Source: Aquipluma nitroreducens
GTDB taxonomy: Bacteria; Bacteroidota; Bacteroidia; Bacteroidales; Prolixibacteraceae
Reading direction: 5' to 3'
Length of the DNA: 64,000 nt
Assembly: GCF_009689585.1 (NCBI RefSeq)
Contig: NZ_AP018694.1
Location: 3,673,001 to 3,737,000 of the forward strand
The notes under the pieces are model-generated. The model had not been told where the DNA came from, made no database searches, and saw nothing but the letters and a program-made list of their open reading frames with translations. Numbering within the stretch: position 1 is the stretch's first letter; the number at the start of each line of letters is the position of its first letter. Below are positions 1 through 64,000 of this stretch, piece by piece. The position numbers and the translations under genes were made by a program.

Positions 1-1
1 C

Positions 2-1267
2 CAACTGGATTCGTTCACCGCCCGGAACTTCAACTTCGAAAAGTTTGAGCGCGAGATTCACGAGAATTTTGGTGTAGACTACAACGATCATCCTTGGTTA
101 AAGCCAGTCCGGTACGCCAAAAACCGTTTCGATCCATCCCAAACCATTGCCAATTATCCATTCTTTTCCATCGAGAGCGATGAATTGCACGAAGTTGGTG
201 TGGGTCCAATTCATGCCGGAATCATCGAGCCGGGGCATTTCAGGTTCATTTGTAACGGCGAGCAGATTCTCCATCTCGAAATCCAGTTGGGTTATCAGCA
301 TCGCGGAATCGAACAACAATTTTTGGCAAAGAAAAAGCTGCTTCAACGAACTACCATTGCTGAATCAATAGCTGGCGATACTGTTGTTGGACATACCACC
401 GCCTTTTCGCATGTTTGGGAAAGCCTTTGCGGATTTCAACCTTCACACGACATGGAATATGCCCGGACACTTGCCCTCGAATTGGAGCGAATGGCAGTGC
501 ATACAGGTGATCTGAGCGCGGTTTGTACCGACATTGCTTACCAGTTAGGCAGTGCGGTGTTTGGTCGTTTACGCACGCCGATCATCAATTTTATGCAGGA
601 GTGGGGCGGTAACCGTTTATCCAAAGGATTGATCAGACCTGGCCGAAATCAATTTCCGTTTACTCCTGAATTGGCTCAACGATTGGCCGGAATATTGGAT
701 GTTTACGAACCCGACTTTCTGGAAATGAATGAGCAATTGTTCCAACTGCCCAGCGCCCTTTCGCGTTTTGAGCGTACCGGCGTGGTTTCGTATGAAGATG
801 TTTTATCGATTGGAACGGTTGGAATGGCTGCCCGCATGAGTGGACTGAGCCGTGATATTCGTCAATCGCATCCGTTTGGTCTTTATCCGGAAATGAATCA
901 CGAACCCATCATCAAACACCATGGCGACGTGTATTCTAGGGTTCAAATCCGTAAGGCAGAAGTCAAACAATCCATGCAATACATTCGGAATCTGATTCAA
1001 AATGTTCCTGAAAGTTCAGAAAACGAACCTGTATTCCAGAGTCCGAAGCCCAATTCGTTTACCCTTTCGCTGGTCGAAGGTTGGCGTGGCGAAATTTGCC
1101 ATTGCGCCATCACTGACGAACAGGGCGAATTAGCACATTATAAAGTGAAAGACCCGTCGTTTCACAACTGGCTGGCATTGGCATTGGCGGTGAGGAATAA
1201 TGAGATTTCAGATTTCCCGATTTGTAACAAGAGTTTTAACCTGTCATATTCAGGTCACGATTTGTAA
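2..1267 (+). CDS. Energy-converting hydrogenase-like large subunit, Ni ligands lost (5'-truncated by window edge)
   Basis: The frame is open from base 2, so the 5' end lies outside the window; 421 residues are visible. The block around GPIHAGIIEPGHFRF and GYQHRGIE is typical of the HycE/HyfG/NuoD-type large subunit of membrane-bound group 4 hydrogenases and complex I. In true hydrogenases two CxxC motifs hold the NiFe site. Here the first is replaced by AGDT (Ala and Thr at visible residues 124 and 127) and the C-terminal one by CNKS (Cys 408, Ser 411). This matches what is known of Ehr (energy-converting hydrogenase-related) complexes, which lack Ni ligands. It probably sits on the cytoplasmic arm of a membrane complex whose antiporter-like subunits should lie upstream. 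The next gene, 120 bp downstream, is its small-subunit partner. Substrate unknown. Confidence 0.85.
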   Translation, partial: QLDSFTARNFNFEKFEREIHENFGVDYNDHPWLKPVRYAKNRFDPSQTIANYPFFSIESDELHEVGVGPIHAGIIEPGHFRFICNGEQILHLEIQLGYQHRGIEQQFLAKKKLLQRTTIAESIAGDTVVGHTTAFSHVWESLCGFQPSHDMEYARTLALELERMAVHTGDLSAVCTDIAYQLGSAVFGRLRTPIINFMQEWGGNRLSKGLIRPGRNQFPFTPELAQRLAGILDVYEPDFLEMNEQLFQLPSALSRFERTGVVSYEDVLSIGTVGMAARMSGLSRDIRQSHPFGLYPEMNHEPIIKHHGDVYSRVQIRKAEVKQSMQYIRNLIQNVPESSENEPVFQSPKPNSFTLSLVEGWRGEICHCAITDEQGELAHYKVKDPSFHNWLALALAVRNNEISDFPICNKSFNLSYSGHDL

Positions 1268-1271
1268 AAAA

Positions 1272-1349
1272 GAGTTCCTGAGCGACAAAGCGACAAAGTA
1301 CCAAAGTAAAAAACATCTCAGGTACTTAGGTACTCAGGTGCTTTGTGGC
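1272..1349. repeat. Imperfect inverted repeat between the two hydrogenase-like genes
   Basis: The spacer holds CCTGAG, ACAAAG and AAAGTACC on one side and GGTACTT, GTACTCAGG and CTTTGTGG on the other, so the region can fold into a long imperfect hairpin. It resembles the other palindromic intergenic repeats in this window. It lacks a clear T tract in the forward direction, so a role as mRNA processing or stability element is as likely as termination. Confidence 0.5.
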
Positions 1350-1387
1350 TGATAATGAATATATTTCGAATTTATAAATGACACACC

Positions 1388-2143
1388 ATGTTCGATAATG
1401 TAAAAATAGTCTATCATCAAGGCAAGCAATTTATTACGGATACGGCAAATGCCAAGGTTCCCGGAATTTTCAGAGGTCGTCCGGTGATTAGTTTCGAAAA
1501 GGTAAACGAAGCTGAGTTGGTCGATTTGTGTCCTGTTGATGCCATTTCGGGGAATCCGGTAAGCATCGACCTGGGAAAATGTACCTTTTGTGGCGAGTGT
1601 GCCAAACAATTTCCGAATAAGATCCGGTTCACGACCGACTATAAAATATCAACCAACGACCGCAATCGGTTGATCGTGAAAGAAGGCGATGAAGAACCGA
1701 TTGAAGTTGATCCCGAAAAGGTACGCAATGAAATTCGCCGGATTTTTGGCCGTTCATTAAAGCTGCGACAAGTAAGTGCTGGTGGCGATAACAGTTGCGA
1801 AATGGAACTCAATGCCGCCAACAATGTGCAGTTCGACATCAGTCGATATGGAATTGACTTTGTGGCTTCGCCGCGCCATGCCGATGGAATTGTGATTACC
1901 GGCCCCATCACTGAAAACATGGCTGAACCGTTGCAGATTTGTTACGATGCAATTCCCGAACCCAAAATCATTGTACTGGTTGGTACCGATGCCATTAGCG
2001 GTGGTATTCATGTAGGTAGTTCTGCCCTTGATCGCAGTTTTCTCGATAAATATCCCATCGATCTTTATATTCCGGGCAACCCGGCCCATCCGCTGACCAT
2101 TGTTAATGGATTGCTGGATTTGACCCGAAAACGGAAAATCTGA
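1388..2143 (+). CDS. Ferredoxin-hydrogenase small subunit fusion, most proximal-cluster ligands lost
   Basis: 251 residues. The N-terminal part (about 40-80) is a one-cluster ferredoxin domain: CP at 48 and CTFCGEC giving Cys 65, 68 and 71. The C-terminal part (about 115-251) is a NuoB/HycG-like small subunit, recognisable by ASPRHADGIVITG and the EPK-VLVG stretch. In the family four cysteines hold the proximal [4Fe-4S] cluster. Here only Cys137 remains; the other positions read Asp134, Asp201 (VGTD instead of GxCA) and Asn231 (PGNP instead of PGCP). It looks like HyfH fused to HyfI and pairs with the large subunit upstream. The intact ferredoxin cluster suggests it can still take an electron, but the usual route onward is missing. 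Confidence 0.8.
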   Translation: MFDNVKIVYHQGKQFITDTANAKVPGIFRGRPVISFEKVNEAELVDLCPVDAISGNPVSIDLGKCTFCGECAKQFPNKIRFTTDYKISTNDRNRLIVKEGDEEPIEVDPEKVRNEIRRIFGRSLKLRQVSAGGDNSCEMELNAANNVQFDISRYGIDFVASPRHADGIVITGPITENMAEPLQICYDAIPEPKIIVLVGTDAISGGIHVGSSALDRSFLDKYPIDLYIPGNPAHPLTIVNGLLDLTRKRKI

Positions 2144-2161
2144 AAATCTTCATCTCTATGT

Positions 2162-2181
2162 CCACGGATTAAAATCCGTGG
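2162..2181. repeat. Short palindrome CCACGGATT-AA-AATCCGTGG
   Basis: A 9-bp perfect inverted repeat with a 2-nt centre lies between the end of the hydrogenase-like operon and the convergent GNAT gene. It could act as a bidirectional terminator stem, though no strong T run follows; it may belong to a dispersed intergenic repeat family. Confidence 0.6.
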
Positions 2182-2273
2182 TTACAACACGAACTGTTCC
2201 TCCGGAACTTACCTGATAGAACTGTGGACCCGCATTGTTTTGTTGGGATGGAACTTATGCCATCAAAATAGAT

Positions 2274-2801
2274 CTACAAAACCTTTTGAAACATCAATTC
2301 ATTTTTCCAGCCATCCAGCGTTCGGCGCCAATCTTTTTTTGTGCCAATGAGTTCGAACCCGTTGCTTTTGAATAAATGGATACTTGCCAGATTATCTTCG
2401 CTGATGTTGGCGTACAATTGGTGCAGCCTGAGATAATTGCTGGCATAGGCACAAAGCAATTGCACGGCATCGTTGGCGTAACCCCGCTTCCGGTCATTTT
2501 CGTCATGAATAAGGATTCCAACACCTGCGCGAAAATGAAAAGGGTCGAAGTCGAAAAGGTCGATGGCTCCAACAGGCTTGCCTTCCAGAGTTTCGATAAC
2601 CATGCGAATCTGCCTGCTTTCGTAGATGTCGCGCTGTGAATCTTTGATGTATTTGGCTAAAATGTATTTGGAGTAAGGTTCGACGGTATTACTGATTTCC
2701 CAGATTTTCGCATCGTTTTCCCATTCAAAAAGGATGTCGATATCTTCAGGTTCGAGCGCCCTGAAACGAATCTTGCCAAATTCGAGTTTCATACTTGTCA
2801 T
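2274..2801 (-). CDS. GNAT-family N-acetyltransferase (RimJ/RimL-like)
   Basis: 175 residues. The N-terminal IRFRALEPEDIDILFEWEND is the typical opening of RimL/SpeG-like acetyltransferases. The acetyl-CoA-binding region follows at about residues 90-125 (DENDRKRGYANDAVQLL), and SIHLFKSNGFELIGTKKDW is the usual C-terminal part of the fold. It presumably transfers an acetyl group to an amine; the substrate cannot be told. The start overlaps the stop of the glycosyltransferase gene by four bases (ATGA), so the two are translationally coupled and this gene is second in the pair. Confidence 0.85.
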   Translation of the reverse strand: MTSMKLEFGKIRFRALEPEDIDILFEWENDAKIWEISNTVEPYSKYILAKYIKDSQRDIYESRQIRMVIETLEGKPVGAIDLFDFDPFHFRAGVGILIHDENDRKRGYANDAVQLLCAYASNYLRLHQLYANISEDNLASIHLFKSNGFELIGTKKDWRRTLDGWKNELMFQKVL

Positions 2802-4744
2802 GATTGTCCGATATTTTTCCAGGCTTTCAGAACGATTTCCAGATCGTTCATCAACCGGTAATCCTTAGCGTAAACGATATTCAGTTCATCTTTCTTTTTC
2901 TGCGGAATCGTTTCCGGGAAAAGTGAAGCAGGCGAGAGTATTCCTTTTTTTATGGAAGGTAGGTTGTTTTGTTTTCCGGAGCAGTATCCTACCCAACTTT
3001 TCTTTCCGGAAAGAACTTCCGGGATACTCCGTAAGAAACCCAATTTAGTGTTTGCTTTCCAGATTAACAAGGGCGAAAGGACAAGCAGGCAAATTGCTGT
3101 TGCAAGATCGAATGCGCGTTTGTTTTGCTTGTTGTTTTCCTTTGCAATCGAATTGATGTGAACCACATACATTTCGCCGGAAGTTGAAATAGAGTTGCTG
3201 CCAATAATCGAGAAACTTTCAGGTGGCGCAATTTTATAGTCGATGTTGAGGTTGTTCAGATCAAGCATAAGGCGAATGATTTCCTGCGAAGGAATGTCTT
3301 CAGACGAGAAAATCAATTCTTCAATTTTGTTGATTCGGATGATTTCGGGCAATTTCTGAATATTCCCGAGATAGAACTGTTCATGAACCGAATTGTTGGG
3401 CGATACAAATCCAACAAGTTCAATTTTTAGTCCTGAATGGCTAATCAATTCCGAAATGCGTTTCGATTCGTCTATTCCAGCCAGCACTGCGATCCGTTTT
3501 TGCTTGTCGATCTCAAGTTCGAGTCCGGGAACCTTAAATTGATGCAGCAAATACCTATATGCTGGTAATGTCAGGAATGCCCATGCTGAACCCAAAAGCA
3601 ATAAAGCTCTTGAATAGCGCATCGTTTCATCGATCAACGAATAAAAAACGAGGATCGAAATTGTTCCCCACAACAGGCCTTTGAAAATCCGGTTGAACTG
3701 GATGTATTTCCGGTATCCTCCATTAAGCCAAATGCAGCCAACCCAGATGAGGATATAAATGGGAACTGCTATTTGTAGGTATTCCGGAGGATAATAACCA
3801 CGTTTGAATTTGTAGGTTTCCCAGATAGGGAGCAGGCTTGCAAAGCCAATGAAGATGAAAAAAGCATCGGCCAGAACTAGTTTGATGGTTTTGAATAATC
3901 TTCCGATCAGAGACAAGAGTGCCCTAAGGTAAATCGCCAGCTTAATCAGGATGGTAAATTGGCGGGCATTTCCTTTTGAAAAGTGTTTCCCGGCAAAAAT
4001 GATCATCGCGTTGTAAAACACTTTCACGTAATTAATGCTGCCCTTTTTGGTGCTTTCGCCTTTGTAATGGATGATGGTGGTTTCGGGGAAATAATAGTTT
4101 TTATAACCGCCTTTGGTAATGCGGTACGAAAGGTCGATGTCTTCGCCATACATGAAATAATCTTCGTCGAGCAGTCCCACTTTTGCGAGTGTTTTGCGTC
4201 GAAGAAGCATAAATGCGCCAGCCAAAACGTCAACCTCATGAATCTGGTCATTGTTGAGATATCCCAGGTGGTAACGTCCAAATCGTTTGGAACGGGGGAA
4301 AAGACTTGAAATCCCTGACATTTTCCAGAACGCAACTTCCGGAGTGGGTAACCCACGTTTCGATTCAGGTAAAAACCGGCCTTTCCCATCAATCATTTTA
4401 ACGCCCAGGCCTCCGGCATCGGGCGTTTTATCCATAAAATCAACGATTTTCAGGAAGCAGTCTTCCTCAACAACCGTATCGGGGTTGAGTAGTAAAATAT
4501 ATTCTCCTTTGGAAATCCGCATGGCCTGATTGTTGGCTTTCGAGAAGCCTACATTTTCCTTGTTGGCGATCAGGATAACGTCCGGATATTTTTCTTCAAC
4601 CATCTGGCATGAGCCATCAACCGAATCGTTATCAACCACAATAATTTCGGAACTAAGCTTCGATGCCGCGATTGAGGCGGTATGAAGACATTGCTCCAGA
4701 AAATATTTCACGTTATAATTGACAATGACGATGGATAGCTTCAT
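2798..4744 (-). CDS. Family 2 glycosyltransferase fused to a degenerate sugar-phosphate transferase-like module
   Basis: 648 residues. Residues 1-270 are a complete GT2 domain of the rhamnosyltransferase (WbbL) type: DNDSVDGS, the metal-binding NPDT and the late YGEDIDLSYR motif. Four hydrophobic segments follow (about 285-400), then a Rossmann-like region beginning KRIAVLAGIDESKRISELI. The last part opens with RAFDLATAICLLVLSPLLI, which looks like the membrane helix of WcaJ-type polyprenyl-phosphate sugar-phosphate transferases, but the catalytic core expected after it is shortened and unrecognisable. The layout therefore mimics a GT2 plus WcaJ-like fusion whose second enzyme is probably inactive. 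It likely acts in cell-surface polysaccharide synthesis at the inner membrane. Confidence 0.8.
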   Translation of the reverse strand: MKLSIVIVNYNVKYFLEQCLHTASIAASKLSSEIIVVDNDSVDGSCQMVEEKYPDVILIANKENVGFSKANNQAMRISKGEYILLLNPDTVVEEDCFLKIVDFMDKTPDAGGLGVKMIDGKGRFLPESKRGLPTPEVAFWKMSGISSLFPRSKRFGRYHLGYLNNDQIHEVDVLAGAFMLLRRKTLAKVGLLDEDYFMYGEDIDLSYRITKGGYKNYYFPETTIIHYKGESTKKGSINYVKVFYNAMIIFAGKHFSKGNARQFTILIKLAIYLRALLSLIGRLFKTIKLVLADAFFIFIGFASLLPIWETYKFKRGYYPPEYLQIAVPIYILIWVGCIWLNGGYRKYIQFNRIFKGLLWGTISILVFYSLIDETMRYSRALLLLGSAWAFLTLPAYRYLLHQFKVPGLELEIDKQKRIAVLAGIDESKRISELISHSGLKIELVGFVSPNNSVHEQFYLGNIQKLPEIIRINKIEELIFSSEDIPSQEIIRLMLDLNNLNIDYKIAPPESFSIIGSNSISTSGEMYVVHINSIAKENNKQNKRAFDLATAICLLVLSPLLIWKANTKLGFLRSIPEVLSGKKSWVGYCSGKQNNLPSIKKGILSPASLFPETIPQKKKDELNIVYAKDYRLMNDLEIVLKAWKNIGQS

Positions 4745-4810
4745 TCGTTTCTGTTTTCTATGTGTCTATGTGGTTTTTATTTCCTTTTTTCTGATGACAA
4801 ATGACTTTCC

Positions 4811-5437
4811 CTAGCGTATGATTGATTCTTCAAAGTTCATCCGATTGACGATCGACCGGCCAAGTGTAACTTCATCGGTATATTCCAGTTCGTCGCCAAT
4901 TGAAACGCCTCTGGCCAGTGTCGAAATCTTTACTTCAGTGTTTTTTAGTTTCTTGTAAATAAAAAAATTGGTCGTGTCGCCCTCCATGGTTGTACTTAGC
5001 GCCAGAATTATTTCTTCGGTATTTCCTTCATTCACGCGGGTTACCAGCGAGTCAACTTCCAGATCCGAAGGGCCAATCCCATCCATAGGAGAGATAATAC
5101 CTCCTAAAACGTGATACAAGCCTTTAAATTGTTGTGTGTTTTCAATCGACATCACATCTTTGATATTTTCGACTACACAAATGATGGATGGATTTCGCGA
5201 AGGATTGGCACAGATGCTGCAAATGTCGGTGTCCGAAATGTTGTGGCAAACTTTGCAGTGTTTAATTTCTGAGCGAAGCTGGATCAGGCTGTTGCCAAAT
5301 ATTTCCACTTCCTGAAGGTCTTGTTTGAGCAAATGCAAAACCAATCGTAAAGCTGACTTTCGTCCAATACCAGGTAATTTAGCAAATTCATTCACCGCAT
5401 TTTCAAGTAATCTTGATGGAAACCGATCGATATGCAT
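4811..5437 (-). CDS. recR: Recombination mediator protein RecR
   Basis: 208 residues, the normal size of RecR. The helix-hairpin-helix [11 protein letters not shown] is at 21-31, a four-cysteine zinc finger uses Cys61, 64, 73 and 76, and a Toprim domain follows ([14 protein letters not shown], then [13 protein letters not shown]). The C-terminal part carries the Walker-B-like [18 protein letters not shown]. It works with RecO and RecF in loading RecA at single-strand gaps. It stands between the glycosyltransferase and the histidine kinase, without an obvious functional link to either. Confidence 0.97.
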
Positions 5438-5513
5438 ATTCTGATTGTTTTGTAAGCCTCAAATTTAATCAGCGAATTTGATTAAATGGATTTGGCGATC
5501 GAATTTCGTTGGT

Positions 5514-8108
5514 TTATTTGTTGAGATATTTTGCAACGGTAGCCAGAACATCGTCCATCCGGATCGGTTTAACCAATACTTCATTACAACCTGCATTCAT
5601 GCATTTTTGCTTGTCTTCGGCCATAGCATAGGCGGTCTGGGCAATGATGGGTAGCGACTTGTCGGTTAGCCTGATTTGGCTCGTGGCTTCATAGCCGTTT
5701 ATTTCAGGTAATTGAATATCCATCAGGATCAGGTCAACCTTCGAACTTTTGTACATCTTCAGGACATCAATGCCGTCTTTGGCCCAAATCACATTGGCAC
5801 CTGTTTTTTGAAGTATGCTGTACAGGTATTCATAATTGTACGGCGTATCTTCCGCAATCATGATGGTAAAGTTGCTGAAGTTGTATCTTGAAGGTGTTGT
5901 TGGTTTTACTGCGGCTCTTACCATTGGTATTTTAATTTTATCATACGGAAGAGTCAAAAAGAAAATGCTTCCTTCGCCTTCAACCGATTTTACGCTGATA
6001 TCGCCACCTAACAATGTAGCCAGATCTTTGCATATGGATAAGCCGAGTCCAGATCCTGAAGCTTCAGAACCGGTGGGTTCGTCAGTTTGACTAAATCGTT
6101 TGAAGATATTTTTAATGCGGCTCTGCGGTATTCCAGTGCCAGTGTCTGAGACGAAAAAGCGCAATTTGTTGTCGTTTACGATGGTATATCCAATCTCAAT
6201 TTGCCCACGTTCGGTGTGCATCAATGCATTCAGATATAGGTTGTTGATTATTTGTTTGAGACGGTAAGGGTCAGTGAATATGACATCGTGATGCGCTTCT
6301 TCCGGAATTTGAAAGTTGAGATCAAGATATTGTTTCTCTTTTCGTTTCAGAAAATTATTATAGGTCATTTCGAGCTCCGAAAATAAATCACCAAGCGAGC
6401 AGGCTTCTTTTTTTATTTTCAATTCGTTGGCTTCTATTTTTACAATATCAATAATGTCATCAACCAGTCGAAGTAACGATTGGCTGTTTTCTTCAATAAT
6501 TCCGGAGTATTTATATCTTTTTTGTGATGGAAGGTCTTCGTTTTTAATGAGTTCGCTAAATCCAATGATTGTATTGATTGGAGTCCTGATCTCGTGACTC
6601 ATGTTGGCCAGGAAAAGATTTTTGTAACTATTGGCTACTTCGGCATCTTGTTTTGCCTTTTTTAAATCCTTTTCAATCTTTTTGAGGTACGAGATATTTT
6701 CTGCAATTTTCACATAATGAGTAATGGTTCCAAAATTGTTTTTGATTGGCGAGATACTGGCCAGTTCCCAATAATATTCTCCGTTCTTTTTTCTGTTTTT
6801 AAATTCGCCTTGCCATTCGTTTCCTGAATTGATTGTTTTCCAGAGTTTTTCGTAAAAGCTGGCTGGCTGAAATCCTGATTTAAGAATACTTGTTTTTTTT
6901 CCTAGTATTTCATGATCACTCCAGCCTGTTATTTTGCAGAATGCGGGATTAAAAAATTCGATACGGCCATCTTTGTCGGTAATAACCACTGAAATTGGGC
7001 TTTGTATGATAGCCTGATGAAGTTTCTTGAATTCACTTTCGGATTTTTTCTCATCGGAAATGTCGCGGTGAGTTCCAAACATTCTTATGGCTTTCCCATT
7101 TTCGTCCCGAAGTGCCGTTGCACGACTTTTAATCCAGATGTAATTGCCGTTTTTATGTCTTAGCCTGAATTCTGCTTCGTAAACACGTAAATTGCTGTTG
7201 ATGAAGTTTTCAATGAACAGAATCATTCTGTCCTTATCTTCAGGGTGAAGTAGTTCTTCCCATACCTTGTAATCATCAGAAATTTCATCGGGATAATAAC
7301 CCAGAATTGATTTCCACTTTCTTGAATAATATATTTTTGCTGAACCCACTTCGTAATCCCAAATGCCTAAATCTGCGGCTTCTATGGCCATTTCATAGCG
7401 CTGTTCGCTTTCAACTAGTTTCTCTTCAATGCGTTTGTAGCGGTTTATGTTTCGAAGGATAATTAATACCGATTGCTGCGAACTGGAAGGATCGATTTCC
7501 GGAATTATAAATAAATTCCACCAGATTTTTTTTTCGCCTATGGCAATCAAAATATCAGCTTCCTGTTGGCGCTGTTGTTGAAAAGCCTGAGCAATCAGGT
7601 TCGTAATTTGCAGCGTATTTTCCTTGAATAATTGGTTTTCTTCAAGGTTTTTCCCAATATAGTTTGATGCTTTTTCTCCAAATTTGGCAGCGAAATTTTT
7701 GGAAATATACACAACCTGCATGTTTGTATTTATCCGAATAAGTACCTCTTTAAGCTTATCAGGCAATGTTTGGTCAATTATTTTCGCTGGTGGTGGAACT
7801 TCTTCAAAACTTAAGAGTGTTATTCCTGAACTTAGGGGTGTAACCGAAATTAATAGAATGCTATTTTTTCGGGTTAAGGATAAATGGCTGATTTTAGTTG
7901 ATTTTATGGCAGGCAATACTTCATTTTCAAAGAAGAAACGGATATTTTTTTTTAGGCCTTCAGTAATCTGAATAAGATTTCCATTCAAATCTAAATGCCC
8001 CTTTCTGAGTATTTGGTTAATCTGACCTGAAAACTCCTCAATCTGAAGATTTTCATCAAGCTTTATATATCCTGAATAATTTTCAATCTTATTGTTTGAG
8101 AGAAACAT
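5514..8108 (-). CDS. Hybrid sensor histidine kinase/response regulator with PAS domains
   Basis: 864 residues and no clear membrane segment, so probably cytoplasmic. An unassigned N-terminal region (1-110) is followed by three PAS-like domains (about 115-225, 240-355 with a PAC end GTHRDISDEKK, and 365-480). The HisKA domain has NMSHEIRTP with His505 as phospho-acceptor. The HATPase domain has the N, G1 and G2 boxes (NLYLNALMH, DTGTGIP, GSGLGLSICK). A receiver domain closes the protein with Asp797 in LILMDIQLPE. No separate output regulator is adjacent, so the phosphorelay partner must be elsewhere. The signal is unknown. Confidence 0.93.
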   Translation of the reverse strand: MFLSNNKIENYSGYIKLDENLQIEEFSGQINQILRKGHLDLNGNLIQITEGLKKNIRFFFENEVLPAIKSTKISHLSLTRKNSILLISVTPLSSGITLLSFEEVPPPAKIIDQTLPDKLKEVLIRINTNMQVVYISKNFAAKFGEKASNYIGKNLEENQLFKENTLQITNLIAQAFQQQRQQEADILIAIGEKKIWWNLFIIPEIDPSSSQQSVLIILRNINRYKRIEEKLVESEQRYEMAIEAADLGIWDYEVGSAKIYYSRKWKSILGYYPDEISDDYKVWEELLHPEDKDRMILFIENFINSNLRVYEAEFRLRHKNGNYIWIKSRATALRDENGKAIRMFGTHRDISDEKKSESEFKKLHQAIIQSPISVVITDKDGRIEFFNPAFCKITGWSDHEILGKKTSILKSGFQPASFYEKLWKTINSGNEWQGEFKNRKKNGEYYWELASISPIKNNFGTITHYVKIAENISYLKKIEKDLKKAKQDAEVANSYKNLFLANMSHEIRTPINTIIGFSELIKNEDLPSQKRYKYSGIIEENSQSLLRLVDDIIDIVKIEANELKIKKEACSLGDLFSELEMTYNNFLKRKEKQYLDLNFQIPEEAHHDVIFTDPYRLKQIINNLYLNALMHTERGQIEIGYTIVNDNKLRFFVSDTGTGIPQSRIKNIFKRFSQTDEPTGSEASGSGLGLSICKDLATLLGGDISVKSVEGEGSIFFLTLPYDKIKIPMVRAAVKPTTPSRYNFSNFTIMIAEDTPYNYEYLYSILQKTGANVIWAKDGIDVLKMYKSSKVDLILMDIQLPEINGYEATSQIRLTDKSLPIIAQTAYAMAEDKQKCMNAGCNEVLVKPIRMDDVLATVAKYLNK

Positions 8109-8270
8109 AGCCTCTTTAAATTTATTAATTACCTAAATTTAGTGAATAATACATTAACAAACATAATTGGATATGGTTTTTTTTCGCCTTGAATTAAAAT
8201 GTTATATATTTTCCTAACAAAGATTTTTGTTTAAGTTTCAGCAAAACCGTTATAAAATCAATTTGAAATT

Positions 8271-9902
8271 TTAATAAAGAAACCTCTTTATTTTTTGTGT
8301 TGGTGTTTTCTCGAAAGGGATGGGCTGAAGTACTACGCGTTGAATCTGTGAAAACTTATTGAGCTCAATATTTACTTTGTTTTGAATTTCTTTCAGAATC
8401 TCATCCGTTTTGTCGTTCAAATACAGAACTGCTTCTGTTTTCATGTTCCGATATTTATTTTCAAGCTCTTCCATGTTTAGATGTACCAAAGCGACAAGTC
8501 TTCCTTTTTGTTCGACAACAAGCGATTCGAGTACGTATTCCATCCGGTTTATGAGCGACTCAATCTCTTCAGGATATATGTTTTCCCCACTTGATCCAAC
8601 GATCATGTTTTTCATCCGGCCCTTGATGTAAAGGTTGCCATCCTTATCAAAGCACCCCAGATCCCCGGTTTTCAGCCAGCCATCTTCAGTAAAGGCATTT
8701 TTAGTTAGTTCAGGTTCTTTGTAATAACCCATCATTACATTTTCACCTTTGGCCTGAATTTCGCCAAGACCAGTTTTTAGGTTAGGTTGAGCAATTCTGA
8801 GATGTACACCTTCTACCGGTAATCCGGTTGATAGGAAACGGGTTTTGCCCACGCCAGCACCGGCAAGCAATGGTGACGATTCAGTCATGCCATAACCAAT
8901 GGCCAAAGGAAATCCACCTTCCATCAGAAAACGTTCGACATTATCATCCAGTTTTGCACCGCCAATACCAAAAAACTTCAGTTTGCCACCAAATGTTGCA
9001 AAGAGTTTCTTGGCGGCGACTTTGTGTAATAGTCTTCTTGAAACCGGAATTTTATAGAGTATTCGAGAGATCAACTTGCGGTTAATCTCAGGTAGTATTT
9101 TTGACTTGTATATTTTTTCGATGATCAGAGGTACTACCAGCATGATTGTTGGCTTCACTTGTTCTAACGCTGCCAATAGAATTGAGGCTACCGGAGGTTT
9201 CTTCAGGTAATTGACTGTTGCCCCATATTTGATTGGAAGAATGAGCCCTAAAATGTTTTCGAACGTATGCGAAAGTGGCAGAACGGAAAGGAAACGGTCG
9301 CCCGGAACAACGTTTTGAATAATCCAGCTTTGCTGGGCAGTCCAAACGATATTTTTGTGGGTCAACATAACTCCCTTTGATTTTCCGGTTGTTCCGGAAG
9401 TATATATGATCGAACAAAGATCGTTTTCTTCCACTTTAGGATATTCGAAAAGTTGCTCGTCCATATCGCCGAATAATGCCTGTGTTTTGCCAGAACCAAT
9501 TTGAAAATTTTCGATGCTAATGACGGTTAACTCAGATATCGGTTCAAGTTTTAAGCGCAATGTTTCTGACACATATACAACTGATACATCAGCATGTAAA
9601 ATGATATTTTTTATTTCGTTCGGATGAAAGTCTGGAAGAATTGGAACAACGACTGCTCCGAGTACACTGGTCGCAAAAAATGCGATGCCCCATTGTGGCA
9701 TATTCAAACTTAAGATAGCGACTTTATCGCCTTTTTTAACTCCAATCGATTGAAGTTGAAGTGCTGCTTTTTTCACTTCAGTTTCCAGTTGTTTATAAGT
9801 CAGGTTTTCCTCACCAACAAATATCAATGACTGACTATCTGCAAAATCCCTATAACTTGCCTGCAACATAGCAGGGATAGTCAAAACTTCAAGCCTCCTC
9901 AT
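8271..9902 (-). CDS. Long-chain acyl-CoA synthetase (AMP-binding)
   Basis: 543 residues. The adenylation P-loop IIYTSGTTGKSKG lies at about 165-177, followed by GYGMTESSP (A5) and TGDLG (A7), with a C-terminal GRMKNMIVGSSGENIYPEE loop. The overall layout is that of FadD/FAA1-type fatty acid-CoA ligases, which activate a fatty acid through an acyl-AMP intermediate. The protein is somewhat shorter than the roughly 600 residues of many FACL proteins. It is apparently monocistronic, divergent from the HD hydrolase gene. Exact chain length preference cannot be read from the sequence. Confidence 0.9.
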   Translation of the reverse strand: MRRLEVLTIPAMLQASYRDFADSQSLIFVGEENLTYKQLETEVKKAALQLQSIGVKKGDKVAILSLNMPQWGIAFFATSVLGAVVVPILPDFHPNEIKNIILHADVSVVYVSETLRLKLEPISELTVISIENFQIGSGKTQALFGDMDEQLFEYPKVEENDLCSIIYTSGTTGKSKGVMLTHKNIVWTAQQSWIIQNVVPGDRFLSVLPLSHTFENILGLILPIKYGATVNYLKKPPVASILLAALEQVKPTIMLVVPLIIEKIYKSKILPEINRKLISRILYKIPVSRRLLHKVAAKKLFATFGGKLKFFGIGGAKLDDNVERFLMEGGFPLAIGYGMTESSPLLAGAGVGKTRFLSTGLPVEGVHLRIAQPNLKTGLGEIQAKGENVMMGYYKEPELTKNAFTEDGWLKTGDLGCFDKDGNLYIKGRMKNMIVGSSGENIYPEEIESLINRMEYVLESLVVEQKGRLVALVHLNMEELENKYRNMKTEAVLYLNDKTDEILKEIQNKVNIELNKFSQIQRVVLQPIPFEKTPTQKIKRFLY

Positions 9903-10226
9903 AATTTAGTATTAAATAGCCGATTGAACAGCAATTTGACACTTCAAAAGTATATAATTGTTCTGTTTAGCCTTAAAAATAGGCAAGGTATTTGGAAATC
10001 TTGCTTTAAAATACTGGTAAGTCAGGATATTTCTCGAATTTCGGAATTGTTTCGTCGGAGTTTTGTTTGTCGGTCTGAATGTGACTTTCTCTCAGCAAGA
10101 TAATTCACATTCAAACATGCGATGCTCATTTGCTTACTGGACCTTATTTGCTAGATTATAAAATTGTAAAATAAATTGCTCGTGATGTTCCAAAGAAGAA
10201 CGTAAATGAATTAAATTTGAAAGGAA
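9903..10226. other. Divergent intergenic region, no gene seen
   Basis: This 324-bp AT-rich spacer separates the divergently transcribed acyl-CoA synthetase and HD-hydrolase genes and must carry both promoters. No ORF, tRNA or strong hairpin stands out, and no convincing TTTG-N19-TAnnTTTG pair was found. Confidence 0.6.
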
Positions 10227-10877
10227 ATGAATACTACTGAAATCATACAAAATACAGAACAGTTTATCGAATCCCGGTTTCGTTCGGAGGGGAGCGGGCA
10301 CGACTGGTTTCATGTTGATCGGGTGAGAAAAATGGCTCTTCGGATTGGAGAACAGGAAGGTTGTGATTTATTTATTGTTGAGATGGCAGCATTGCTTCAT
10401 GATTTGGATGACTGGAAACTGGCAGATTCAGAAAATGAAGGTGCTTCGAGAGCAAAAAAGTGGTTAGATTCGATGTGTGTCGAACAAAGGATAGCCGACC
10501 ATGTTTTGCAGGTAATTGAGGAAGTTTCGTTTAAAGGAGCTGATATTGAAACACCGGTTAGTTCTGTTGAGGCCGCTGCTGTTCAGGATGCAGATCGTTT
10601 GGATGCCATTGGCGCCATTGGAATAGCCCGAACGTTCGCTTATGGAGGCCATAAGAGTCGGCTGATCTATGATCCGTCAATATCACCCGTAATGCACGAT
10701 GATTTTAAGAACTATAAAAACAATACAGCGCCAACAATTAATCATTTTTATGAAAAATTGTTATTGCTGAAAGATAGGATGAATACCAATGCAGCCAGAG
10801 TTGTTGCAGAACAAAGGCATCTGTTTATGAAAGACTATTTAACTCAGTTTTATGATGAGTGGGAAGCCATACGATGA
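10227..10877 (+). CDS. HD-domain phosphohydrolase (YedJ-like)
   Basis: 216 residues. The HD signature is clear: GHDWFHVDRV near residues 24-33 supplies the first histidines, ALLHDLDDWK (His58-Asp59) the HD pair, and VQDADRLDAIGAIGIARTF a distal metal-binding Asp. The pattern is that of metal-dependent phosphohydrolases of the YedJ type; the natural substrate is not predictable. Its stop overlaps the start of the VOC-family gene by four bases, suggesting a two-gene operon. Confidence 0.9.
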   Translation: MNTTEIIQNTEQFIESRFRSEGSGHDWFHVDRVRKMALRIGEQEGCDLFIVEMAALLHDLDDWKLADSENEGASRAKKWLDSMCVEQRIADHVLQVIEEVSFKGADIETPVSSVEAAAVQDADRLDAIGAIGIARTFAYGGHKSRLIYDPSISPVMHDDFKNYKNNTAPTINHFYEKLLLLKDRMNTNAARVVAEQRHLFMKDYLTQFYDEWEAIR

Positions 10878-11293
10878 AAACAACAAATACTAATACTTCA
10901 GTTATGAAAGTTGAACATTTAGCAATTTGGACCCGTGATTTGGAAGGTATGCGTAATTTTTATACGCATTATTTTAATGCGTCTTCTGGTTCAGGGTACT
11001 ACAATCATTCCAAAGAGTTCAGATCATATTTTCTTTCGTTCGAAGGTGAATGTAGGCTGGAGTTAATGCAAATGCCAACCGTAACGAATAATAGAAACGA
11101 TTACCGGAAACACTATTCAGGGATTGCTCATTTTGCTTTTAAAGTTGGCTCACGCGAGCGTGTTGACCAAATTACGGAAATGCTTCAGCATGATGGTTTT
11201 GAGATTATCAGTCCCGGAAGAATGACCGGAGATGGCTATTATGAAAGTGCTGTTTATGATCCGGAAAAAAACCGGATTGAGATTGTTGCCTAA
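10874..11293 (+). CDS. VOC-family (glyoxalase/dioxygenase-fold) protein
   Basis: 139 residues from the ATG that overlaps the upstream stop (ATGA). A GTG 15 bases earlier is possible, but the coupled ATG is preferred. VEHLAIWTRDLEGMRNFY is the classic opening of a glyoxalase I-like beta-alpha-beta-beta-beta module; HFAFKVGS in the second half and the closing DPEKNRIEIVA supply the other conserved positions, including His and Glu metal ligands. It could be a lactoylglutathione lyase-like enzyme or a small binding protein. Coupling to the HD hydrolase suggests a shared, unknown pathway. Confidence 0.85.
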   Translation: MKTTNTNTSVMKVEHLAIWTRDLEGMRNFYTHYFNASSGSGYYNHSKEFRSYFLSFEGECRLELMQMPTVTNNRNDYRKHYSGIAHFAFKVGSRERVDQITEMLQHDGFEIISPGRMTGDGYYESAVYDPEKNRIEIVA

Positions 11294-11299
11294 TAGGAG

Positions 11300-11338
11300 G
11301 AGGTCATTAGTCATTAGTAAATGACAATTTCCCAATGA
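11300..11338. repeat. Intergenic inverted repeat of the GTCATTAGTCATT family
   Basis: GTCATTAGTCATTAGTAA faces a later CCAATGACT across a short AT-rich centre. A related sequence with the same arms and the same TTTCCCAATGACT end occurs between citF and citXG. Here it separates two convergent genes. Confidence 0.5.
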
Positions 11339-11911
11339 CTATTTTCTTCCCGGCATATTTTCGGCAGCGTATTGCAATTGTTCGTACCATTCCTCACCGT
11401 ATTTTCTGATCAGAGGTTCTTTCAAAAAAACATAGAGTGGTAATTTTGCGACCTTTCCGCACTCACGTCCGGGCTTACAAATGTCGATCTGCTGGTAGTT
11501 TACTGCGTCAAATCGTTTGTATTCTGTAATTCGTATTGGGAAAAGGTGGCAGGAAACAGGTTTTCTGAAAGTAATTTTTCCATCCAGAAAAGCTTTTTCG
11601 ATGCCACATTTCAGAATGTCGTTTTCTTTGTAGGTGTACACGCACTGCTTGTTGTTCTCAAGTGGCGTTACCAAATCTCCATCCAGATCAATTACTGCAA
11701 AACCTTGTTTGCTGATTTCGTTCCGATGATTTTCTGATAAGTAAGGTTCAACTTCAGGATAAGCTTCCTGAATGGCTTTCACTTCTTCAGGAGTAACCGG
11801 TGCGCCCGAATCGCCTTCAACACAACATGCTCCTTTGCATTTCAGTAAATCACAAAGGAATTTCTTCTCCAGAATATCTAAACTAATAATGGTACGGCCG
11901 ATTTCGAGCAT
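11339..11911 (-). CDS. DUF3109 family cysteine-rich protein
   Basis: 190 residues. The N-terminal CDLLKCKGACCVEGDSG and the later CHLFPIRI and ICKPGRECG give a conserved cysteine pattern related to the YkgJ-type zinc/iron-chelating proteins; DUF3109 proteins of this length are widespread in Bacteroidota. No signal peptide is visible, so it should be cytoplasmic. Function is unknown; metal binding is inferred from the cysteines. It lies upstream of, and on the same strand as the gpmI gene's downstream side, separated from gpmI by a palindromic repeat. Confidence 0.85.
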   Translation of the reverse strand: MLEIGRTIISLDILEKKFLCDLLKCKGACCVEGDSGAPVTPEEVKAIQEAYPEVEPYLSENHRNEISKQGFAVIDLDGDLVTPLENNKQCVYTYKENDILKCGIEKAFLDGKITFRKPVSCHLFPIRITEYKRFDAVNYQQIDICKPGRECGKVAKLPLYVFLKEPLIRKYGEEWYEQLQYAAENMPGRK

Positions 11912-11925
11912 AGTGGAAATTTGAA

Positions 11926-11991
11926 AGTCGGAAGACGGTAGTCAGAAGTCAGAAGTTTAAACTTCAGGCTTCGGTCTCCGGTCTTCCGACT
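11926..11991. repeat. Palindromic intergenic repeat, AGTCGGAAGAC family
   Basis: AGTCGGAAGACGG and CCGGTCTTCCGACT form the outer arms; the centre holds direct AGTCAGA repeats and a TTTAAACTTC turn. A second copy with the same arms lies between the DUF6249-like gene and fmt near 31.95 kb, and a weaker half copy near 40.17 kb. It could serve as terminator for gpmI. Confidence 0.6.
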
Positions 11992-12002
11992 CCTGAGCAA
12001 CT

Positions 12003-13535
12003 TTATTTTTCAATCAATACTTTTCCAGTCATTTCAGCCGGAATTTCCAGACCCATGATTGAAAGTAGGGTAGGAGCAACGTCGGCCAGAATACCGTTGT
12101 CGATTTTTACGTTTTTGTTTTCAGAAATGTAAATGCAAGGAACCGGGTTCAGTGAGTGAGCTGTATTGGCCGATCCATCTTCGTTAACGGCGTTGTCGGC
12201 ATTTCCGTGGTCAGCAATAATGATAATCTCATACCCACCTTTTTGGGCTGCTTCAACAACCGCTTTCACACAACCATCAACGGCAGTCACCGCTTTCGAA
12301 ATGGCTTCGTAAACTCCGGTATGACCAACCATATCGCCGTTTGCAAAATTCAGGCAAACAAAATCAGCAGTCCCGTTGGCCAATTCAGGAACAATCAAGT
12401 CGCGAACCATTGGCGCCGACATTTCAGGCTGGAAATCGTAAGTTGGGACTTTAGGTGATGGAGCTAAAAGCCTTTTTTCACCCGGGAATTCTTCTTCGCG
12501 CCCGCCGCTGAAAAAGAAGGTAACGTGCGCATATTTTTCAGTTTCGGCAATTCTGATTTGTTTCAATCCGGCTTTCGAAACGATTTCGCCCATCGTATTA
12601 TTCAGATTTGGCTTGTCGAAAATAACATTGATATTTTTGAAATCGGCTTTGTAATTGGTCATGGTGTACCACTGCAAAGGCATGGTTTTTAATCCAAATT
12701 CTGGAAGATCTTGCTGCGTAAAGGCAATGGTGGTCTGGCGCAAACGGTCGGTGCGGAAATTGAAACAAATCACCACATCGTTTTCCTGAATGGTAGCCAA
12801 TGGTTTCCCGTTTTCATCAACCATCACGATTGGTTTCAGGAATTCGTCAGTAACACCAGCTTCGTATGATTCTTTAACTGTTTTTAGCAAGTCAGTCGAA
12901 GGAGTTCCTTTTCCTTCGGTATATAAATCGTAGGCCAATTTAAACCGGTCGTAATTTTTATCGCGATCCATGCCATAATAACGGCCAATCAGCGATGCAA
13001 ATTTACCATTGGTGCCTTCGAGGCTTTTCAGGTCTTCTTCCAGAAATCCCAATCCTGAACGTGGATCAGTGTCGCGTCCATCGGTCAATCCGTGGATAAA
13101 TGTATTTTTTAGTCCGAAGTCGGTTCCAATCTGGCAAAGAGCAACCATATGCGCGCTCAGAGCATGAACTCCGCCAGGGCCAATTAGCCCGATCAGGTGT
13201 ACATTTTTATTATTTTCCTTCGCGTAGGTAAACGCTTTCACGATTTGTGGTTCGGTCCAAAGCGTTTTTTCGCGGATGGCTTTGGTGATTTTTACCATGT
13301 CCTGATAGATCACACGTCCGGCGCCGATGTTGAGGTGGCCTACTTCCGAATTTCCCATTTGGCCATCGGGTAAGCCAACATATTCGCCACAAGTTAGCAG
13401 TTGCGAGTGAGGATAATTGGCATTCAGGTAGTCCAAAAATGGTGTTGGAGCTGTTGCAATAATATCGCGCGCGGTACCATCGCCAATTCCCCAACCATCA
13501 AGTATCATTAAAAGTGCTTTTTTATAAGTTGCCAT
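12003..13535 (-). CDS. gpmI: 2,3-bisphosphoglycerate-independent phosphoglycerate mutase
   Basis: 510 residues, the family's usual length. The alkaline-phosphatase-like metal site is seen in LMILDGWGIG (Asp13), in NSEVGHLNIGAGR with the phosphorylated Ser63, in HGLTDGRDTDP and in IIADHGNADN near the C-terminus. It interconverts 3- and 2-phosphoglycerate in glycolysis and gluconeogenesis with two Mn ions and no bisphosphoglycerate cofactor. It appears to be transcribed alone. Confidence 0.97.
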   Translation of the reverse strand: MATYKKALLMILDGWGIGDGTARDIIATAPTPFLDYLNANYPHSQLLTCGEYVGLPDGQMGNSEVGHLNIGAGRVIYQDMVKITKAIREKTLWTEPQIVKAFTYAKENNKNVHLIGLIGPGGVHALSAHMVALCQIGTDFGLKNTFIHGLTDGRDTDPRSGLGFLEEDLKSLEGTNGKFASLIGRYYGMDRDKNYDRFKLAYDLYTEGKGTPSTDLLKTVKESYEAGVTDEFLKPIVMVDENGKPLATIQENDVVICFNFRTDRLRQTTIAFTQQDLPEFGLKTMPLQWYTMTNYKADFKNINVIFDKPNLNNTMGEIVSKAGLKQIRIAETEKYAHVTFFFSGGREEEFPGEKRLLAPSPKVPTYDFQPEMSAPMVRDLIVPELANGTADFVCLNFANGDMVGHTGVYEAISKAVTAVDGCVKAVVEAAQKGGYEIIIIADHGNADNAVNEDGSANTAHSLNPVPCIYISENKNVKIDNGILADVAPTLLSIMGLEIPAEMTGKVLIEK

Positions 13536-13849
13536 AATTTAGATTCGTTTTAAATAATAAACTATTTTGCGACACAAAAGTATCGTTTTTTCTATTGATT
13601 TTACCAAGATTGCTAATAGCTTAAAATGAATTAACAATTTACTTTTATTCAGGTTGTGTATTTCTGAAAGTTTTATCAAATGGGATGAAAATGAGATTTA
13701 CAGAGCTGGTGTCAACTTAAATCGGTTTTTCTGGTTTCAGGTATTACAATTTGATCGTAAGCGAGTTGTTTATCCTTTTAGGATAGCAAAATATGAATTT
13801 TTATTTCGTTCAATTGCCTATATTTACCTATGAACTTAAATGTGCTGGT

Positions 13850-15838
13850 ATGGATTTCAATAAAATTACCTCGGTAGTGTTCGTTTGCTCTTTTATTTTC
13901 GCTTATCCAGTTGTTGGTCAGGATTTTAATTCGAATCGGGTTGTCAATCAGTCTGATCATACAGCCGGTAAGACTAATTCAACGGAATTTGTTCAAATTG
14001 CGGATAACGAATTCATATCAACAGATTCAGGAAGTATCTCAAATGCTGGTTCCGAATTGCTGATTAGCCAGTCTGCCGGTGTTTATGATTTGACAACCCT
14101 CAAATTGAAAAATAAGATTATTCCATTAATTTATCCTGTTTATCAATTGCTCGACTACTTCGAAACAAAGGGAGATCTGGGCTTTTTGCCTCAAGCCAAA
14201 CCGTACACAAAAGTTTTTATTGCTGAACTTCTGATAAAGCTTATAGCCAAAGATAATTTGTCGAACCGCGAAAAACGTTTAGTTCAGCAACAACTTGCCG
14301 ACATTATGCAGGATTATAATGGCCTGAAAATATACCAGGAAGCCTCTAAAAATACTTATGCAGTAGCTGGCTTTAGTGCCGAAACGTCGGTTCGAAGTGG
14401 AATTGGGGATAATGGAACCTTGGCGATGAGCTTACTTGGAGAGCCATATTTGTCGGGCGATCTCGGCAAACACCTTACTTTTACTGCAGGGATGGGGCTT
14501 GCTATTGAACGGCTTACCCCGGATATTTTTTACCAGTCGTACACCCGCGACAAAAAGGTTGTGTTTCCATACGAATCGGTTGGATATTCCTACTTGCCCT
14601 ATCAGTTTAATTTTGATACGATGTGGGCACATGTTTTGGCCTCTGGTACCTCAGGCGAAGGAAAACCGGTTAAAAAGGATGTTACCGCAGGAATGATCTA
14701 TCACACTGAACTGAATGGTTCCTGGTTTGACGGAGCAGTCCAGATGAGCATAAATAATCAGCGACGAGCCTGGGGGCACGATCAAAATAACCTGGTGCTT
14801 TCGTCCACCGCACGCCGATTCCCGGGAATTGAACTGAAAATTCAGCCTGCCAAATGGATACGCTATTCTTACGTGATGGGATCATTGTTCTCGTATGCCA
14901 ACCAGGATTCAAGTTATAAAAGTGAAATTTATGGGTACGAATTGGGTCAGGTGCAGAAGAATTTCACCTATCATCTGGTTGAATTCATGCCCAGTCGCTG
15001 GTTGCAAATTTCGGCTGGCGGAGGAAATATCTGGTCGAAACGTTTCGAACTGGCTTACATGGTTCCGTTTGTAATGCCTCATTTTACGCAGATTGATGTT
15101 GGCGATCATGATAATTTGACCATGTATTTTGATGTGGCTACTTTGATTCCGTCAGTTGGAAAAATTTGGGGCGGATTCTTGGTCGATGAATTTGATTTTA
15201 AAACATCAGGAAAATTGTTTCGAATGCCTCATAACCGGTACGCCTGGCAACTGGGTTGGAAATCGAACCTGATCTCCGAATTGATTCCTGGCACAACTTC
15301 AACACTAAAATACACCCGACTTTCTCCATTTGTTTATACTCATTATCCTGAAACCGAATTTAATACCTTTGGAAGTGGGGCTGTGGATCTGACTTATACT
15401 CACGATGAATTTAATCTGGGTTTTTACCTTCCGCCTAATTCATCAGAACTGAATCTGAAGTTGGTAAATGTTGCAGTTCCTGATCTGGTATTGTCTCTTG
15501 ATAATAAACTGATTATTCATGGTACAAATGATTTGGCAAGTACCAATATTTACCAAATTTACGGTGATGTTTATCGTCAGTATTATGAAGAACCAGGCAG
15601 GGCTATGATAAAATACCCTTATGAAAATTTTACGAAGGATGGAATTTACGACTGGACGGTGATGTCTGAATTTAGGTTTGATTGGAAACTTCGCAATTCA
15701 GGCTTGCTGAATTATTACCGTGTAGTAGGAAGTTTAGGCTATGCCAAAACGTGGTGGCGGAGTAACGAAAGTCAGGTTGTTGCTCCGGAATCCCGGAACC
15801 TGATTACGGGAAGTATCGGGATTGTGGTGGAAATGTAG
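13850..15838 (+). CDS. Wzi-like capsule assembly outer-membrane protein
   Basis: 662 residues from the chosen ATG. This start gives a good signal peptide (VVFVCSFIFAYPVVG, then Q-D); the upstream ATG at 13793 would put 19 extra residues before it. The body is rich in alternating aromatic strands (RRAWGHDQNNLVLSS, KWIRYSYVMGSLFS) as in the capsule-assembly Wzi family, an outer-membrane beta barrel that anchors capsular polysaccharide at the cell surface. It is longer than E. coli Wzi, which is common for Bacteroidota members. Two sugar-pathway gene stumps lie directly downstream on the other strand. Confidence 0.8.
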   Translation: MDFNKITSVVFVCSFIFAYPVVGQDFNSNRVVNQSDHTAGKTNSTEFVQIADNEFISTDSGSISNAGSELLISQSAGVYDLTTLKLKNKIIPLIYPVYQLLDYFETKGDLGFLPQAKPYTKVFIAELLIKLIAKDNLSNREKRLVQQQLADIMQDYNGLKIYQEASKNTYAVAGFSAETSVRSGIGDNGTLAMSLLGEPYLSGDLGKHLTFTAGMGLAIERLTPDIFYQSYTRDKKVVFPYESVGYSYLPYQFNFDTMWAHVLASGTSGEGKPVKKDVTAGMIYHTELNGSWFDGAVQMSINNQRRAWGHDQNNLVLSSTARRFPGIELKIQPAKWIRYSYVMGSLFSYANQDSSYKSEIYGYELGQVQKNFTYHLVEFMPSRWLQISAGGGNIWSKRFELAYMVPFVMPHFTQIDVGDHDNLTMYFDVATLIPSVGKIWGGFLVDEFDFKTSGKLFRMPHNRYAWQLGWKSNLISELIPGTTSTLKYTRLSPFVYTHYPETEFNTFGSGAVDLTYTHDEFNLGFYLPPNSSELNLKLVNVAVPDLVLSLDNKLIIHGTNDLASTNIYQIYGDVYRQYYEEPGRAMIKYPYENFTKDGIYDWTVMSEFRFDWKLRNSGLLNYYRVVGSLGYAKTWWRSNESQVVAPESRNLITGSIGIVVEM

Positions 15839-15852
15839 AGCGCCTGTAAAAG

Positions 15853-15900
15853 AAAACCTCCAATGTGATTGTCAATAGACAAACGCATTGGAGGTTTTTT
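15853..15900 (+). terminator. Rho-independent terminator after the Wzi-like gene
   Basis: AAAACCTCCAATG pairs with CATTGGAGGTTTTTT around a 20-nt loop. It ends in a six-T run and starts 15 bases after the stop codon. Confidence 0.9.
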
Positions 15901-15920
15901 ATGCCCGGTTCAGTCGATGG

Positions 15921-16349
15921 TCAACTTTTGGTAACCTGAAGTCCTGAATTTGAAATGCTGAAATCGACAAAGCGGGCTCGGTTGTTAACCGGATTGGTAG
16001 TTAATTCATGCCTGATTTGATTGGCAGCTTTTTCGTCGCCAGCCATAATAAACATGAATCCACCGCCTCCGGCGCCCAGTAATTTGTGTCCAATCGACCA
16101 CGGAGCTATTCGATCAATAAGTTTTTGAATTTCGGGAGTATTTGTTCCTGAATCTAATTTCTGATTCAACTGCCAGCTTTTGCTGATGTTTCGGCCTAAC
16201 CCCTCAAAGTCTTTGGCTGAAAGGGTTGCACTGGTATTTTCTGCATGACATTTCAGTTCTTCCAATAATGAAAGATGTGTTGACGAATTCAGAAACATAC
16301 CTCTAACAATATCGGCCAAAATACTTTTGGCTACTCGCGTAATTCCGGT
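15921..16349 (-). pseudogene. 3' remnant of an fkp-type L-fucokinase (GHMP kinase end)
   Basis: The C-terminal GHMP-kinase part is intact: YTGITRVAKSILADIVRG begins the recognisable region and HKLLGAGGGGFMFIMA is the conserved glycine-rich motif. This is how bifunctional fucokinase/fucose-1-phosphate guanylyltransferase (Fkp, about 950 residues) ends. The reading frame has a stop just upstream, within 25 bases of the first homologous residue, and the only start available is an internal TTG. About 85% of the gene is missing, so it is called a fragment. A tiny free-standing C-terminal domain is possible but unlikely. Confidence 0.75.
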
Positions 16350-16370
16350 ATAGTTAGAATTTAGAATTCA

Positions 16371-16523
16371 TTAATTTCCAATTTTACTGTATTTAAAGCC
16401 AATTTCTTTCAATGTTTTTCCTTCCGGAATATTTTGCCCATTGAGCAGAAAAGCCGGCTTGAACATACTATTATAGATCTTCAGCCGGTCGTCCGTGTAT
16501 CTTCCATTGAAGTGTATGGATCG
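16371..16523 (-). pseudogene. 3' remnant of an unidentified gene
   Basis: An open stretch of 50 codons ends in a stop at 16371 and reads GRYTDDRLKIYNSMFKPAFL and, further on, IPEGKTLKEIGFKYSKIGN, which looks like a genuine protein C-terminus. It has no start codon and is cut by a stop on its 5' side. Since it lies directly next to the fucokinase stump it may come from the same lost sugar locus. The family is not recognised. Confidence 0.4.
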
Positions 16524-16578
16524 TTAGGAACATGAACTGAAAATCTTTGCATTTCCCAGATTGTTGGCGAATATAATT

Positions 16579-17031
16579 CTATCTCAATTCTTTCCGGTAA
16601 CAAATACTCTCTTTCATCCCGATGTATTGTCCATAGTTTGCAATAAGCGAATAACCAGCGATGGTGTACAGCCGAATTGCTTCAACCTGACGATAACCGG
16701 TTTCCAGCACTGCCGCAGTATTGCCTTCTTCAACAGCCCATTTTTCGAGCTCCTGAAGCATTTGGGCTGCCAGTTGTTTGCCGCGCATTTCTGCCAGAAC
16801 AAACATCCGCTTCATTTCAACTGTTTTGTCGTCAAACCTTTTATAGCAGCCGCAACCAACCGGTTTTTCTTCGAAATAAACAACTACAACATGGTCAATC
16901 AGATCAACTTGATTGTACTGACGGTATTGCAACTGAGCTTCTCCGTTCCGGAGATAAAGATCCTCATCCAAGGCATGAATCAGATTTCTGAAGTCGGTAT
17001 TTTCGCTGGTTGTGCGAACAAATTCGGCCAT
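16579..17031 (-). CDS. GNAT-family N-acetyltransferase
   Basis: 150 residues. VEMKRMFVLAEMRGKQLAAQML is the acetyl-CoA-binding motif A of GNAT enzymes (about residues 71-92); EAIRLYTIAGYSLIANYGQY is motif B. It resembles single-domain YhhY/PhnO-like enzymes with unknown small-molecule or peptide substrates. It stands alone on the minus strand between the gene remnants and an outer-membrane protein gene. Confidence 0.88.
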   Translation of the reverse strand: MAEFVRTTSENTDFRNLIHALDEDLYLRNGEAQLQYRQYNQVDLIDHVVVVYFEEKPVGCGCYKRFDDKTVEMKRMFVLAEMRGKQLAAQMLQELEKWAVEEGNTAAVLETGYRQVEAIRLYTIAGYSLIANYGQYIGMKESICYRKELR

Positions 17032-17071
17032 AGCGATAATGTGATTTTTGGGTTACAGCATCAAAATTAAA

Positions 17072-17731
17072 CTATTTTCTGTACCAAATCGGATACGAAA
17101 GGCTCAATTGCAACATATTGTTCTGGTAAATTGTTGCTGAACGCATTCCATCTATGGTAAATAAGTTATTTGCAAACCCTACATCTTTAAATCCCCGGAT
17201 ATAATTGACTGACCATTTTAGTTTGTGATGTTGACTTCCAAACCCGAGAGTCCAGTTCCACTCCGTTTTGTCGTTTCCCGTATCATAATTGGTCAACCAA
17301 CTGGCCTCAATGCCACCACGGACAAATAGATCTTTATAAGCAAGGTATTGTAAATGGAACGGTACTACGACATAATGCAGCGGAAAAGATTTCCATCCTT
17401 GCACGGTTGTCGGAGAATACAATGAACTACTATCATAACCACCATAACCATAAGCCATAGACCCAATATCGTAAAACTCTTTCAGTTGTTTAAACCGGTA
17501 CATTACACCTAGATCGGCTGAGAGTTTTCCTGCAATGTTACGCGAGGCATAAACGCCGATTCCGGCACCTAAGGTGTTTTTTTTGGGTTGAGAATAATGA
17601 GGAATGTCACCGAAAATCAAAAGGGATCCTTCGGTGTTTACTCCGAATTCGATTTTAGACTGGGCAATTGCCGAACTACACCAAAAACAAAAAACTAGCG
17701 CTAAAAGTAAAAATTGTTTCATGCTAAACAT
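17072..17731 (-). CDS. Small outer-membrane beta-barrel protein, function unknown
   Basis: 219 residues. A signal peptide (FLLLALVFCFWCSSAIAQ) ends before residue 25, and the rest shows alternating hydrophobic strands with aromatic ends, closing in LQLSLSYPIWYRK. This fits the PorT/OmpW-sized eight-strand barrels common in Bacteroidota. The start may be the second Met at 17722, which gives a tidier signal peptide. No enzymatic motif is seen. Neighbours give no hint of a substrate. Confidence 0.65.
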   Translation of the reverse strand: MFSMKQFLLLALVFCFWCSSAIAQSKIEFGVNTEGSLLIFGDIPHYSQPKKNTLGAGIGVYASRNIAGKLSADLGVMYRFKQLKEFYDIGSMAYGYGGYDSSSLYSPTTVQGWKSFPLHYVVVPFHLQYLAYKDLFVRGGIEASWLTNYDTGNDKTEWNWTLGFGSQHHKLKWSVNYIRGFKDVGFANNLFTIDGMRSATIYQNNMLQLSLSYPIWYRK

Positions 17732-17907
17732 TGTTAAATTAATTTTTGCAAAACATTGTTTCTATTCTGTAAACCAAAAATAAACAATTCAAAATTACGA
17801 TGTATGTTAAATTAAATTAACTGAAGTCAAAAAAGGTATAGAGTTCACTCCTCAAATCAATTCCGCCAAATAAATCTTTATCTTAGAGGCTTGTAAAATG
17901 ATATGAT

Positions 17908-18708
17908 ATGCGCGGATTGATTATTTGTTTATTCCTCCTGATGTCGGGAGTTGTTGTTGCTCAAAATATGGTAAATCAGGTTGATGCTCAAGGTAAAAAA
18001 CAGGGCTTCTGGACAAAGAAGGACGCTGAAGGAAAGCTGATCTATGAGGCAACTTTTAAAGACGATAAACCGATCGGCGAAATGAAACGGTTTCACCCGA
18101 ACGGAAAACTAAAAGCCGTGATGAATTTTGAGGAAGGCAGCGACGAATCAGAAGCTCAACTGTTTGATGAGCGCGGTAAACCAATCGCTCAGGGAAAATA
18201 TTCCGGACAAAAGAAAATGGGTGAATGGACTTATATGCTCGACTCCAAAGTGGTTTCGACTGAAACCTATCAGAATGGTCAGAAAAACGGAACCAGCAAA
18301 CGATTTTACAAAACCGGTGAACTGTTGGAAGAATCGAATTGGCAAAACGACAAGCTAAACGGAATTTACCGGACTTATTTTCAGGATGGAAAAACCTTTA
18401 TGGAATGCACTTATTCTGAAGGTCGCCTGAACGGAACATTCAAAACCTGGTTTCCCAACGGTAGTCTTGAATTGGATGCCATTTATACCAGCGATACCCG
18501 CGATAAGGAATGGTTGTATTACAATCAGGAGGGAGATCTTTTGTACATACTTAAATATGAGCTTGGAAAATTATTAAATCCGGAAGTTCAGTCTAGAATT
18601 GAAAAAGAAAGAACTGGCACATTTAAATCGAAAGGTGATAGTGTTCCCGATCCAGAGAAATTTATGCAGAATCCGGAAGAATACATGCGATTGATGCAAC
18701 TTCATTAA
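17908..18708 (+). CDS. Secreted MORN-repeat / YwqK-like protein
   Basis: 266 residues with a signal peptide (GLIICLFLLMSGVVVAQ). The body consists of repeated short beta-hairpin units of the MORN/YwqK type, for example GFWTKKDAEGKLIYEATF, GEWTYMLDSKVV, NGTSKRFYKTGELLEES, NGIYRTYFQDGKTFME and NGTFKTWFPNGSLE. Such proteins are often annotated as YwqK-family antitoxin-like, but no toxin is visible here and the secretion signal argues against that role. It ends eight bases before the subtilase gene, so the two are probably cotranscribed. Confidence 0.8.
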   Translation: MRGLIICLFLLMSGVVVAQNMVNQVDAQGKKQGFWTKKDAEGKLIYEATFKDDKPIGEMKRFHPNGKLKAVMNFEEGSDESEAQLFDERGKPIAQGKYSGQKKMGEWTYMLDSKVVSTETYQNGQKNGTSKRFYKTGELLEESNWQNDKLNGIYRTYFQDGKTFMECTYSEGRLNGTFKTWFPNGSLELDAIYTSDTRDKEWLYYNQEGDLLYILKYELGKLLNPEVQSRIEKERTGTFKSKGDSVPDPEKFMQNPEEYMRLMQLH

Positions 18709-18716
18709 GTTCCACG

Positions 18717-20360
18717 ATGAAACGGTTACTGATAATTGTTCTGCTGGGTCTGTTTCCAACGCTGGTTTTGACGGCTCAAGAAGCAGCGCCAAACTCGTAT
18801 TGGGTTCAACTGAAAGACAAAAAGGGAACGCCTTACCTGATTAATCAGCCTGAAGCTTTTTTGTCGCAACGATCAATCGACCGTCGCACGAGACAGCATA
18901 TTTTAATCGACGAAACCGACCTGCCAGTATCGCCCGATTATATTGACTCTCTCATAAATCGTGGACTGGAGATTGTGCATACCTCGAAATGGCTGAACGG
19001 CGCAACAGTCAGAACTTCAGATACAACACTGATTAAAAAAATTGCTACTCTTCCTTTTGTTACGATGGTTCAGCTCACCAAGCCCGGTAATGTTCTGAAG
19101 TCGATCAGCAATAAATTTAGTGAGGAAGTATTGAATACGGAATATGATCCGGAAAATTATGGGGACGCGATTACTCAACTTTCTCAGTTAAATGGCCAGT
19201 ATCTGCACCGTCAGGGGTTTCGTGGGAAAGGCATCCAAATTGCAATCCTGGACGCAGGTTTCCTGAATGTCAACACCATTGAAGCCTTCGATAGTTTACG
19301 AAATTCGAATCGGATACTTGGAACCCGCGATTTTGTAGATCCAACGTCTGACATTTACACTCAAAACTACCACGGAATGAGCGTTCTTTCGTGTATGGGC
19401 GGCAATATCCCCGGAAGTTTAATTGGCACTGCTCCTGATGCCTCATTTTACCTGCTCCGTTCAGAAGATGTTAGTTCTGAATACCTGATCGAAGAGGATA
19501 ATTGGGTTGCAGCTGCCGAATATGCTGACAGTTTGGGTGTCGATGTGATCAATTCGTCGCTCGGGTACACTCAATTTAATGATTCGCTGATGAATCACTC
19601 CTATGCTGACTTAAATGGAAAGACAACCCGGGTGACTCAAGCTGCAAACATGGCTTTTCAGAAAGGGATTCTGGTTTTTAACAGTGCCGGAAACGAAGCG
19701 AATAAGTCATGGAAACGAATTATCGCACCTTCCGACGGTGAAAATGTAATTGCCGTGGCAGCTGTTGACAAAGACGGATTTCGGGCAAGTTTCAGCTCAG
19801 TGGGTCCGGCTTTTGGCGGAGCAATAAAACCGAATGTGGCTGCCATGGGGTCTGGTACAACATTGGTGACCAGTAATGGAACTGTCGGCTATTCAAGCGG
19901 AACCTCCTTTTCGTCGCCGGTATTAGCAGGAATGGGAGCCTGCCTTCTGCAAGCCAATCCATATGCAGGCGTTAAAATGGCTAAAATGGCCATTGAGCAG
20001 TCTGCCAATCAATACGACAAACCCGATTCATTAGTTGGATTTGGAATTCCTGATTTTGAAAAAGCCGACAAATACCTGAAAGTAAATAGCGCTAACAAAT
20101 TAAAAGAGAAAAGTTCGTGGACGGTTGCGCCAAACCCATTTTCAGAATCTATTTTCCTTCGAAACCTGAACACTATAAATAATAAAAACTATCTGGTAAG
20201 CATATCCAATCTTCAGGGGATTTGCCTTTGGCAGTCCACTTTCAATTCGGAAGAAACCATTGTTTTGAAGAATCTTGCTAACTTGCCTCAGGGATTTTTA
20301 ATCCTGAGTATTCGTTCCGGAGAAACAGAAGAACTGATAAAGTTGATAAAAACGAGATAA
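18717..20360 (+). CDS. Secreted S8 subtilisin-like protease with T9SS sorting domain
   Basis: 547 residues. After a signal peptide (LLIIVLLGLFPTLVLTAQ) and a roughly 140-residue prodomain-like region comes a subtilase domain with the full triad: Asp179 in IAILDAGF, His219 in YHGMSV and Ser397 in SSGTSFSSPV; the oxyanion Asn326 is in NSAGNEA. The tail from about 465 (WTVAPNPFSESIFL to the end) is a type A C-terminal domain recognised by the type IX secretion system, which cleaves it and attaches the protein to the surface. The short spacing behind the MORN-type gene suggests a shared mRNA. Confidence 0.92.
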   Translation: MKRLLIIVLLGLFPTLVLTAQEAAPNSYWVQLKDKKGTPYLINQPEAFLSQRSIDRRTRQHILIDETDLPVSPDYIDSLINRGLEIVHTSKWLNGATVRTSDTTLIKKIATLPFVTMVQLTKPGNVLKSISNKFSEEVLNTEYDPENYGDAITQLSQLNGQYLHRQGFRGKGIQIAILDAGFLNVNTIEAFDSLRNSNRILGTRDFVDPTSDIYTQNYHGMSVLSCMGGNIPGSLIGTAPDASFYLLRSEDVSSEYLIEEDNWVAAAEYADSLGVDVINSSLGYTQFNDSLMNHSYADLNGKTTRVTQAANMAFQKGILVFNSAGNEANKSWKRIIAPSDGENVIAVAAVDKDGFRASFSSVGPAFGGAIKPNVAAMGSGTTLVTSNGTVGYSSGTSFSSPVLAGMGACLLQANPYAGVKMAKMAIEQSANQYDKPDSLVGFGIPDFEKADKYLKVNSANKLKEKSSWTVAPNPFSESIFLRNLNTINNKNYLVSISNLQGICLWQSTFNSEETIVLKNLANLPQGFLILSIRSGETEELIKLIKTR

Positions 20361-20376
20361 AATTTAATGTTCGAAA

Positions 20377-20433
20377 AATGTTGCGAGTTTCGAGTTCCGT
20401 GTAAACTCGCATCTCGAAACACGTAACGCGAAA
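20377..20433. repeat. Intergenic hairpin repeat, ATGTTGCGAGTTTCG family
   Basis: TTGCGAGTTTCGAG faces CTCGAAACACGTAACGCG, and an inner ACTCGCATCTCG lies between. A reverse-oriented relative sharing ATGTTGCGAGTTTCG and CGCATCTCG lies behind panB near 44.65 kb. It sits between the subtilase and xseA. Confidence 0.6.
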
Positions 20434-20441
20434 CAAAAGAA

Positions 20442-21887
20442 ATGAACGATCAGCAACTCTCATTATATCAATTGCAACAACAGGTAAAAGGTAGTCTCGA
20501 CGACACTTTTTCGATGCCGGTTTGGGTGAAAGCTGAAATCAGCGAAATGACCGTTAACCGAAGTGGACACTGTTACCTCGATTTGATTGAGACTGAATCG
20601 GGAACCGACACCGTAATTGCCCGTTGCCGCGCTACCATTTGGTCATACACGTTCCGGATGCTGAAACCATACTTCGAAACGACCTCCGGGCAAACGTTTA
20701 CTGAAGGGCTGAAAGTATTGCTGCAAGCCAAAGTTGAATACCACGAAGTGTTTGGGTTTAGCCTGAATATCCGCGACATCGATCCGGTTTATACTTTAGG
20801 TGACTTAGCTCGGCAACGCCGCGAAATTATTCGAAAACTTCAGGAAGATGGTGTTTTTGAAATGAATAAGGAACTTGAATTGCCGTTGGTAACTCAACGA
20901 ATTGCCATCATTTCGTCTCCCACTGCTGCCGGATTGCAGGATTTTCTGGATCAGTTGCACAACAACCCGCATCAGTTTGTTTTTTACACCAAACTGTTCC
21001 CGGCGGTCATGCAAGGCACCGAAGCGCCACGAAGCATCATGAATGCGCTTGACCTGATTTTTGAATACGAAGACATGTTTGATGCGGTGGTCATTATTCG
21101 TGGCGGTGGTGCTCAGATTGATCTGGCTTGTTTCGATCAATACGAACTGGCATTCAATGTCGCGCAATTCCCGCTTCCGGTCATTACCGGAATTGGCCAC
21201 GACAAAGACGATACGGTAATTGATATGGTGGCTCATACCCGAATGAAAACGCCAACTGCTGTGGCTGAATTCCTGATTTCTGGCGCATTACAGTTTTCGC
21301 AGCAATTAAATGAACTGGAAAGTCATTTTATAGAACTGGTAAACGAACAACTGGAAGAGAATAAAAACAGGCTGAACGATGCGGCTGATTTGCTCAGTCA
21401 TCTGGTGAATGAAATGATTGTTGCGCAGCAAAATAGGCTAAAGATTGCACAAATTCAGTTGGCCAACCGAACTGAAGCTTTTCTGAAAAGGCAACAATCG
21501 GAATTGAAACAATTGACCATGGGAGCAAAGAATAAAACCAACCGCTTTGTTACCCGCCAGAATCATTTGCTCGATCAATCAGGAAATAAGTTGAACTTTG
21601 TTTTTCGGGAACAAATGCTGAAAAGCAAAAATCAACTGAGCCAGTTTCAATACCTGATTAAAATCCGGAGTACGGAGACCATTCGGGCTGAAAAGAAAAA
21701 CCTGAGTTCGATCCAGGAAAAATTGCGACTGGTTGATCCGCAGAATATTTTGAAACGTGGTTATTCGCTGACCATGCTGAACGGCAAGATCGTGAAATCA
21801 GTCAGGCAAATAAAGGAAGGAGACCTGCTGGAAACGAGGCTGGGCGATGGAACTGCTGAAAGTACTGTGGATAAGATAAAGCATTAG
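20442..21887 (+). CDS. xseA: Exodeoxyribonuclease VII large subunit
   Basis: 481 residues. An N-terminal OB-fold (about 15-110, VWVKAEISEMTVNRSGHCYL) is followed by the conserved catalytic core with ITSSPTAAGLQDFL-like IAIISSPTAAGLQDF, VVIIRGGGAQIDLACFD, ITGIGHDKDDTVIDMVAH and KTPTAVAEFL. A long coiled coil (about 285-430) and the closing KRGYSLTMLNGKIVKSV complete the family layout. With XseB it degrades single-stranded DNA to oligonucleotides. xseB follows 83 bases downstream. Confidence 0.97.
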   Translation: MNDQQLSLYQLQQQVKGSLDDTFSMPVWVKAEISEMTVNRSGHCYLDLIETESGTDTVIARCRATIWSYTFRMLKPYFETTSGQTFTEGLKVLLQAKVEYHEVFGFSLNIRDIDPVYTLGDLARQRREIIRKLQEDGVFEMNKELELPLVTQRIAIISSPTAAGLQDFLDQLHNNPHQFVFYTKLFPAVMQGTEAPRSIMNALDLIFEYEDMFDAVVIIRGGGAQIDLACFDQYELAFNVAQFPLPVITGIGHDKDDTVIDMVAHTRMKTPTAVAEFLISGALQFSQQLNELESHFIELVNEQLEENKNRLNDAADLLSHLVNEMIVAQQNRLKIAQIQLANRTEAFLKRQQSELKQLTMGAKNKTNRFVTRQNHLLDQSGNKLNFVFREQMLKSKNQLSQFQYLIKIRSTETIRAEKKNLSSIQEKLRLVDPQNILKRGYSLTMLNGKIVKSVRQIKEGDLLETRLGDGTAESTVDKIKH

Positions 21888-21937
21888 CGATCATTAAATT
21901 ATTCATCTCAAGGTGACTAATAATATTATTAATGTAC

Positions 21938-21957
21938 AGACGCACGATCGTGCGTCT
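21938..21957. repeat. Perfect 20-bp palindrome AGACGCACGATCGTGCGTCT
   Basis: A perfect palindrome in the xseA-xseB spacer, framed as GTA-C-palindrome-C-TAAC. A sister copy with the same frame (GTA-G ... T-TAAC) but a different centre lies between citE and citF. Confidence 0.8.
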
Positions 21958-21970
21958 CTAACTAAAAAAT

Positions 21971-22171
21971 ATGGCAACGAAAAAAGTAACTTACAAAGAG
22001 GCAATTACAGAAATAGAAGATATTCTGGAAAAGATTGAAAGTGAAGAACTGGATGTGGATGAATTGGCCGAGCAGGTGAACCGGGTTTCGGCGCTGATTA
22101 CCATTTGCAAAGACAAACTACACAAAACGGAAGAAGAAGTTGAAAAGATACTGAAGGAAATGAATCAGTAA
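21971..22171 (+). CDS. xseB: Exodeoxyribonuclease VII small subunit
   Basis: 66 residues, the normal size. TYKEAITEIEDILEKIESE and DVDELAEQVNRVSALI are the conserved helical hairpin of XseB, which winds along the XseA coiled coil. It follows xseA on the same strand, separated by a palindromic repeat. Confidence 0.95.
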   Translation: MATKKVTYKEAITEIEDILEKIESEELDVDELAEQVNRVSALITICKDKLHKTEEEVEKILKEMNQ

Positions 22172-22256
22172 CTTCCATTTCCTGAATTTTGTGAACATCA
22201 GGTGTTTGTCATTCGTTTAGCTAGTGAGGATTATATAACTTAAACTCGTCAGCGAA

Positions 22257-22751
22257 ATGAAACAGATTCTTTTGGTATTACTCTTCATTGGGATTTGGGG
22301 CTGCGGCCAACAAAAAAACAACTCGCAGAACTTACAAAACCGGATTGACAGTCTGGAACTGAAGCTGGCCGAAAGTTATAAGCCCGGGTTTGGCGAATTT
22401 ATGAGCGGCATTCAGGCTCATCATTCCAAACTCTGGTTTGCCGGGCAAAACCAGAACTGGAAGCTGGCCGATTTCGAGATTCACGAAATAATGGAAGCGA
22501 TAGAAGATATTCAGAAATACGAAACTGACCGGAAAGAAAGTCAGTTGATAAAAATGATCAATCCAGCCATCGATAGCATCAATCAGGCGATCAAGAAGGA
22601 AGATCCTACGCTTTTTAAGACCAATTTCACTTACCTGACAAACACTTGCAACGCTTGTCATCGTGCGGCCAACTTCGAATTTAATGTGGTGAAGATTCCC
22701 GACAGCCTACCCTTCAGCAATCAAGATTTTAAAGTGAATGAGCAAAAGTAA
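22257..22751 (+). CDS. Lipoprotein with a single CxxCH haem-binding motif
   Basis: 164 residues. The signal peptide ends in FIGIWGCG, a lipobox with the Cys at about residue 16, so the protein is probably lipid-anchored. The middle is helical, and near the C-terminus CNACH (Cys131, Cys134, His135) is a c-type haem attachment site. Size and late motif resemble small cytochrome c'-like proteins, but the family was not identified. Its 3' end overlaps the chrA start by 14 bases, so the two are cotranscribed, which suggests a periplasmic electron-transfer partner for that locus. Confidence 0.75.
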   Translation: MKQILLVLLFIGIWGCGQQKNNSQNLQNRIDSLELKLAESYKPGFGEFMSGIQAHHSKLWFAGQNQNWKLADFEIHEIMEAIEDIQKYETDRKESQLIKMINPAIDSINQAIKKEDPTLFKTNFTYLTNTCNACHRAANFEFNVVKIPDSLPFSNQDFKVNEQK

Positions 22752-23850
22752 TCTGAGAGAAGTTGCCGGAGTATTCCTAAAACTCGGCATAACCGGCTTC
22801 GGTGGTCCGGCGGCGCATATTGCCATGATGCGGACTGAAATTGTTGCCAAACGGCAATGGCTGACTGAACAACACTTCCTTGATCTGATTGGCGCAACGA
22901 ACCTGATCCCCGGACCAAACAGCACCGAAATGGCCATTCACATCGGGCACGAACGGGCTGGCTGGAAAGGATTAATCATAGCTGGATTGTGCTTTATCTT
23001 GCCTGCCGTTTTCATCACTAGTATTTTTGCCTGGCTCTACAAAGAATACGGGCAACTCCCTGAAAATCAACCATTCGTTTATGGAATTAAACCTGCAATC
23101 ATCGCCATTATACTTGGTGCAATTTTCCCTCTGGCCCGAAAGTCGATAAAGACTATTCCACTGGCAATCACTGGAGCAATCGTGCTGATTCTTTCTTTGC
23201 TCGGAGTCAACGAAATTTACCTCCTTTTTGGTGCTGGTTTCTTCTTTTTAATCCTGAACTCTGCCCAAAACAAGGCAAAAGTTCTCGTTCCTCTGCCGCT
23301 CTTGTCAATTTCAGGAGCGGTTAGTTCGGCTTCAGCTTTTAATCTTTTTTTTATTTTCCTTAAAATTGGTGCCATTCTTTATGGAAGTGGCTATGTGCTG
23401 TTTGCTTTTCTGGATACCGAACTGGTTTCAACCGGGCTACTTTCGCGCCAGCAACTGATTGATGCCATTGCAGTCGGGCAATTCACTCCCGGACCTGTAT
23501 TTTCGGCGGTAACTTTTGTGGGCTATCAAATCTCCGGATGGCAAGGCGCCATTGTTGCAACCATCGGAATCTTTCTGCCGTCGTTTGCTTTTGTAGCCAT
23601 GCTCAATCCATTGGTCAGGAAAATGAGGAATTCGAACTTGTTCTCTGCATTTCTAGACGCCGTGAATGTGGCATCGATAGCCATTATTGCGGCAATTTGC
23701 TTTGAAATGGGCAAAATTTCGATTACCGATTGGCGAACCATCCTCATTGCTGTAATCAGCGCCATTTTTACGTTTGGTTTCCGTCGAATTAATTCTGCAT
23801 TTATCGTATTGGGCGGATCGCTGCTGGGCTATTTGCTGACGTTTTTGTAA
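22738..23850 (+). CDS. chrA: Chromate transporter family protein (two CHR domains)
   Basis: 370 residues and very hydrophobic, with the duplicated CHR domain of long-chain ChrA. The first half has GITGFGGPAAHIAMM and NLIPGPNSTEMA; the second half repeats the pattern in KIGAILYGSGYVLFAF and QFTPGPVFSAVTFVGY. Family members export chromate in exchange or with protons across the inner membrane, but many homologues have unknown substrates. It is translationally coupled to the haem-binding lipoprotein upstream. No ChrB-type regulator is present. Confidence 0.9.
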   Translation: MSKSNLREVAGVFLKLGITGFGGPAAHIAMMRTEIVAKRQWLTEQHFLDLIGATNLIPGPNSTEMAIHIGHERAGWKGLIIAGLCFILPAVFITSIFAWLYKEYGQLPENQPFVYGIKPAIIAIILGAIFPLARKSIKTIPLAITGAIVLILSLLGVNEIYLLFGAGFFFLILNSAQNKAKVLVPLPLLSISGAVSSASAFNLFFIFLKIGAILYGSGYVLFAFLDTELVSTGLLSRQQLIDAIAVGQFTPGPVFSAVTFVGYQISGWQGAIVATIGIFLPSFAFVAMLNPLVRKMRNSNLFSAFLDAVNVASIAIIAAICFEMGKISITDWRTILIAVISAIFTFGFRRINSAFIVLGGSLLGYLLTFL

Positions 23851-24133
23851 TAATGTGAACCCGAATTTTAAGGGGATTCTGTTTAAGTAGATTTTTTCCT
23901 TCAAGCGATGATTTCCCTGGTGTTCCCTCAAGGCAATCACTTTTTATCTGACAAATTTTATAGCTTTGCTCTCGTCGTGAAAGCGATTTCAGCTTCAATG
24001 AAAAACATTATTACTACTATCTGACAAATAGATCCGACACCCGAAGATGGAGTACATTTTTGGTCAGATTCAATGGAAATTCTTTTTATAAGACTAATTT
24101 GCGGTCTGGATAATATAAACGCAAACAAAACAG

Positions 24134-25303
24134 ATGTCAAAAATTTCTTCAAATGCATTTGCCGACACCAAGCCGCATTATAACCTTTTGGACGGATTGC
24201 GGGGAGTGGCGGCTCTTTTAGTTGTCTGGTATCATGTAAACGAAGGCTTTGGCTTTGCCGGAGCGGTCAATGGTGTGGGCGATGGCAGCATAAAGAACTT
24301 CAACCATGGATACCTGGCTGTTGATTTTTTCTTTATTCTTTCAGGTTTTGTTATCGGTTATGCTTACGACGACCGTTGGAACAAAGGTTTTTCGATGAAA
24401 GAATTTTTCAAGCGCCGTTTGATTCGTCTTCATCCTTTGGTGGTAGCGGGTGTCGTTTTAGGTGCCATCACATTTTTCATTCATGGCAGCGTGCAATGGA
24501 ACGGCACACAGGTTGCCACATCGCTAACCATGCTTGCCATGCTTTGCACCTTGTTCTTTATCCCTGCTATTCCTGGTTCGGGTTACGAAGTGCGCGGAAA
24601 CGGCGAAATGTTTCCTCTGAATGGGCCACTCTGGTCGCTGTTTTTCGAATATATCGGCAATATCCTTTATGCCTTGTTCATCCGTCGTTTGTCCACTAAA
24701 GTTTTAGGTGCATTGGTCGTGGTATTGGGCATTGCCCTCACGTGGTTCGCCACGTTCAATATTTCTACCTACGGAAGTATAGGCGTTGGTTGGACCCTTG
24801 ATACCGTAAATTTTCTGGGCGGTTCGTTGCGTATGCTTTTCCCGTTTACAATGGGGATGTTCCTGTCGCGCATTTTTCAGCCGGTGAAAGTGAGAGGTGC
24901 TTTCTGGATTGGCTCGGCTGCTTTGGTAGCTTTGTTCTCGGTGCCTTTTCTCGGACCTGTTGAACCTGTCAGCATGAACGGTATTTACGAATCGTTCTGT
25001 ATCTTAATTGCCTTTCCCATCCTCGTTTGGTTGGGCGCATCCGGTGCTACAACCGATAAGATATCGACAGCAATATGCAAATTTTTGGGCAACATCTCGT
25101 TCCCGCTATATGTAGTGCATTATCCATTCATGTATCTGTTTTATGCATGGCTCATCAAAAGCAAACTTTATACTTTTGGCGACAGCTGGGCAATGTCGTT
25201 GGGTGTAATGGCCTGGAATGTATTGTTGGCTTATGCTTGCCTGAAGTTGTACGACGAACCGGTACGCAGATATTTGGCTAAACGTTTCCTGAAGCAGAAT
25301 TGA
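24134..25303 (+). CDS. Acyltransferase family 3 membrane protein (OafA/YrhL-like)
   Basis: 389 residues. LLDGLRGVAALLVVWYHV near the N-terminus is the signature of acyltransferase 3 proteins, with the catalytic-type His in the first helix; about ten hydrophobic segments follow, and FFILSGFVIGYAY and FKRRLIRLHPL are further family hallmarks. Such enzymes O-acetylate sugars of surface polysaccharides or small molecules. It has no cotranscribed neighbour. The 283 bases upstream carry no visible gene. Confidence 0.9.
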   Translation: MSKISSNAFADTKPHYNLLDGLRGVAALLVVWYHVNEGFGFAGAVNGVGDGSIKNFNHGYLAVDFFFILSGFVIGYAYDDRWNKGFSMKEFFKRRLIRLHPLVVAGVVLGAITFFIHGSVQWNGTQVATSLTMLAMLCTLFFIPAIPGSGYEVRGNGEMFPLNGPLWSLFFEYIGNILYALFIRRLSTKVLGALVVVLGIALTWFATFNISTYGSIGVGWTLDTVNFLGGSLRMLFPFTMGMFLSRIFQPVKVRGAFWIGSAALVALFSVPFLGPVEPVSMNGIYESFCILIAFPILVWLGASGATTDKISTAICKFLGNISFPLYVVHYPFMYLFYAWLIKSKLYTFGDSWAMSLGVMAWNVLLAYACLKLYDEPVRRYLAKRFLKQN

Positions 25304-25455
25304 TCGTCTTCCTGAAAACTAATAAAATCAGGCTACCAATAACATCGCACCGTTCGTTAAAGCGAAACGGCAATGGATACCCACTTTTGATGGTTTATGC
25401 AATATCCTTTGCCGTCTGGCTTTAGCCAACGGGCATAAAATCTGGTATCAGGGAT

Positions 25456-27900
25456 TTAGAATTTCACATTCAATCCCACCATAAAATTAATTCCGGCCTG
25501 AGGAAAGTATCCGTCCATTGCCCAGCGCTGCCCTTCGTAAACATAGGAATAAACCCAGGCATTGTTCTCGTATTGGGTATCGAACAAATTGTTCACCATC
25601 AGGTGTAAGTTGAATTCTTTAGCGAATTTCTGAGTAACATGATAGGTGAATTTTAGATTATTCAGAAAATAGCCATTGAGTTTCCGGTCGTTGCTCGAAG
25701 TATTGTCGATGTATTGCTTGCTCACCGAATACGATTGTAAACTGACATTCAACCCTTTTGCAGCCATCCAGCTTAACTGGCTGTTTGCTATTACATCCGG
25801 AGAAAATGCCAAATCTGTAGTTCCCAGTTTGGTTGCAATTTGTCCGCCATTGTCCCAATCGTCAACATAATCGGTAAAGTCTTTGATTTTGTTTTGGCTG
25901 AGGGTCAAATTCACGTCCCATTTCAACTTTGTGGTGAGTTTCATCCCAGCCATCAGTTCCAATCCGGCACGGTAGCTGTTGTCAACATTGGTCATAATTG
26001 GCGCACCCACATCGTTGATTTCACCCGTCAGGATTAATTGATTCAGGTATGACATGAAGTAAGCGTTTACACCCAAAGCAAGTCGCGAACTGTTGTATTT
26101 GTAACCCAATTCAAAGTCGTTTAACGTTTCGAAAGTTGGCTGTTTCCCTTTTGGATCGGCATCGACATAATTAGCACGATTGGGCTCACGATTGGCTCGG
26201 GCAAAGTTGATATAAACATTTTGTTTTTCGCTTAACTGATAATAAAGGCCAACTTTTGGATTAAAAAATTCAAAATTATGCTTTTGGGTCAGGTCGCGCA
26301 AATCATCATCCAGTCCAGTGATCGAGTAATCTATTTTACGGTACTGAAAATCGGCAAACAAGTTCAGGTTTTCAGCCAATTCGTAATTGTATTTGGCAAA
26401 TACATTGAAATCTTTCTTCAAACCAGTTCCGCGATACCATTCATGATTCATTTCTGAATCACCGGCGTTGCGTGCCCAGATCACTTTACCAAAATGATTT
26501 CCATCGTACACATTATAGCCACCGCCAAAGGTGAAATCGCTGGTTGCCTGTTTCCGATTTATGGAAAATGTCACTCCATAGAAGTCATTATCGAGCCATT
26601 TTCGGCGAATTAAGTCGGAATTGGTTATTGTTTCACTACCAATTACTGGTGGAGTAATCAGGTAATCAGCCAGTTTCTGCTCATTTTTATATTCCTCATA
26701 ATAACCTTTACCCTTGGTGTAAAAACCGTTTGCATTTAGGCTTAACTCCGGACTGAACTGATGAGAAAACAGCAATTGGTAATGATCCTGCTGGTAATAA
26801 TCGACTTGATTGGGGTAAGTGTAAAGATTGTAGGTGCGGTTATTCGAACTGATCATTTCGTCGACCTGCTTTTGCGAATACAGGTAATGATCGGCATAAC
26901 GCTGCATCCCAGCCAAATCGTTGTTCAGACGAACTGAAGGAACGCCATTCCAGGCCTGGTAAGTATCTTCCAATCCTGAAAAAACATTCAGTTTCAGGAT
27001 TGTTTTGTCTGTAAAATATCCTCCGGAAACAAAAAAAGATTTCAGGTCGGAAGATGCACGGTCGATAAAACCATCGGAACTGACTTTCGACAAGCGGGCA
27101 TCGAATGTAAATTTTCCTTTAAGCAAGCCCGTTCCGACACCAACCGAATTTTTCAGTGTCCCGAACGAACCGGCCGATGAGCTGTATTCGGCAAAAGCTT
27201 CTTTGCTGATTGTTGTCGTCTGTAAATTGATTGTGGCTCCGAATGCTGCGGCGCCGTTGGTCGAAGTTCCAACACCGCGCTGTACCTGAATGTTGTCGGT
27301 TGAAGAGGCCAGATCCGGAATATCAACCCACCAGGTTCCGTGCGATTCGGCATCGTTCATTGGGATACCATTTACTGTCACATTGATTCGGTTCAGGTCA
27401 GTTCCCCGAATCCTAAAATTGGTGTAACCCACGCCAGTACCGGCATCCGAAGTCGTCACAAAAGAAGGAGTTAAGCCCAATAAATACGGAATATCCTGTC
27501 CCATATTGTTAGCTCTGATTTCCGAATTTTCTACCGTTGCAAAAGCTACCGGTGTCTTTTCTTTCACCCGTGTAGCCGATACCAGAACTTCTTCAGCCAA
27601 AATATTGTCTTGTTTTAAAGCAACATCCAGCGTCTGGTCTCCAGTCAATTTTACTTCTTTGATTTGCTTTTCGTAACCGATAAAAGTTACTGCCAGCTGA
27701 TAAACTCCTGTCTTCAGGTTTTTAAACTGATAAGCGCCATTCACATCAGTTGTTGTTCCGTTAAAGCCGTTCGAAAGCATTAAGTTGGCGCCAACCAGCC
27801 GTTCTCCTTTTTCAGTTTTCACTGTTCCTTTCAGGGTGAATTGGGCAAATCCCCAAAATACGACACATTGCAAAAGCAATGTCAAAAAAATCCGTTTCAT
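25456..27900 (-). CDS. TonB-dependent outer-membrane receptor, probably for thiamine
   Basis: 814 residues. After a signal peptide (FLTLLLQCVVFWGFAQ) comes a carboxypeptidase-regulatory-like domain (about 20-105, LKGTVKTEKGERLVGANL), a plug domain (about 110-235, IRANNMGQDIPYLLG, RGTDLNRINVTVNGIPMND) and a 22-strand barrel ending in FMVGLNVKF. The gene lies directly behind a TPP riboswitch on the same strand. TPP-controlled TonB receptors in Bacteroidota have been assigned to thiamine or thiamine-precursor uptake by Rodionov and co-workers; the assignment here rests on the riboswitch. No inner-membrane transporter or thiamine gene is adjacent. Confidence 0.92.
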   Translation of the reverse strand: MKRIFLTLLLQCVVFWGFAQFTLKGTVKTEKGERLVGANLMLSNGFNGTTTDVNGAYQFKNLKTGVYQLAVTFIGYEKQIKEVKLTGDQTLDVALKQDNILAEEVLVSATRVKEKTPVAFATVENSEIRANNMGQDIPYLLGLTPSFVTTSDAGTGVGYTNFRIRGTDLNRINVTVNGIPMNDAESHGTWWVDIPDLASSTDNIQVQRGVGTSTNGAAAFGATINLQTTTISKEAFAEYSSSAGSFGTLKNSVGVGTGLLKGKFTFDARLSKVSSDGFIDRASSDLKSFFVSGGYFTDKTILKLNVFSGLEDTYQAWNGVPSVRLNNDLAGMQRYADHYLYSQKQVDEMISSNNRTYNLYTYPNQVDYYQQDHYQLLFSHQFSPELSLNANGFYTKGKGYYEEYKNEQKLADYLITPPVIGSETITNSDLIRRKWLDNDFYGVTFSINRKQATSDFTFGGGYNVYDGNHFGKVIWARNAGDSEMNHEWYRGTGLKKDFNVFAKYNYELAENLNLFADFQYRKIDYSITGLDDDLRDLTQKHNFEFFNPKVGLYYQLSEKQNVYINFARANREPNRANYVDADPKGKQPTFETLNDFELGYKYNSSRLALGVNAYFMSYLNQLILTGEINDVGAPIMTNVDNSYRAGLELMAGMKLTTKLKWDVNLTLSQNKIKDFTDYVDDWDNGGQIATKLGTTDLAFSPDVIANSQLSWMAAKGLNVSLQSYSVSKQYIDNTSSNDRKLNGYFLNNLKFTYHVTQKFAKEFNLHLMVNNLFDTQYENNAWVYSYVYEGQRWAMDGYFPQAGINFMVGLNVKF

Positions 27901-27953
27901 TCTTGTTTTTTAAAATGGTTAATAAATAACCAATGAGGCAAGTAATTCCCTTT

Positions 27954-28049
27954 CGCCATCCCTTCGCCGGCATTACCCGTATCAGGTTCGGTGGGTGTGA
28001 TCTCAGCCTGTAATTACCCCGACTTTCGTCGGGAAGGCACCCCATTGCG
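27954..28049 (-). promoter_or_regulatory. TPP riboswitch (THI element)
   Basis: Read on the minus strand, the conserved core is all present: GGGGTGCC, then a variable hairpin (CCCGACGAAAGTCGGG), GGCTGAGATCA, CACCC, GAACCTGATACGGGTAATG and CCGGCGAAGGGA. P1 is closed by CGCAAT with ATGGCG, one mismatch. It ends about 53 bases upstream of the receptor start codon. Binding of thiamine pyrophosphate should switch the receptor off, by termination or by hiding the start. Confidence 0.96.
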
Positions 28050-28350
28050 TAAATTGATACGGCAAATGTAGGATTTTTAATAAACGCCATCCAAATTTTT
28101 TTTGAGAAAAAGTGTTTTTAGTCTTTTTCTTAATGGCTGTCTTTACCCGGGAATCCACCCGAAAGCTTCTCTTCCAACTTTTCCGGAAATATTGTCATTT
28201 AGAATTTTACTGAAATGGAATAATTGACACTAAAAATGACTTTATGGCACTATTAATCAACAAAATAGCCAATGGCATTCTGTTTGAAATGTATTCTACG
28301 AAAACAATAAAAAAACAAGATTTTACAATTAAAAATGGAGGAATTAAACT
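28050..28350. other. Intergenic region between riboswitch and hsp20, no gene seen
   Basis: About 300 bases hold the divergent promoters for the riboswitch transcript and for hsp20. A 73-codon frame starting at 28244 runs into hsp20 in another frame and has no protein-like composition. A good ribosome site, GGAGGAAT, stands just before the hsp20 ATG. Confidence 0.6.
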
Positions 28351-28782
28351 ATGTTACCAGTATTTAAAACCAGAAGCCTACCGGGATTATTTGATGAATT
28401 TTTTAATGGAAATTTGCTTCCAAATTACATTGAAGAAGGAGCTTGGAAATCGACTCCGGCTGTAAATATTTACGAAACCAACGAAAAGTTCGAAATTGAA
28501 ATTGCAGCTCCCGGCCTCGAAAAAGACGATTTTAAAATTGATCTGAAAAACGACTACCTATTGGTTTATTCTGAAAAGAAAGACAAAAAAGAAGAAAAGG
28601 AAAAGGGAAAGGTCGTTCGTTCTGAGTTCAGATATTCTTCGTTCCAACGCTCGTTTGCTTTGCCAAAAGACATTGATGCGACAGCCATACAGGCAACCCA
28701 CAAAAATGGAGTTTTGGTTATCGAACTACCGAAAAAAGTGGAGCAAAAAGACAGCTTGGTACGACAGATTGAAATTCAATAA
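28351..28782 (+). CDS. Small heat shock protein (Hsp20/alpha-crystallin)
   Basis: 143 residues. The alpha-crystallin domain runs from about 40 to 130: TPAVNIYETNEKFEIEIAAPG at the start, DDFKIDLKNDYLLVYSEKK in the middle and HKNGVLVIELPK at the end, the last being the conserved GVLxxxxPK motif. It is an ATP-independent holdase that keeps unfolding proteins soluble. A GGAGG ribosome site lies 9 bases before the ATG and a strong terminator follows, so it is a single-gene unit. Confidence 0.95.
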   Translation: MLPVFKTRSLPGLFDEFFNGNLLPNYIEEGAWKSTPAVNIYETNEKFEIEIAAPGLEKDDFKIDLKNDYLLVYSEKKDKKEEKEKGKVVRSEFRYSSFQRSFALPKDIDATAIQATHKNGVLVIELPKKVEQKDSLVRQIEIQ

Positions 28783-28808
28783 GCTCTTGATTGGCTTGTG
28801 TAAATGTA

Positions 28809-28847
28809 CTGATCCGATGACTCTTAGTCATCGGATCAGTTTTTTTA
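28809..28847 (+). terminator. Rho-independent terminator after hsp20
   Basis: CTGATCCGATGACT and AGTCATCGGATCAG form a perfect 14-bp stem with a 3-nt loop, followed by eight T. It may also work in reverse for cdd. Confidence 0.95.
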
Positions 28848-28857
28848 TAAGCGATTG

Positions 28858-29337
28858 TTAAAGCGCTTTCTTCGAAAAGCTTAGTGGCAACAAACTTTCC
28901 ACACCATTTAATACCAAAATGCCATCTTGTCCGTCGAGAATAATACGGATTGGAGTTTTAAACCGCAGCTCTGTTTCTGCCAGTGCCTGCCGGCACGAAC
29001 CACATGGTTTCACCGGTTCGTTTACCAAAGCGCCACTTTTAGAAGCTGAAATGGCAATTGTTTTAACTGCCGAATCAGAATAATTGGCATTAGCATAAAA
29101 TAAAGCGACCCGCTCGGCACACAATCCCGATGGATAAGCTGAATTTTCCTGATTATTCCCCGTAACAATCATCCCATTTTCGAGCAAAACTGCCGCTCCA
29201 ACATGAAATCCGGAATAAGGCGCATAAGCCTGTTCTGTAATCCGTCTGGCTTCCATCAACAAATTCTGATCGTTTAAAGGTAATTCAACAATATTTGCAA
29301 ACTCGTGTACTACAATTTTGATTTCGGTCGTTTTCAT
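28858..29337 (-). CDS. cdd: Cytidine deaminase
   Basis: 159 residues. The zinc site is complete: CAE (Cys73 and the catalytic Glu75) and PCGSCRQ (Cys112, Cys115). YSGFHVGAAVLL and TGNNQENSAYPSGLCAER are typical of the small tetrameric CDA form. It deaminates cytidine and deoxycytidine in pyrimidine salvage. The N-terminus has about 20 residues more than B. subtilis Cdd. Convergent with hsp20 and divergent from the glucosaminidase gene. Confidence 0.95.
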   Translation of the reverse strand: MKTTEIKIVVHEFANIVELPLNDQNLLMEARRITEQAYAPYSGFHVGAAVLLENGMIVTGNNQENSAYPSGLCAERVALFYANANYSDSAVKTIAISASKSGALVNEPVKPCGSCRQALAETELRFKTPIRIILDGQDGILVLNGVESLLPLSFSKKAL

Positions 29338-29409
29338 TCCTGAACAGTTTTGTCCAAATGTACATTAATACTTGTTATTTGACAATGATCCTTACTTGCA
29401 ACATTTTGT

Positions 29410-29417
29410 TATTTTTG
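29410..29417 (+). promoter_or_regulatory. Possible promoter -7 element TATTTTTG
   Basis: TATTTTTG fits the Bacteroidota TAnnTTTG element and lies 20 bases before the preferred start codon of the glucosaminidase gene. The nearest upstream TTTG is too far away for the usual 19-base spacing, so support is partial. Confidence 0.4.
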
Positions 29418-29437
29418 CGAAGACTCAAACGGAAGTT

Positions 29438-30400
29438 ATGATTAAATATATTCTACTCGTTATTTCATTTTTCATGTTTATACCTGGTTTTGCTCAACAA
29501 AATCAGATGAGCCGTGAAGCATACATTCAAAAATATTATCCGTTAGCTATTTCTGAAATGGAACGAAGCGGAATCCCAGCCAGCATCACACTTGCTCAAG
29601 GTTGTTGGGAATCGCAAAATGGGAATAGTGTTCTTGCAACTGAGGGGAACAATCATTTTGGTATTAAGTGCAAAAGTGAATGGAGAGGTAAAAAAATATA
29701 TCACGATGATGATGCAAAAGGGGAGTGTTTCCGAAAATATGCTCACGCAGAGGCTTCTTATGTCGATCATTCCAACTTCCTCATGGCAGGAAGCCGCTAC
29801 AGTTTTCTTTTTCAACTCGATCCGAAAGATTACGCCGGTTGGGCCCGCGGCTTGAAACAGGCTGGTTATGCCACTGATCCGACTTACGCAGAGCGGTTGA
29901 TTAAAATTATTGAAGATTTCAAACTCTATGTTTACGACGAATATGGTGACAACCGTCAATTGGCTTCTATTAAACAAGAAGAAGAAAAGACAACACATAA
30001 TAAAGCACTACGGCCTTCAACACCTGCGAAAAAGAATACTGCTCATAAAATTGAAATGAGAAACGGCTTACGGTCAGTTGTGGTACTTGAGGGTGATACC
30101 TACCAAAGCCTTACGAAATTTTTGAAACTAAAGGACTGGCAATTATATACATATAACGATTTCGGCAAAGGAAGGCAACCAAGGCCAAACGAAATCTTAT
30201 ACATTGAAGCTAAATACAGGAAAGCAAGCAAACAACACAAACAGCATGTTACCGAAAACGGAGATACCATGCATTACATTGCACAGAGATATGGAATCCG
30301 CTTAAAACCGTTGCTTCGCAGAAACCGCATGGATGATGGACAAGAACCTGCTGTTGGACAAGTCGTTTACCTTCATCATAAAAGTCCGAGAAAAAGGTAA
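29438..30400 (+). CDS. Secreted glucosaminidase with C-terminal LysM domains
   Basis: 320 residues from the ATG that starts the signal peptide (IKYILLVISFFMFIPGFAQ); an upstream ATG at 29372 would precede the promoter-like element. The glucosaminidase (FlgJ/LytG-type) domain covers about 30-165, with IPASITLAQGCWESQNG carrying the likely catalytic Glu and NNHFGIKC following. Two LysM-like units make up the C-terminal half, the better one being GDTMHYIAQRYGIRLKPLL. It should cleave between GlcNAc and MurNAc in peptidoglycan, in the periplasm. Confidence 0.9.
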   Translation: MIKYILLVISFFMFIPGFAQQNQMSREAYIQKYYPLAISEMERSGIPASITLAQGCWESQNGNSVLATEGNNHFGIKCKSEWRGKKIYHDDDAKGECFRKYAHAEASYVDHSNFLMAGSRYSFLFQLDPKDYAGWARGLKQAGYATDPTYAERLIKIIEDFKLYVYDEYGDNRQLASIKQEEEKTTHNKALRPSTPAKKNTAHKIEMRNGLRSVVVLEGDTYQSLTKFLKLKDWQLYTYNDFGKGRQPRPNEILYIEAKYRKASKQHKQHVTENGDTMHYIAQRYGIRLKPLLRRNRMDDGQEPAVGQVVYLHHKSPRKR

Positions 30401-30418
30401 ATACAAGTAAAAAGGATA

Positions 30419-30470
30419 AAGTAAAAGGCAAAAGGAAGAAGTGAATTCTTGAACTTTTGCCTTTTTACTT
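30419..30470. terminator. Bidirectional hairpin between convergent genes
   Basis: GTAAAAGGCAAAAG pairs with CTTTTGCCTTTTTAC across a 19-nt centre, with A and T rich flanks on both sides. It lies between the glucosaminidase gene and the sigma-factor operon, which converge. Confidence 0.65.
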
Positions 30471-30481
30471 TTGCCTTAAGT

Positions 30482-30829
30482 TCAGGTTTTGCTCCACCTG
30501 GTAAAAAGTAACCGCAGAAGTACTCGGTCGGCAAACCAGATAAAATTCAAAAGAAAAGCAAGTAGAATGACTGGTATGATGTTGTTGGATAAAAAGGCAA
30601 CAGCTTGAATAACAAACGCTTTGTCGACAAAATAGTAAAAGCCTGAAACCACGGCAAGCAGCGACAGCAAGATTCCTGTTAAATATAGATATTCGCGTAA
30701 ATCGGTCTTCCATTGTTCCCGTCGAACCACGGTAAATGCAACCTTTGTAGCAAAATCAGGTGACAGTTGAAATCCGGGTTCAGTTCGAAACGATTTTTCT
30801 ATAATTTGATCTAATTCTTCATTTTTCAT
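30482..30829 (-). CDS. Small two-helix membrane protein paired with ECF sigma factor (possible anti-sigma)
   Basis: 115 residues. About 46 N-terminal residues are soluble and acidic-helical (NEELDQIIEKSFRTEPGF, then PDFATKVAFTVV); two membrane helices follow at about 47-67 and 82-102. The start overlaps the sigma factor gene by 11 bases, which is the normal arrangement of sigma/anti-sigma pairs. There is no zinc-binding HxxxCxxC motif and no periplasmic sensor domain, so if it is an anti-sigma factor it is a minimal one. No known family was recognised. Confidence 0.65.
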   Translation of the reverse strand: MKNEELDQIIEKSFRTEPGFQLSPDFATKVAFTVVRREQWKTDLREYLYLTGILLSLLAVVSGFYYFVDKAFVIQAVAFLSNNIIPVILLAFLLNFIWFADRVLLRLLFTRWSKT

Positions 30830-31400
30830 TGCTAATCTCCTTCACTAATTTTAAGCTATCCTCATCAACCACAAATTTAAGTTTTTCTTTTAAAAGTGCC
30901 TTTGCCCTGAAAAGATAACTTTTTATGGTTCCTTCGGGCATTCCGGTAATTTGTTCAATTTCCTGATACGAAAATTCTTCCAGATGAAACAAGGTCAACA
31001 CGGTTCGGTATTGAACAGGTAAAAGTTCGATTTGAGCCCTGAGGTAATGGTGCAAATCAGCTTTCTCAAATTCATCCGACCGATATTCCGTCAAATTACG
31101 CAATGCCGCAGAGTCATCAGGATTTACCTCATCGCCTTTCTTGAATTTACGCAAGTAATTAATACTTGTGTTGTAAGCAATGGTAGCTATCCAGGTCGAC
31201 AATTTGCATTCGTTGCGGTACTTCCCCAGATTCTGAAAAACCTTCAGGAATACCTCCTGACAAACATCTTCCAACTCGTCGTGACGCTGAATTAAGCGGC
31301 CAGTAATATGAACAACCAATTTCTGGTATCGGTTTACCAAAAACGTAAAGGCATTCATATTCCCGTTTAAAATCTGGCTTAGTAATTCAGAATCATTCAT
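30819..31400 (-). CDS. ECF-family RNA polymerase sigma factor
   Basis: 193 residues from the ATG reading MNDSELLSQILNG; an in-frame ATG 39 bases upstream would add a Cys-rich stretch unlike the family. Region 2 is seen in DELEDVCQEVFLKVFQNL with the downstream STWIATIAYNTSINYLRK, and region 4 in FSYQEIEQITGMPEGTIK and SYLFRAKALLKEKL. It directs RNA polymerase to a regulon that cannot be inferred. It is the first gene of a two-gene operon with a small membrane protein, and a divergent membrane-protein gene lies 136 bases away. Confidence 0.95.
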   Translation of the reverse strand: MNDSELLSQILNGNMNAFTFLVNRYQKLVVHITGRLIQRHDELEDVCQEVFLKVFQNLGKYRNECKLSTWIATIAYNTSINYLRKFKKGDEVNPDDSAALRNLTEYRSDEFEKADLHHYLRAQIELLPVQYRTVLTLFHLEEFSYQEIEQITGMPEGTIKSYLFRAKALLKEKLKFVVDEDSLKLVKEISNEK

Positions 31401-31536
31401 ACTTGAAGTTTGACAGCAGCTACAAACAAAATGTTGCATTAAGTACCGACATTTTATTCAGAAAAAAAACTGAATCATCTGCAACATTTCAGAAACTCTT
31501 GCTGTCACATCTTTCAAACATTTAAAACTGGAAATT

Positions 31537-31917
31537 ATGAATCAAGTATTAATGGCAGCAGTAATCTTTTTTGCGATTTATCAAATCATAAAAAATTTTA
31601 CAGACTTTTTATTAAAAAGAAAAGTAATAAAAGCCGGACATTTTGAAAATGCTGGTATTCTGGAGCAAAAAGTGGCTTCAATCACTACTGAAAATCAGGA
31701 AGCCAATAAATATCCGTCGCTGAAATGGGGTTTGGTGGCATTCTTTGCCGGAATTGGCTTTATTATTATCAATCAGATGGGGCCAAGTCTTTACAACGAA
31801 GACAACTATCGCAACTTCATGGAAAACAGCATGCTACCATTTGGCATCGAACTGGTTTCCATTTCGCTAGGATTTATTGTGTATTTCCTGATTGTTACTT
31901 TTATGAAGAAAAAATAG
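31537..31917 (+). CDS. DUF6249-like inner-membrane protein
   Basis: 126 residues. A first hydrophobic helix (VLMAAVIFFAIYQIIKNFTD) is followed by a basic loop and two more membrane helices (LVAFFAGIGFIIINQMG and ELVSISLGFIVYFLIV). The arrangement matches small proteins found beside ECF sigma factors in Bacteroidota and annotated as DUF6249; this match is from memory and not certain. Divergent orientation from the sigma operon suggests that it could be a target or partner of that system. Confidence 0.7.
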   Translation: MNQVLMAAVIFFAIYQIIKNFTDFLLKRKVIKAGHFENAGILEQKVASITTENQEANKYPSLKWGLVAFFAGIGFIIINQMGPSLYNEDNYRNFMENSMLPFGIELVSISLGFIVYFLIVTFMKKK

Positions 31918-31927
31918 TTAGAAGCTA

Positions 31928-31980
31928 GAAGTCGGAAGACCGAAGTCAGAAGTTATCTCCCTTTGGTCTTCGGACTTCTT
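31928..31980. repeat. Palindromic intergenic repeat, AGTCGGAAGAC family (second copy)
   Basis: GAAGTCGGAAGACC and GGTCTTCGGACTTC form the arms around a short loop. It is a close relative of the repeat near 11.93 kb and lies between two convergent genes, so it can act as a terminator stem for both. Confidence 0.65.
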
Positions 31981-32956
31981 ACACTTTCACCCGCCAATCG
32001 CCCAAATCGTGGAATCCACGCAGCAATTCATCAATTTTCATGCGTTTCTTTCCTGAAAGTTGAATATCAGTTATCGAAAGCCATCCATCAGTACACGCAA
32101 TCTTGAGGAATTTCTTACCATCCGTTTGAAGTGTACCCGGAGCTGCCGGCAAACTAAAGTTATCGCGCGTTGCAGCAAAGATTTTGGCAGTCAGTACCTC
32201 CTGTTTTCCTGAATGCACTAATTCTGTCCAGGCCGTCGGATAAGGCGACAGACCACGTACCAAGTTACGAACCGACTCGGTATCTCTGGTCCAGTCGATA
32301 CGACAATCGTCTTTAAATATTTTAGGTGCATGTTTTATCCGATCCTGATTGGCTATCAAATTTTCCTGATCAATAGCTTCAACGTTTCCGCTCGCCAGTG
32401 CTTCCACAGTTTTTACAACCAGATTAGCGCCAATAACCATCAGTTGGTCGTGTAAATCGCCAACCGTATCGTTTTCGGCAATCTCAATTTTCTCCTGAAA
32501 CATGATTTTCCCGGTATCGATTTCGTGCGAAAGCAAAAAAGTAGTGACCCCGGTTTCCGTTTCGCCATTGATAACAGCCCAATTAAGCGGAGCTGCTCCA
32601 CGATATTGTGGCAACAACGATCCATGAAGGTTAAATGTGCCCATGGGCGGCATACTCCAAACAATTTCGGGCAGCATACGAAAAGCAACCACAATCTGTA
32701 AATCTGCTTTTAGACTTTCCAGTTCAGCAATGAATTCCGGATTTTTCAGTTTTTCAGGTTGAAGGATATGAAGCGATTGTTGCATTGCATATTGCTTAAC
32801 GGCCGATTCGCTTAGCTGACGACCACGACCAGCAGGTTTATCCGGAGCAGTAATTACACCAACAACATTGTAGTCCTTTTCAACTAAAGCTTTCAAACTC
32901 TCGACAGCAAAGTCGGGAGTTCCCATAAATACAATTCGGATTTCTTTCGGAGACAT
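31979..32956 (-). CDS. fmt: Methionyl-tRNA formyltransferase
   Basis: 325 residues from the ATG reading MSPKEIRIVFMGTPDFAV; an upstream in-frame ATG adds 13 residues not seen in the family. The Rossmann-type catalytic domain has FNLHGSLLPQYRGAAPLNW with the catalytic Asn and His, and FLLSHEIDTGKIM with the catalytic Asp. The C-terminal OB-like domain starts near 210. It formylates initiator Met-tRNA with 10-formyl-tetrahydrofolate. Confidence 0.97.
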   Translation of the reverse strand: MSPKEIRIVFMGTPDFAVESLKALVEKDYNVVGVITAPDKPAGRGRQLSESAVKQYAMQQSLHILQPEKLKNPEFIAELESLKADLQIVVAFRMLPEIVWSMPPMGTFNLHGSLLPQYRGAAPLNWAVINGETETGVTTFLLSHEIDTGKIMFQEKIEIAENDTVGDLHDQLMVIGANLVVKTVEALASGNVEAIDQENLIANQDRIKHAPKIFKDDCRIDWTRDTESVRNLVRGLSPYPTAWTELVHSGKQEVLTAKIFAATRDNFSLPAAPGTLQTDGKKFLKIACTDGWLSITDIQLSGKKRMKIDELLRGFHDLGDWRVKV

Positions 32957-33252
32957 CGTTTTTTTTACAAAGATAAGTCTTGATTCAAAACTCAAAACAC
33001 GAAATCAAAAAAGAATGGAGCTAATCATCGCGCAAAAAATTACGCTATTGAAAATGAATACCTTAATCTTGAGTTAACAATGATTCAAAACACGTTATTT
33101 GCTGATTATAAACAACTTGCACATTCCGACACGTTAACTTATCATCAATAGATTGCTAAATAATTTGTTCACAACAACTTAAGCGAATTTCGCATGAAGG
33201 TTTAAGGTATTTTTGTATTATCAATTAATTCTTCAAATTTAATATTTAGGTT

Positions 33253-33564
33253 ATGAGCTTTAAAAAACAATTTCTTAAATCGAAACCAGTTTGTAAGGTT
33301 TCATTCCGTTTAGATGCGGCAGAAGCTTCAGGAGCAAAAAAAGTTCAGTTGTTAGGCGACTTTAATAACTGGGATAAATCAGCAGAACCAATGACTGCTC
33401 TTAAATCGAACGATTTTACTGCTACACTCGAATTGGAAGCAGGAAAGGAATTTCAGTTTCGCTATTTGATTGATGGGACTGAATGGAAAAACGACTCACA
33501 AGCCGACTCATTTGTTGCGAATAGTTTTGGCGAAGAAAATAGTGTAGTTTCAACTATCGCTTAG
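33253..33564 (+). CDS. Single-domain CBM48 / isoamylase early-set protein
   Basis: 103 residues. CKVSFRLDAAEASGAKKVQL then LGDFNNWDKSAEPM is the glycogen-binding E-set/CBM48 signature, and FQFRYLIDGTEWKND is its second conserved strand pair. The protein is this domain alone, without catalytic part. It may bind glycogen or serve as a regulator of glycogen metabolism; this is inference. About 296 bases upstream are free of genes and a strong terminator follows, so it is transcribed alone. Confidence 0.9.
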   Translation: MSFKKQFLKSKPVCKVSFRLDAAEASGAKKVQLLGDFNNWDKSAEPMTALKSNDFTATLELEAGKEFQFRYLIDGTEWKNDSQADSFVANSFGEENSVVSTIA

Positions 33565-33588
33565 TTTATAATTGGTTTGCCAATTGTA

Positions 33589-33631
33589 TAAAAAGCCGGA
33601 ATCAGCAGTTATTACTGTATTCCGGCTTTTT
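33589..33631. terminator. Terminator after the CBM48 gene
   Basis: AAAAAGCCGGAAT and ATTCCGGCTTTTT make a 13-bp stem with a 16-nt loop. A and T runs on both sides let it serve the convergent DUF5522 gene too. Confidence 0.9.
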
Positions 33632-33654
33632 AGATTTCATCTGTTGAATTCGAT

Positions 33655-33879
33655 CTAAATATTGTATTTGTTTTCAATTTCAGGCCTAAGTTTTCGGTTG
33701 CCCTTGATTGCTTTAGGTGAATATGGACAATTCTTGCATCCGTTTGAACAGCAATATCCTCTCTTAACCAGATAGAATTCAGTCATTATCCGGTAACCTT
33801 GTTGACTCATCACATAATCAACACCTTCAACCGGCGAATCGTCTATGCCGGAATCGAACATATTGTCAAAAATTCCCAT
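33655..33879 (-). CDS. DUF5522 family small cysteine-rich protein
   Basis: 74 residues. The second half reads EFYLVKRGYCCSNGCKNCPY, with a CCxxxCxxC cluster that may bind a metal. Proteins with this pattern are annotated as DUF5522 in Bacteroidota and in plants or animals are part of longer proteins. Function unknown. The gene ends the ribBA transcript, starting six bases after its stop. Confidence 0.8.
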   Translation of the reverse strand: MGIFDNMFDSGIDDSPVEGVDYVMSQQGYRIMTEFYLVKRGYCCSNGCKNCPYSPKAIKGNRKLRPEIENKYNI

Positions 33880-33885
33880 TCCAGA

Positions 33886-35106
33886 CTAGTATTTAAACTT
33901 CTGAAGAAAGTGACCCATTCGGTCGCGTTTGGTTTTCAGGTATGCCTGATTGTATTCATTCGGTTCAATCTCGATATTTACAGTCGAAACAACTTCAAGA
34001 TTAAAACCTTCGAGCCCCACCCGTTTAATCGGATTGTTAGTCATCAACCGCATTTTTGAAACACCAAGACTTCTCAGAATCTGCGCTCCTACGCCGTAAT
34101 CACGTTCGTCAGCGTCAAAACCAAGGTGAATATTTGCATCAATGGTATCCATTCCCTGATCCTGTAATTTATAGGCTGCAATTTTATTCATCAGACCAAT
34201 TCCGCGACCTTCCTGCTGCATATAAACCACAACTCCCTTTCCTTCCTTCTCGATCAGATCCATGGCTCGGTCGAGTTGTTCTCCACATTCGCAACGTTTC
34301 GAACCGAAAATATCGCCAGTCATGCACGATGAATGAACCCGCACCAAAACAGGTTCATCAATTGCCCATTCGCCTTTAATTAAGGCAATGTGCTCAACCC
34401 CGTTAGAAACCTGTTTGAAAGGAATAATCCGGAAATTGCCATGCTTTGTTGGAAGAAATACTTCTTCGCCTCGTTCAATCAAACTCTCACTCTGCAACCG
34501 GTAATTGATCAGGTCTTTGATCGATATTAGCTTTAAATCAAAACGTTCAGCCAGCTTCGCCAATTCGGGCAAACGCGACATCGTGCCATCGTCGTTCATA
34601 ATTTCGATGAGCACGCCTGCTGGTGTTAATCCGGCCATTCGGGCTAAATCAACAGCTGCTTCGGTGTGACCTGCGCGACGCAGAACTCCCCTGCTTCTTG
34701 CTCGGAGTGGGAAAATATGGCCGGGACGACCAAGTTCTTCCGGTTTTATATCGGGGTTCGCTAAGGCGTTCAAGGTTTTTGCACGATCGCTGGCCGAAAT
34801 ACCAGTAGTGCATCCATAGCCAAGCAAATCAACAGAAACGGTAAACGGAGTTTCGTGCGATGAGGTATTTTTTCCAACCATCAAATCCAGTTCAAGCTCA
34901 TCACACCGTTCTTCTGTAATTGGAGCACAAACCAGGCCTCTCCCATATAAAGTCATGAAGTTAACCATTTCAGGAGTAACCATTTCGGCTGCAGCAATAA
35001 AATCACCCTCATTTTCACGATCTTCATCGTCAACCACAATAATTAACTGTCCTTTACGAATAGCGTCAATGGCTTCCGGTATTGTATTTAGTTTTATTTC
35101 ATTCAT
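33886..35106 (-). CDS. ribBA: Bifunctional DHBP synthase / GTP cyclohydrolase II
   Basis: 406 residues. The N-terminal DHBP synthase part (1-205) has [14 protein letters not shown] and [13 protein letters not shown]; the GTP cyclohydrolase II part (about 210-406) has the zinc site [18 protein letters not shown] and [10 protein letters not shown]. The enzyme makes both riboflavin precursors, 3,4-dihydroxy-2-butanone 4-phosphate from ribulose 5-phosphate and the pyrimidine from GTP. All visible catalytic residues are present in both halves. No FMN riboswitch was found upstream. Confidence 0.97.
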
Positions 35107-35179
35107 CGCTTAAACTAATTTCAAAAAATATGGCCGCAAAATTAGTGAAAATTATCGACTTGACGGTACGAAATTGAGT

Positions 35180-36364
35180 TTATGCCCGCTTCGACTTTTC
35201 CCAATTGACCGATTGTTTCCCTTTCAGAAAACGAATCCAACCCAGAATGGAGGCATAATTTATTGCAGTGAAATAGAATGGCACAAATAGCAACTTGAAA
35301 CGAATTTTATGGCGTTCCAGAAACCCGCCCAACAGTGACAGCAGATACATCATTGCCTGAAAATAAAAGAAAATCGAATAAAAATTGTCAATGCTCCATT
35401 TCCCACCTTTCAACACGATGAAGAGATTGATAAATAACAGGCAAAACAAGGCGATGGGCGCAATGGTCCAACGTAGAACTTTGTGCGAAATATACTGAAC
35501 CGAGAGCAACCCGTAGTGAAATGGGTTTAGCAATTCCTTTAACCGGCCAATGGTTTGGAGTCCGCCGGCTGCAATACGTACTTTACGTTTCATTTCTTCG
35601 GATACGTTTGCCGATGCGGTTTCTATGGCATAAGCTTCAGGAGTATAGGCAATTCGGTAACCCTTTTCAGCAATCCTCAGAGATATAATAAAGTCATCAA
35701 GTATAGTATCATTTTCAACTTCAGAATAAAGATCTGTACGGATGGCAAAAAGCTCACCAACCGCACCAACGGCTGAATTCAGCTCACTATCCATACGTTT
35801 GACCCACGATTCAAATTTCCAGTACAAGTTTTCGCCTGATCCGGCGGCTCCATCAGCTTTCAATGATATTATTCTTTTCTCGCCGGCGATACATCCAACG
35901 TTGGGGTCATTAAAAGTCTCAACCATCACCCGAATTGCCTGCTTACAAAGTGTAGTATTGCTATCAGAAAAAATTACGATTGGAGCATCAACAAATTGGA
36001 TTCCCCGGTTCATGGCATGGATTTTACCTTTTCGCTCAGGAAGATGATGCACTTCCATTTGCGGATATTTCTTTAATATTTCCGGAGTTCCGTCATCTGA
36101 TCCGTCTGTAATCCAGAGGTATTGAATTTTGTCCTGAGGGTAATCGAGTTCGAGTAAATTCTCAACTTTAACATCAACACAATTACTTTCGTTGTATGCA
36201 GCAACAAACATACAAACACGGGGCAAGTCAGTGGTTTTGACTTCAGGATAAATGTTTTTTTTGGAGTTTGCTTTTTTTAAGGATAGAAGTATAGCCAGCA
36301 AAATTGCATATCCGGCAAAGGTATAAAACACGATCAGAAGCAATATCCAGAATACTATTTCCAA
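35180..36364 (-). CDS. Membrane-bound family 2 glycosyltransferase
   Basis: 394 residues. A membrane helix opens the protein (FWILLLIVFYTFAGYAILL), then a GT2 domain with WITDGSDDGT, the SDSN metal motif, and DDFIISLRIAEKGYR; three more membrane helices follow (about 295-375). This layout is close to polysaccharide synthases such as IcaA/HasA-like proteins, though the QxxRW motif is not seen (the region reads GGLQTIGRLKE). It probably builds a surface polysaccharide. The GT4 gene lies five bases upstream, so the pair is cotranscribed. Confidence 0.88.
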   Translation of the reverse strand: MEIVFWILLLIVFYTFAGYAILLAILLSLKKANSKKNIYPEVKTTDLPRVCMFVAAYNESNCVDVKVENLLELDYPQDKIQYLWITDGSDDGTPEILKKYPQMEVHHLPERKGKIHAMNRGIQFVDAPIVIFSDSNTTLCKQAIRVMVETFNDPNVGCIAGEKRIISLKADGAAGSGENLYWKFESWVKRMDSELNSAVGAVGELFAIRTDLYSEVENDTILDDFIISLRIAEKGYRIAYTPEAYAIETASANVSEEMKRKVRIAAGGLQTIGRLKELLNPFHYGLLSVQYISHKVLRWTIAPIALFCLLFINLFIVLKGGKWSIDNFYSIFFYFQAMMYLLSLLGGFLERHKIRFKLLFVPFYFTAINYASILGWIRFLKGKQSVNWEKSKRA

Positions 36365-36369
36365 AGGAT

Positions 36370-37566
36370 TTACTGTTGTTTGTAAAATTCAACTAACGCT
36401 TCGGCTTGCGATAAATTATCATATTTTTCCTGAATAAATCCAATTGCATTAGTACCAATCCGATCAGAAAGTGAGCGGTCGGTAATCAATTGATTGATGG
36501 CTTCGGTAAAGCTGTCGGCGTCATTGGCTATCAAAATATTTTTTCCACTTTCAGTTGGAATTCCTTCAGTCCCAATATCGGTTGTTACTATTGGTTTACC
36601 GAGCGCCATACCTTCAATAATCTTGATTCGCATACCGCTTCCTGAGAAAAGCGGAACAACCATAACAGCCTTAGAATTAATAAAATCGTAGGCGTCATTT
36701 ATTTCGCCCAAATACACAACTCCATCCAGTTTTATAATTCGTTCGAACCATTCAGGGGCATTTCTTCCGGCAAGATAAAACTTCAAATCCGGGTTTTCCT
36801 GATGTATTTTAGGCCAGCAATGATTGAAAAACCAGATCAATCCTTCCTGATTCGGGGCCCAATCGAGCGCCCCAATGTGAAACAAAGAGGGGAACTCCAG
36901 TTTTCGGGCAGTTGGAACAAGCGAGGCAAAATCAATACCGGTTTGTGAGGTATGACGTGGTTTGGTATTGCCCAACTTATCGAGGATTATTCCGTCACGA
37001 TCGGTAATTGGTACAAGTAAGTCGTAGGAATTAAGATAACTGATCTCGAATCGTTTAATCCGCTTTGAAAGATTCCGAAGATATTTTGAGCGAAATCCAT
37101 CAGATAATGTGGCCGTCCGCTCCCAAATTTCGTATTCGATATTGTGAGCGCGGTAGACAATCAAAGCTTTCGAATATTCACGGATAACAGGGATGTATGG
37201 ACAAAGATATAATCCTTCAAGCTGGATAACATCGAATGTTTTTTCGGTCAGCAGTTTGGCCAGTTCATTGCTAAATTCGTCGGAAATAAACCGTTGTGCA
37301 TTGTACGGAAGCTTAGAGAAGAGTAGGTTAAGTGTAGCTTCTAACCAATTGATTGATGCCGGCACTTCAACCAGACGAAAATCGGCCTTGCTTTTCACAT
37401 CGTCAGGCATATCTTTAATGCGAATATGATGTTTGGAAGTATTCATACTCAACACAGTTACTTCGTGCCCAAGCATCGAAAATCCCTTCGTCATGTTTAA
37501 ACAGGCGATGGCTCCTCCATCTTTTGGAGGCCATGGAACTTTATTCATCAATTGAAGTATACGCAT
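36370..37566 (-). CDS. Family 4 glycosyltransferase
   Basis: 398 residues with the GT-B fold. The N-terminal part begins MRILQLMNKVPWPPKDGGA, typical of enzymes that act on lipid-linked acceptors. The C-terminal nucleotide-sugar-binding part has PLFSGSGMRIKIIEGMALGK with the conserved Glu and TTDIGTEGI. It sits between an LptF/G-type permease gene and a GT2 gene, all on one strand with gaps of five to seven bases; the three probably form one operon for surface glycan or LPS. Confidence 0.9.
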   Translation of the reverse strand: MRILQLMNKVPWPPKDGGAIACLNMTKGFSMLGHEVTVLSMNTSKHHIRIKDMPDDVKSKADFRLVEVPASINWLEATLNLLFSKLPYNAQRFISDEFSNELAKLLTEKTFDVIQLEGLYLCPYIPVIREYSKALIVYRAHNIEYEIWERTATLSDGFRSKYLRNLSKRIKRFEISYLNSYDLLVPITDRDGIILDKLGNTKPRHTSQTGIDFASLVPTARKLEFPSLFHIGALDWAPNQEGLIWFFNHCWPKIHQENPDLKFYLAGRNAPEWFERIIKLDGVVYLGEINDAYDFINSKAVMVVPLFSGSGMRIKIIEGMALGKPIVTTDIGTEGIPTESGKNILIANDADSFTEAINQLITDRSLSDRIGTNAIGFIQEKYDNLSQAEALVEFYKQQ

Positions 37567-37573
37567 CGATCTA

Positions 37574-39049
37574 TTATTCAGGTTTATGACGATTAAAAAA
37601 TCGAACTTTTGTCAGACGTTTAAAAAGAGCCTGATAGCTTTCTATATTCATAACTCCGGAATCGGTTGCCGCCTTATAAGTCAGCCAAATACCCAGTGGA
37701 AGAAAAACAAACGAGGCAAGCCACATTCCTCCGACCATTGACCAGGCATCTTCCCGGGCAAATTTCTCTCCGGTAATCATCAAAATATAGTAAGCTATAA
37801 ACATTAATATGGACACAACTACCGGCATGCCCAGCCCACCTTTCCGAATAATGGCCCCAAGAGGTGCACCTATAAAAAAGAAGATCAAACAGGCAAACGA
37901 AAGGGTAAACTTACGGTGCCACTCCATGGCGTAACTATTCAGCGATTTCTTTCTCATATACATTTCGTCGAATTGCTGGGTAAGCGCTAAGGAGTTACTT
38001 CGAACATTACCGATAACGCGCTGATAAAGAGCGGCCTTCTCGAAGGTGCTCAATGCTGCAATAGTTTTATCGAAATCGACGATACTATCTGGTTTAATGT
38101 TAGGATTAATTCGAAGTGAATCTATTGGATTAGACAACCACGAAACTTGCCGATTAACATCGCTGATGTAACTAAAGGCGGTCAAATACCTCCACAACTG
38201 AAGCTTATATTCTTTAAAAACAGAATCTCCCTGACTGGTGAGCTGCGAAACATTCATCATTTTTGAAGCTCCGGCATAGCGCTTTTCATCAATCCGGTTA
38301 AATTCAAAATCTTTCATGCTAATATTAATAACCTCTTTCTGAAACGATTCGCGCCGAAAAGGATACCGTTTTGCAGTACTTTGCCGGCTTTCTGTTCCTT
38401 CAGTATAATTTTGTCCGTTATATAGCGTGATTGACATGAATTTCTTATCCTGCGTTATTTCCATTTTACCTGAATCAGAAATCGATACATTTACATTTCC
38501 CTGGTTGTCGGCGTGGTTGTAAATCATCACATCGTAAAGCATGTTGTTGTTTTTCCCCTTACGTTCAACTTTAATACTGTAATTTTCCATATCATTACTG
38601 AAAACACCCTCCTTAATCACCATTTCAGGCTTTTGCTGTTTAACACTGTACATTAAAGTGTAAAATTTCAGGTTGGTTTTAGGCAAGATATTATTGGAAA
38701 AATAAAATGCGATTGAAGTAAGAATAAGAGCAACAACAAAAAGAGGTCGCATAATTCGAAATAATGAAATCCCTGAAGCTTTCATGGCGACCAGCTCGTA
38801 ATTCTCCCCCAAATTGCCAAAAGTCATGATTGAGGCCAACAGCATTGCCAGAGGGAAAGCAAGAGGAACAAGCCCAAATGACGCATACATCAACAATTCC
38901 GACACAATTCCCCAATCAAGTCCTTTTCCAACCAAATCATCAATGTATTTCCACAGAAATTGCATCAGTAGAATGAAAACACAGATGAAAAAGGTCATAA
39001 AAAAAGGACCCAGAAAACTTTTAATGATAAACTTATGTAATAGCTTCAT
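37574..39049 (-). CDS. LptF/LptG-family permease
   Basis: 491 residues. Three membrane helices at the N-terminus (to about 120), a long periplasmic beta-jellyroll region, and three helices at the C-terminus (about 375-475, with FFIGAPLGAIIRKGGLGMPV) are the LptF/G layout. These proteins extract LPS from the inner membrane together with the LptB ATPase. Many Bacteroidota have one or two such genes, and which of F or G this is cannot be told. First gene of the run with the GT4 and GT2 genes. Confidence 0.93.
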   Translation of the reverse strand: MKLLHKFIIKSFLGPFFMTFFICVFILLMQFLWKYIDDLVGKGLDWGIVSELLMYASFGLVPLAFPLAMLLASIMTFGNLGENYELVAMKASGISLFRIMRPLFVVALILTSIAFYFSNNILPKTNLKFYTLMYSVKQQKPEMVIKEGVFSNDMENYSIKVERKGKNNNMLYDVMIYNHADNQGNVNVSISDSGKMEITQDKKFMSITLYNGQNYTEGTESRQSTAKRYPFRRESFQKEVINISMKDFEFNRIDEKRYAGASKMMNVSQLTSQGDSVFKEYKLQLWRYLTAFSYISDVNRQVSWLSNPIDSLRINPNIKPDSIVDFDKTIAALSTFEKAALYQRVIGNVRSNSLALTQQFDEMYMRKKSLNSYAMEWHRKFTLSFACLIFFFIGAPLGAIIRKGGLGMPVVVSILMFIAYYILMITGEKFAREDAWSMVGGMWLASFVFLPLGIWLTYKAATDSGVMNIESYQALFKRLTKVRFFNRHKPE

Positions 39050-39388
39050 GCTTATGCTTGCATAATAAAACGTTTACAAAACTAAGGTATTTTGAAGAAT
39101 TAAAAAGTGAATCACAAACACCTTCAAAATTATTTTGAGCGCAAAACGAGAAATAGAGCTTTGCAGTTCCCATAAAACAGATTTTCTGAAATGAATTTGA
39201 AGGATAATGATTGGATATAAAAAACGAACCTGAAGCAGACAATAAACTGTTTATGAAAGAAGTGATAATACAAAAACAAATTGAATAGAGAATAGTCAGT
39301 CAGGAGGAATGGATTTATTAGTGGGGAAAAGCTAACTTGAAATTTGAAAGACGATTTTAAGCAGGGTAGTTGATCACGATGATGCCAA
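39050..39388. other. Intergenic region, no gene seen
   Basis: This 339-base AT-rich spacer lies between two minus-strand genes. The only open frames are low-complexity shadows rich in Phe, Tyr and Leu. It should contain the promoter of the LptF/G operon; no clear element was recognised. Confidence 0.6.
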
Positions 39389-39772
39389 TCAGGAGCCAAG
39401 TAAATGTTTCAGTTTCGATACTTGAGTATCCCAAAGATTACTGGTTTCATGGATTTCGTCTTCCTCGGCAAAATCAATAATAGTAAGCGAAACATCATTT
39501 GTCAGATCATCTTGATTAATAATAAACTCGAAATACAATTCATCTGCGTCATCGCCAACCCATTCGAACCTTACCATTTTATTTTCACGGTGAATCTTTT
39601 TTTCTGCAGTTTGACTTGCGTCTCCCCAAATGAATGTAAATAGATTTCCTTTTACACGAACATCATCAGCAAACCATTCGGTTAAGCCTGAGGCGGTACT
39701 CAGTCTGTTAAAGAGAACTTTGGGAGAGCAGTTGACAGTATATTCCAATTGTATTTGTGTTTTTTCAGCCAT
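39389..39772 (-). CDS. START-like domain protein
   Basis: 127 residues from the ATG reading MAEKTQIQLEY. KVLFNRLSTASGLTEWFAD is the AHSA1/SRPBCC-type helix-turn, and ENKMVRFEWVGDDADELYFEF the central strands; a compact form of this fold is common in Bacteroidota and annotated as a START-like domain. It should bind a hydrophobic ligand or act as a cochaperone; neither is proven. An in-frame ATG 21 bases upstream is possible. Confidence 0.8.
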   Translation of the reverse strand: MAEKTQIQLEYTVNCSPKVLFNRLSTASGLTEWFADDVRVKGNLFTFIWGDASQTAEKKIHRENKMVRFEWVGDDADELYFEFIINQDDLTNDVSLTIIDFAEEDEIHETSNLWDTQVSKLKHLLGS

Positions 39773-39894
39773 AGGTTCTTTGATTTTCTGCAATATATGT
39801 ATTTAAACAGAAAAAACAAGCCATCGAAAAAAATGTATCACAGATTTTTTTTTGATTTTTTTTAGCTTCGTCGATCAACAAATAAATAAAGTGC

Positions 39895-39902
39895 TATATT
39901 TG
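39895..39902 (+). promoter_or_regulatory. Probable -7 promoter element of tRNA-Met, TATATTTG
   Basis: TATATTTG fits the Bacteroidota TAnnTTTG element and lies 52 bases before the tRNA. No TTTG is present at the usual upstream distance. Confidence 0.5.
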
Positions 39903-39954
39903 CCACCGCAAAAAAGGAATGGAAGTTTCTTTTTTTAAGTTCAAAATAGACGAT

Positions 39955-40028
39955 GGCGAGGTAGCTCAGCTGGTTAGAGCGCGCGATTCATAATCGCGAG
40001 GTCGGCGGATCATGCCCGCCTCTCGCTA
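39955..40028 (+). tRNA. tRNA-Met (CAT), 74 nt, CCA not encoded
   Basis: Acceptor GGCGAGG/TCTCGCT with a G-T first pair, D arm GCTC/GAGC, anticodon arm CGCGA-TTCATAA-TCGCG, T arm GGCGG/CCGCC, discriminator A. The stem lacks the three G-C pairs of an initiator, so it is elongator Met or the Ile-lysidine type, which sequence alone does not separate. The T loop reads ATCATGC instead of TTCRANN. Confidence 0.9.
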
Positions 40029-40035
40029 CTTAAAA

Positions 40036-40078
40036 ATGAAGCAGTTAAGAAATTTTCTTAACTGCTTCATTATTTTTA
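40036..40078 (+). terminator. Terminator after tRNA-Met
   Basis: ATGAAGCAGTTAAGAAA and TTTCTTAACTGCTTCAT form a 17-bp perfect stem, followed by TATTTTTATTT. It starts eight bases after the tRNA. Confidence 0.92.
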
Positions 40079-40113
40079 TTTCTTTTGCGTTTTAATGATA
40101 TCAACCGCTAAAG

Positions 40114-40150
40114 AAAAAAATCCCTGTCCGAATTTCCGACAGGGATTTTT
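40114..40150 (-). terminator. Terminator after dnaK
   Basis: On the minus strand AAAAATCCCTGTC and GACAGGGATTTTT form a stem with a 9-nt loop and a long T tract. It lies about 50 bases past the dnaK stop; A/T runs on both sides could also stop readthrough from the tRNA. Confidence 0.92.
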
Positions 40151-40196
40151 AATTTATAATTTTTGTACTTCGGTCTTTTGACTTCAGTCTTCTAAT

Positions 40197-42107
40197 TTAT
40201 TTGACTTCTTCAAAGTCAACATCAGTTACTTCACCGTCCTGTTTGTTGCTAGCGCCAGCGTTGGCTTGTTGTCCGGCATTCGGATCAGCCTGGGCTCCAC
40301 CAGCCGCTTGTGCATTATACATTTCCTGAGATGCAGCCTGGAAAACGGTGTTCAGTTCAGCAGTTGCTGTATCGATAGCTGCAATATCCTGTGCGGCATG
40401 TGCAGCTTTCAGCTTAGTCAATGCTTCTTCTATCGGAGCTTTTTTGTCGGCTGGTAATTTGTCACCAAATTCTTTCATTTGCTTGTCGGTCTGGAAAATC
40501 AGACTGTCGGCCTGGTTCAACTTGTCAACTTTTTCGCGTGCAGCCTTGTCTGATGCTTCGTTGGCAGCCGCTTCGTCGCGCATACGCTTAATTTCGGCAT
40601 CACTTAAGCCTGAAGATGCTTCAATACGAATCGACTGCGATTTTCCGGTTGCTTTATCCTTAGCCGTTACGTGCAGAATACCGTTGGCATCAATATCGAA
40701 AATTACTTCAATTTGAGGAACACCGCGTTGTGCTGGTGGTAGACCGTCAAGATGGAATTTACCGATGGTTTTATTTCCTGCAGCCATTGGGCGTTCGCCT
40801 TGCAATACATGGATTTCAACCGATGGCTGATTATCACTGGCTGTTGTAAATGTTTCAGTTTTCTTGGTTGGAATGGTTGTGTTTGATTCGATTAAACGAG
40901 TCATCACGCCGCCCATAGTTTCAATACCCAAAGAAAGTGGAGTTACGTCAAGTAACAATACATCTTTTACTTCTCCGGATAAAACACCACCTTGAATAGC
41001 AGCTCCAATAGCCACAACTTCGTCGGGATTTACACCTTTTGAAGGCGCTTTTCCGAATAATTCCTGTACCTTATCCTGAACAGCAGGTATACGGGTTGAA
41101 CCACCCACCAGAATTACTTCGTCGATGTCGCTTGCTTTTAAACCTGCGTTTTGCAATGCTTTGCGGCAAGGTTCAACTGTAGCCTGAATCAGTCTGTCGG
41201 CCAGTTGTTCGAATTTAGAGCGAGTCAAGGTTTTTACCAAGTGCTTTGGAATTCCGTTAACCGGCATAATGTAAGGCAAATTGATCTCAGTTTGGGTTGA
41301 GCTCGATAATTCAATTTTTGCTTTTTCTGCAGCTTCTTTCAACCGTTGTAAAGCCATTGGATCCTGACGCAGGTCAATCCCTTCATCTTTTTTGAATTCG
41401 TCAGCAAGCCAGTCAATAATTACGTGGTCGAAGTCGTCACCACCCAGATGGGTATCGCCATCGGTTGATTTTACTTCAAATACACCTTCGCCTAATTCAA
41501 GAATTGAAATATCGAAAGTACCGCCACCAAGGTCGAATACCGCGATTTTCATTTCGCGGTGCATTTTATCTAATCCGTAAGCCAAAGCAGCAGCAGTTGG
41601 CTCGTTGATGATACGACGGACATTCAATCCAGCAATTTCGCCGGCTTCTTTGGTTGCCTGACGCTGTGAATCGTTAAAATAAGCAGGAACGGTAATAACG
41701 GCTTCGGTTACTTCCTGACCCAAATAATCTTCAGCGGTTTTCTTCATTTTCTGAAGAATCATAGCCGAAATTTCCTGAGGTGAATATTTACGGTCTTCAA
41801 TAACTACACGTGGCGTGTTGTTATCACCCTGAGCAACTGCATAAGGAACTCGTTGAATTTCTTTAGCCAGGTTCGAAAAACTTTCACCCATCAATCGTTT
41901 GATGGAATAAACAGTTTTTGCAGGATTTGTGATCGCCTGGCGTTTTGCCGGATCACCTACTTTACGTTCGCCGTTTTCAACAAAACCAACGATTGATGGT
42001 GTAGTACGTTTGCCTTCGCTATTTGGGATAACAACAGGCTCGTTACCTTCCATAACAGATACACACGAGTTGGTGGTACCTAAGTCAATTCCAATAATTT
42101 TTCCCAT
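40197..42107 (-). CDS. dnaK: Chaperone protein DnaK (Hsp70)
   Basis: 636 residues, the family's normal length. The ATPase domain opens with [17 protein letters not shown] and contains [18 protein letters not shown] and [13 protein letters not shown]. The substrate-binding domain follows the [14 protein letters not shown] linker region. The tail is Ala/Gln/Gly-rich and ends [11 protein letters not shown], the usual bacterial DnaK end. It folds and refolds proteins with DnaJ and GrpE. Those genes are not adjacent, and no CIRCE element was seen upstream. Confidence 0.98.
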
Positions 42108-42411
42108 TTTATGATATTTTTAAACTTGTTATTTTCAATAAGAATTAATCACGAGCAGTTTCTATTCAATCGCTATGCCATAAATCTTCCCGACTAATAT
42201 TTGGTAAATTTGGCATTCTAAAGTTTTGGCAGGGGATGATCTTGACAGAATGCGTGACAAAAAGACAGCGAAAACAGTCGGGAGTTCCACGACGAGAGTC
42301 TGAAGGCAGTTGCTAAAAAACAGAAAGTAGCGATTGTGTCAGAATTTTTAATTTATCAGATTGCTGAATTATCAAAATAACTAACTTCAACCCATCATAA
42401 ACCATCAAACA
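42108..42411. other. Divergent promoter region between dnaK and the HGSNAT-like gene
   Basis: This 304-base spacer holds both promoters. No ORF, RNA gene or CIRCE-type inverted repeat was recognised. A TAAATTTG occurs on the plus strand near 42.2 kb but has no suitable upstream partner. Confidence 0.5.
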
Positions 42412-43527
42412 ATGAAAAATAAACCAACACAGGCAGTTCCGCGCGAACGCCTTTTTTCACTCGATGCACTTCGTGGATTTGATATGTTCTGGATAACTGG
42501 CGGAGGTTATCTGGTTGCAGTTTTGGCAAAATATACCGGAGCTGGCTGGCTGAAAGTCCTTGCAGATCAAATGGAACATGTTGAATGGGCTGGCTTCCAT
42601 TTTGAAGACCTTATTTTCCCGTTGTTCATGTTTATCAGTGGAGTTGCAATTCCTTTTGCTCTGATTTCAAAGTTAGAGAAGAAGGTTCCGAAGGCTGAAT
42701 TGGCCAAAAAAGCTGTAAAACGTGGGCTTACACTTGTTTTGCTCGGAATGGTGTATAATGGCGTGTTCAGTGACGGATTTGAAAATCCACGTTTCGCTAG
42801 CGTGCTCAGTCAAATTGGACTAGCGTATTTGTTTGCTTCGTTAATTGTCATTTACAGCAAAACCTTCAAAGACAGGCTGTATTGGTTAGGCGGTATTCTC
42901 GTTGGATATGGCATCGTACAATTGTTAATTCCGGTTCCCGGCATTGGTGCAGGCGTTTTAACTCCTGAAGGTTGCATAAATGGGTATATCGATCGCGCCA
43001 TTTTGCCTGGACGATTACACGGAGGGGTATTCGATCCTGAAGGCCTTTTGTGTATTTTTTCGGCTATTGCTATTACATTAATGGGAACTGTGGCTGGTCA
43101 TTTTTTGCGCGATAAAACCACAACTGATCAGCAGAAAGTCAAAACCCTTTTGATTATTGGAGCTTCCACCATTGTAGCGGCATTACTTTTGAGTACATTT
43201 TATCCGATCATCAAGAAATGCTGGACTACACCTTTTAATTTACTTGCCGGTGGTATAGGTTTTATCCTGATGGCCACGTTTTATTGGATCATTGATGTGA
43301 AAGGATGGAAAAAGTGGTCTTTTTTCTTCCGGGTTATCGGGATGAACTCCATTTTTATCTATCTGCTTTACGATATGGTTAATGTGGGCAGCATTACAAA
43401 ATATGTGCTGGGCTGGACTGTTTTATGGGGCGATTTCGGAATGGTCGTGAATGTTGTCGGGAGCATCATGATTGTATGGTCGCTGCTCTATTACATGTAT
43501 AAAAAGAATATTTTCCTGAGGGTATAA
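42412..43527 (+). CDS. Heparan-alpha-glucosaminide N-acetyltransferase-like membrane protein (DUF5009)
   Basis: 371 residues with about ten membrane helices. RLFSLDALRGFDMFWITGGG at the N-terminus and EWAGFHFEDLIFPLFMFISG are the hallmarks of the YeiB/HGSNAT-like DUF5009 family; the conserved His is in the second motif. Human HGSNAT acetylates glucosamine ends with acetyl-CoA across a membrane. The bacterial substrate is unknown, though a cell-wall or polysaccharide amino sugar is likely. Single gene, followed by a terminator. Confidence 0.88.
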   Translation: MKNKPTQAVPRERLFSLDALRGFDMFWITGGGYLVAVLAKYTGAGWLKVLADQMEHVEWAGFHFEDLIFPLFMFISGVAIPFALISKLEKKVPKAELAKKAVKRGLTLVLLGMVYNGVFSDGFENPRFASVLSQIGLAYLFASLIVIYSKTFKDRLYWLGGILVGYGIVQLLIPVPGIGAGVLTPEGCINGYIDRAILPGRLHGGVFDPEGLLCIFSAIAITLMGTVAGHFLRDKTTTDQQKVKTLLIIGASTIVAALLLSTFYPIIKKCWTTPFNLLAGGIGFILMATFYWIIDVKGWKKWSFFFRVIGMNSIFIYLLYDMVNVGSITKYVLGWTVLWGDFGMVVNVVGSIMIVWSLLYYMYKKNIFLRV

Positions 43528-43540
43528 CCATTTTTCGACA

Positions 43541-43582
43541 TAACGAAAGAAGCCGGTTCGATTGAGCCGGCTTCTTTCGTTA
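43541..43582 (+). terminator. Terminator after the HGSNAT-like gene
   Basis: TAACGAAAGAAGCCGG pairs with GCCGGCTTCTTTCGTTA around a short loop, about 14 bases after the stop codon. The stem is long and nearly perfect; no long T run follows. Confidence 0.8.
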
Positions 43583-43829
43583 TATACCAGTGTTGTGTTA
43601 AGCTTCAAATATTCAGCATCTCATCCAAATGTAAGCAGATTCCAAAACAAGTCTTCGACGTGAGCTCTGTCGAACACTCAGAATGACTTTCAGTTATTAA
43701 GTACTTAATACAACGGTAAATATGGCTCAATTTGATTGCTTCGGTTGTTGTCGAATCATTTGTGCCAAACAAACCAGATATTCCAATCTATAAATTCTTA
43801 CTTTTGTAGCCAAATTGAATACAAAAGAT

Positions 43830-44645
43830 ATGTCAGTCCATAAAGAAATACGACGTGTTACAACACACACACTTTTGGAAATGAAGCTGAAAGGCGAAAA
43901 AATAGCTATGCTTACTTCGTACGATTACAGTATGGCTAAACTGGTTGATCAGGCAGGTATTGATATTATTCTGGTTGGCGACTCTGCTTCAAACGTGATG
44001 GCTGGTAATGAAACAACCTTACCAATCACGCTCGACCAAATGATTTATCATGGTAAATCGGTGGTTAAAGCGGTGAATCGCGCACTGGTGGTGGTCGATA
44101 TGCCATTTGGAACTTATCAGGGAAACTCTTTGGAAGCGCTGAATTCGGCCATCAAAATCATGAAAGTGACACACGCGGATGCTGTAAAAGTTGAAGGCGG
44201 CAAAGAAATCATCGAATCTGTCGAACGTATTTTGTCAGCTGGTATTCCGGTAATGGGCCATTTGGGACTGATGCCACAGTCGATTAATAAATACGGAACG
44301 TATACAGTTCGTGCCAAAGAAGAAGTTGAAGCACAGAAGTTAATTGAGGATGCTATTTTGCTTGAAGAAGCTGGTTGCTTTGCTATTGTGCTCGAAAAAA
44401 TTCCGGCTGAATTGGGCGCCAAAGTGTCGCAGGCATTAAAGATTCCGGTTATTGGCATTGGAGCTGGTGGCGGATGCGATGGCCAGGTTTTGGTTCTTCA
44501 CGACATGCTCGGAATCACCCAGACCTTTTCGCCCCGTTTCCTGAGAAGATATCTGAATCTGGCTGAAGAAATTCAAGGTGCTGTGAATTCCTATGTTCAG
44601 GATGTGAAATCACAGGATTTTCCAAACGAAAAGGAACAATATTAA
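43830..44645 (+). CDS. panB: 3-methyl-2-oxobutanoate hydroxymethyltransferase
   Basis: 271 residues from the ATG; a TTG 15 bases upstream is less likely. The TIM-barrel enzyme shows [37 protein letters not shown] with metal-binding Asp, [17 protein letters not shown] and [21 protein letters not shown]. It makes ketopantoate from 2-oxoisovalerate and methylene-tetrahydrofolate, the first committed step to pantothenate and CoA. No other pan gene is adjacent. Confidence 0.97.
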
Positions 44646-44703
44646 GGGTTGCGGGATACGAGATGCGTGTTGCATGTTTTTTAACCCGAAACTCGCAACA
44701 TTT
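44645..44703. repeat. Intergenic hairpin repeat, ATGTTGCGAGTTTCG family (inverted copy)
   Basis: Read on the minus strand this spacer carries AATGTTGCGAGTTTCG near one end and CGCATCTCG and CCCGCAACCC at the other. It is the inverted relative of the element near 20.38 kb and can fold on itself through GGTTGCGGG and CTCGCAAC. Confidence 0.6.
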
Positions 44704-44746
44704 GTTTCCGACAGAGACTAAGCACGTATAAATAAATTTACAGGGA

Positions 44747-45436
44747 ATGGATATAATTTACGAAGACAATCATATTATCGCAGTCAACAAGGCTTGTGGA
44801 GAGATCGTTCAGGGCGACAAAACCGGTGATGTAACTTTAATCGACAAAGTAAAAGAATACATCAAAGAAAAATATAAAAAACCGGGAGATGTTTACCTCG
44901 GTTCACCACACCGTCTCGATAGGCCGACTTCCGGAGTCATCCTGTTTGCGCGCACAAGCAAAGCGCTTCTTCGCCTTAACGAAATGTTTCAGGATAAGGA
45001 AGCAATGAAAAAAACATACTGGGCTGTGGTCGATAAACTTCCGGAGTTGGAAGAAGGAACTTTGCACCACTGGCTGTTGAAAGATGAAGCGAAGAACAAA
45101 TCGCATGCCCATGACAAGGAGCGCAAAGGATCGAAAGAAGCCATCCTGGATTATCGTCATGTAGCCACGCTCAATCATTATCATTTGCTCGAAATCGATT
45201 TGAAGACGGGTCGTCACCACCAGATCAGGGCGCAGCTCAATCGGATTGGATTACACATCAAAGGAGACCTGAAGTACGGCGCTGCCCGTAGTAACGAGAA
45301 TGCCGGAATTCATTTGCACGCCCGCAAAATCGAATTTATTCATCCGGTAACCAAAGAGCCGATAAAGATTGTTGCCAAACCGCCGAAAGATCCAATCTGG
45401 AACGATCTGGCACAGATTGATTATCTGAAAGACTAG
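44747..45436 (+). CDS. RluA-family pseudouridine synthase
   Basis: 229 residues without an N-terminal S4 domain. YEDNHIIAVNKACGEIVQGD opens the catalytic domain; SPHRLDRPTSGVILFARTSK contains the catalytic Asp in HRLDR; LKTGRHHQIRAQL is the third conserved motif (RHHQIR). The short form is like RluA/TruC-type enzymes that modify tRNA or rRNA. The target cannot be assigned. Followed by a strong terminator. Confidence 0.95.
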   Translation: MDIIYEDNHIIAVNKACGEIVQGDKTGDVTLIDKVKEYIKEKYKKPGDVYLGSPHRLDRPTSGVILFARTSKALLRLNEMFQDKEAMKKTYWAVVDKLPELEEGTLHHWLLKDEAKNKSHAHDKERKGSKEAILDYRHVATLNHYHLLEIDLKTGRHHQIRAQLNRIGLHIKGDLKYGAARSNENAGIHLHARKIEFIHPVTKEPIKIVAKPPKDPIWNDLAQIDYLKD

Positions 45437-45475
45437 AAAAAAGTGATCAGCCGCAGTGGTCAGTAATAACAAATG

Positions 45476-45521
45476 AAAGGATTCCATCTCTTTTAAGAAA
45501 GATGGAATCCTTTTTTTTTTT
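45476..45521 (+). terminator. Terminator after the pseudouridine synthase gene
   Basis: AAAGGATTCCATCT and AGATGGAATCCTTT form a stem with a short loop, followed by an 11-T run. It stands between convergent genes. Confidence 0.95.
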
Positions 45522-45543
45522 GAGGAATTGCTTAAATCCGATT

Positions 45544-46572
45544 TCAGAACTTAATCTCGCTAAATCGTTTCCTTTTTTTGATATAGAACTGAAAGACAAT
45601 GCTTTTGGAAAGTTTTTCTGCCGGAACGGATAAATGACCGGCCTGCCGAGCCAGTTTGCGTTTACGGTTTAGCGAAGGAATCGAGCAATAGAAATGATAA
45701 TGCGCTTTGAACACGCTCACAATGCCATTCATGTTGAATTCGGCGAGTAGTTTAAATGCAGCTACGCCGTCCAAAATCATGCGCATGAATAGAATTTGGA
45801 CGAGCTGACCGGGAGGCAAATTTTTGTATAGCAACCAAAGGTTATTCCTAAAATTCAAATATAGTTTACGCGGATTGTCGTACGAAAGCGTTCCACCGCC
45901 AACATGATAAACGGTACTTTCCGAAGTATAAACAATTCGGTATCCGCGGTTTTTAAGGCGCCAACATAAATCTATTTCTTCCATGTGCGCCCAGAAATCG
46001 GCATCAAATCCGCCAGCTTCGTGGAAATGGTTGGAGCGCACAAACATGCAGGCTCCGGTTGCCCAAAAAATATCGACCGAATCGTTGTATTGGCCGTGAT
46101 CTTCTTCCACTTCGTTAAAAATCCGTCCCCGGCAAAACGGGTATCCAAACCGGTCGATGAAACCTCCGGCAGCACCGGCATATTCAAAATGAGTTTTCTG
46201 GTTATAACTGAGTATTTTGGGCTGAACCGCGGCAATCGACGAATCATTTTCCATCATGCGGATTGGCTCGTCCAACCATCCCGAGGTAACTTCAACATCC
46301 GAATTCAGGATGACAAAATAGTCGGCATCAATCTGTTTCAAGGCTTCGTTGTATCCCCGTGCAAACCCATAGTTTTGCTTCAGATCAAGGATTTTAACTT
46401 CCGGAAATTGATTTTGAAGTATTTGCAGGGAATCATCAGTAGAGCCATTGTCAGCAACAACGATGTCAGTTAATTCTCCTTTGCTGAATTCAATTACAGA
46501 AGGCAAGAATTGTTGCAACAGTTTGGCCCCGTTCCAGTTGAGGATGACAATGGCAATTTTAGGATGACGCAT
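45544..46572 (-). CDS. Family 2 glycosyltransferase (rhamnosyltransferase-like)
   Basis: 342 residues. The GT2 core shows VLNWNGAKLLQQFLPSV, VVADNGSTDDS, the metal-binding ILNSDVEV and DADFWAHMEEIDLCWR, the WbbL-type motif. The C-terminal 80 residues are amphipathic and basic with no clear membrane helix, so membrane contact is peripheral. It probably adds a sugar to a surface glycan. The closest neighbour on the same strand is a gene of unknown function 41 bases upstream. Confidence 0.9.
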   Translation of the reverse strand: MRHPKIAIVILNWNGAKLLQQFLPSVIEFSKGELTDIVVADNGSTDDSLQILQNQFPEVKILDLKQNYGFARGYNEALKQIDADYFVILNSDVEVTSGWLDEPIRMMENDSSIAAVQPKILSYNQKTHFEYAGAAGGFIDRFGYPFCRGRIFNEVEEDHGQYNDSVDIFWATGACMFVRSNHFHEAGGFDADFWAHMEEIDLCWRLKNRGYRIVYTSESTVYHVGGGTLSYDNPRKLYLNFRNNLWLLYKNLPPGQLVQILFMRMILDGVAAFKLLAEFNMNGIVSVFKAHYHFYCSIPSLNRKRKLARQAGHLSVPAEKLSKSIVFQFYIKKRKRFSEIKF

Positions 46573-46613
46573 ATAAAACTGAAGGATTGAATTACTGAAG
46601 GATTGATGCCATG

Positions 46614-47084
46614 TTATGGAATAAGTAGTTTTGCCAAAACCACGGACATATTCTCTTTTTCGAGGTTGAAAAGCATATTAGCTATTTTCTCCAATTTATC
46701 AGGATCCTCCGATTGTAAAACCAATTTGATTTCGCGGATTTGTTTACCTGTCAGCTCTTCTTCGAGCAGTGACCATATTTTTTGATTTTCTTCTTCCTGT
46801 TTTGGAACTCCCAAATGCTCAAGCTCCAGCTTGGTGGCTTCCAATATTTCGCGGGCTTTCAGGATAACCGGATCTGAATCTTTTCCGGTTCCGGCGGCAT
46901 CGCGCAGGTTCCAGCTCGAATAATCGTATTTCAGTTCCTTGATCATCCTTACTTTTGTGCTTTCTTTGCCAAAAATTCGTTCCAGAAATATGATGGTGTG
47001 GCTTTTCCAGGCTTCCAGATCGAAGTTTTTAGCTGTCAGACTTTCAAGTTGTTTGTTGATCAGGGCAATTTCTTTTTCGATCAT
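46614..47084 (-). CDS. Hypothetical protein, alpha-helical
   Basis: 156 residues from the ATG reading MIEKEIALINKQ; an ATG 54 bases upstream is also in frame. The sequence is charged and helical (KAREILEATKLELEHLG, LTGKQIREIKLVLQSEDPD), without signal peptide or membrane helix. The tail LVLQSEDPDKLEKIANMLF could be a small protein-interaction helix pair. No family was recognised. It may share a transcript with the glycosyltransferase downstream. Confidence 0.6.
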   Translation of the reverse strand: MIEKEIALINKQLESLTAKNFDLEAWKSHTIIFLERIFGKESTKVRMIKELKYDYSSWNLRDAAGTGKDSDPVILKAREILEATKLELEHLGVPKQEEENQKIWSLLEEELTGKQIREIKLVLQSEDPDKLEKIANMLFNLEKENMSVVLAKLLIP

Positions 47085-47234
47085 TTGGTGAATTGTTTGT
47101 TCGATGCAAGTTATGAAATAGGAATGAGAAAAGGTCATTAGAAATCAGGAAAAAGAATTAATGAATCAGGAAAGGGGAAGAGTCAATTCAAAATAACTCT
47201 GTTTTTCTCCTTTCACTTTTCTTTTTCTTGATTT

Positions 47235-48026
47235 CTAACCTAAATGTTTATTTACGATGGAGTAAAATTCATCGAAATAGTTTGCATTGCAGGCAATCAT
47301 TTCACCGCCGAACAAGTAATTTTCGCCACCGCTGAAATCGCAAACTTTGCCCCCGGCTTGTTTCAGGATGATGATTCCGGCAGCAACATCCCACGAATGC
47401 AGTGCATGCTCATAAAAACCTTCGAACCTTCCGGCGGCAACATAGGCCATGTCGGCAGCCGCTGAGCCCAAACGACGCATGCCGTGCGAGTTTCGCATAA
47501 AAAAGTTCATTGCTTTCAGGTAATTATCCAGTTTTGAAAAATCGTAATACGGAAATCCGGTTGCTATTAGCGAATCGGCTGTACTTGAGGCTTTCGAAAC
47601 GTGAATCTCTTTGCCATTCAGGTAGGCTTTGCTGCCTTTCCAGGCATAGAACATTTCGTTGAGGCTGATTTCGTAAACCACGCCCATGATAATTTCCTGA
47701 TCTTCCATTAGGGCAATGCTTACGCAAAATGGCGAAATCCCATGAATGTAATTGGTGGTTCCGTCCAGTGGATCAATCACCCAGCGATATTTTTCTCCGT
47801 TGTCCTGAGCAGTTCCTTCTTCGGCAATAAAACCGGATTCGGGCAACAGTTCGCGCAAGGCGGCAACAATCGTTTTTTCGGCAGTTTTATCTACATAGGT
47901 TACCATGTCAGCTTTTCCTTTGTGGATAATGTCTTCAGCCGTAAATTTCAGCCGTTCGTCATAAATAAACCGGCCAACTTCGCGAGCCAGTTCCTGAACT
48001 TGTGTGCAAAGTATTTCGAAATTCAT
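47235..48026 (-). CDS. Inositol monophosphatase family protein
   Basis: 263 residues. The metal site is complete: FIAEEGTAQ (Glu), WVIDPLDGTTNYIHG (the Asp-Pro-Leu-Asp-Gly-Thr signature) and HSWDVAAGIIILKQAGG near the C-terminus. The family dephosphorylates inositol phosphates, and bacterial members (SuhB, CysQ) also act on 3'-phosphoadenosine phosphate or take part in transcription. The length fits SuhB. The exact substrate cannot be assigned. Confidence 0.95.
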   Translation of the reverse strand: MNFEILCTQVQELAREVGRFIYDERLKFTAEDIIHKGKADMVTYVDKTAEKTIVAALRELLPESGFIAEEGTAQDNGEKYRWVIDPLDGTTNYIHGISPFCVSIALMEDQEIIMGVVYEISLNEMFYAWKGSKAYLNGKEIHVSKASSTADSLIATGFPYYDFSKLDNYLKAMNFFMRNSHGMRRLGSAAADMAYVAAGRFEGFYEHALHSWDVAAGIIILKQAGGKVCDFSGGENYLFGGEMIACNANYFDEFYSIVNKHLG

Positions 48027-48108
48027 GTTTGTCAGTTATAAGTTATAAATGATGAGTTAAAAAATAACTATCTCAGGTCTTTCTTCTCCAAGCTCTTTGC
48101 CCTTTGCT

Positions 48109-49416
48109 CTATGCTTGAATTATGCTTCCCCAAACGTTCCCATTTGGCAATATGTTTTCCAATTTTACTGAAACAATATGATTTTGCAGATTTTCGTGAT
48201 ATTCAGTTTCCACTTTGATGTAATTGTCAGTAAATCCTGAAATCGATTTTTTGTCTTTTTGTTCTTCAAAGAGTACTTCGTGCACTGAGCCTAAATTCTG
48301 GCGGTAGAAATCCTCGGTTTTCCGGTCGGAGAGCGAAATCAGTCGTTGTGTGCGATGTTTACGTTCGTCAACCGGAACAACTGGTTTTATCTCCAATGCT
48401 TTGGTTCCAGGCCTTTCGGAATAAGGAAAAGCATGGAGTTGTGAAACGTCCAGATCAGCAATAAAACGGTAGGAATCGCGGAAGAAATCGTCGGTTTCGC
48501 CATTGGTTCCGGCAATCACATCCACTCCGATAAAGGCATTCGGAATTTCAGCCTTGATCTTTGCCACCCGACTTTCAAAAACCTCACGCTTGTATTTTCG
48601 TTTCATCAGGCTCAAAACATTGTTCGATCCGGATTGAAGCGGCAAATGGAAATGTGGCATGATTCGCTGCGAACGGGCAGCAAATTCGATGATATCATCA
48701 GTTAGCAAATTGGGCTCGACCGATGAAATCCGGATGCGTTTCAAGCCTTCAATCAGATCAAGTTCGTGCAACAGGTCGATAAACGTTTCGCCGGTTGATT
48801 TTCCAAAGTCGCCAATATTTACGCCAGTAAGAATAATTTCAAGGGTGCCTTTTGCCACTATTTCACGTGCTTCGGCTACCGTATTCTGGATGCTGTCGTT
48901 GCGGCTCTGCCCCCGGGCAAACGGGATGGTGCAGTAGGTGCAGTAATAATCGCATCCGTCCTGAACTTTCAGAAAGCTACGTGTTCGGTCGCCAAAGGAA
49001 TAGGCATGAAAATAATTTTTGATTTCTTTCGGCTTCTGAATGTGAATTTCGGTTTGCTCTTTTTTATTCAGATTACCTAAATATGTGGTAATATTCTGTT
49101 TCTCCGATGAGCCGATGATCAGGTCAACCCCTTCAATTTTTTCGATGGTTTCGGGCTGCAATTGGGCGTAGCAGCCGGTAACTATTATCAGTGCTTCCGG
49201 GTTTTTACGCACCGCCTGACGGATGATATTCCGAGTTTTTTTGTCGCCTTCGGCAGTAACCGAACACGAATTTATAACGATCGCATCAGCATGATCTGTA
49301 AACTCAACCCGTTCAAATCCAACCTCCTCGAAGCGGCGTGCAATGCTTGATGTTTCCGAAAAATTGAGTTTGCAACCGAGTGTATAAAACGAAGCCTTTT
49401 TGCCTGAATATTCCAT
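48109..49416 (-). CDS. mtaB: tRNA (N6-threonylcarbamoyladenosine)-methylthiotransferase
   Basis: 435 residues from the ATG reading MEYSGKKASFYTLGCK; in-frame ATGs 18 to 84 bases upstream are alternatives. The UPF0004 domain supplies three cysteines (TLGCKLN, INSCSVT, VTGCYAQ) for one cluster; the radical SAM triad is in DGCDYYCTYCTIPFARG; a TRAM domain ends the protein. The pattern with GCKLN and a short distance to the SAM motif fits MtaB, which methylthiolates t6A37 of tRNA, rather than MiaB or RimO. Confidence 0.92.
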   Translation of the reverse strand: MEYSGKKASFYTLGCKLNFSETSSIARRFEEVGFERVEFTDHADAIVINSCSVTAEGDKKTRNIIRQAVRKNPEALIIVTGCYAQLQPETIEKIEGVDLIIGSSEKQNITTYLGNLNKKEQTEIHIQKPKEIKNYFHAYSFGDRTRSFLKVQDGCDYYCTYCTIPFARGQSRNDSIQNTVAEAREIVAKGTLEIILTGVNIGDFGKSTGETFIDLLHELDLIEGLKRIRISSVEPNLLTDDIIEFAARSQRIMPHFHLPLQSGSNNVLSLMKRKYKREVFESRVAKIKAEIPNAFIGVDVIAGTNGETDDFFRDSYRFIADLDVSQLHAFPYSERPGTKALEIKPVVPVDERKHRTQRLISLSDRKTEDFYRQNLGSVHEVLFEEQKDKKSISGFTDNYIKVETEYHENLQNHIVSVKLENILPNGNVWGSIIQA

Positions 49417-49537
49417 TAAAATCCTTTCCATCATCTGATAATCAGGCGGCAAAAATACAAAAGAATAAGAAGAAAAAGCAAACTTGCCACAAAGGCACAT
49501 TTCAATAAAAATTCTTTGTGTCTTAGTGGCAAAAATC

Positions 49538-50869
49538 TTAGAGTAAATCGCTGGCCAGTTCAGCTAAATAGCTTCGTTCGCCTTTTAGCAGGTTTACATG
49601 GGCAAAAATTTCATGGTTTCGCATTTTCTCGGTCATGTAAGCCAAACCGTTCGATTTCATATCCAGATAAGGTGAATCGATCTGTTGAAGGTCGCCCGTA
49701 AAAATAAGCTTGGTTCCTTCACCTGCCCGTGTAATAATGGTTTTTATTTCGTGCGGAGTCAGGTTCTGCGCTTCATCGATAATGAAGTATGAGTTTGAAA
49801 GGCTTCTTCCCCGGATATAAGCCAATGGAGTAATTACCAGGCTTTCTTCTTTCAGCAGTTCTTCTATTTTTTGATATTCGGCACTCCGGGCATTAAAATT
49901 ATGCTTGATCACAGATAAGTTGTCGAACAAGGGTTGCATGTATGGACTGATTTTTTCCTGTGCGTCGCCAGGTAAAAATCCAAGATCGCGGTTGCTCAGC
50001 GCCACAATCGGACGGGCCAGTAATATTTGTCCGAAGCTTTTGTGCTGTTCGAGCGCTGCAGCCAGAGCCAGCAATGTTTTTCCGGTTCCGGCTTTCCCGG
50101 TTAGTGCAACCAGTTTAATCTCCGGATTAAAAAGAGCATCGAGACTGAACGTTTGTTCTGCATTGCGTGGTTTGATTCCGTATGCAGTTTTTTTCTCAAC
50201 CCGAACCATCTTTTTCAATCCACCGTCGTATCGTCCCAAAACGCTCGCTTTAGGCGACTTCATTATGAAATATTCGTTGACGTCGGGCCTTTCTGCCAAT
50301 TCCATTTGTTCAACCGGAATTGAATTATCACTATAGAGCTTTTCGATCAGTGTATCGTTAAAGTTCTCTAATTCGGTGACACTCTTATTCAGGATTTGAA
50401 TGTCTTTGACCTTGTCGTTGTAATAATCTTCCGACTGAATTTTCAACGATTTGGCTTTCATCCGGAGATTAATGTCCTTGGTGATCAAAATGGTGGGTCG
50501 GTCGGGAAATTTCTGACCAACATACATGGCAATGGCCAAAATACGGTGATCCGGAATGTCTTCGCGAAACGAATGTTTCATTTCTTCAGGAATAGGCTTT
50601 CCGGTTTCTATAATCAGCTTTCCCTTGTCTGGACCAAGTTTAATGCCTCCGTTAAAAAGTTGATCGCCAACAATTTCGTCGAGTTCGCGCACGAATTCCC
50701 TTGCCTGAAAGTTAATTGGGTCGTTCCCACGTTTAAATTTGTCAAGTTCTTCCAGAACGGTTATTGGAATGACGATGTCATTATCCTGAAACTGGTAAAT
50801 GCTGGTATGATCGTGCAAAATCACGTTGGTGTCGAGCACAAAAATTTTAGTTTGCTTTTTCTTTGCCAT
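49538..50869 (-). CDS. PIN-PhoH family ATPase/ribonuclease
   Basis: 443 residues from the ATG reading MAKKKQTKIFVLDTNVIL; an ATG 24 bases upstream is also in frame. A PIN domain covers about 8-140 (LDTNVILHD and LITKDINLRMKA with acidic residues). The PhoH domain follows with the P-loop ALTGKAGTGKTLLALA and Walker B FIIDEAQNL, and later TGDLQQIDSPYLD. This is the PhoH2/YlaK layout, in which an RNA helicase-like ATPase drives a nuclease. It is a single gene. Confidence 0.93.
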   Translation of the reverse strand: MAKKKQTKIFVLDTNVILHDHTSIYQFQDNDIVIPITVLEELDKFKRGNDPINFQAREFVRELDEIVGDQLFNGGIKLGPDKGKLIIETGKPIPEEMKHSFREDIPDHRILAIAMYVGQKFPDRPTILITKDINLRMKAKSLKIQSEDYYNDKVKDIQILNKSVTELENFNDTLIEKLYSDNSIPVEQMELAERPDVNEYFIMKSPKASVLGRYDGGLKKMVRVEKKTAYGIKPRNAEQTFSLDALFNPEIKLVALTGKAGTGKTLLALAAALEQHKSFGQILLARPIVALSNRDLGFLPGDAQEKISPYMQPLFDNLSVIKHNFNARSAEYQKIEELLKEESLVITPLAYIRGRSLSNSYFIIDEAQNLTPHEIKTIITRAGEGTKLIFTGDLQQIDSPYLDMKSNGLAYMTEKMRNHEIFAHVNLLKGERSYLAELASDLL

Positions 50870-50991
50870 CTCCGTAATCTTTAAGGTTTCCATAAATTTA
50901 GAAAAATTAGAATGTAAATCTGAGGTAATCGCAGTTAAATTCTCAATTTTACACTTCTATTTTTAAACTGGTGTTCATAAGTTTTTTTTCC

Positions 50992-52290
50992 ATGAGAACC
51001 TACCAACAAGTGCTCGATTTTTTGTATAGTCAGTTGCCTATGTTTCAGCGAACTGGAGCTGCAGCCTATAAAGATAACCTAGATAATACGATTCGGCTCG
51101 ATGAAATGTTTGATCACCCACACCGGTCATTTAAGACGATTCATGTGGCCGGAACGAACGGTAAAGGGTCGGTTTCGCATATGCTCGCCTCCATTTTGCA
51201 GGAAGCTGGGTACAAAACGGGTCTCTATACTTCACCACATTTGAAAGATTTCAGGGAACGAATCCGCGTAAATGGTGAAATGATTACCGAAGAAGCGGTG
51301 GTTCGGTTTACTGACTTGTTTCAGGCAAAAAACGAACTTGAAAAGATTGAGCCTTCGTTTTTTGAACTGACGGTGTCGATGGCTTTTGACTATTTCCGGA
51401 GTATGAATGTTGATGTAGCTGTAATTGAAGTTGGTTTGGGAGGACGGCTTGATTCAACTAATATTATCACTCCAGAGGTTTCTGTAATTACCAACATCAG
51501 TTTCGATCACATGGCTTTGCTGGGTGATACTTTGCCCAAAATTGCCGCCGAAAAGGCTGGAATCATAAAGAAAGATGTTCCGGTAGTGGTGGGCGAAACT
51601 GCTCCTGAAACCAGAATTGTCTTTGAACAGTTTGCCGAAAAGGTCCAGGCCAGGCTTGCTTTTGCTGACCAGGAATACCTGACAGATTATTCGATGCTGA
51701 CCGTCGATGGAAAACAAAGCCTGAATATAAGAAAGAACGACCAGTTGATTTATTCGGACTTGAAACTGGATTTGCTTGGAATTTATCAACGGCACAATGT
51801 GCCAACAGTATTAAAAGTAATCGATCTTTTAAATGAGAAAGGCTGGAATTTATCAGAAAGCATTATTAGAAAGGGTTTGCTAAATGTGATTCAGAATACC
51901 GGGCTGTTGGGGCGGTGGCAGATAATTGGCCATAATCCATTAGTAGTTTGCGATACCGGTCACAATCAGGCAGGCATCAAATTGGTGGTTGAGCAAATCA
52001 ACCAAACTGCATGGAAAGCATTGCATATCGTTATTGGTATGGTCAGCGACAAGGATCAGGACAAAGTTTTGGCTTTACTTCCAACAAATGCGAAGTATTA
52101 TTTCACAAAAGCTTCTATCCCGCGTGCTGCCGAACCAGAAGTGCTTGCCGCGAAAGCTGAACGGTTCGGCTTAAGCGGCGATTGTTATCCAACTGTTCGT
52201 CAGGCACTTTCTGTAGCCCTTGCAAATGCTGGGGAAAACGATTTGGTATTTGTAGGTGGTAGTACTTTTGTGGTGGCTGAAATTTTGTAA
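50992..52290 (+). CDS. folC: Folylpolyglutamate synthase / dihydrofolate synthase
   Basis: 432 residues from the ATG reading MRTYQQVLDFLYSQLPMF; a start 21 bases upstream is possible. The Mur-ligase P-loop is VAGTNGKGSVSHMLASI, then LYTSPHLKDFRERI, VIEVGLGGRLDSTN and the C-terminal VCDTGHNQAGIKL. It adds glutamate to folates and may also make dihydrofolate from dihydropteroate. It is the last gene before the tRNA-Val promoter. Confidence 0.97.
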   Translation: MRTYQQVLDFLYSQLPMFQRTGAAAYKDNLDNTIRLDEMFDHPHRSFKTIHVAGTNGKGSVSHMLASILQEAGYKTGLYTSPHLKDFRERIRVNGEMITEEAVVRFTDLFQAKNELEKIEPSFFELTVSMAFDYFRSMNVDVAVIEVGLGGRLDSTNIITPEVSVITNISFDHMALLGDTLPKIAAEKAGIIKKDVPVVVGETAPETRIVFEQFAEKVQARLAFADQEYLTDYSMLTVDGKQSLNIRKNDQLIYSDLKLDLLGIYQRHNVPTVLKVIDLLNEKGWNLSESIIRKGLLNVIQNTGLLGRWQIIGHNPLVVCDTGHNQAGIKLVVEQINQTAWKALHIVIGMVSDKDQDKVLALLPTNAKYYFTKASIPRAAEPEVLAAKAERFGLSGDCYPTVRQALSVALANAGENDLVFVGGSTFVVAEIL

Positions 52291-52308
52291 TATTTTTTAA
52301 TATTTTTG

Positions 52309-52339
52309 TTTGCAAGTTTCAAAAATGGGTATATCTTTG
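52309..52339 (+). promoter_or_regulatory. Promoter of tRNA-Val, TTTG-N19-TATCTTTG
   Basis: TTTG at 52309 and TATCTTTG at 52332 are separated by 19 bases, which matches the Bacteroidota housekeeping promoter pattern. The tRNA starts 43 bases after the -7 element. Confidence 0.8.
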
Positions 52340-52382
52340 CAACGCTTTTAAAAACAAAGCGCGTTCACAAAAACAACAAAAA

Positions 52383-52457
52383 GGGCGATTAGCTCAGCTG
52401 GTTCAGAGCATCTGGTTTACACCCAGAGGGTCGGGGGTTCGAATCCCTCATCGCCCA
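52383..52457 (+). tRNA. tRNA-Val (TAC), 75 nt, CCA not encoded
   Basis: Acceptor GGGCGAT/ATCGCCC, D arm GCTC/GAGC, anticodon arm TCTGG-TTTACAC-CCAGA, variable loop GGGTC, T arm GGGGG/TCCC-type with the usual TTCGAAT loop, discriminator A. The 3' half of this gene is repeated 343 bases downstream. Confidence 0.97.
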
Positions 52458-52499
52458 CAAAAAGTCATTCGTTTATTCGGGTGACTTTTTTATTTTTAC
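52426..52499. repeat. Direct repeat copy 1: tRNA-Val 3' end plus hairpin
   Basis: This 74-base segment spans the tRNA variable loop, T arm, acceptor 3' strand and the following terminator. It matches copy 2 at 52769 with two mismatches (A/G just after the tRNA and G/A in the hairpin arm). Confidence 0.95.
52458..52496 (+). terminator. Terminator after tRNA-Val
   Basis: AAAAGTCATTCG and CGGGTGACTTTT form a 12-bp stem with two G-T pairs and a TTTATT loop, then a T run. The copy behind the tRNA remnant keeps the same fold, with one G-T replaced by A-T. Confidence 0.9.
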
Positions 52500-52502
52500 A
52501 GT

Positions 52503-52763
52503 ATGTTTTACTGTTATATTCTATATTCCGAGAAGCTGGATAAATATTACATTGGTTCCACCTCCAATCTTCAGGGTCGACTCCAGAGGCATAATACTTC
52601 AAAAACAGGATTTACCTCAACCGGCAAACCATGGTCGTTAAAATATTTCGAGACATTTGAATTTAAGACTCAGGCACTGAAAAGGGAAATGCTCTTAAAA
52701 AAATGGAAAGATCGCACCAAGTTGGAAGAATTGATTGCATCAGGTTCAGGGCATCCCGGTTAG
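52503..52763 (+). CDS. GIY-YIG nuclease, small single-domain form
   Basis: 86 residues. CYILYSEKLDKYYIGSTSNL holds the GIY and YIG strands (Tyr5, Gly18), Arg26 lies in QGRLQRHN, and Glu62 in KREMLLKKWK completes the catalytic set. This is the UPF0213/YhbQ-like type. The last residues, ASGSGHPG, are encoded by a tRNA-like sequence and the TAG stop lies in its anticodon loop. The gene starts 45 bases after tRNA-Val and is bounded on both sides by copies of the tRNA 3' end. This arrangement suggests a mobile or homing-like element; whether it cuts tRNA genes is not shown. Confidence 0.88.
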   Translation: MFYCYILYSEKLDKYYIGSTSNLQGRLQRHNTSKTGFTSTGKPWSLKYFETFEFKTQALKREMLLKKWKDRTKLEELIASGSGHPG

Positions 52764-52800
52764 ACCGGGAGGGTCGGGGGTTCGAATCCCTCATCGCCCA
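52743..52800 (+). pseudogene. Partial tRNA (3' part only) overlapping the GIY-YIG 3' end
   Basis: From GGTTCAGGGCATC onward the sequence aligns with tRNA-Val without gaps to the discriminator. The T arm and acceptor strand are identical, but the anticodon arm reads TCCCG-GTTAGAC-CGGGA: both strands of the stem differ from tRNA-Val and still pair perfectly. The 5' acceptor and most of the D arm are missing, so it cannot be a working tRNA. The arm also forms a 7-bp palindrome, TCCCGGT-TAG-ACCGGGA. Confidence 0.85.
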
Positions 52801-52842
52801 CAGAAAGTCATTCGTTTATTCGGATGACTTTTTTATTTTTAC
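52769..52842. repeat. Direct repeat copy 2: tRNA 3' end plus hairpin
   Basis: The counterpart of the repeat at 52426, 343 bases away, with two mismatches in 74 bases. It carries its own terminator-like hairpin (GAAAGTCATTCG / CGGATGACTTTT). Confidence 0.95.
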
Positions 52843-52853
52843 GGGCTTTTTCA

Positions 52854-52945
52854 TTTCTATATTCCATTTTTTTTCGGGAAGCTGGATAAACGATTACATC
52901 CATTCCACCTCCAATCTCCAAGGCATTATAATCTTCAATGATCTT
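52854..52945 (+). pseudogene. Decayed second copy of the GIY-YIG gene start
   Basis: After repeat copy 2 the sequence continues with relatives of the GIY-YIG 5' end: TTCTATATTCC, GAAGCTGGATAAA, a run close to ATTACATTGGTTCCACCTCC, CCAATCT and a shortened ATAATCTTCAA. It has insertions and deletions, no start codon and no full frame. It shows that the whole tRNA-end/nuclease unit was once tandemly duplicated. Confidence 0.75.
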
Positions 52946-53113
52946 AATTTTTTTTCATTGGAACTGGTTCTATTCAAAAATGAATCAGTTTAGAATGTGA
53001 AATAGTCTTTGTAATTTGTATGTTTGCGATTAAACCATTCAACATTGATGTTGTCAAACAACTTCAACGATTTAGCAAAACGAACCTAATAAATAAACCT
53101 AATGGCATTGCAC

Positions 53114-54238
53114 ATGAAGAAATCAATCAGAACTCCCATTACAATAATTCTGATTGTTGTAGTACTTGGGATTATCCTTTTTCCCAAGATTAAACCCATG
53201 CTTATATCTGAATCCGGTTCAAAAATAGTTACACCAACAGGAGCAAAAGGGCCACGTGGAAGCGGTCAGCCATTATTGGCAAGTGGATATGTAATTGTAC
53301 CAACAGAAATGAACGAGCTTATTTACAGCACGGGCTCATTAATCCCTGATGAGGAAGTTGAACTGTCATTTGAAGCTTCAGGTAAAGTAGTAGGCATTTT
53401 TTTTAAAGAAGGCGCCCGGGTTAAAAAAGGAGAATTACTTGCTAAAATAAACGATCGGCCATTGCAGGCTCAACTATTAAAACTGCAGGCTCAACGAAAA
53501 CTTTCTGAAGAACGTGAATTTCGACAGCGACAGTTACTCGATCGTGACGCCATTAGCCGTGAAAGTTATGACCAGGTGGCTACCGAGCTTCAATCGCTTG
53601 ATGCCGACATTATGCTTCTGGTGGCACGTATTTCCGAAACTGAATTAAGAGCTCCTTTCGATGGAGTTGTGGGTTTACGCTTGGTGAGTGAAGGCGCATA
53701 TGCCACCACTCAAACCAAAATAGTACAACTTGTAAAAATCAGTCCGTTAAAAATTGAGTTCTCTATTCCTGAGAGGTATGCTGGTGAAGTTACGCCCGGT
53801 TACCCCATTACATTTGTGATTGATGGGATTCAAAAATCGTTTACGGCGGAAGTTTATGCAGTTGCTCCCAAAGTGGATGTGGATACACGAACCATTGTTG
53901 CCAGAGCCTATTATCCCAATAAAAATGAGGAGTTGAAACCAGGGCGTTTTGCCAGTGTTAGAGCTCTGTTATCAAAAATTGACAATACGATTTCCGTCCC
54001 AACTGAAGCCATTATTCCTGAAATGGAAGGTGAAAAGGTTTTCATTATCAAAAATGGGAAGGCGCAAGAGGTGAAGGTTACTTTAGGCCTTCGTACCGAA
54101 TCGCATGTTCAGATTCAAAAAGGATTGAGTTTTGGCGATACATTACTTACAACTGCAATTTTGCAATTGCGGCAAGGCATACCTGTTCAGCTTGATACGC
54201 TGGTAACCAATAAATCCATCGTAAACAAACAACAATGA
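53114..54238 (+). CDS. RND efflux periplasmic adaptor (HlyD/AcrA family)
   Basis: 374 residues from the second ATG, which starts the basic-hydrophobic leader (SIRTPITIILIVVVLGIILF). The membrane-fusion layout is clear: a lipoyl-like half (EVELSFEASGKVVGIFFKEG), a helical hairpin (about 120-175), the second lipoyl half ISETELRAPFDGVVGLRLVS and beta-barrel parts with TRTIVARAYYPN. It links the inner-membrane pump to the outer-membrane channel. Its stop overlaps the pump gene's start by four bases (ATGA). Confidence 0.93.
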   Translation: MKKSIRTPITIILIVVVLGIILFPKIKPMLISESGSKIVTPTGAKGPRGSGQPLLASGYVIVPTEMNELIYSTGSLIPDEEVELSFEASGKVVGIFFKEGARVKKGELLAKINDRPLQAQLLKLQAQRKLSEEREFRQRQLLDRDAISRESYDQVATELQSLDADIMLLVARISETELRAPFDGVVGLRLVSEGAYATTQTKIVQLVKISPLKIEFSIPERYAGEVTPGYPITFVIDGIQKSFTAEVYAVAPKVDVDTRTIVARAYYPNKNEELKPGRFASVRALLSKIDNTISVPTEAIIPEMEGEKVFIIKNGKAQEVKVTLGLRTESHVQIQKGLSFGDTLLTTAILQLRQGIPVQLDTLVTNKSIVNKQQ

Positions 54239-57200
54239 GTCTATCGTCTACAAGTATAAAGAGGCCCGTTCTGGCCACTGTTTTCTCGCTGGTTATCCTT
54301 TTGTTTGGGGCAATCGGATTAACCTATTTGGGCGTAAGGGAGTTTCCCAGCGTTGATCCGCCAATTATTTCGGTCGACACCTCTTATCCCGGTGCAAACT
54401 CCGATGTAATAGAGACACAAATTACCGAGCCTCTGGAACAATCCATTAATGGTATTCCCGGTATCCGCACCTTAACCAGCCGAAGCAGCCAGGGAAGAAG
54501 CAGCATCTCTGTTGAGTTTGAGCTTTCTGTTGATATGGAGACAGCCGCCAATGATGTCCGCGATAAAGTATCTCAGGCGCAGCGAATGTTGCCTCGCGAT
54601 TGCGACCCTCCAACGGTATCGAAAGCCGATGCCGATGCAAGTCCGATTATGATGATTGCAGTAAAAAGTCCTCAGCGATCATTGCTTGAACTTTCTGAAA
54701 TCGCCGATCTTACTTTTAAAGAGCAGTTACAAACCATTTCGGGGGTTAGCGCCGTATCGATCTGGGGAGAAAAGCGTTATGCAATGCGTATCTGGCTCGA
54801 TCCTGCAAAACTGGCCGGCTATCAGATGACGCCTCTGGATGTCAGAAATGCCATACTTCGCGAAAACGTTGAGCTTCCGGCAGGAAGCATTGAAGGGACT
54901 ACAACCGAACTGACTATACGCACTTTGGGATTGATGACCACACCCCAGGAATTCAACAGTCTTATTTTACGGCAGACCGGTGATCAGATTGTCAGAGTAA
55001 GTGATATTGGTCGTGCCGAACTTGGCCCGCAGGATTTACGCGGAATCATGAAATTGAACGGCATCCCGATGGTTGCAACGATAATTATTCCGCAACCAGG
55101 GGCAAACCATATCGAAATTGTTGACGAGGTATATAAAAGACTTAAATTCATTCAGAAAGATCTTCCGGAAGACGTGAAATATGAAGTTGGATTCGACAAT
55201 ACAACATATATCCGGTCGTCTATCGAGGAAGTAAAAAGTACCATCTACATCGCATTTTTTCTTGTAGTGGTTATCATTTTTACTTTTCTGCGCGACTGGC
55301 GAACCACGGTCATACCAATTTTGGTAATTCCAGTTTCGTTGGTCGGTTCATTTTTTATCATGTATATTTCCGGTTTTACGATCAATGTACTTACGCTTTT
55401 GGCCATCGTCCTTTCGATTGGATTGGTGGTTGACGATGCGATTGTGATGATGGAAAATATATATGTTAAAATTGAACAGGGAATGACTCCACTCGAGGCA
55501 GGGTTCAAAGGATCGAACGAAATATTTTTTGCCATTGTTTCAACAACCATAACACTTGTAGCAGTATTTATTCCCATTGTTTTTCTTGAAGGGATGACTG
55601 GTCGTTTGTTCAGGGAGTTTAGTATTGTTATTGCCGGATCGGTCATTATTTCAGCTTTTGTGGCGCTTACTTTAACTCCCATGCTGTCGACTAAATTGCT
55701 AAAAACAAGGCATAATAGGAGTAACGCATACAATTATACTGAGAAATTTTTCACGGCTTTAAATCGAGCCTATCAGAATACACTTGATTCATATCTTCAT
55801 AAAAAATTCCTTTCGATTTTCATTCTTGTGGTGTCGTTTTTCCTGATCTTTATCCTATGGAAAACGATTCCGGCAGAAATGGCTCCGCTTGAAGACCGCT
55901 CGCAATTAAATATAAATATTACCTCACAAGAAGGATCAACCTATGAGTACAACCTTGGTTATACCGAGGAGATTGGTAAACTGGTTGAGAATGTCATTCC
56001 CGAAAATGATAAAGTAACAACTATGATTCGGGGAGGCGGAGGTTTTGTGAGGGTTTTGTTGGTTGATCCATCGGAAAGAGAGCGTTCACAACAACAAATC
56101 GCAAATCAGTTGTCGGCTGAGTTACGGACAAAAACAAAGGCACGTGCAAGCGTAATTCAGCAATCGACCTTTGGTGGACGGAGGTCTGGTCTTCCCATTC
56201 AGTATGTACTCCAGGCTCCCAACATCGAAAAACTGCGTGAAATACTTCCAGCTTTTATGTCGCAGGTAAACGAAAATCCCAACTTCGTGATGGCTGATGT
56301 AAATATGAAATTTACCAAGCCTGAACTGCAAATTGTGATCAACCGGGATAAAGCTAATTTGCTGGGAGTTTCTACCCAGAATATCGGACAAACACTACAA
56401 CTTGCGCTTAGCGGTCAACGGTTTGGTTACTTTATAATGAATGGCAAGCAATACGAGATTTTAGGGGAACTGGCCAGAGATGACAGAAATAAACCGCTCG
56501 ATTTGAAATCGTTATATGTAAGGAACACACAGGGACATATGGTACAGCTTGATAATTTTGTGACGTTACAGGAATCAACCGCACCGCCTCAATTGTTTCG
56601 CTATAACCGCTTTGTTGCGGCAACAATATCTGCTGGTTTGGCCGATGGTAAAACAATCAGTCAGGGAATTGCGGAGATGGATAAAATTTCGGCCAAAGTT
56701 TTAGACGATTCGTTCAGAACCGCGCTTACAGGTGATTCAAAAGACTTTATGGAAAGCTCATCAAGTTTGATGTTTGCTTTTATTCTGGCTATTGTTCTGA
56801 TCATTTTGGTGCTTTCGGCGCAATTCGAAAGCTTTAAAGACCCGATTATTGTAATGATGACAGTTCCTTTGGCTCTTACAGGCGCTCTGTTGTTTATGTG
56901 GTATTTCAATATTACGATGAACATTTTTAGCCAGATTGGTTTGATCATGTTAATTGGTCTTGTAACGAAAAACGGTATTCTGATTGTAGAGTTTGCCAAT
57001 CAGCGAAAAGAAGCAGGCATGAGCAAACTTGAAGCAATTCGGTATTCAGCAGCGGCTCGGTTTCGTCCTATTTTGATGACAAGCTTATCAACCATTCTTG
57101 GTATTTTACCACTTGCCCTCGGATTGGGCGATGGAGCACAAAGTCGCGTAGCGATGGGAGTTGCCGTAGTTGGCGGATTAACCATCTCCACAGTACTAAC

Positions 57201-57306
57201 CTTGTATGTTGTGCCATCTATTTATCTCGTCATTTCAAGTGAAACAAAAAGTATTATCAATGAACCAAATATTTCAAATGAGGATAAAACAGCTATCGGG
57301 AATTAA
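54235..57306 (+). CDS. RND-family efflux pump, inner-membrane subunit
   Basis: 1023 residues, with twelve membrane helices and two large periplasmic loops. The N-terminal SIKRPVLATVFSLVILLFG, the proton-relay pair Asp400-Asp401 in GLVVDDAIVMMENI and the late GLVTKNGILIVEFAN (Lys of TM10) are the hallmarks of HAE1-type AcrB/MexB pumps. It exports hydrophobic compounds with proton entry; the drug range is unknown. Second gene of a three-gene operon with adaptor and TolC-type channel. Confidence 0.95.
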   Translation: MSLSSTSIKRPVLATVFSLVILLFGAIGLTYLGVREFPSVDPPIISVDTSYPGANSDVIETQITEPLEQSINGIPGIRTLTSRSSQGRSSISVEFELSVDMETAANDVRDKVSQAQRMLPRDCDPPTVSKADADASPIMMIAVKSPQRSLLELSEIADLTFKEQLQTISGVSAVSIWGEKRYAMRIWLDPAKLAGYQMTPLDVRNAILRENVELPAGSIEGTTTELTIRTLGLMTTPQEFNSLILRQTGDQIVRVSDIGRAELGPQDLRGIMKLNGIPMVATIIIPQPGANHIEIVDEVYKRLKFIQKDLPEDVKYEVGFDNTTYIRSSIEEVKSTIYIAFFLVVVIIFTFLRDWRTTVIPILVIPVSLVGSFFIMYISGFTINVLTLLAIVLSIGLVVDDAIVMMENIYVKIEQGMTPLEAGFKGSNEIFFAIVSTTITLVAVFIPIVFLEGMTGRLFREFSIVIAGSVIISAFVALTLTPMLSTKLLKTRHNRSNAYNYTEKFFTALNRAYQNTLDSYLHKKFLSIFILVVSFFLIFILWKTIPAEMAPLEDRSQLNINITSQEGSTYEYNLGYTEEIGKLVENVIPENDKVTTMIRGGGGFVRVLLVDPSERERSQQQIANQLSAELRTKTKARASVIQQSTFGGRRSGLPIQYVLQAPNIEKLREILPAFMSQVNENPNFVMADVNMKFTKPELQIVINRDKANLLGVSTQNIGQTLQLALSGQRFGYFIMNGKQYEILGELARDDRNKPLDLKSLYVRNTQGHMVQLDNFVTLQESTAPPQLFRYNRFVAATISAGLADGKTISQGIAEMDKISAKVLDDSFRTALTGDSKDFMESSSSLMFAFILAIVLIILVLSAQFESFKDPIIVMMTVPLALTGALLFMWYFNITMNIFSQIGLIMLIGLVTKNGILIVEFANQRKEAGMSKLEAIRYSAAARFRPILMTSLSTILGILPLALGLGDGAQSRVAMGVAVVGGLTISTVLTLYVVPSIYLVISSETKSIINEPNISNEDKTAIGN

Positions 57307-58615
57307 GCATTTCGTTTCACTGGTTTTGTTCTTATTTATCGTGAACAATTCCATTGCCCAGGAAGTATATGACCTGAGCCGGTGTATCAAAACCGGACTT
57401 GAACGTAATTTTTCGTTGCTTGTTGCCCGTAATAACGAGGAAATTGCAACCAATAATTTCACTCGCGGAAATGCCGGTATGTTGCCTGTCATATCTTCGA
57501 CCAACCGTTTTGGAGGTACTTTAAATACAACCAACCAAAATTACAACGATGGAAGTAAAGTTGCCTTAAACGACATTCACAATAATAGTGGTTCTTTGGG
57601 CGTGGACCTTGGAATGACCATCTTCAAGGGATTTCAGGTGAAAACTACTTATCAGAAGCTAAAGGAACAGAAAGAATTAGAGGGATTTAACACCCAGATG
57701 TCGGTTGAAAATTTGGTCTCACTAATTGTTTCGCAGTATAATTACTACATCCAGCAACTAATTTTAAACGATAATTTGGCTTATGCCGTTTCTTTGTCTC
57801 GCGAACGTGTGCGGATCGATAGGCAACGTTATTTGCTGGGAGGTGCCTCGAAACTGGAACTGCTGCAATCGATCGTTTATTTGAATTCCGATAGTTCCAG
57901 ATTTGCGCATCAAAATGAAGTGCTCCGAACTTCGCAAATCAGGCTTAACGAACTTATGGCTGCTGACGATTTGGGTGAAAATATTAAATTGAAGGACACG
58001 CTGATACAGCTTGACCAAAAATTGCTTTATGATGACCTGCTGCAACAGACACTTCAAAACAATACAAGTTTACGAATAGCTGCTAAAAACCAGGTTATTA
58101 CAGAACTCGATTCTAAAATTATAAAATCACGTTCCTATCCTTATCTAACCATGTCGTCTGGTTATGGGTATTCCTACAACCGCTATGGGTCGGGTTCGTT
58201 AGGCAATCAAAATGTGCATGGGTTAAACTATGGGTTAACGCTTGGCATTGGCATCTTCGATGGATTTAACCAGAAACGCTTAAAAAGCAATGCCCTTGTT
58301 GAGATTCAAAGCAAAAAGATACAATACAAGGAAGTTGAGCAGGAAGTGAAAGCCGATTTGCTCACCATTTATTTTGCCTACGAGAACAACCTGCGCCTGT
58401 TAAAACTTGAAGAACAAAACCTGTCGGTAGCACGTGAAAACCTCGAAATAGCCTTGGAAAGGTATAAACTGGGAAGTTTAGCCGGACTTGAACTTCGTGA
58501 AGTGCAAAAGAGTCTTCTTGATGCCGAGGAACGGCTCGTTTCGGTACAGTATCAAACTAAGATTGCCGAAATTTCTTTGTTTCAGATTTCTGGCAGGATA
58601 ATGGAATACATCTAG
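57260..58615 (+). CDS. TolC-family outer-membrane efflux channel
   Basis: 451 residues from the ATG at 57260; the ATG at 57278 is an alternative that gives a shorter leader. The signal peptide is FVSLVLFLFIVNNSIAQ. Two repeated outer membrane efflux modules follow, with long helices such as VSLSRERVRIDRQRYLLGGA and NLEIALERYKLGSLAGLELR. The start lies inside the 3' end of the pump gene (47 bases overlap). It forms the exit duct of the RND pump. Confidence 0.92.
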   Translation: MNQIFQMRIKQLSGIKHFVSLVLFLFIVNNSIAQEVYDLSRCIKTGLERNFSLLVARNNEEIATNNFTRGNAGMLPVISSTNRFGGTLNTTNQNYNDGSKVALNDIHNNSGSLGVDLGMTIFKGFQVKTTYQKLKEQKELEGFNTQMSVENLVSLIVSQYNYYIQQLILNDNLAYAVSLSRERVRIDRQRYLLGGASKLELLQSIVYLNSDSSRFAHQNEVLRTSQIRLNELMAADDLGENIKLKDTLIQLDQKLLYDDLLQQTLQNNTSLRIAAKNQVITELDSKIIKSRSYPYLTMSSGYGYSYNRYGSGSLGNQNVHGLNYGLTLGIGIFDGFNQKRLKSNALVEIQSKKIQYKEVEQEVKADLLTIYFAYENNLRLLKLEEQNLSVARENLEIALERYKLGSLAGLELREVQKSLLDAEERLVSVQYQTKIAEISLFQISGRIMEYI

Positions 58616-58741
58616 GTTTTGCCTGTAAATAACTGCCATATAAAGCAATAACCTTTCGTCGAGGAGGGTTGTTCCTAAAATACCTTTCGATAAAATCATG
58701 TTATTGTTGCGAAAAATCATCTCCCTGAAGATTTAAAGTCA

Positions 58742-58749
58742 TACTTTTG
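58742..58749 (+). promoter_or_regulatory. Possible -7 promoter element of the citrate lyase operon, TACTTTTG
   Basis: TACTTTTG matches TAnnTTTG and lies 31 bases before the citD start codon. No TTTG occurs 19 bases upstream. Confidence 0.45.
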
Positions 58750-58779
58750 TGGCTTCAGGGTAATAATTAACAATTGCAC

Positions 58780-59070
58780 ATGAAGCCAAAAATAGCCGCA
58801 CAGTCTGGCACCTTCGAATCAAGTGATGTCATTTTTCTTATCGAACCACGTCCTGATAATTCGGGCCGTAAGTTGGAGATATCGTCTACCGTTATGCAAC
58901 AGTTTGGAGCCAATTTTAACCGGATTATCGTTGAAATGCTGGATCAATACGATATGACAGATATTCACTTGATTGCAAAAGACAAAGGAGCATTGGAGCC
59001 CACCATTAAAGCCCGTCTCGAAACAGCCATCAAGCGCTCGCTCGACGAACAGGAAGGAACATTAAAATAA
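58780..59070 (+). CDS. citD: Citrate lyase acyl carrier protein (gamma subunit)
   Basis: 96 residues from the ATG; a TTG six bases upstream is rejected because the ATG puts Ser14, in the conserved GTFESSD, at the position that carries the phosphoribosyl-dephospho-CoA arm. RKLEISSTVMQQFG and the closing DKGALEPTIKARLETAIKR are the rest of the family pattern. The arm carries the acetyl and citryl thioesters between CitF and CitE. First gene of the cit run. Confidence 0.95.
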   Translation: MKPKIAAQSGTFESSDVIFLIEPRPDNSGRKLEISSTVMQQFGANFNRIIVEMLDQYDMTDIHLIAKDKGALEPTIKARLETAIKRSLDEQEGTLK

Positions 59071-59077
59071 TCCAGCT

Positions 59078-59959
59078 ATGACAAAAATATTTAAAAAGCG
59101 TCGGTCAATGCTTTACATTCCGGGCAACAACCCGGCGATGATTCAGCAAGGAGGAGTTTATGGAGCCGACAGCATTTTGCTCGATCTGGAAGATGCAGTT
59201 GCGCTGAATCAAAAGGATGCTGCCCGAATTTTGGTTCGAAATATGATTAATGTAATCGATTTTTACGATTCCGAAGTTTGTGTCCGGGTGAATCATTTGA
59301 GTACGCCTTTTGGTCTGGCCGATCTCGAAGCCATTGTCCCGTTGCAGCCTTCAGCCATTCGTTATCCGAAAACTGAATCGGGCGAAGAAGTGGCTGAATT
59401 GTTGAAAATCATTGAGCAGATTGAGGATCGACATGGACTTCCGCATACAAAAATGACACTTCATGCCATGATCGAGACTGCAATGGGAGTTCAGAATGTA
59501 TTTGATATTGCCAGTAAATTCGATCGGGTGGATGCCATTACCATTGGTGGACAAGATTTGACTGCCGACATGAATATCGTTTATACTCCCGATGGCGCCG
59601 GAATCGATTTTGCCCGGAAACGGATTGTTATGGCCGCCAAGGCCAGTCACATCGATGTGATTGATACCGTTTTCCCTGATGTAAACGATGAAGATGGTTT
59701 ACGGAGAGAGACTGAATACGCCAAAAGGATTGGATTTACAGGTAAGGCCGTGATTAATCCACGACAAATTGAAATCATCCACGACGTTTACACGCCAACT
59801 GATGAGGAAGTCAGAAAAGCTTATCGCATCGTTAAAGAATTTAAGATAAACAGTGCCGCAGGTATAGGCGTTTTTGCCATCGACGGAAAGATGATCGATG
59901 CGCCAATCGTTACCCGCGCCGAGTATATCCTGAGACTGGCAAATGTGACGGTGGGATAA
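59078..59959 (+). CDS. citE: Citrate lyase beta subunit (citryl-ACP lyase)
   Basis: 293 residues. The HpcH/HpaI-type TIM barrel has RRSMLYIPGNNPAMIQ, GADSILLDLEDAVAL with metal-binding acidic residues, VRVNHLSTPFG, LHAMIETAMGVQN and TIGGQDLTADM. It splits citryl-ACP into oxaloacetate and acetyl-ACP. It starts seven bases after citD. Confidence 0.96.
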   Translation: MTKIFKKRRSMLYIPGNNPAMIQQGGVYGADSILLDLEDAVALNQKDAARILVRNMINVIDFYDSEVCVRVNHLSTPFGLADLEAIVPLQPSAIRYPKTESGEEVAELLKIIEQIEDRHGLPHTKMTLHAMIETAMGVQNVFDIASKFDRVDAITIGGQDLTADMNIVYTPDGAGIDFARKRIVMAAKASHIDVIDTVFPDVNDEDGLRRETEYAKRIGFTGKAVINPRQIEIIHDVYTPTDEEVRKAYRIVKEFKINSAAGIGVFAIDGKMIDAPIVTRAEYILRLANVTVG

Positions 59960-59972
59960 ATGTTATTTGTAG

Positions 59973-59992
59973 AGACGCGATGCATCGCGTCT
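59973..59992. repeat. Perfect 20-bp palindrome AGACGCGATGCATCGCGTCT
   Basis: It sits in the citE-citF spacer, framed GTA-G-palindrome-T-TAAC like the copy between xseA and xseB. The ends AGACGC/GCGTCT are shared and the centre differs. Confidence 0.8.
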
Positions 59993-60032
59993 TTAACGAT
60001 AATCGTAAAACAACAAAATTAAAATCACTGAA

Positions 60033-61589
60033 ATGCTAAATAGTTTAGGCAGAGAAATTCCTGAATACATTGAGGGAATTGGGAAATTAGAACCTTTTCA
60101 GGGGGCACTCACAAAACTGAGCAAAGGTTGGATGGACGAACCTACCATTCCTGCACCCAATAAGGCATATCTGCCACATCAAAGCAAATTGTGCAATTCG
60201 CTCGAAGAAGCTATCCTGCGCAGCAATCCGCACAATGGAATGACTGTTTCGTTTCATCATCACTTGCGGAACGGCGATATCTTGCTTGTTCAAACGCTTA
60301 CTATTCTTCACAATATGGGAATCCGCGACATTACGCTGGCTTCCTCTTCGCTCAACGAATGTCACGACCCGATTCTTCCTTATCTGGAAGATGGGACGGT
60401 TACACGCATTTATTCATCGGGTATCCGAAGCCAGTTGGGACGCGCGATAGCCTTGGGAGTACTCGATATTCCGGTGGTTATCCATTCACACGGAGGTCGT
60501 GTTCGCAGCATTCATACTGGAAAGATTCAGATTGACCTGACCGTTATAGCGGCCTCGGCCGCCGACTGCGAGGGAAATGCAACAGGTTCTCATGGGAAAT
60601 CGGCATTTGGATCAATCGGTTATGCTGTTATTGATGCCCGGTATGCCAAACAGGTCATAGTGGTTACCGACAATCTGGTCAATTTCCCATGTATTCCACT
60701 CTCAATTTCTCAAAATTTTGTGGACCAGGTTGTGGTGGTTGACTCGATTGGCGACGCCTCGAAAATTGCAACCGGAACAACGCGTATCACCAATTCGCCA
60801 ATGGATCTTCGGATAGCTAAGCTGGCTGCTGATGTAATCGAACATTCTGGATTTTTTGAGCCCGGATTTGCTTTTCAGGTTGGAGCTGGTGGTGCATCAC
60901 TTGCTGTAGCGAAGTTCATTCGCGAAAAGATGAAGACTAAAGCCATCAAAGGAAGCTTTATGCTCGGTGGTATTACTTCGTATTGCGTAGATATGTTGAA
61001 TGACGGGCTTTTCGAGACGATCTTCGATGTTCAGTCGTTCGATGCAACCGTTAGTAATTCGCTCCTGAATAACCGTCGGCACATTGAAATCCCGGCTGCA
61101 CTTTACGCCAATCCGTTCAACTGCGGCTGTATCACCAATAAAATTGATGTGGTTGTTCTCGGTGCGCTTGAAATCGACGTTGATTTTAACGTGAACGTCA
61201 TAACCGGTTCCGAAGGCAATGTGCGCGGTGCATCAGGTGGTCATTCCGATACAGCATCAGGAGCAAACCTAACCGTAGTGGTTTGTCCTTCGTTTCGCGG
61301 CCGTATCCCAATCATAAAAAAACGTGTTCATACTATTGTAACTCCCGGAGAGTCGATTCACGTGTTGGTCACTGAACGTGGAATCTGCGTAAATCCGGCA
61401 TTCCCTGAACTGGAAGCAAATCTCAAAAGGGCAGGGTTGAACATTAAAGATATTCACGACCTTGAAATTGAGGTTGACAAAATAACCGGAATTCCGGCGC
61501 CACTCGAATATACTGACAAGATTGTGGGAATTGTTGAGTACCGCGATGGAACCATTATCGATGTGATTCATCAGTTGAAAGAGAAATAA
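60033..61589 (+). CDS. citF: Citrate lyase alpha subunit (citrate:acetyl-ACP transferase)
   Basis: 518 residues, the usual length. LRNGDILLVQTLTILHNMG, VIHSHGGRVRSIHTGKIQI, HGKSAFGSIGYAVIDARYA and AGGHSDTASGANLTVV are characteristic stretches of CitF. It swaps the acetyl group of the carrier for citrate. Separated from citE by 73 bases that carry a palindrome. Confidence 0.96.
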   Translation: MLNSLGREIPEYIEGIGKLEPFQGALTKLSKGWMDEPTIPAPNKAYLPHQSKLCNSLEEAILRSNPHNGMTVSFHHHLRNGDILLVQTLTILHNMGIRDITLASSSLNECHDPILPYLEDGTVTRIYSSGIRSQLGRAIALGVLDIPVVIHSHGGRVRSIHTGKIQIDLTVIAASAADCEGNATGSHGKSAFGSIGYAVIDARYAKQVIVVTDNLVNFPCIPLSISQNFVDQVVVVDSIGDASKIATGTTRITNSPMDLRIAKLAADVIEHSGFFEPGFAFQVGAGGASLAVAKFIREKMKTKAIKGSFMLGGITSYCVDMLNDGLFETIFDVQSFDATVSNSLLNNRRHIEIPAALYANPFNCGCITNKIDVVVLGALEIDVDFNVNVITGSEGNVRGASGGHSDTASGANLTVVVCPSFRGRIPIIKKRVHTIVTPGESIHVLVTERGICVNPAFPELEANLKRAGLNIKDIHDLEIEVDKITGIPAPLEYTDKIVGIVEYRDGTIIDVIHQLKEK

Positions 61590-61600
61590 AAAATAGGAAA

Positions 61601-61665
61601 AAGTCACTAGTCATTCGTAAAATGCCTTTTAAACTTTTTCCCAATGACTAATGACAGTTTCCTGT
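61601..61665. repeat. Intergenic inverted repeat of the GTCATTAGTCATT family (second copy)
   Basis: GTCACTAGTCATTCGT on one side and CCAATGACTAATGACA on the other form a hairpin around an AT-rich centre. It shares its arms with the element near 11.3 kb. It lies inside the cit operon, between citF and citXG, and may lower readthrough. Confidence 0.55.
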
Positions 61666-61686
61666 AAAGTACAGGATCAATAAAAC

Positions 61687-61692
61687 AAGGAG
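61687..61692 (+). promoter_or_regulatory. Shine-Dalgarno AAGGAG deciding the citXG start
   Basis: AAGGAG is followed after seven bases by an ATC codon in the citX frame. No ATG, GTG or TTG in this frame lies between the upstream in-frame stop and the conserved N-terminus. Confidence 0.6.
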
Positions 61693-61699
61693 AACCACA

Positions 61700-63058
61700 A
61701 TCGAACCACTCGAATCTATATTAAAAGCCCGCGATCAGCGGGCTTTTCTGAAAGCACAAATTGCTCAGAAAGGCTTGCCCAGCTTAAGTTTAAGCCTGAA
61801 TGTTCCCGGTTTTCCCAAAAGTAATTCAACTGTGGGTTCTTTCTTTCGATCTTGCTTACGCGATTTGAAAAATACTTTTGTAGCTCACCGGATTGATATT
61901 CATGAAAAAGAAGCTATTGAAATATGCGATACTGCCGGAGATTTTTACCTGATTCCTTTTTCAATCGACGATTTCGGTCTGAATGAGATCAAACAAATCT
62001 GCGAAGACTTTGAAGAGAACCATCCTTTGGGACGATTCGTTGATGTGGATTTGAATGATCAACAAGGAAATACGGTTTCCTCCGGAAAATCGAAATTGTG
62101 CTTTTTTTGCCGTGAAAAACCAGCCATCGAATGTCGGCGTGAAAATGCCCACAGTTTCGACGAATTAAGAACGTTCATGTTTTCTGAAATGGCTGTATTT
62201 CTTGGATGTCAGCGAAAAAAACAGATCATTAAGAAACTCGCTTCACTGGCACAGCAGGCGATTCTGGCGGAGATTGCGCTCACTCCCAAGCCCGGATTGG
62301 TCGATCGGCATAGCTCCGGAAGCCATTCTGATATGAATTACCAGATGTTTGTTGATTCCACTGAAGCTATTTCTTTCGGATTTGATGAGTTGGTGCGCGA
62401 AGGTTTTGCTTTTCAGAATGACGATTTAACAAAGGCCTTGCCACGACTTCGCGACATCGGTTTGCAAATGGAATCGGCGATGTTTGAGGCAACCGGAAAT
62501 GTCAATACGCAAAAAGGCGTTATCTTTTTGATGGGACTTTCTTTGTTTGCCTGCGGAAAGTTGTTCAGCCAAAGCGATCGGTTTCAGGTCGGAGAATTCA
62601 GGAATATCATCAGAGGAATTTGTAAAGATATGGTTCGGAATGAAATGGGTAATCCTTCAGGGAAAAGCCATGGAGAAAAAGTATTCCTGAAGTATGGTTT
62701 CAGTGGAGCGCGAGGTGAGGCTGAAAGCGGATTTGCAACGGTTTTTGATTTTGGTTTGCCCGAAATCATTCAGGAAAAACAGCTCAATGATGAATCGATG
62801 ACTAAATGTTTGCTGGCTATTGCGGCAAATAACAACGATACAAATATCCTTTTCAGGAGTAATACTGAAGTTTTGAATCGGTTTAAAAACCTTTGCCGAA
62901 TTGCTTTGGATGATTTCAATCCGGCAAATTATGATGCTCTGGCTGATGTTTGCAAACAGGAAAATATTTCTCCCGGAGGCTCGGCTGATTTGCTTGCAGT
63001 GACTACTTTTGTCTGGTCGGTTATTCAGGCCGACAAACAAAAGCATTTTACCTTTTAG
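61700..63058 (+). CDS. citXG: CitX-CitG fusion, citrate lyase cofactor synthesis and attachment
   Basis: 452 residues if translation starts at the ATC codon placed behind AAGGAG; a TTG at 61775 is the first conventional start but would cut away the conserved EPLESILKARDQRAF, which matches the CitX N-terminus. CitX (to about 185) shows PSLSLSLNVPGFPK, HPLGRFVDVD and a CxxC pair in LCFFCREK. CitG (about 195-452) has ALTPKPGLVDRHSSGSHSDM and NTQKGVIFLMGLSLF. CitG makes triphosphoribosyl-dephospho-CoA from dephospho-CoA and ATP; CitX moves it to CitD. Such fusions are known elsewhere. Confidence 0.85.
   Translation: MEPLESILKARDQRAFLKAQIAQKGLPSLSLSLNVPGFPKSNSTVGSFFRSCLRDLKNTFVAHRIDIHEKEAIEICDTAGDFYLIPFSIDDFGLNEIKQICEDFEENHPLGRFVDVDLNDQQGNTVSSGKSKLCFFCREKPAIECRRENAHSFDELRTFMFSEMAVFLGCQRKKQIIKKLASLAQQAILAEIALTPKPGLVDRHSSGSHSDMNYQMFVDSTEAISFGFDELVREGFAFQNDDLTKALPRLRDIGLQMESAMFEATGNVNTQKGVIFLMGLSLFACGKLFSQSDRFQVGEFRNIIRGICKDMVRNEMGNPSGKSHGEKVFLKYGFSGARGEAESGFATVFDFGLPEIIQEKQLNDESMTKCLLAIAANNNDTNILFRSNTEVLNRFKNLCRIALDDFNPANYDALADVCKQENISPGGSADLLAVTTFVWSVIQADKQKHFTF
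61723..61747 (+). promoter_or_regulatory. Hairpin in the first codons of citXG
   Basis: AAAAGCCCGC, GATCA loop, GCGGGCTTTT: a perfect 10-bp stem 23 bases after the proposed start. It looks like a terminator stem, but only four T follow and it codes for conserved CitX residues (KARDQRAF). Confidence 0.75.
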
Positions 63059-63067
63059 ACCGAATAA

Positions 63068-64000
63068 ATGACATTTGAAGATACCGATTTTCGTCAGGAG
63101 ACACTTGATCTGGATAATCCTTTTGATCTTAAACTGGTTAAGGATTTTCTGGCCCGACTCGGATTTGAGTTTGATCCGGCGGAGGTGGAATGCACCATGA
63201 TTGTGTATAACCTGAAAGGCGATTTGGTGGGAACCGGCTCACACATGGGGCGAATTTTGAAATATGTTGCTGTTGCCCCAACGTTTCGTGATACCACTGC
63301 TTTTGCCCTGATTGTTAGTTACATGACAGAAAAGCTCCTGAAAATTTACAAGCATACTTTTGTTTTTACACGCCCTGAGAATTCAGTTCGGTTTCGTGGA
63401 TTGGGCTATACCGAAATTGCATCGGCTGAACCTCTTTTTTCGGTACTTGAATTCGGATTCGAATCGATAACAACTTATCAGGATTACCTGAAAGCCTTGA
63501 AAATACCGACCGAATCCCCGAATGTGGCTGCTATGGTGGTCAATTGCAACCCATTTACCAACGGACATAAATTCCTGATCGAAAAGGCTGCTTCGGAGAA
63601 TGAAGTTGTCTATTTGTTTGTAGTAGAAGAAGATCGTTCAGCTTTTCCGTTTAAAGTACGTTGGGAGCTGATCCGCAAAGGGATTGAACATCTTCAGAAT
63701 GTGGTGATGGTTCGCGGTGGAATGTACATTGTTTCTGGAGCCATTTTCCCATCTTATTTCCTTAAAAAAGAATTGGTTAGCGATGTAATGCAAAAACAGG
63801 CAGAACTGGATGTCAAAATTTTTTCTAAGTACGTTGTGCCAATTCTGGGGATCAAAAAGCGCTACGTTGGTACCGAAAATTACTGCAAAGTTACCGGTGC
63901 ATACAACCAGGCGATGAAATCAATACTTCCATCTTTTGGTGTAGAGGTTGTCGAAATCACTCGAAAAGCTGTGGGTTCGGGAGCCGATCACTTACCTGAT
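63068..64000 (+). CDS. citC: [Citrate (pro-3S)-lyase] ligase, 3' end outside the window
   Basis: 311 residues are visible, starting with ATG nine bases after citXG; the frame runs open to the window edge, so the gene is complete at its 5' end only. An N-terminal GNAT-like part (to about 125, VGTGSHMGRILKYVAVAP) precedes the nucleotidyltransferase part beginning VAAMVVNCNPFTNGHKFLIE, with the NGH motif of the HIGH-type fold, and ending near AVGSGADHLPD. CitC activates the carrier by attaching acetate at the expense of ATP. Confidence 0.93.
   Translation, partial: MTFEDTDFRQETLDLDNPFDLKLVKDFLARLGFEFDPAEVECTMIVYNLKGDLVGTGSHMGRILKYVAVAPTFRDTTAFALIVSYMTEKLLKIYKHTFVFTRPENSVRFRGLGYTEIASAEPLFSVLEFGFESITTYQDYLKALKIPTESPNVAAMVVNCNPFTNGHKFLIEKAASENEVVYLFVVEEDRSAFPFKVRWELIRKGIEHLQNVVMVRGGMYIVSGAIFPSYFLKKELVSDVMQKQAELDVKIFSKYVVPILGIKKRYVGTENYCKVTGAYNQAMKSILPSFGVEVVEITRKAVGSGADHLPD

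Follow-up and report, generated by a model that had tools for sequence, protein, structure and literature searches.

A standalone GIY-YIG nuclease gene and a short hairpin probably make up a minimal mobile element that targets tRNA genes, duplicates the targeted gene and so yields two tRNA copies, one of them intact and the other bearing the hairpin; we favour this reading, with appreciable reservations. It was prompted by a tandem unit at a tRNA-Val gene in a 64,000-nt stretch of Aquipluma nitroreducens DNA (the window). The observations behind it are the anatomy of the unit, its recurrence beside other tRNA genes, filled and empty versions of the same sites, a hairpin class that follows the nuclease, covariation in the hairpin stem and purifying selection on the nuclease.

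In the window, a terminator and a GIY-YIG gene come after the intact tRNA-Val; then follow a remnant of this tRNA, the terminator once more and the beginning of a decayed nuclease gene (Table 1). A 133-nt direct repeat with a spacing of 343 spans the 3' part of the tRNA, the terminator and the nuclease start, and the copies of its 74-nt core show 2 mismatches, at 52460 and 52481 only. A previous inspection of the same DNA (the sequence-only reading) had described a tandem unit with a 343-base period, 74-base repeats differing at two positions and a decayed second nuclease, all of which the coordinates confirm. The segment between the two 74-nt repeats runs from three bases 5' of the nuclease start codon to the right-hand end of the hairpin TCCCGGTTAGACCGGGA (TCCCGG..CCGGGA). 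This hairpin takes the place of the anticodon arm in the remnant, so that tRNA sequence breaks off at position 28 on its left and restarts at position 45 on its right. The last codons of the nuclease extend into the tRNA remnant and its stop codon lies within the hairpin. On the simplest reading of the repeats, the tRNA 3' half and the terminator would be a target duplication, with the nuclease and the hairpin inserted.

Table 1. Features of the tandem unit at tRNA-Val, with positions in the window
Feature	Position	Strand	Basis
Intact tRNA-Val(TAC)	52383..52458	+	ARAGORN; RF00005 71.0 bits
74-nt direct repeat, copy 1 (tRNA from anticodon-arm end onward, with terminator)	52426..52499	+	
Terminator-like hairpin, copy 1	52459..52490	+	
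Segment of 269 bp between both 74-nt repeats, likely element	52500..52768	+	Inferred from repeat coordinates
GIY-YIG nuclease gene, 86 aa	52503..52763	+	ORF; PF01541 1.2e-16; AF2 model pLDDT 88.4
tRNA-Val remnant (D-arm piece, hairpin for anticodon arm, 3' half)	52742..52801, left edge approximate	+	RF00005 19.4 bits, below cut-off
Palindrome TCCCGGTTAGACCGGGA in anticodon-arm position	52754..52770	+	
74-nt direct repeat, copy 2	52769..52842	+	
Terminator-like hairpin, copy 2, matches copy 1	52802..52833	+	
Decayed 5' part of an older nuclease copy	about 52846..52945	+	Repeat families D1-D3; ATG lost

TCCCGGTTAGACCGGGA is one of 5 palindromes of such strength in the 64 kb, and five shuffles gave 0, 1, 3, 4 and 2. 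Two perfect 20-nt palindromes of a single type (AGACGC..GCGTCT), at window positions 21938-21957 and 59973-59992, resemble CGTC-tagged REPs. The ORF overlapping the decayed second nuclease start had no Pfam match at E <= 1. No tyrosine or serine integrase was found in the window unit, where the GIY-YIG gene is the sole ORF with a Pfam match.

The unit is not a product of chance, as the same anatomy is present at a tRNA-Asp gene elsewhere in the genome (locus L001): intact tRNA, terminator, nuclease, an Asp remnant with TCCCGAAGGCTCGGGA in its T arm, and the same terminator. This genome (G000) has five PF01541 matches, of which one is UvrC-sized and two are small and have no nearby tRNA (L003, L005). 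At 27 nuclease-free tRNA loci of this genome no hairpin of the unit type was found except one terminator, in two overlapping loci. Genome-wide there are 26 TCCCGR..YCGGGA palindromes, 2 of them inside the two units and many others part of a different repeat, TCATCCCGAATTTATTTCGGGATCT; CCTGCCTG..CAGGCAGG had 0 matches.

The domain match (61.1 bits, cut-off 22.6), conserved residues, the AF2 model and GIY-YIG matches in Foldseek place the 86-aa protein in the GIY-YIG nuclease superfamily. Residues Y5, Y16, G18, R26, H30 and E62 are invariant in 20 relatives, and presumably include the GIY-YIG catalytic set. The closest solved sequences are UPF0213 (1zg2, 4.8e-14; 1ywl, 7.9e-13) and Slx1 (7cq2, 1.2e-8); the AF2 model (pTM 0.78) is nearest to 1zg2 (UPF0213) and 6seh (Slx1), with only 1zg2 below E 0.001. 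In sequence and fold the nuclease is thus nearest to UPF0213 and to Slx1, a branched-DNA nuclease. Assignment to the group I intron-type endonucleases (NCBIfam grpIintron_endo, TIGR01453) was rejected, at 19.5 bits against a cut-off of 56.05. Fifteen between-locus pairs had a finite, though in many cases saturated, dS and gave dN/dS of 0.05-0.23, and dS was undefined in 7 more pairs; tandem nuclease copies gave 0, undefined and 0.49. Judging from the low ratios, the nuclease is under purifying selection.

Relatives were sought in 41 related genomes, in 197 genomes of the order, 102 of which gave a match at E <= 0.001, and at 80 named loci. Removal of duplicate loci reduced 294 hits to 257, and removal of those with short flanks left 217. 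A same-strand ARAGORN call within 450 nt, taken as the tRNA link, was present for 171 of the 257 distinct GIY-YIG genes, some of these calls being hairpin-bearing copies that are still accepted. Among close homologues (HMM E<1e-20, adequate flanks) the link was found for 138/160, 22 having no tRNA call, so that small GIY-YIG genes do recur near tRNAs in this phylum, as the sequence-only reading had stated, and tRNA pieces are indeed strongly enriched next to them. Seventy-six of the 80 named loci entered the table, 64 with a tRNA call and 53 with a mapped hairpin; among the organisms in the titles are Draconibacterium, Chryseobacterium, Flavobacterium, Pontibacter, Algoriphagus and Aquimarina, and some metagenome-assembled genomes are labelled Neomarinimicrobiota, Cloacimonadota, Ignavibacteriaceae or Patescibacteria, where contamination is possible. 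No relative was found in 50,697 phage records, 72,556 plasmid records and viral contigs; these collections therefore point to no vehicle for the unit, which counts against the element reading. Among the papers that searches of the open-access literature (preprints apart) turned up, none describes the nuclease/hairpin/tRNA arrangement in its title or abstract opening.

Within 140 nt at the 3' end of the gene, 96 of the 138 linked homologues had a palindrome of any kind, compared with 245 of 2,760 windows taken at these loci as controls; for the TCCCG type the counts were 64/138 and 2/2,760. The other 42 linked genes had no palindrome in this window, and some carry one upstream. Close homologues without a tRNA call had any palindrome in 12/22 and the TCCCG type in 9/22; the corresponding counts for distant GIY-YIG genes were 10/18 and 6/18 with a tRNA call, and 4/39 and 0/39 without. 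A general palindrome background was rejected as the whole story: such palindromes are dispersed, but at the control frequency they are far too rare to account for the remnants. The same excess of the TCCCG type weighs against passive decay, in which the GIY-YIG gene would be a passenger, the tRNA a tandem duplicate, and dispersed REP-like palindromes would land in spare tRNA copies because nothing selects against it. We regard this explanation as unlikely, and it is taken up again below with the evidence that it would account for.

The position of the palindrome in the tRNA could be mapped for 136 nucleases, or 131 after removal of identical proteins. The anticodon arm is replaced in 59 (tRNA positions 26-29 to 42-46; 11 anticodon types) and the T arm in 27, of which 12 are Asp. 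A clean insertion at positions 17-22 was found in 11, all of them Arg and all of the CCTGCC class, and the remaining 34 palindromes are otherwise placed or match on one flank only. The exact 17-nt replacement of the anticodon arm in 59/131 is a second argument against passive decay.

Two mirror layouts occur. In the majority the order is intact tRNA, nuclease, hairpin copy, and elsewhere, for example at several Arg tRNAs, it is hairpin copy, nuclease, intact tRNA. The proposal that the element restores the 3' half of its tRNA target therefore fits one of the two layouts, the broken copy lying upstream and the intact tRNA downstream at these Arg tRNAs. Likewise, a remnant is left behind, as had been suggested, but its hairpin, which the sequence-only reading had missed, moves together with the nuclease and makes the remnant more than debris. 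The nuclease stop codon lies inside the TCCCG hairpin in 21 of the 89 units with a 3'-end hairpin, and the hairpin follows the stop in 61. Many nucleases (e.g. L230, 2501-2773) have a C-terminal tail EHPD(L), coded by the edge of the tRNA D arm and the first hairpin arm, so that the remnant makes the end of the protein. Tandem nuclease units were found at 32/217 loci, with spacings of 280-623. Arrays of pseudo-tRNAs with no intervening nuclease lie upstream of an intact tRNA at L060, L068 and L069, with five copies spaced by about 112 nt at L060 and three spaced by 89 nt at L069. At L060, on the minus strand before tRNA-Met, each of the five tandem pseudo-tRNA-Met has two palindromes, one in the D arm and one in the anticodon/variable region.

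Hairpin class was compared with nuclease phylogeny on a FastTree of the 131 nucleases, a tree that is noisy because the protein is short. The classes were defined after inspection of the data, and 14/131 palindromes fit none of them, leaving 117 classified rows. On this tree hairpin class changes 7 times, whereas free shuffles gave a mean of 29.1 (minimum 26) and shuffles within tRNA type a mean of 13.0 (minimum 10), none of 200 reaching 7. For the 24 tRNA types of all 131 rows the tree requires at least 43 changes, against a shuffle mean of 97, the tRNA partner being the best-matching intact tRNA nearby, which may be misassigned in tRNA clusters. For 98/131 nucleases the nearest nuclease of a different tRNA type shares the hairpin class (shuffle mean 58.9). 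Among pairs at the same tRNA, mean nuclease identity was 0.530 for the same hairpin class versus 0.421 for different classes (within-tRNA permutation, 0/2,000), and inside single genomes a comparison of 13 same-class with 18 different-class pairs, which are not independent, gave p=0.003. One tRNA-Asp site carries unlike nucleases and hairpins according to species: TCCCGA in L001, L013 and L036, and TCTCGC in L056, whose nuclease is distant (33% identity to the window nuclease). This orthologous site was found by DNA comparison, a query with the neighbouring kinase having matched mostly paralogues. With at least 43 changes of tRNA and 7 of hairpin class, the hairpin must be carried along or rewritten at each move. 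Passive decay does not predict a class that is kept with the nuclease across so many tRNA switches; part of the tracking could come from units that are inherited whole.

Sites that are filled in one relative and empty in another were then compared. FolC, which marks the site of the window unit, was found in 20 of 23 genomes of the genus. G000, G009 and G011 have the FolC/tRNA-Val unit, and G021 has it at a contig edge. The close relative G017 (93% FolC identity) has at this site a single decayed nuclease copy with no remnant, and G016 a scar-like piece at a contig edge. No nuclease was found at the site in G002-G006, G010 (two loci), G012, G013, G019, G022 and the short stretch available for G018; G014, G015 and G020 were unreadable there. 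At a Gly-Leu-Gly site with 94-96% identical flanks, G000 has three intact tRNAs (empty) and G017 is filled (L048). The resident Leu(TAA) of G017 is broken in place, with TCCCGAGAAATCGGGA for the anticodon arm and a 30-nt palindrome in the T loop; downstream of it come Gly, an unbroken Leu copy, the nuclease and the 3' half of a Gly tRNA, whose T loop contains a near reverse complement of the 30-mer. Since the resident Leu is broken twice and the intact Leu stands beside the nuclease, loss of the unit might cost the cell this tRNA. At an Arg-CCT site, empty in G000 and filled in L016, L039 and L051, the upstream flank (80-82% identity) leads into the hairpin copy and the intact tRNA comes after the nuclease; the downstream flank does not align.

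Presence/absence polymorphism at orthologous sites, a criterion for homing endonucleases, was thus observed at FolC/tRNA-Val, Gly-Leu-Gly and Arg-CCT. With tRNA enrichment beside the nucleases and empty sites in relatives at three tRNA loci, neither of the two outcomes that the sequence-only reading had named as counting against it occurred. In the cases compared, the remnant arm is replaced by a hairpin and the neighbouring intact tRNA is apparently unaltered; the element reading gives no account of how this intact donor tRNA escapes the nuclease.

Palindromes of the unit type are also found away from these units, which counts against the element reading and for passive decay. In the 197 genomes TCCCGR palindromes gave 3,657 matches, versus 589 for the control pattern. 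One genome, G006, has 210 TCCCGR..YCGGGA palindromes, the maximum of the genus, yet no tRNA-type GIY-YIG gene. In G000 a tRNA-Gly at the end of an island has a palindrome in its D arm with no adjoining GIY-YIG gene. This island of ~9.2 kb (G000:C1:3353000-3364500; L367, 750-822 and about 10022-10110; also L364) has a 405-aa integrase-like ORF adjoining tRNA-Gly(CCC), and the D-arm palindrome lies in the far-end tRNA-Gly copy, with no GIY-YIG match nearby. On inspection of the list of palindromes, no GTAG or CGTC tag was visible. Genomes were also grouped by their A1 match, and the median palindrome excess per Mb was 5.0 for a strong match (59 genomes), 3.9 for a weak match (43) and 1.7 for none (95; p=1e-7, kinship ignored); this genome-wide link between nuclease and palindrome number is not relied on, since the units themselves supply part of the excess and G006 runs counter to it.

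A second, independent GIY-YIG clade has dispersed palindromes of its own, which is again not what passive decay would predict. It comprises 7 genes (L014, L017, L018, L021, L022, L062 and L067; about 106-121 aa), all flanked within 600 nt by REPIN-like TCATSCYGAA..TTCRGSAT palindromes, which form inverted pairs, on both sides in 6/7, the seventh gene beginning at a contig edge. The motif was found at 0/191 close homologues, 0/59 other GIY-YIG genes and 0/30 RAYT-type loci, the last taken from 43 PF01797 matches in 6 genomes. It is dispersed in 16/23 genomes of the genus (24 copies in G000, 52 in G017), the control pattern giving 0 in all; as copies also occur in genomes with no observed gene of this clade, their presence and number are not simple trackers of the gene. 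The core TCCCGAA..TTCGGGA overlaps the tRNA hairpin core. By analogy, the second clade and its palindromes may be a GIY-YIG counterpart of a REPtron. A broader proposal, which we consider somewhat less likely than not, is that small standalone GIY-YIG nucleases drive a class of hairpin elements in which each lineage owns and writes its hairpin, one branch being locked to tRNA genes, where it swaps an arm and keeps an intact copy, and the other spreading REPIN-like palindromes without a RAYT.

Pairing in the hairpin stem was examined in 106 distinct TCCCG(3-12)CGGGA sequences near the nuclease genes, with inner pairing not required. Pair 6 is Watson-Crick in 105/106 (shuffle maximum 86), and pair 7 in 72/78 (shuffle mean 33, maximum 45), where AT, CG and TA all occur; for pair 8 the count is 22/33 (shuffle mean 14, maximum 23). 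The spacer ranges from 3 to 10 and is mostly 4-7. Covariation and variable spacing speak for a hairpin or a cruciform, and would suit DNA and RNA alike. A duplex site of fixed spacing for a nuclease dimer is disfavoured because spacers vary from 3 to 10.

Such a stem could also be read in RNA, and the hairpin-bearing tRNA might be a functional RNA (antitoxin, decoy or 3' regulator) of a nuclease acting on RNA or tRNA, roughly in the manner of a type III toxin-antitoxin system, where repeated RNA precedes a terminator and a nuclease gene. The covariation with a few G-T pairs, the pseudo-tRNA arrays placed before an intact tRNA, terminator and nuclease at L060, L068 and L069, and an L015 remnant that is still an ARAGORN tRNA call are in keeping with such a partnership. 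We nevertheless find it improbable: most loci have one or two remnants at most, many of them truncated, the broken copy stands before or after the gene, the relatives in sequence and fold are DNA structure nucleases, and G-T or T-G makes up only 3/6 of the non-Watson-Crick pairs at position 7. Membership of the type III toxin-antitoxin systems proper, with their ToxN-type endoribonuclease, was rejected, the nuclease here being a GIY-YIG protein nearest to UPF0213/Slx1.

SegB of T-even phages is a free-standing GIY-YIG homing endonuclease near tRNA genes (PMC13096335, in the part of the text available). In that text it lies beside tRNAs of many isotypes, and recombination amplifies the tRNA-segB segment in tandem, in which it resembles the present units; SegB, however, is carried by phages and amplifies a tRNA that is intact, whereas here the genes were found in chromosomes and the spare tRNA has a hairpin. 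That the units serve the host by SegB-like amplification, raising tRNA dosage for example against tRNA-cutting defences or toxins, is very improbable despite this precedent and the tandem units, as the amplified copies are mostly disabled by the hairpin and bring no dosage gain, and the units come and go among close relatives.

Returning to the nuclease-hairpin element, the mobile unit would be about 270-400 bp long and consist of a standalone Slx1-like GIY-YIG gene and a short hairpin belonging to that nuclease. On entry into a tRNA gene it would come to lie between two copies of the tRNA, usually with copies of the terminator as well. One copy would stay intact, so that the cell survives. 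In the other, the hairpin would replace or interrupt an arm, which is the 17-nt anticodon arm in most cases and the T arm or the D/anticodon junction in the rest. We infer that the nuclease may recognise the hairpin as a cruciform, a single strand or an RNA hairpin, that its cut may start the tRNA duplication through recombination, and that each move would write the hairpin into the newly targeted tRNA. By analogy, the unit may work like a homing or integrating element restricted to tRNA genes, and the pairing of nuclease and hairpin recalls REP/RAYT.

Known systems share some of these features. REP/RAYT systems (REPtrons, CGTC REPs; PMC3733652, as far as its accessible text goes) also combine a nuclease-type gene with short dispersed palindromes, and the second GIY-YIG clade appears to be laid out similarly; they differ in that the RAYT is an HUH tyrosine transposase and the enzyme here GIY-YIG, none of the 30 PF01797 loci having the REPIN-like motif, and the tRNA-bound form has no counterpart in what that text describes. 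Tyrosine-integrase elements likewise insert in tRNA genes, where the tRNA stays intact at one end and a displaced piece of it marks the other. The present unit has no integrase or cargo and one gene of 80-95 aa in about 270-400 bp, its displaced copy bears a hairpin, and mirror-image layouts occur. Its nuclease consists of one small domain and is closer to UPF0213/Slx1 than to I-TevI, a further difference from SegB. The UPF0213 and bacterial Slx1-like standalone GIY-YIG proteins are the closest in solved sequences and folds; a link to tRNA genes or hairpins was not found in the portion of the superfamily survey at hand (PMC1564403).

If the element reading is correct, a nuclease-hairpin element of about 300 bp would join the known mobile elements of bacteria, and a recurring, unremarked type of broken tRNA gene would be explained. 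The poorly understood standalone Slx1-like GIY-YIG proteins would gain a substrate and a biology, and the tracking of hairpin with nuclease predicts a matching hairpin for each nuclease. The same mark carried through at least 43 changes of tRNA partner would amount to a natural target-switching experiment, and dispersed palindromes that have no RAYT may, as these results would suggest, have a GIY-YIG partner.
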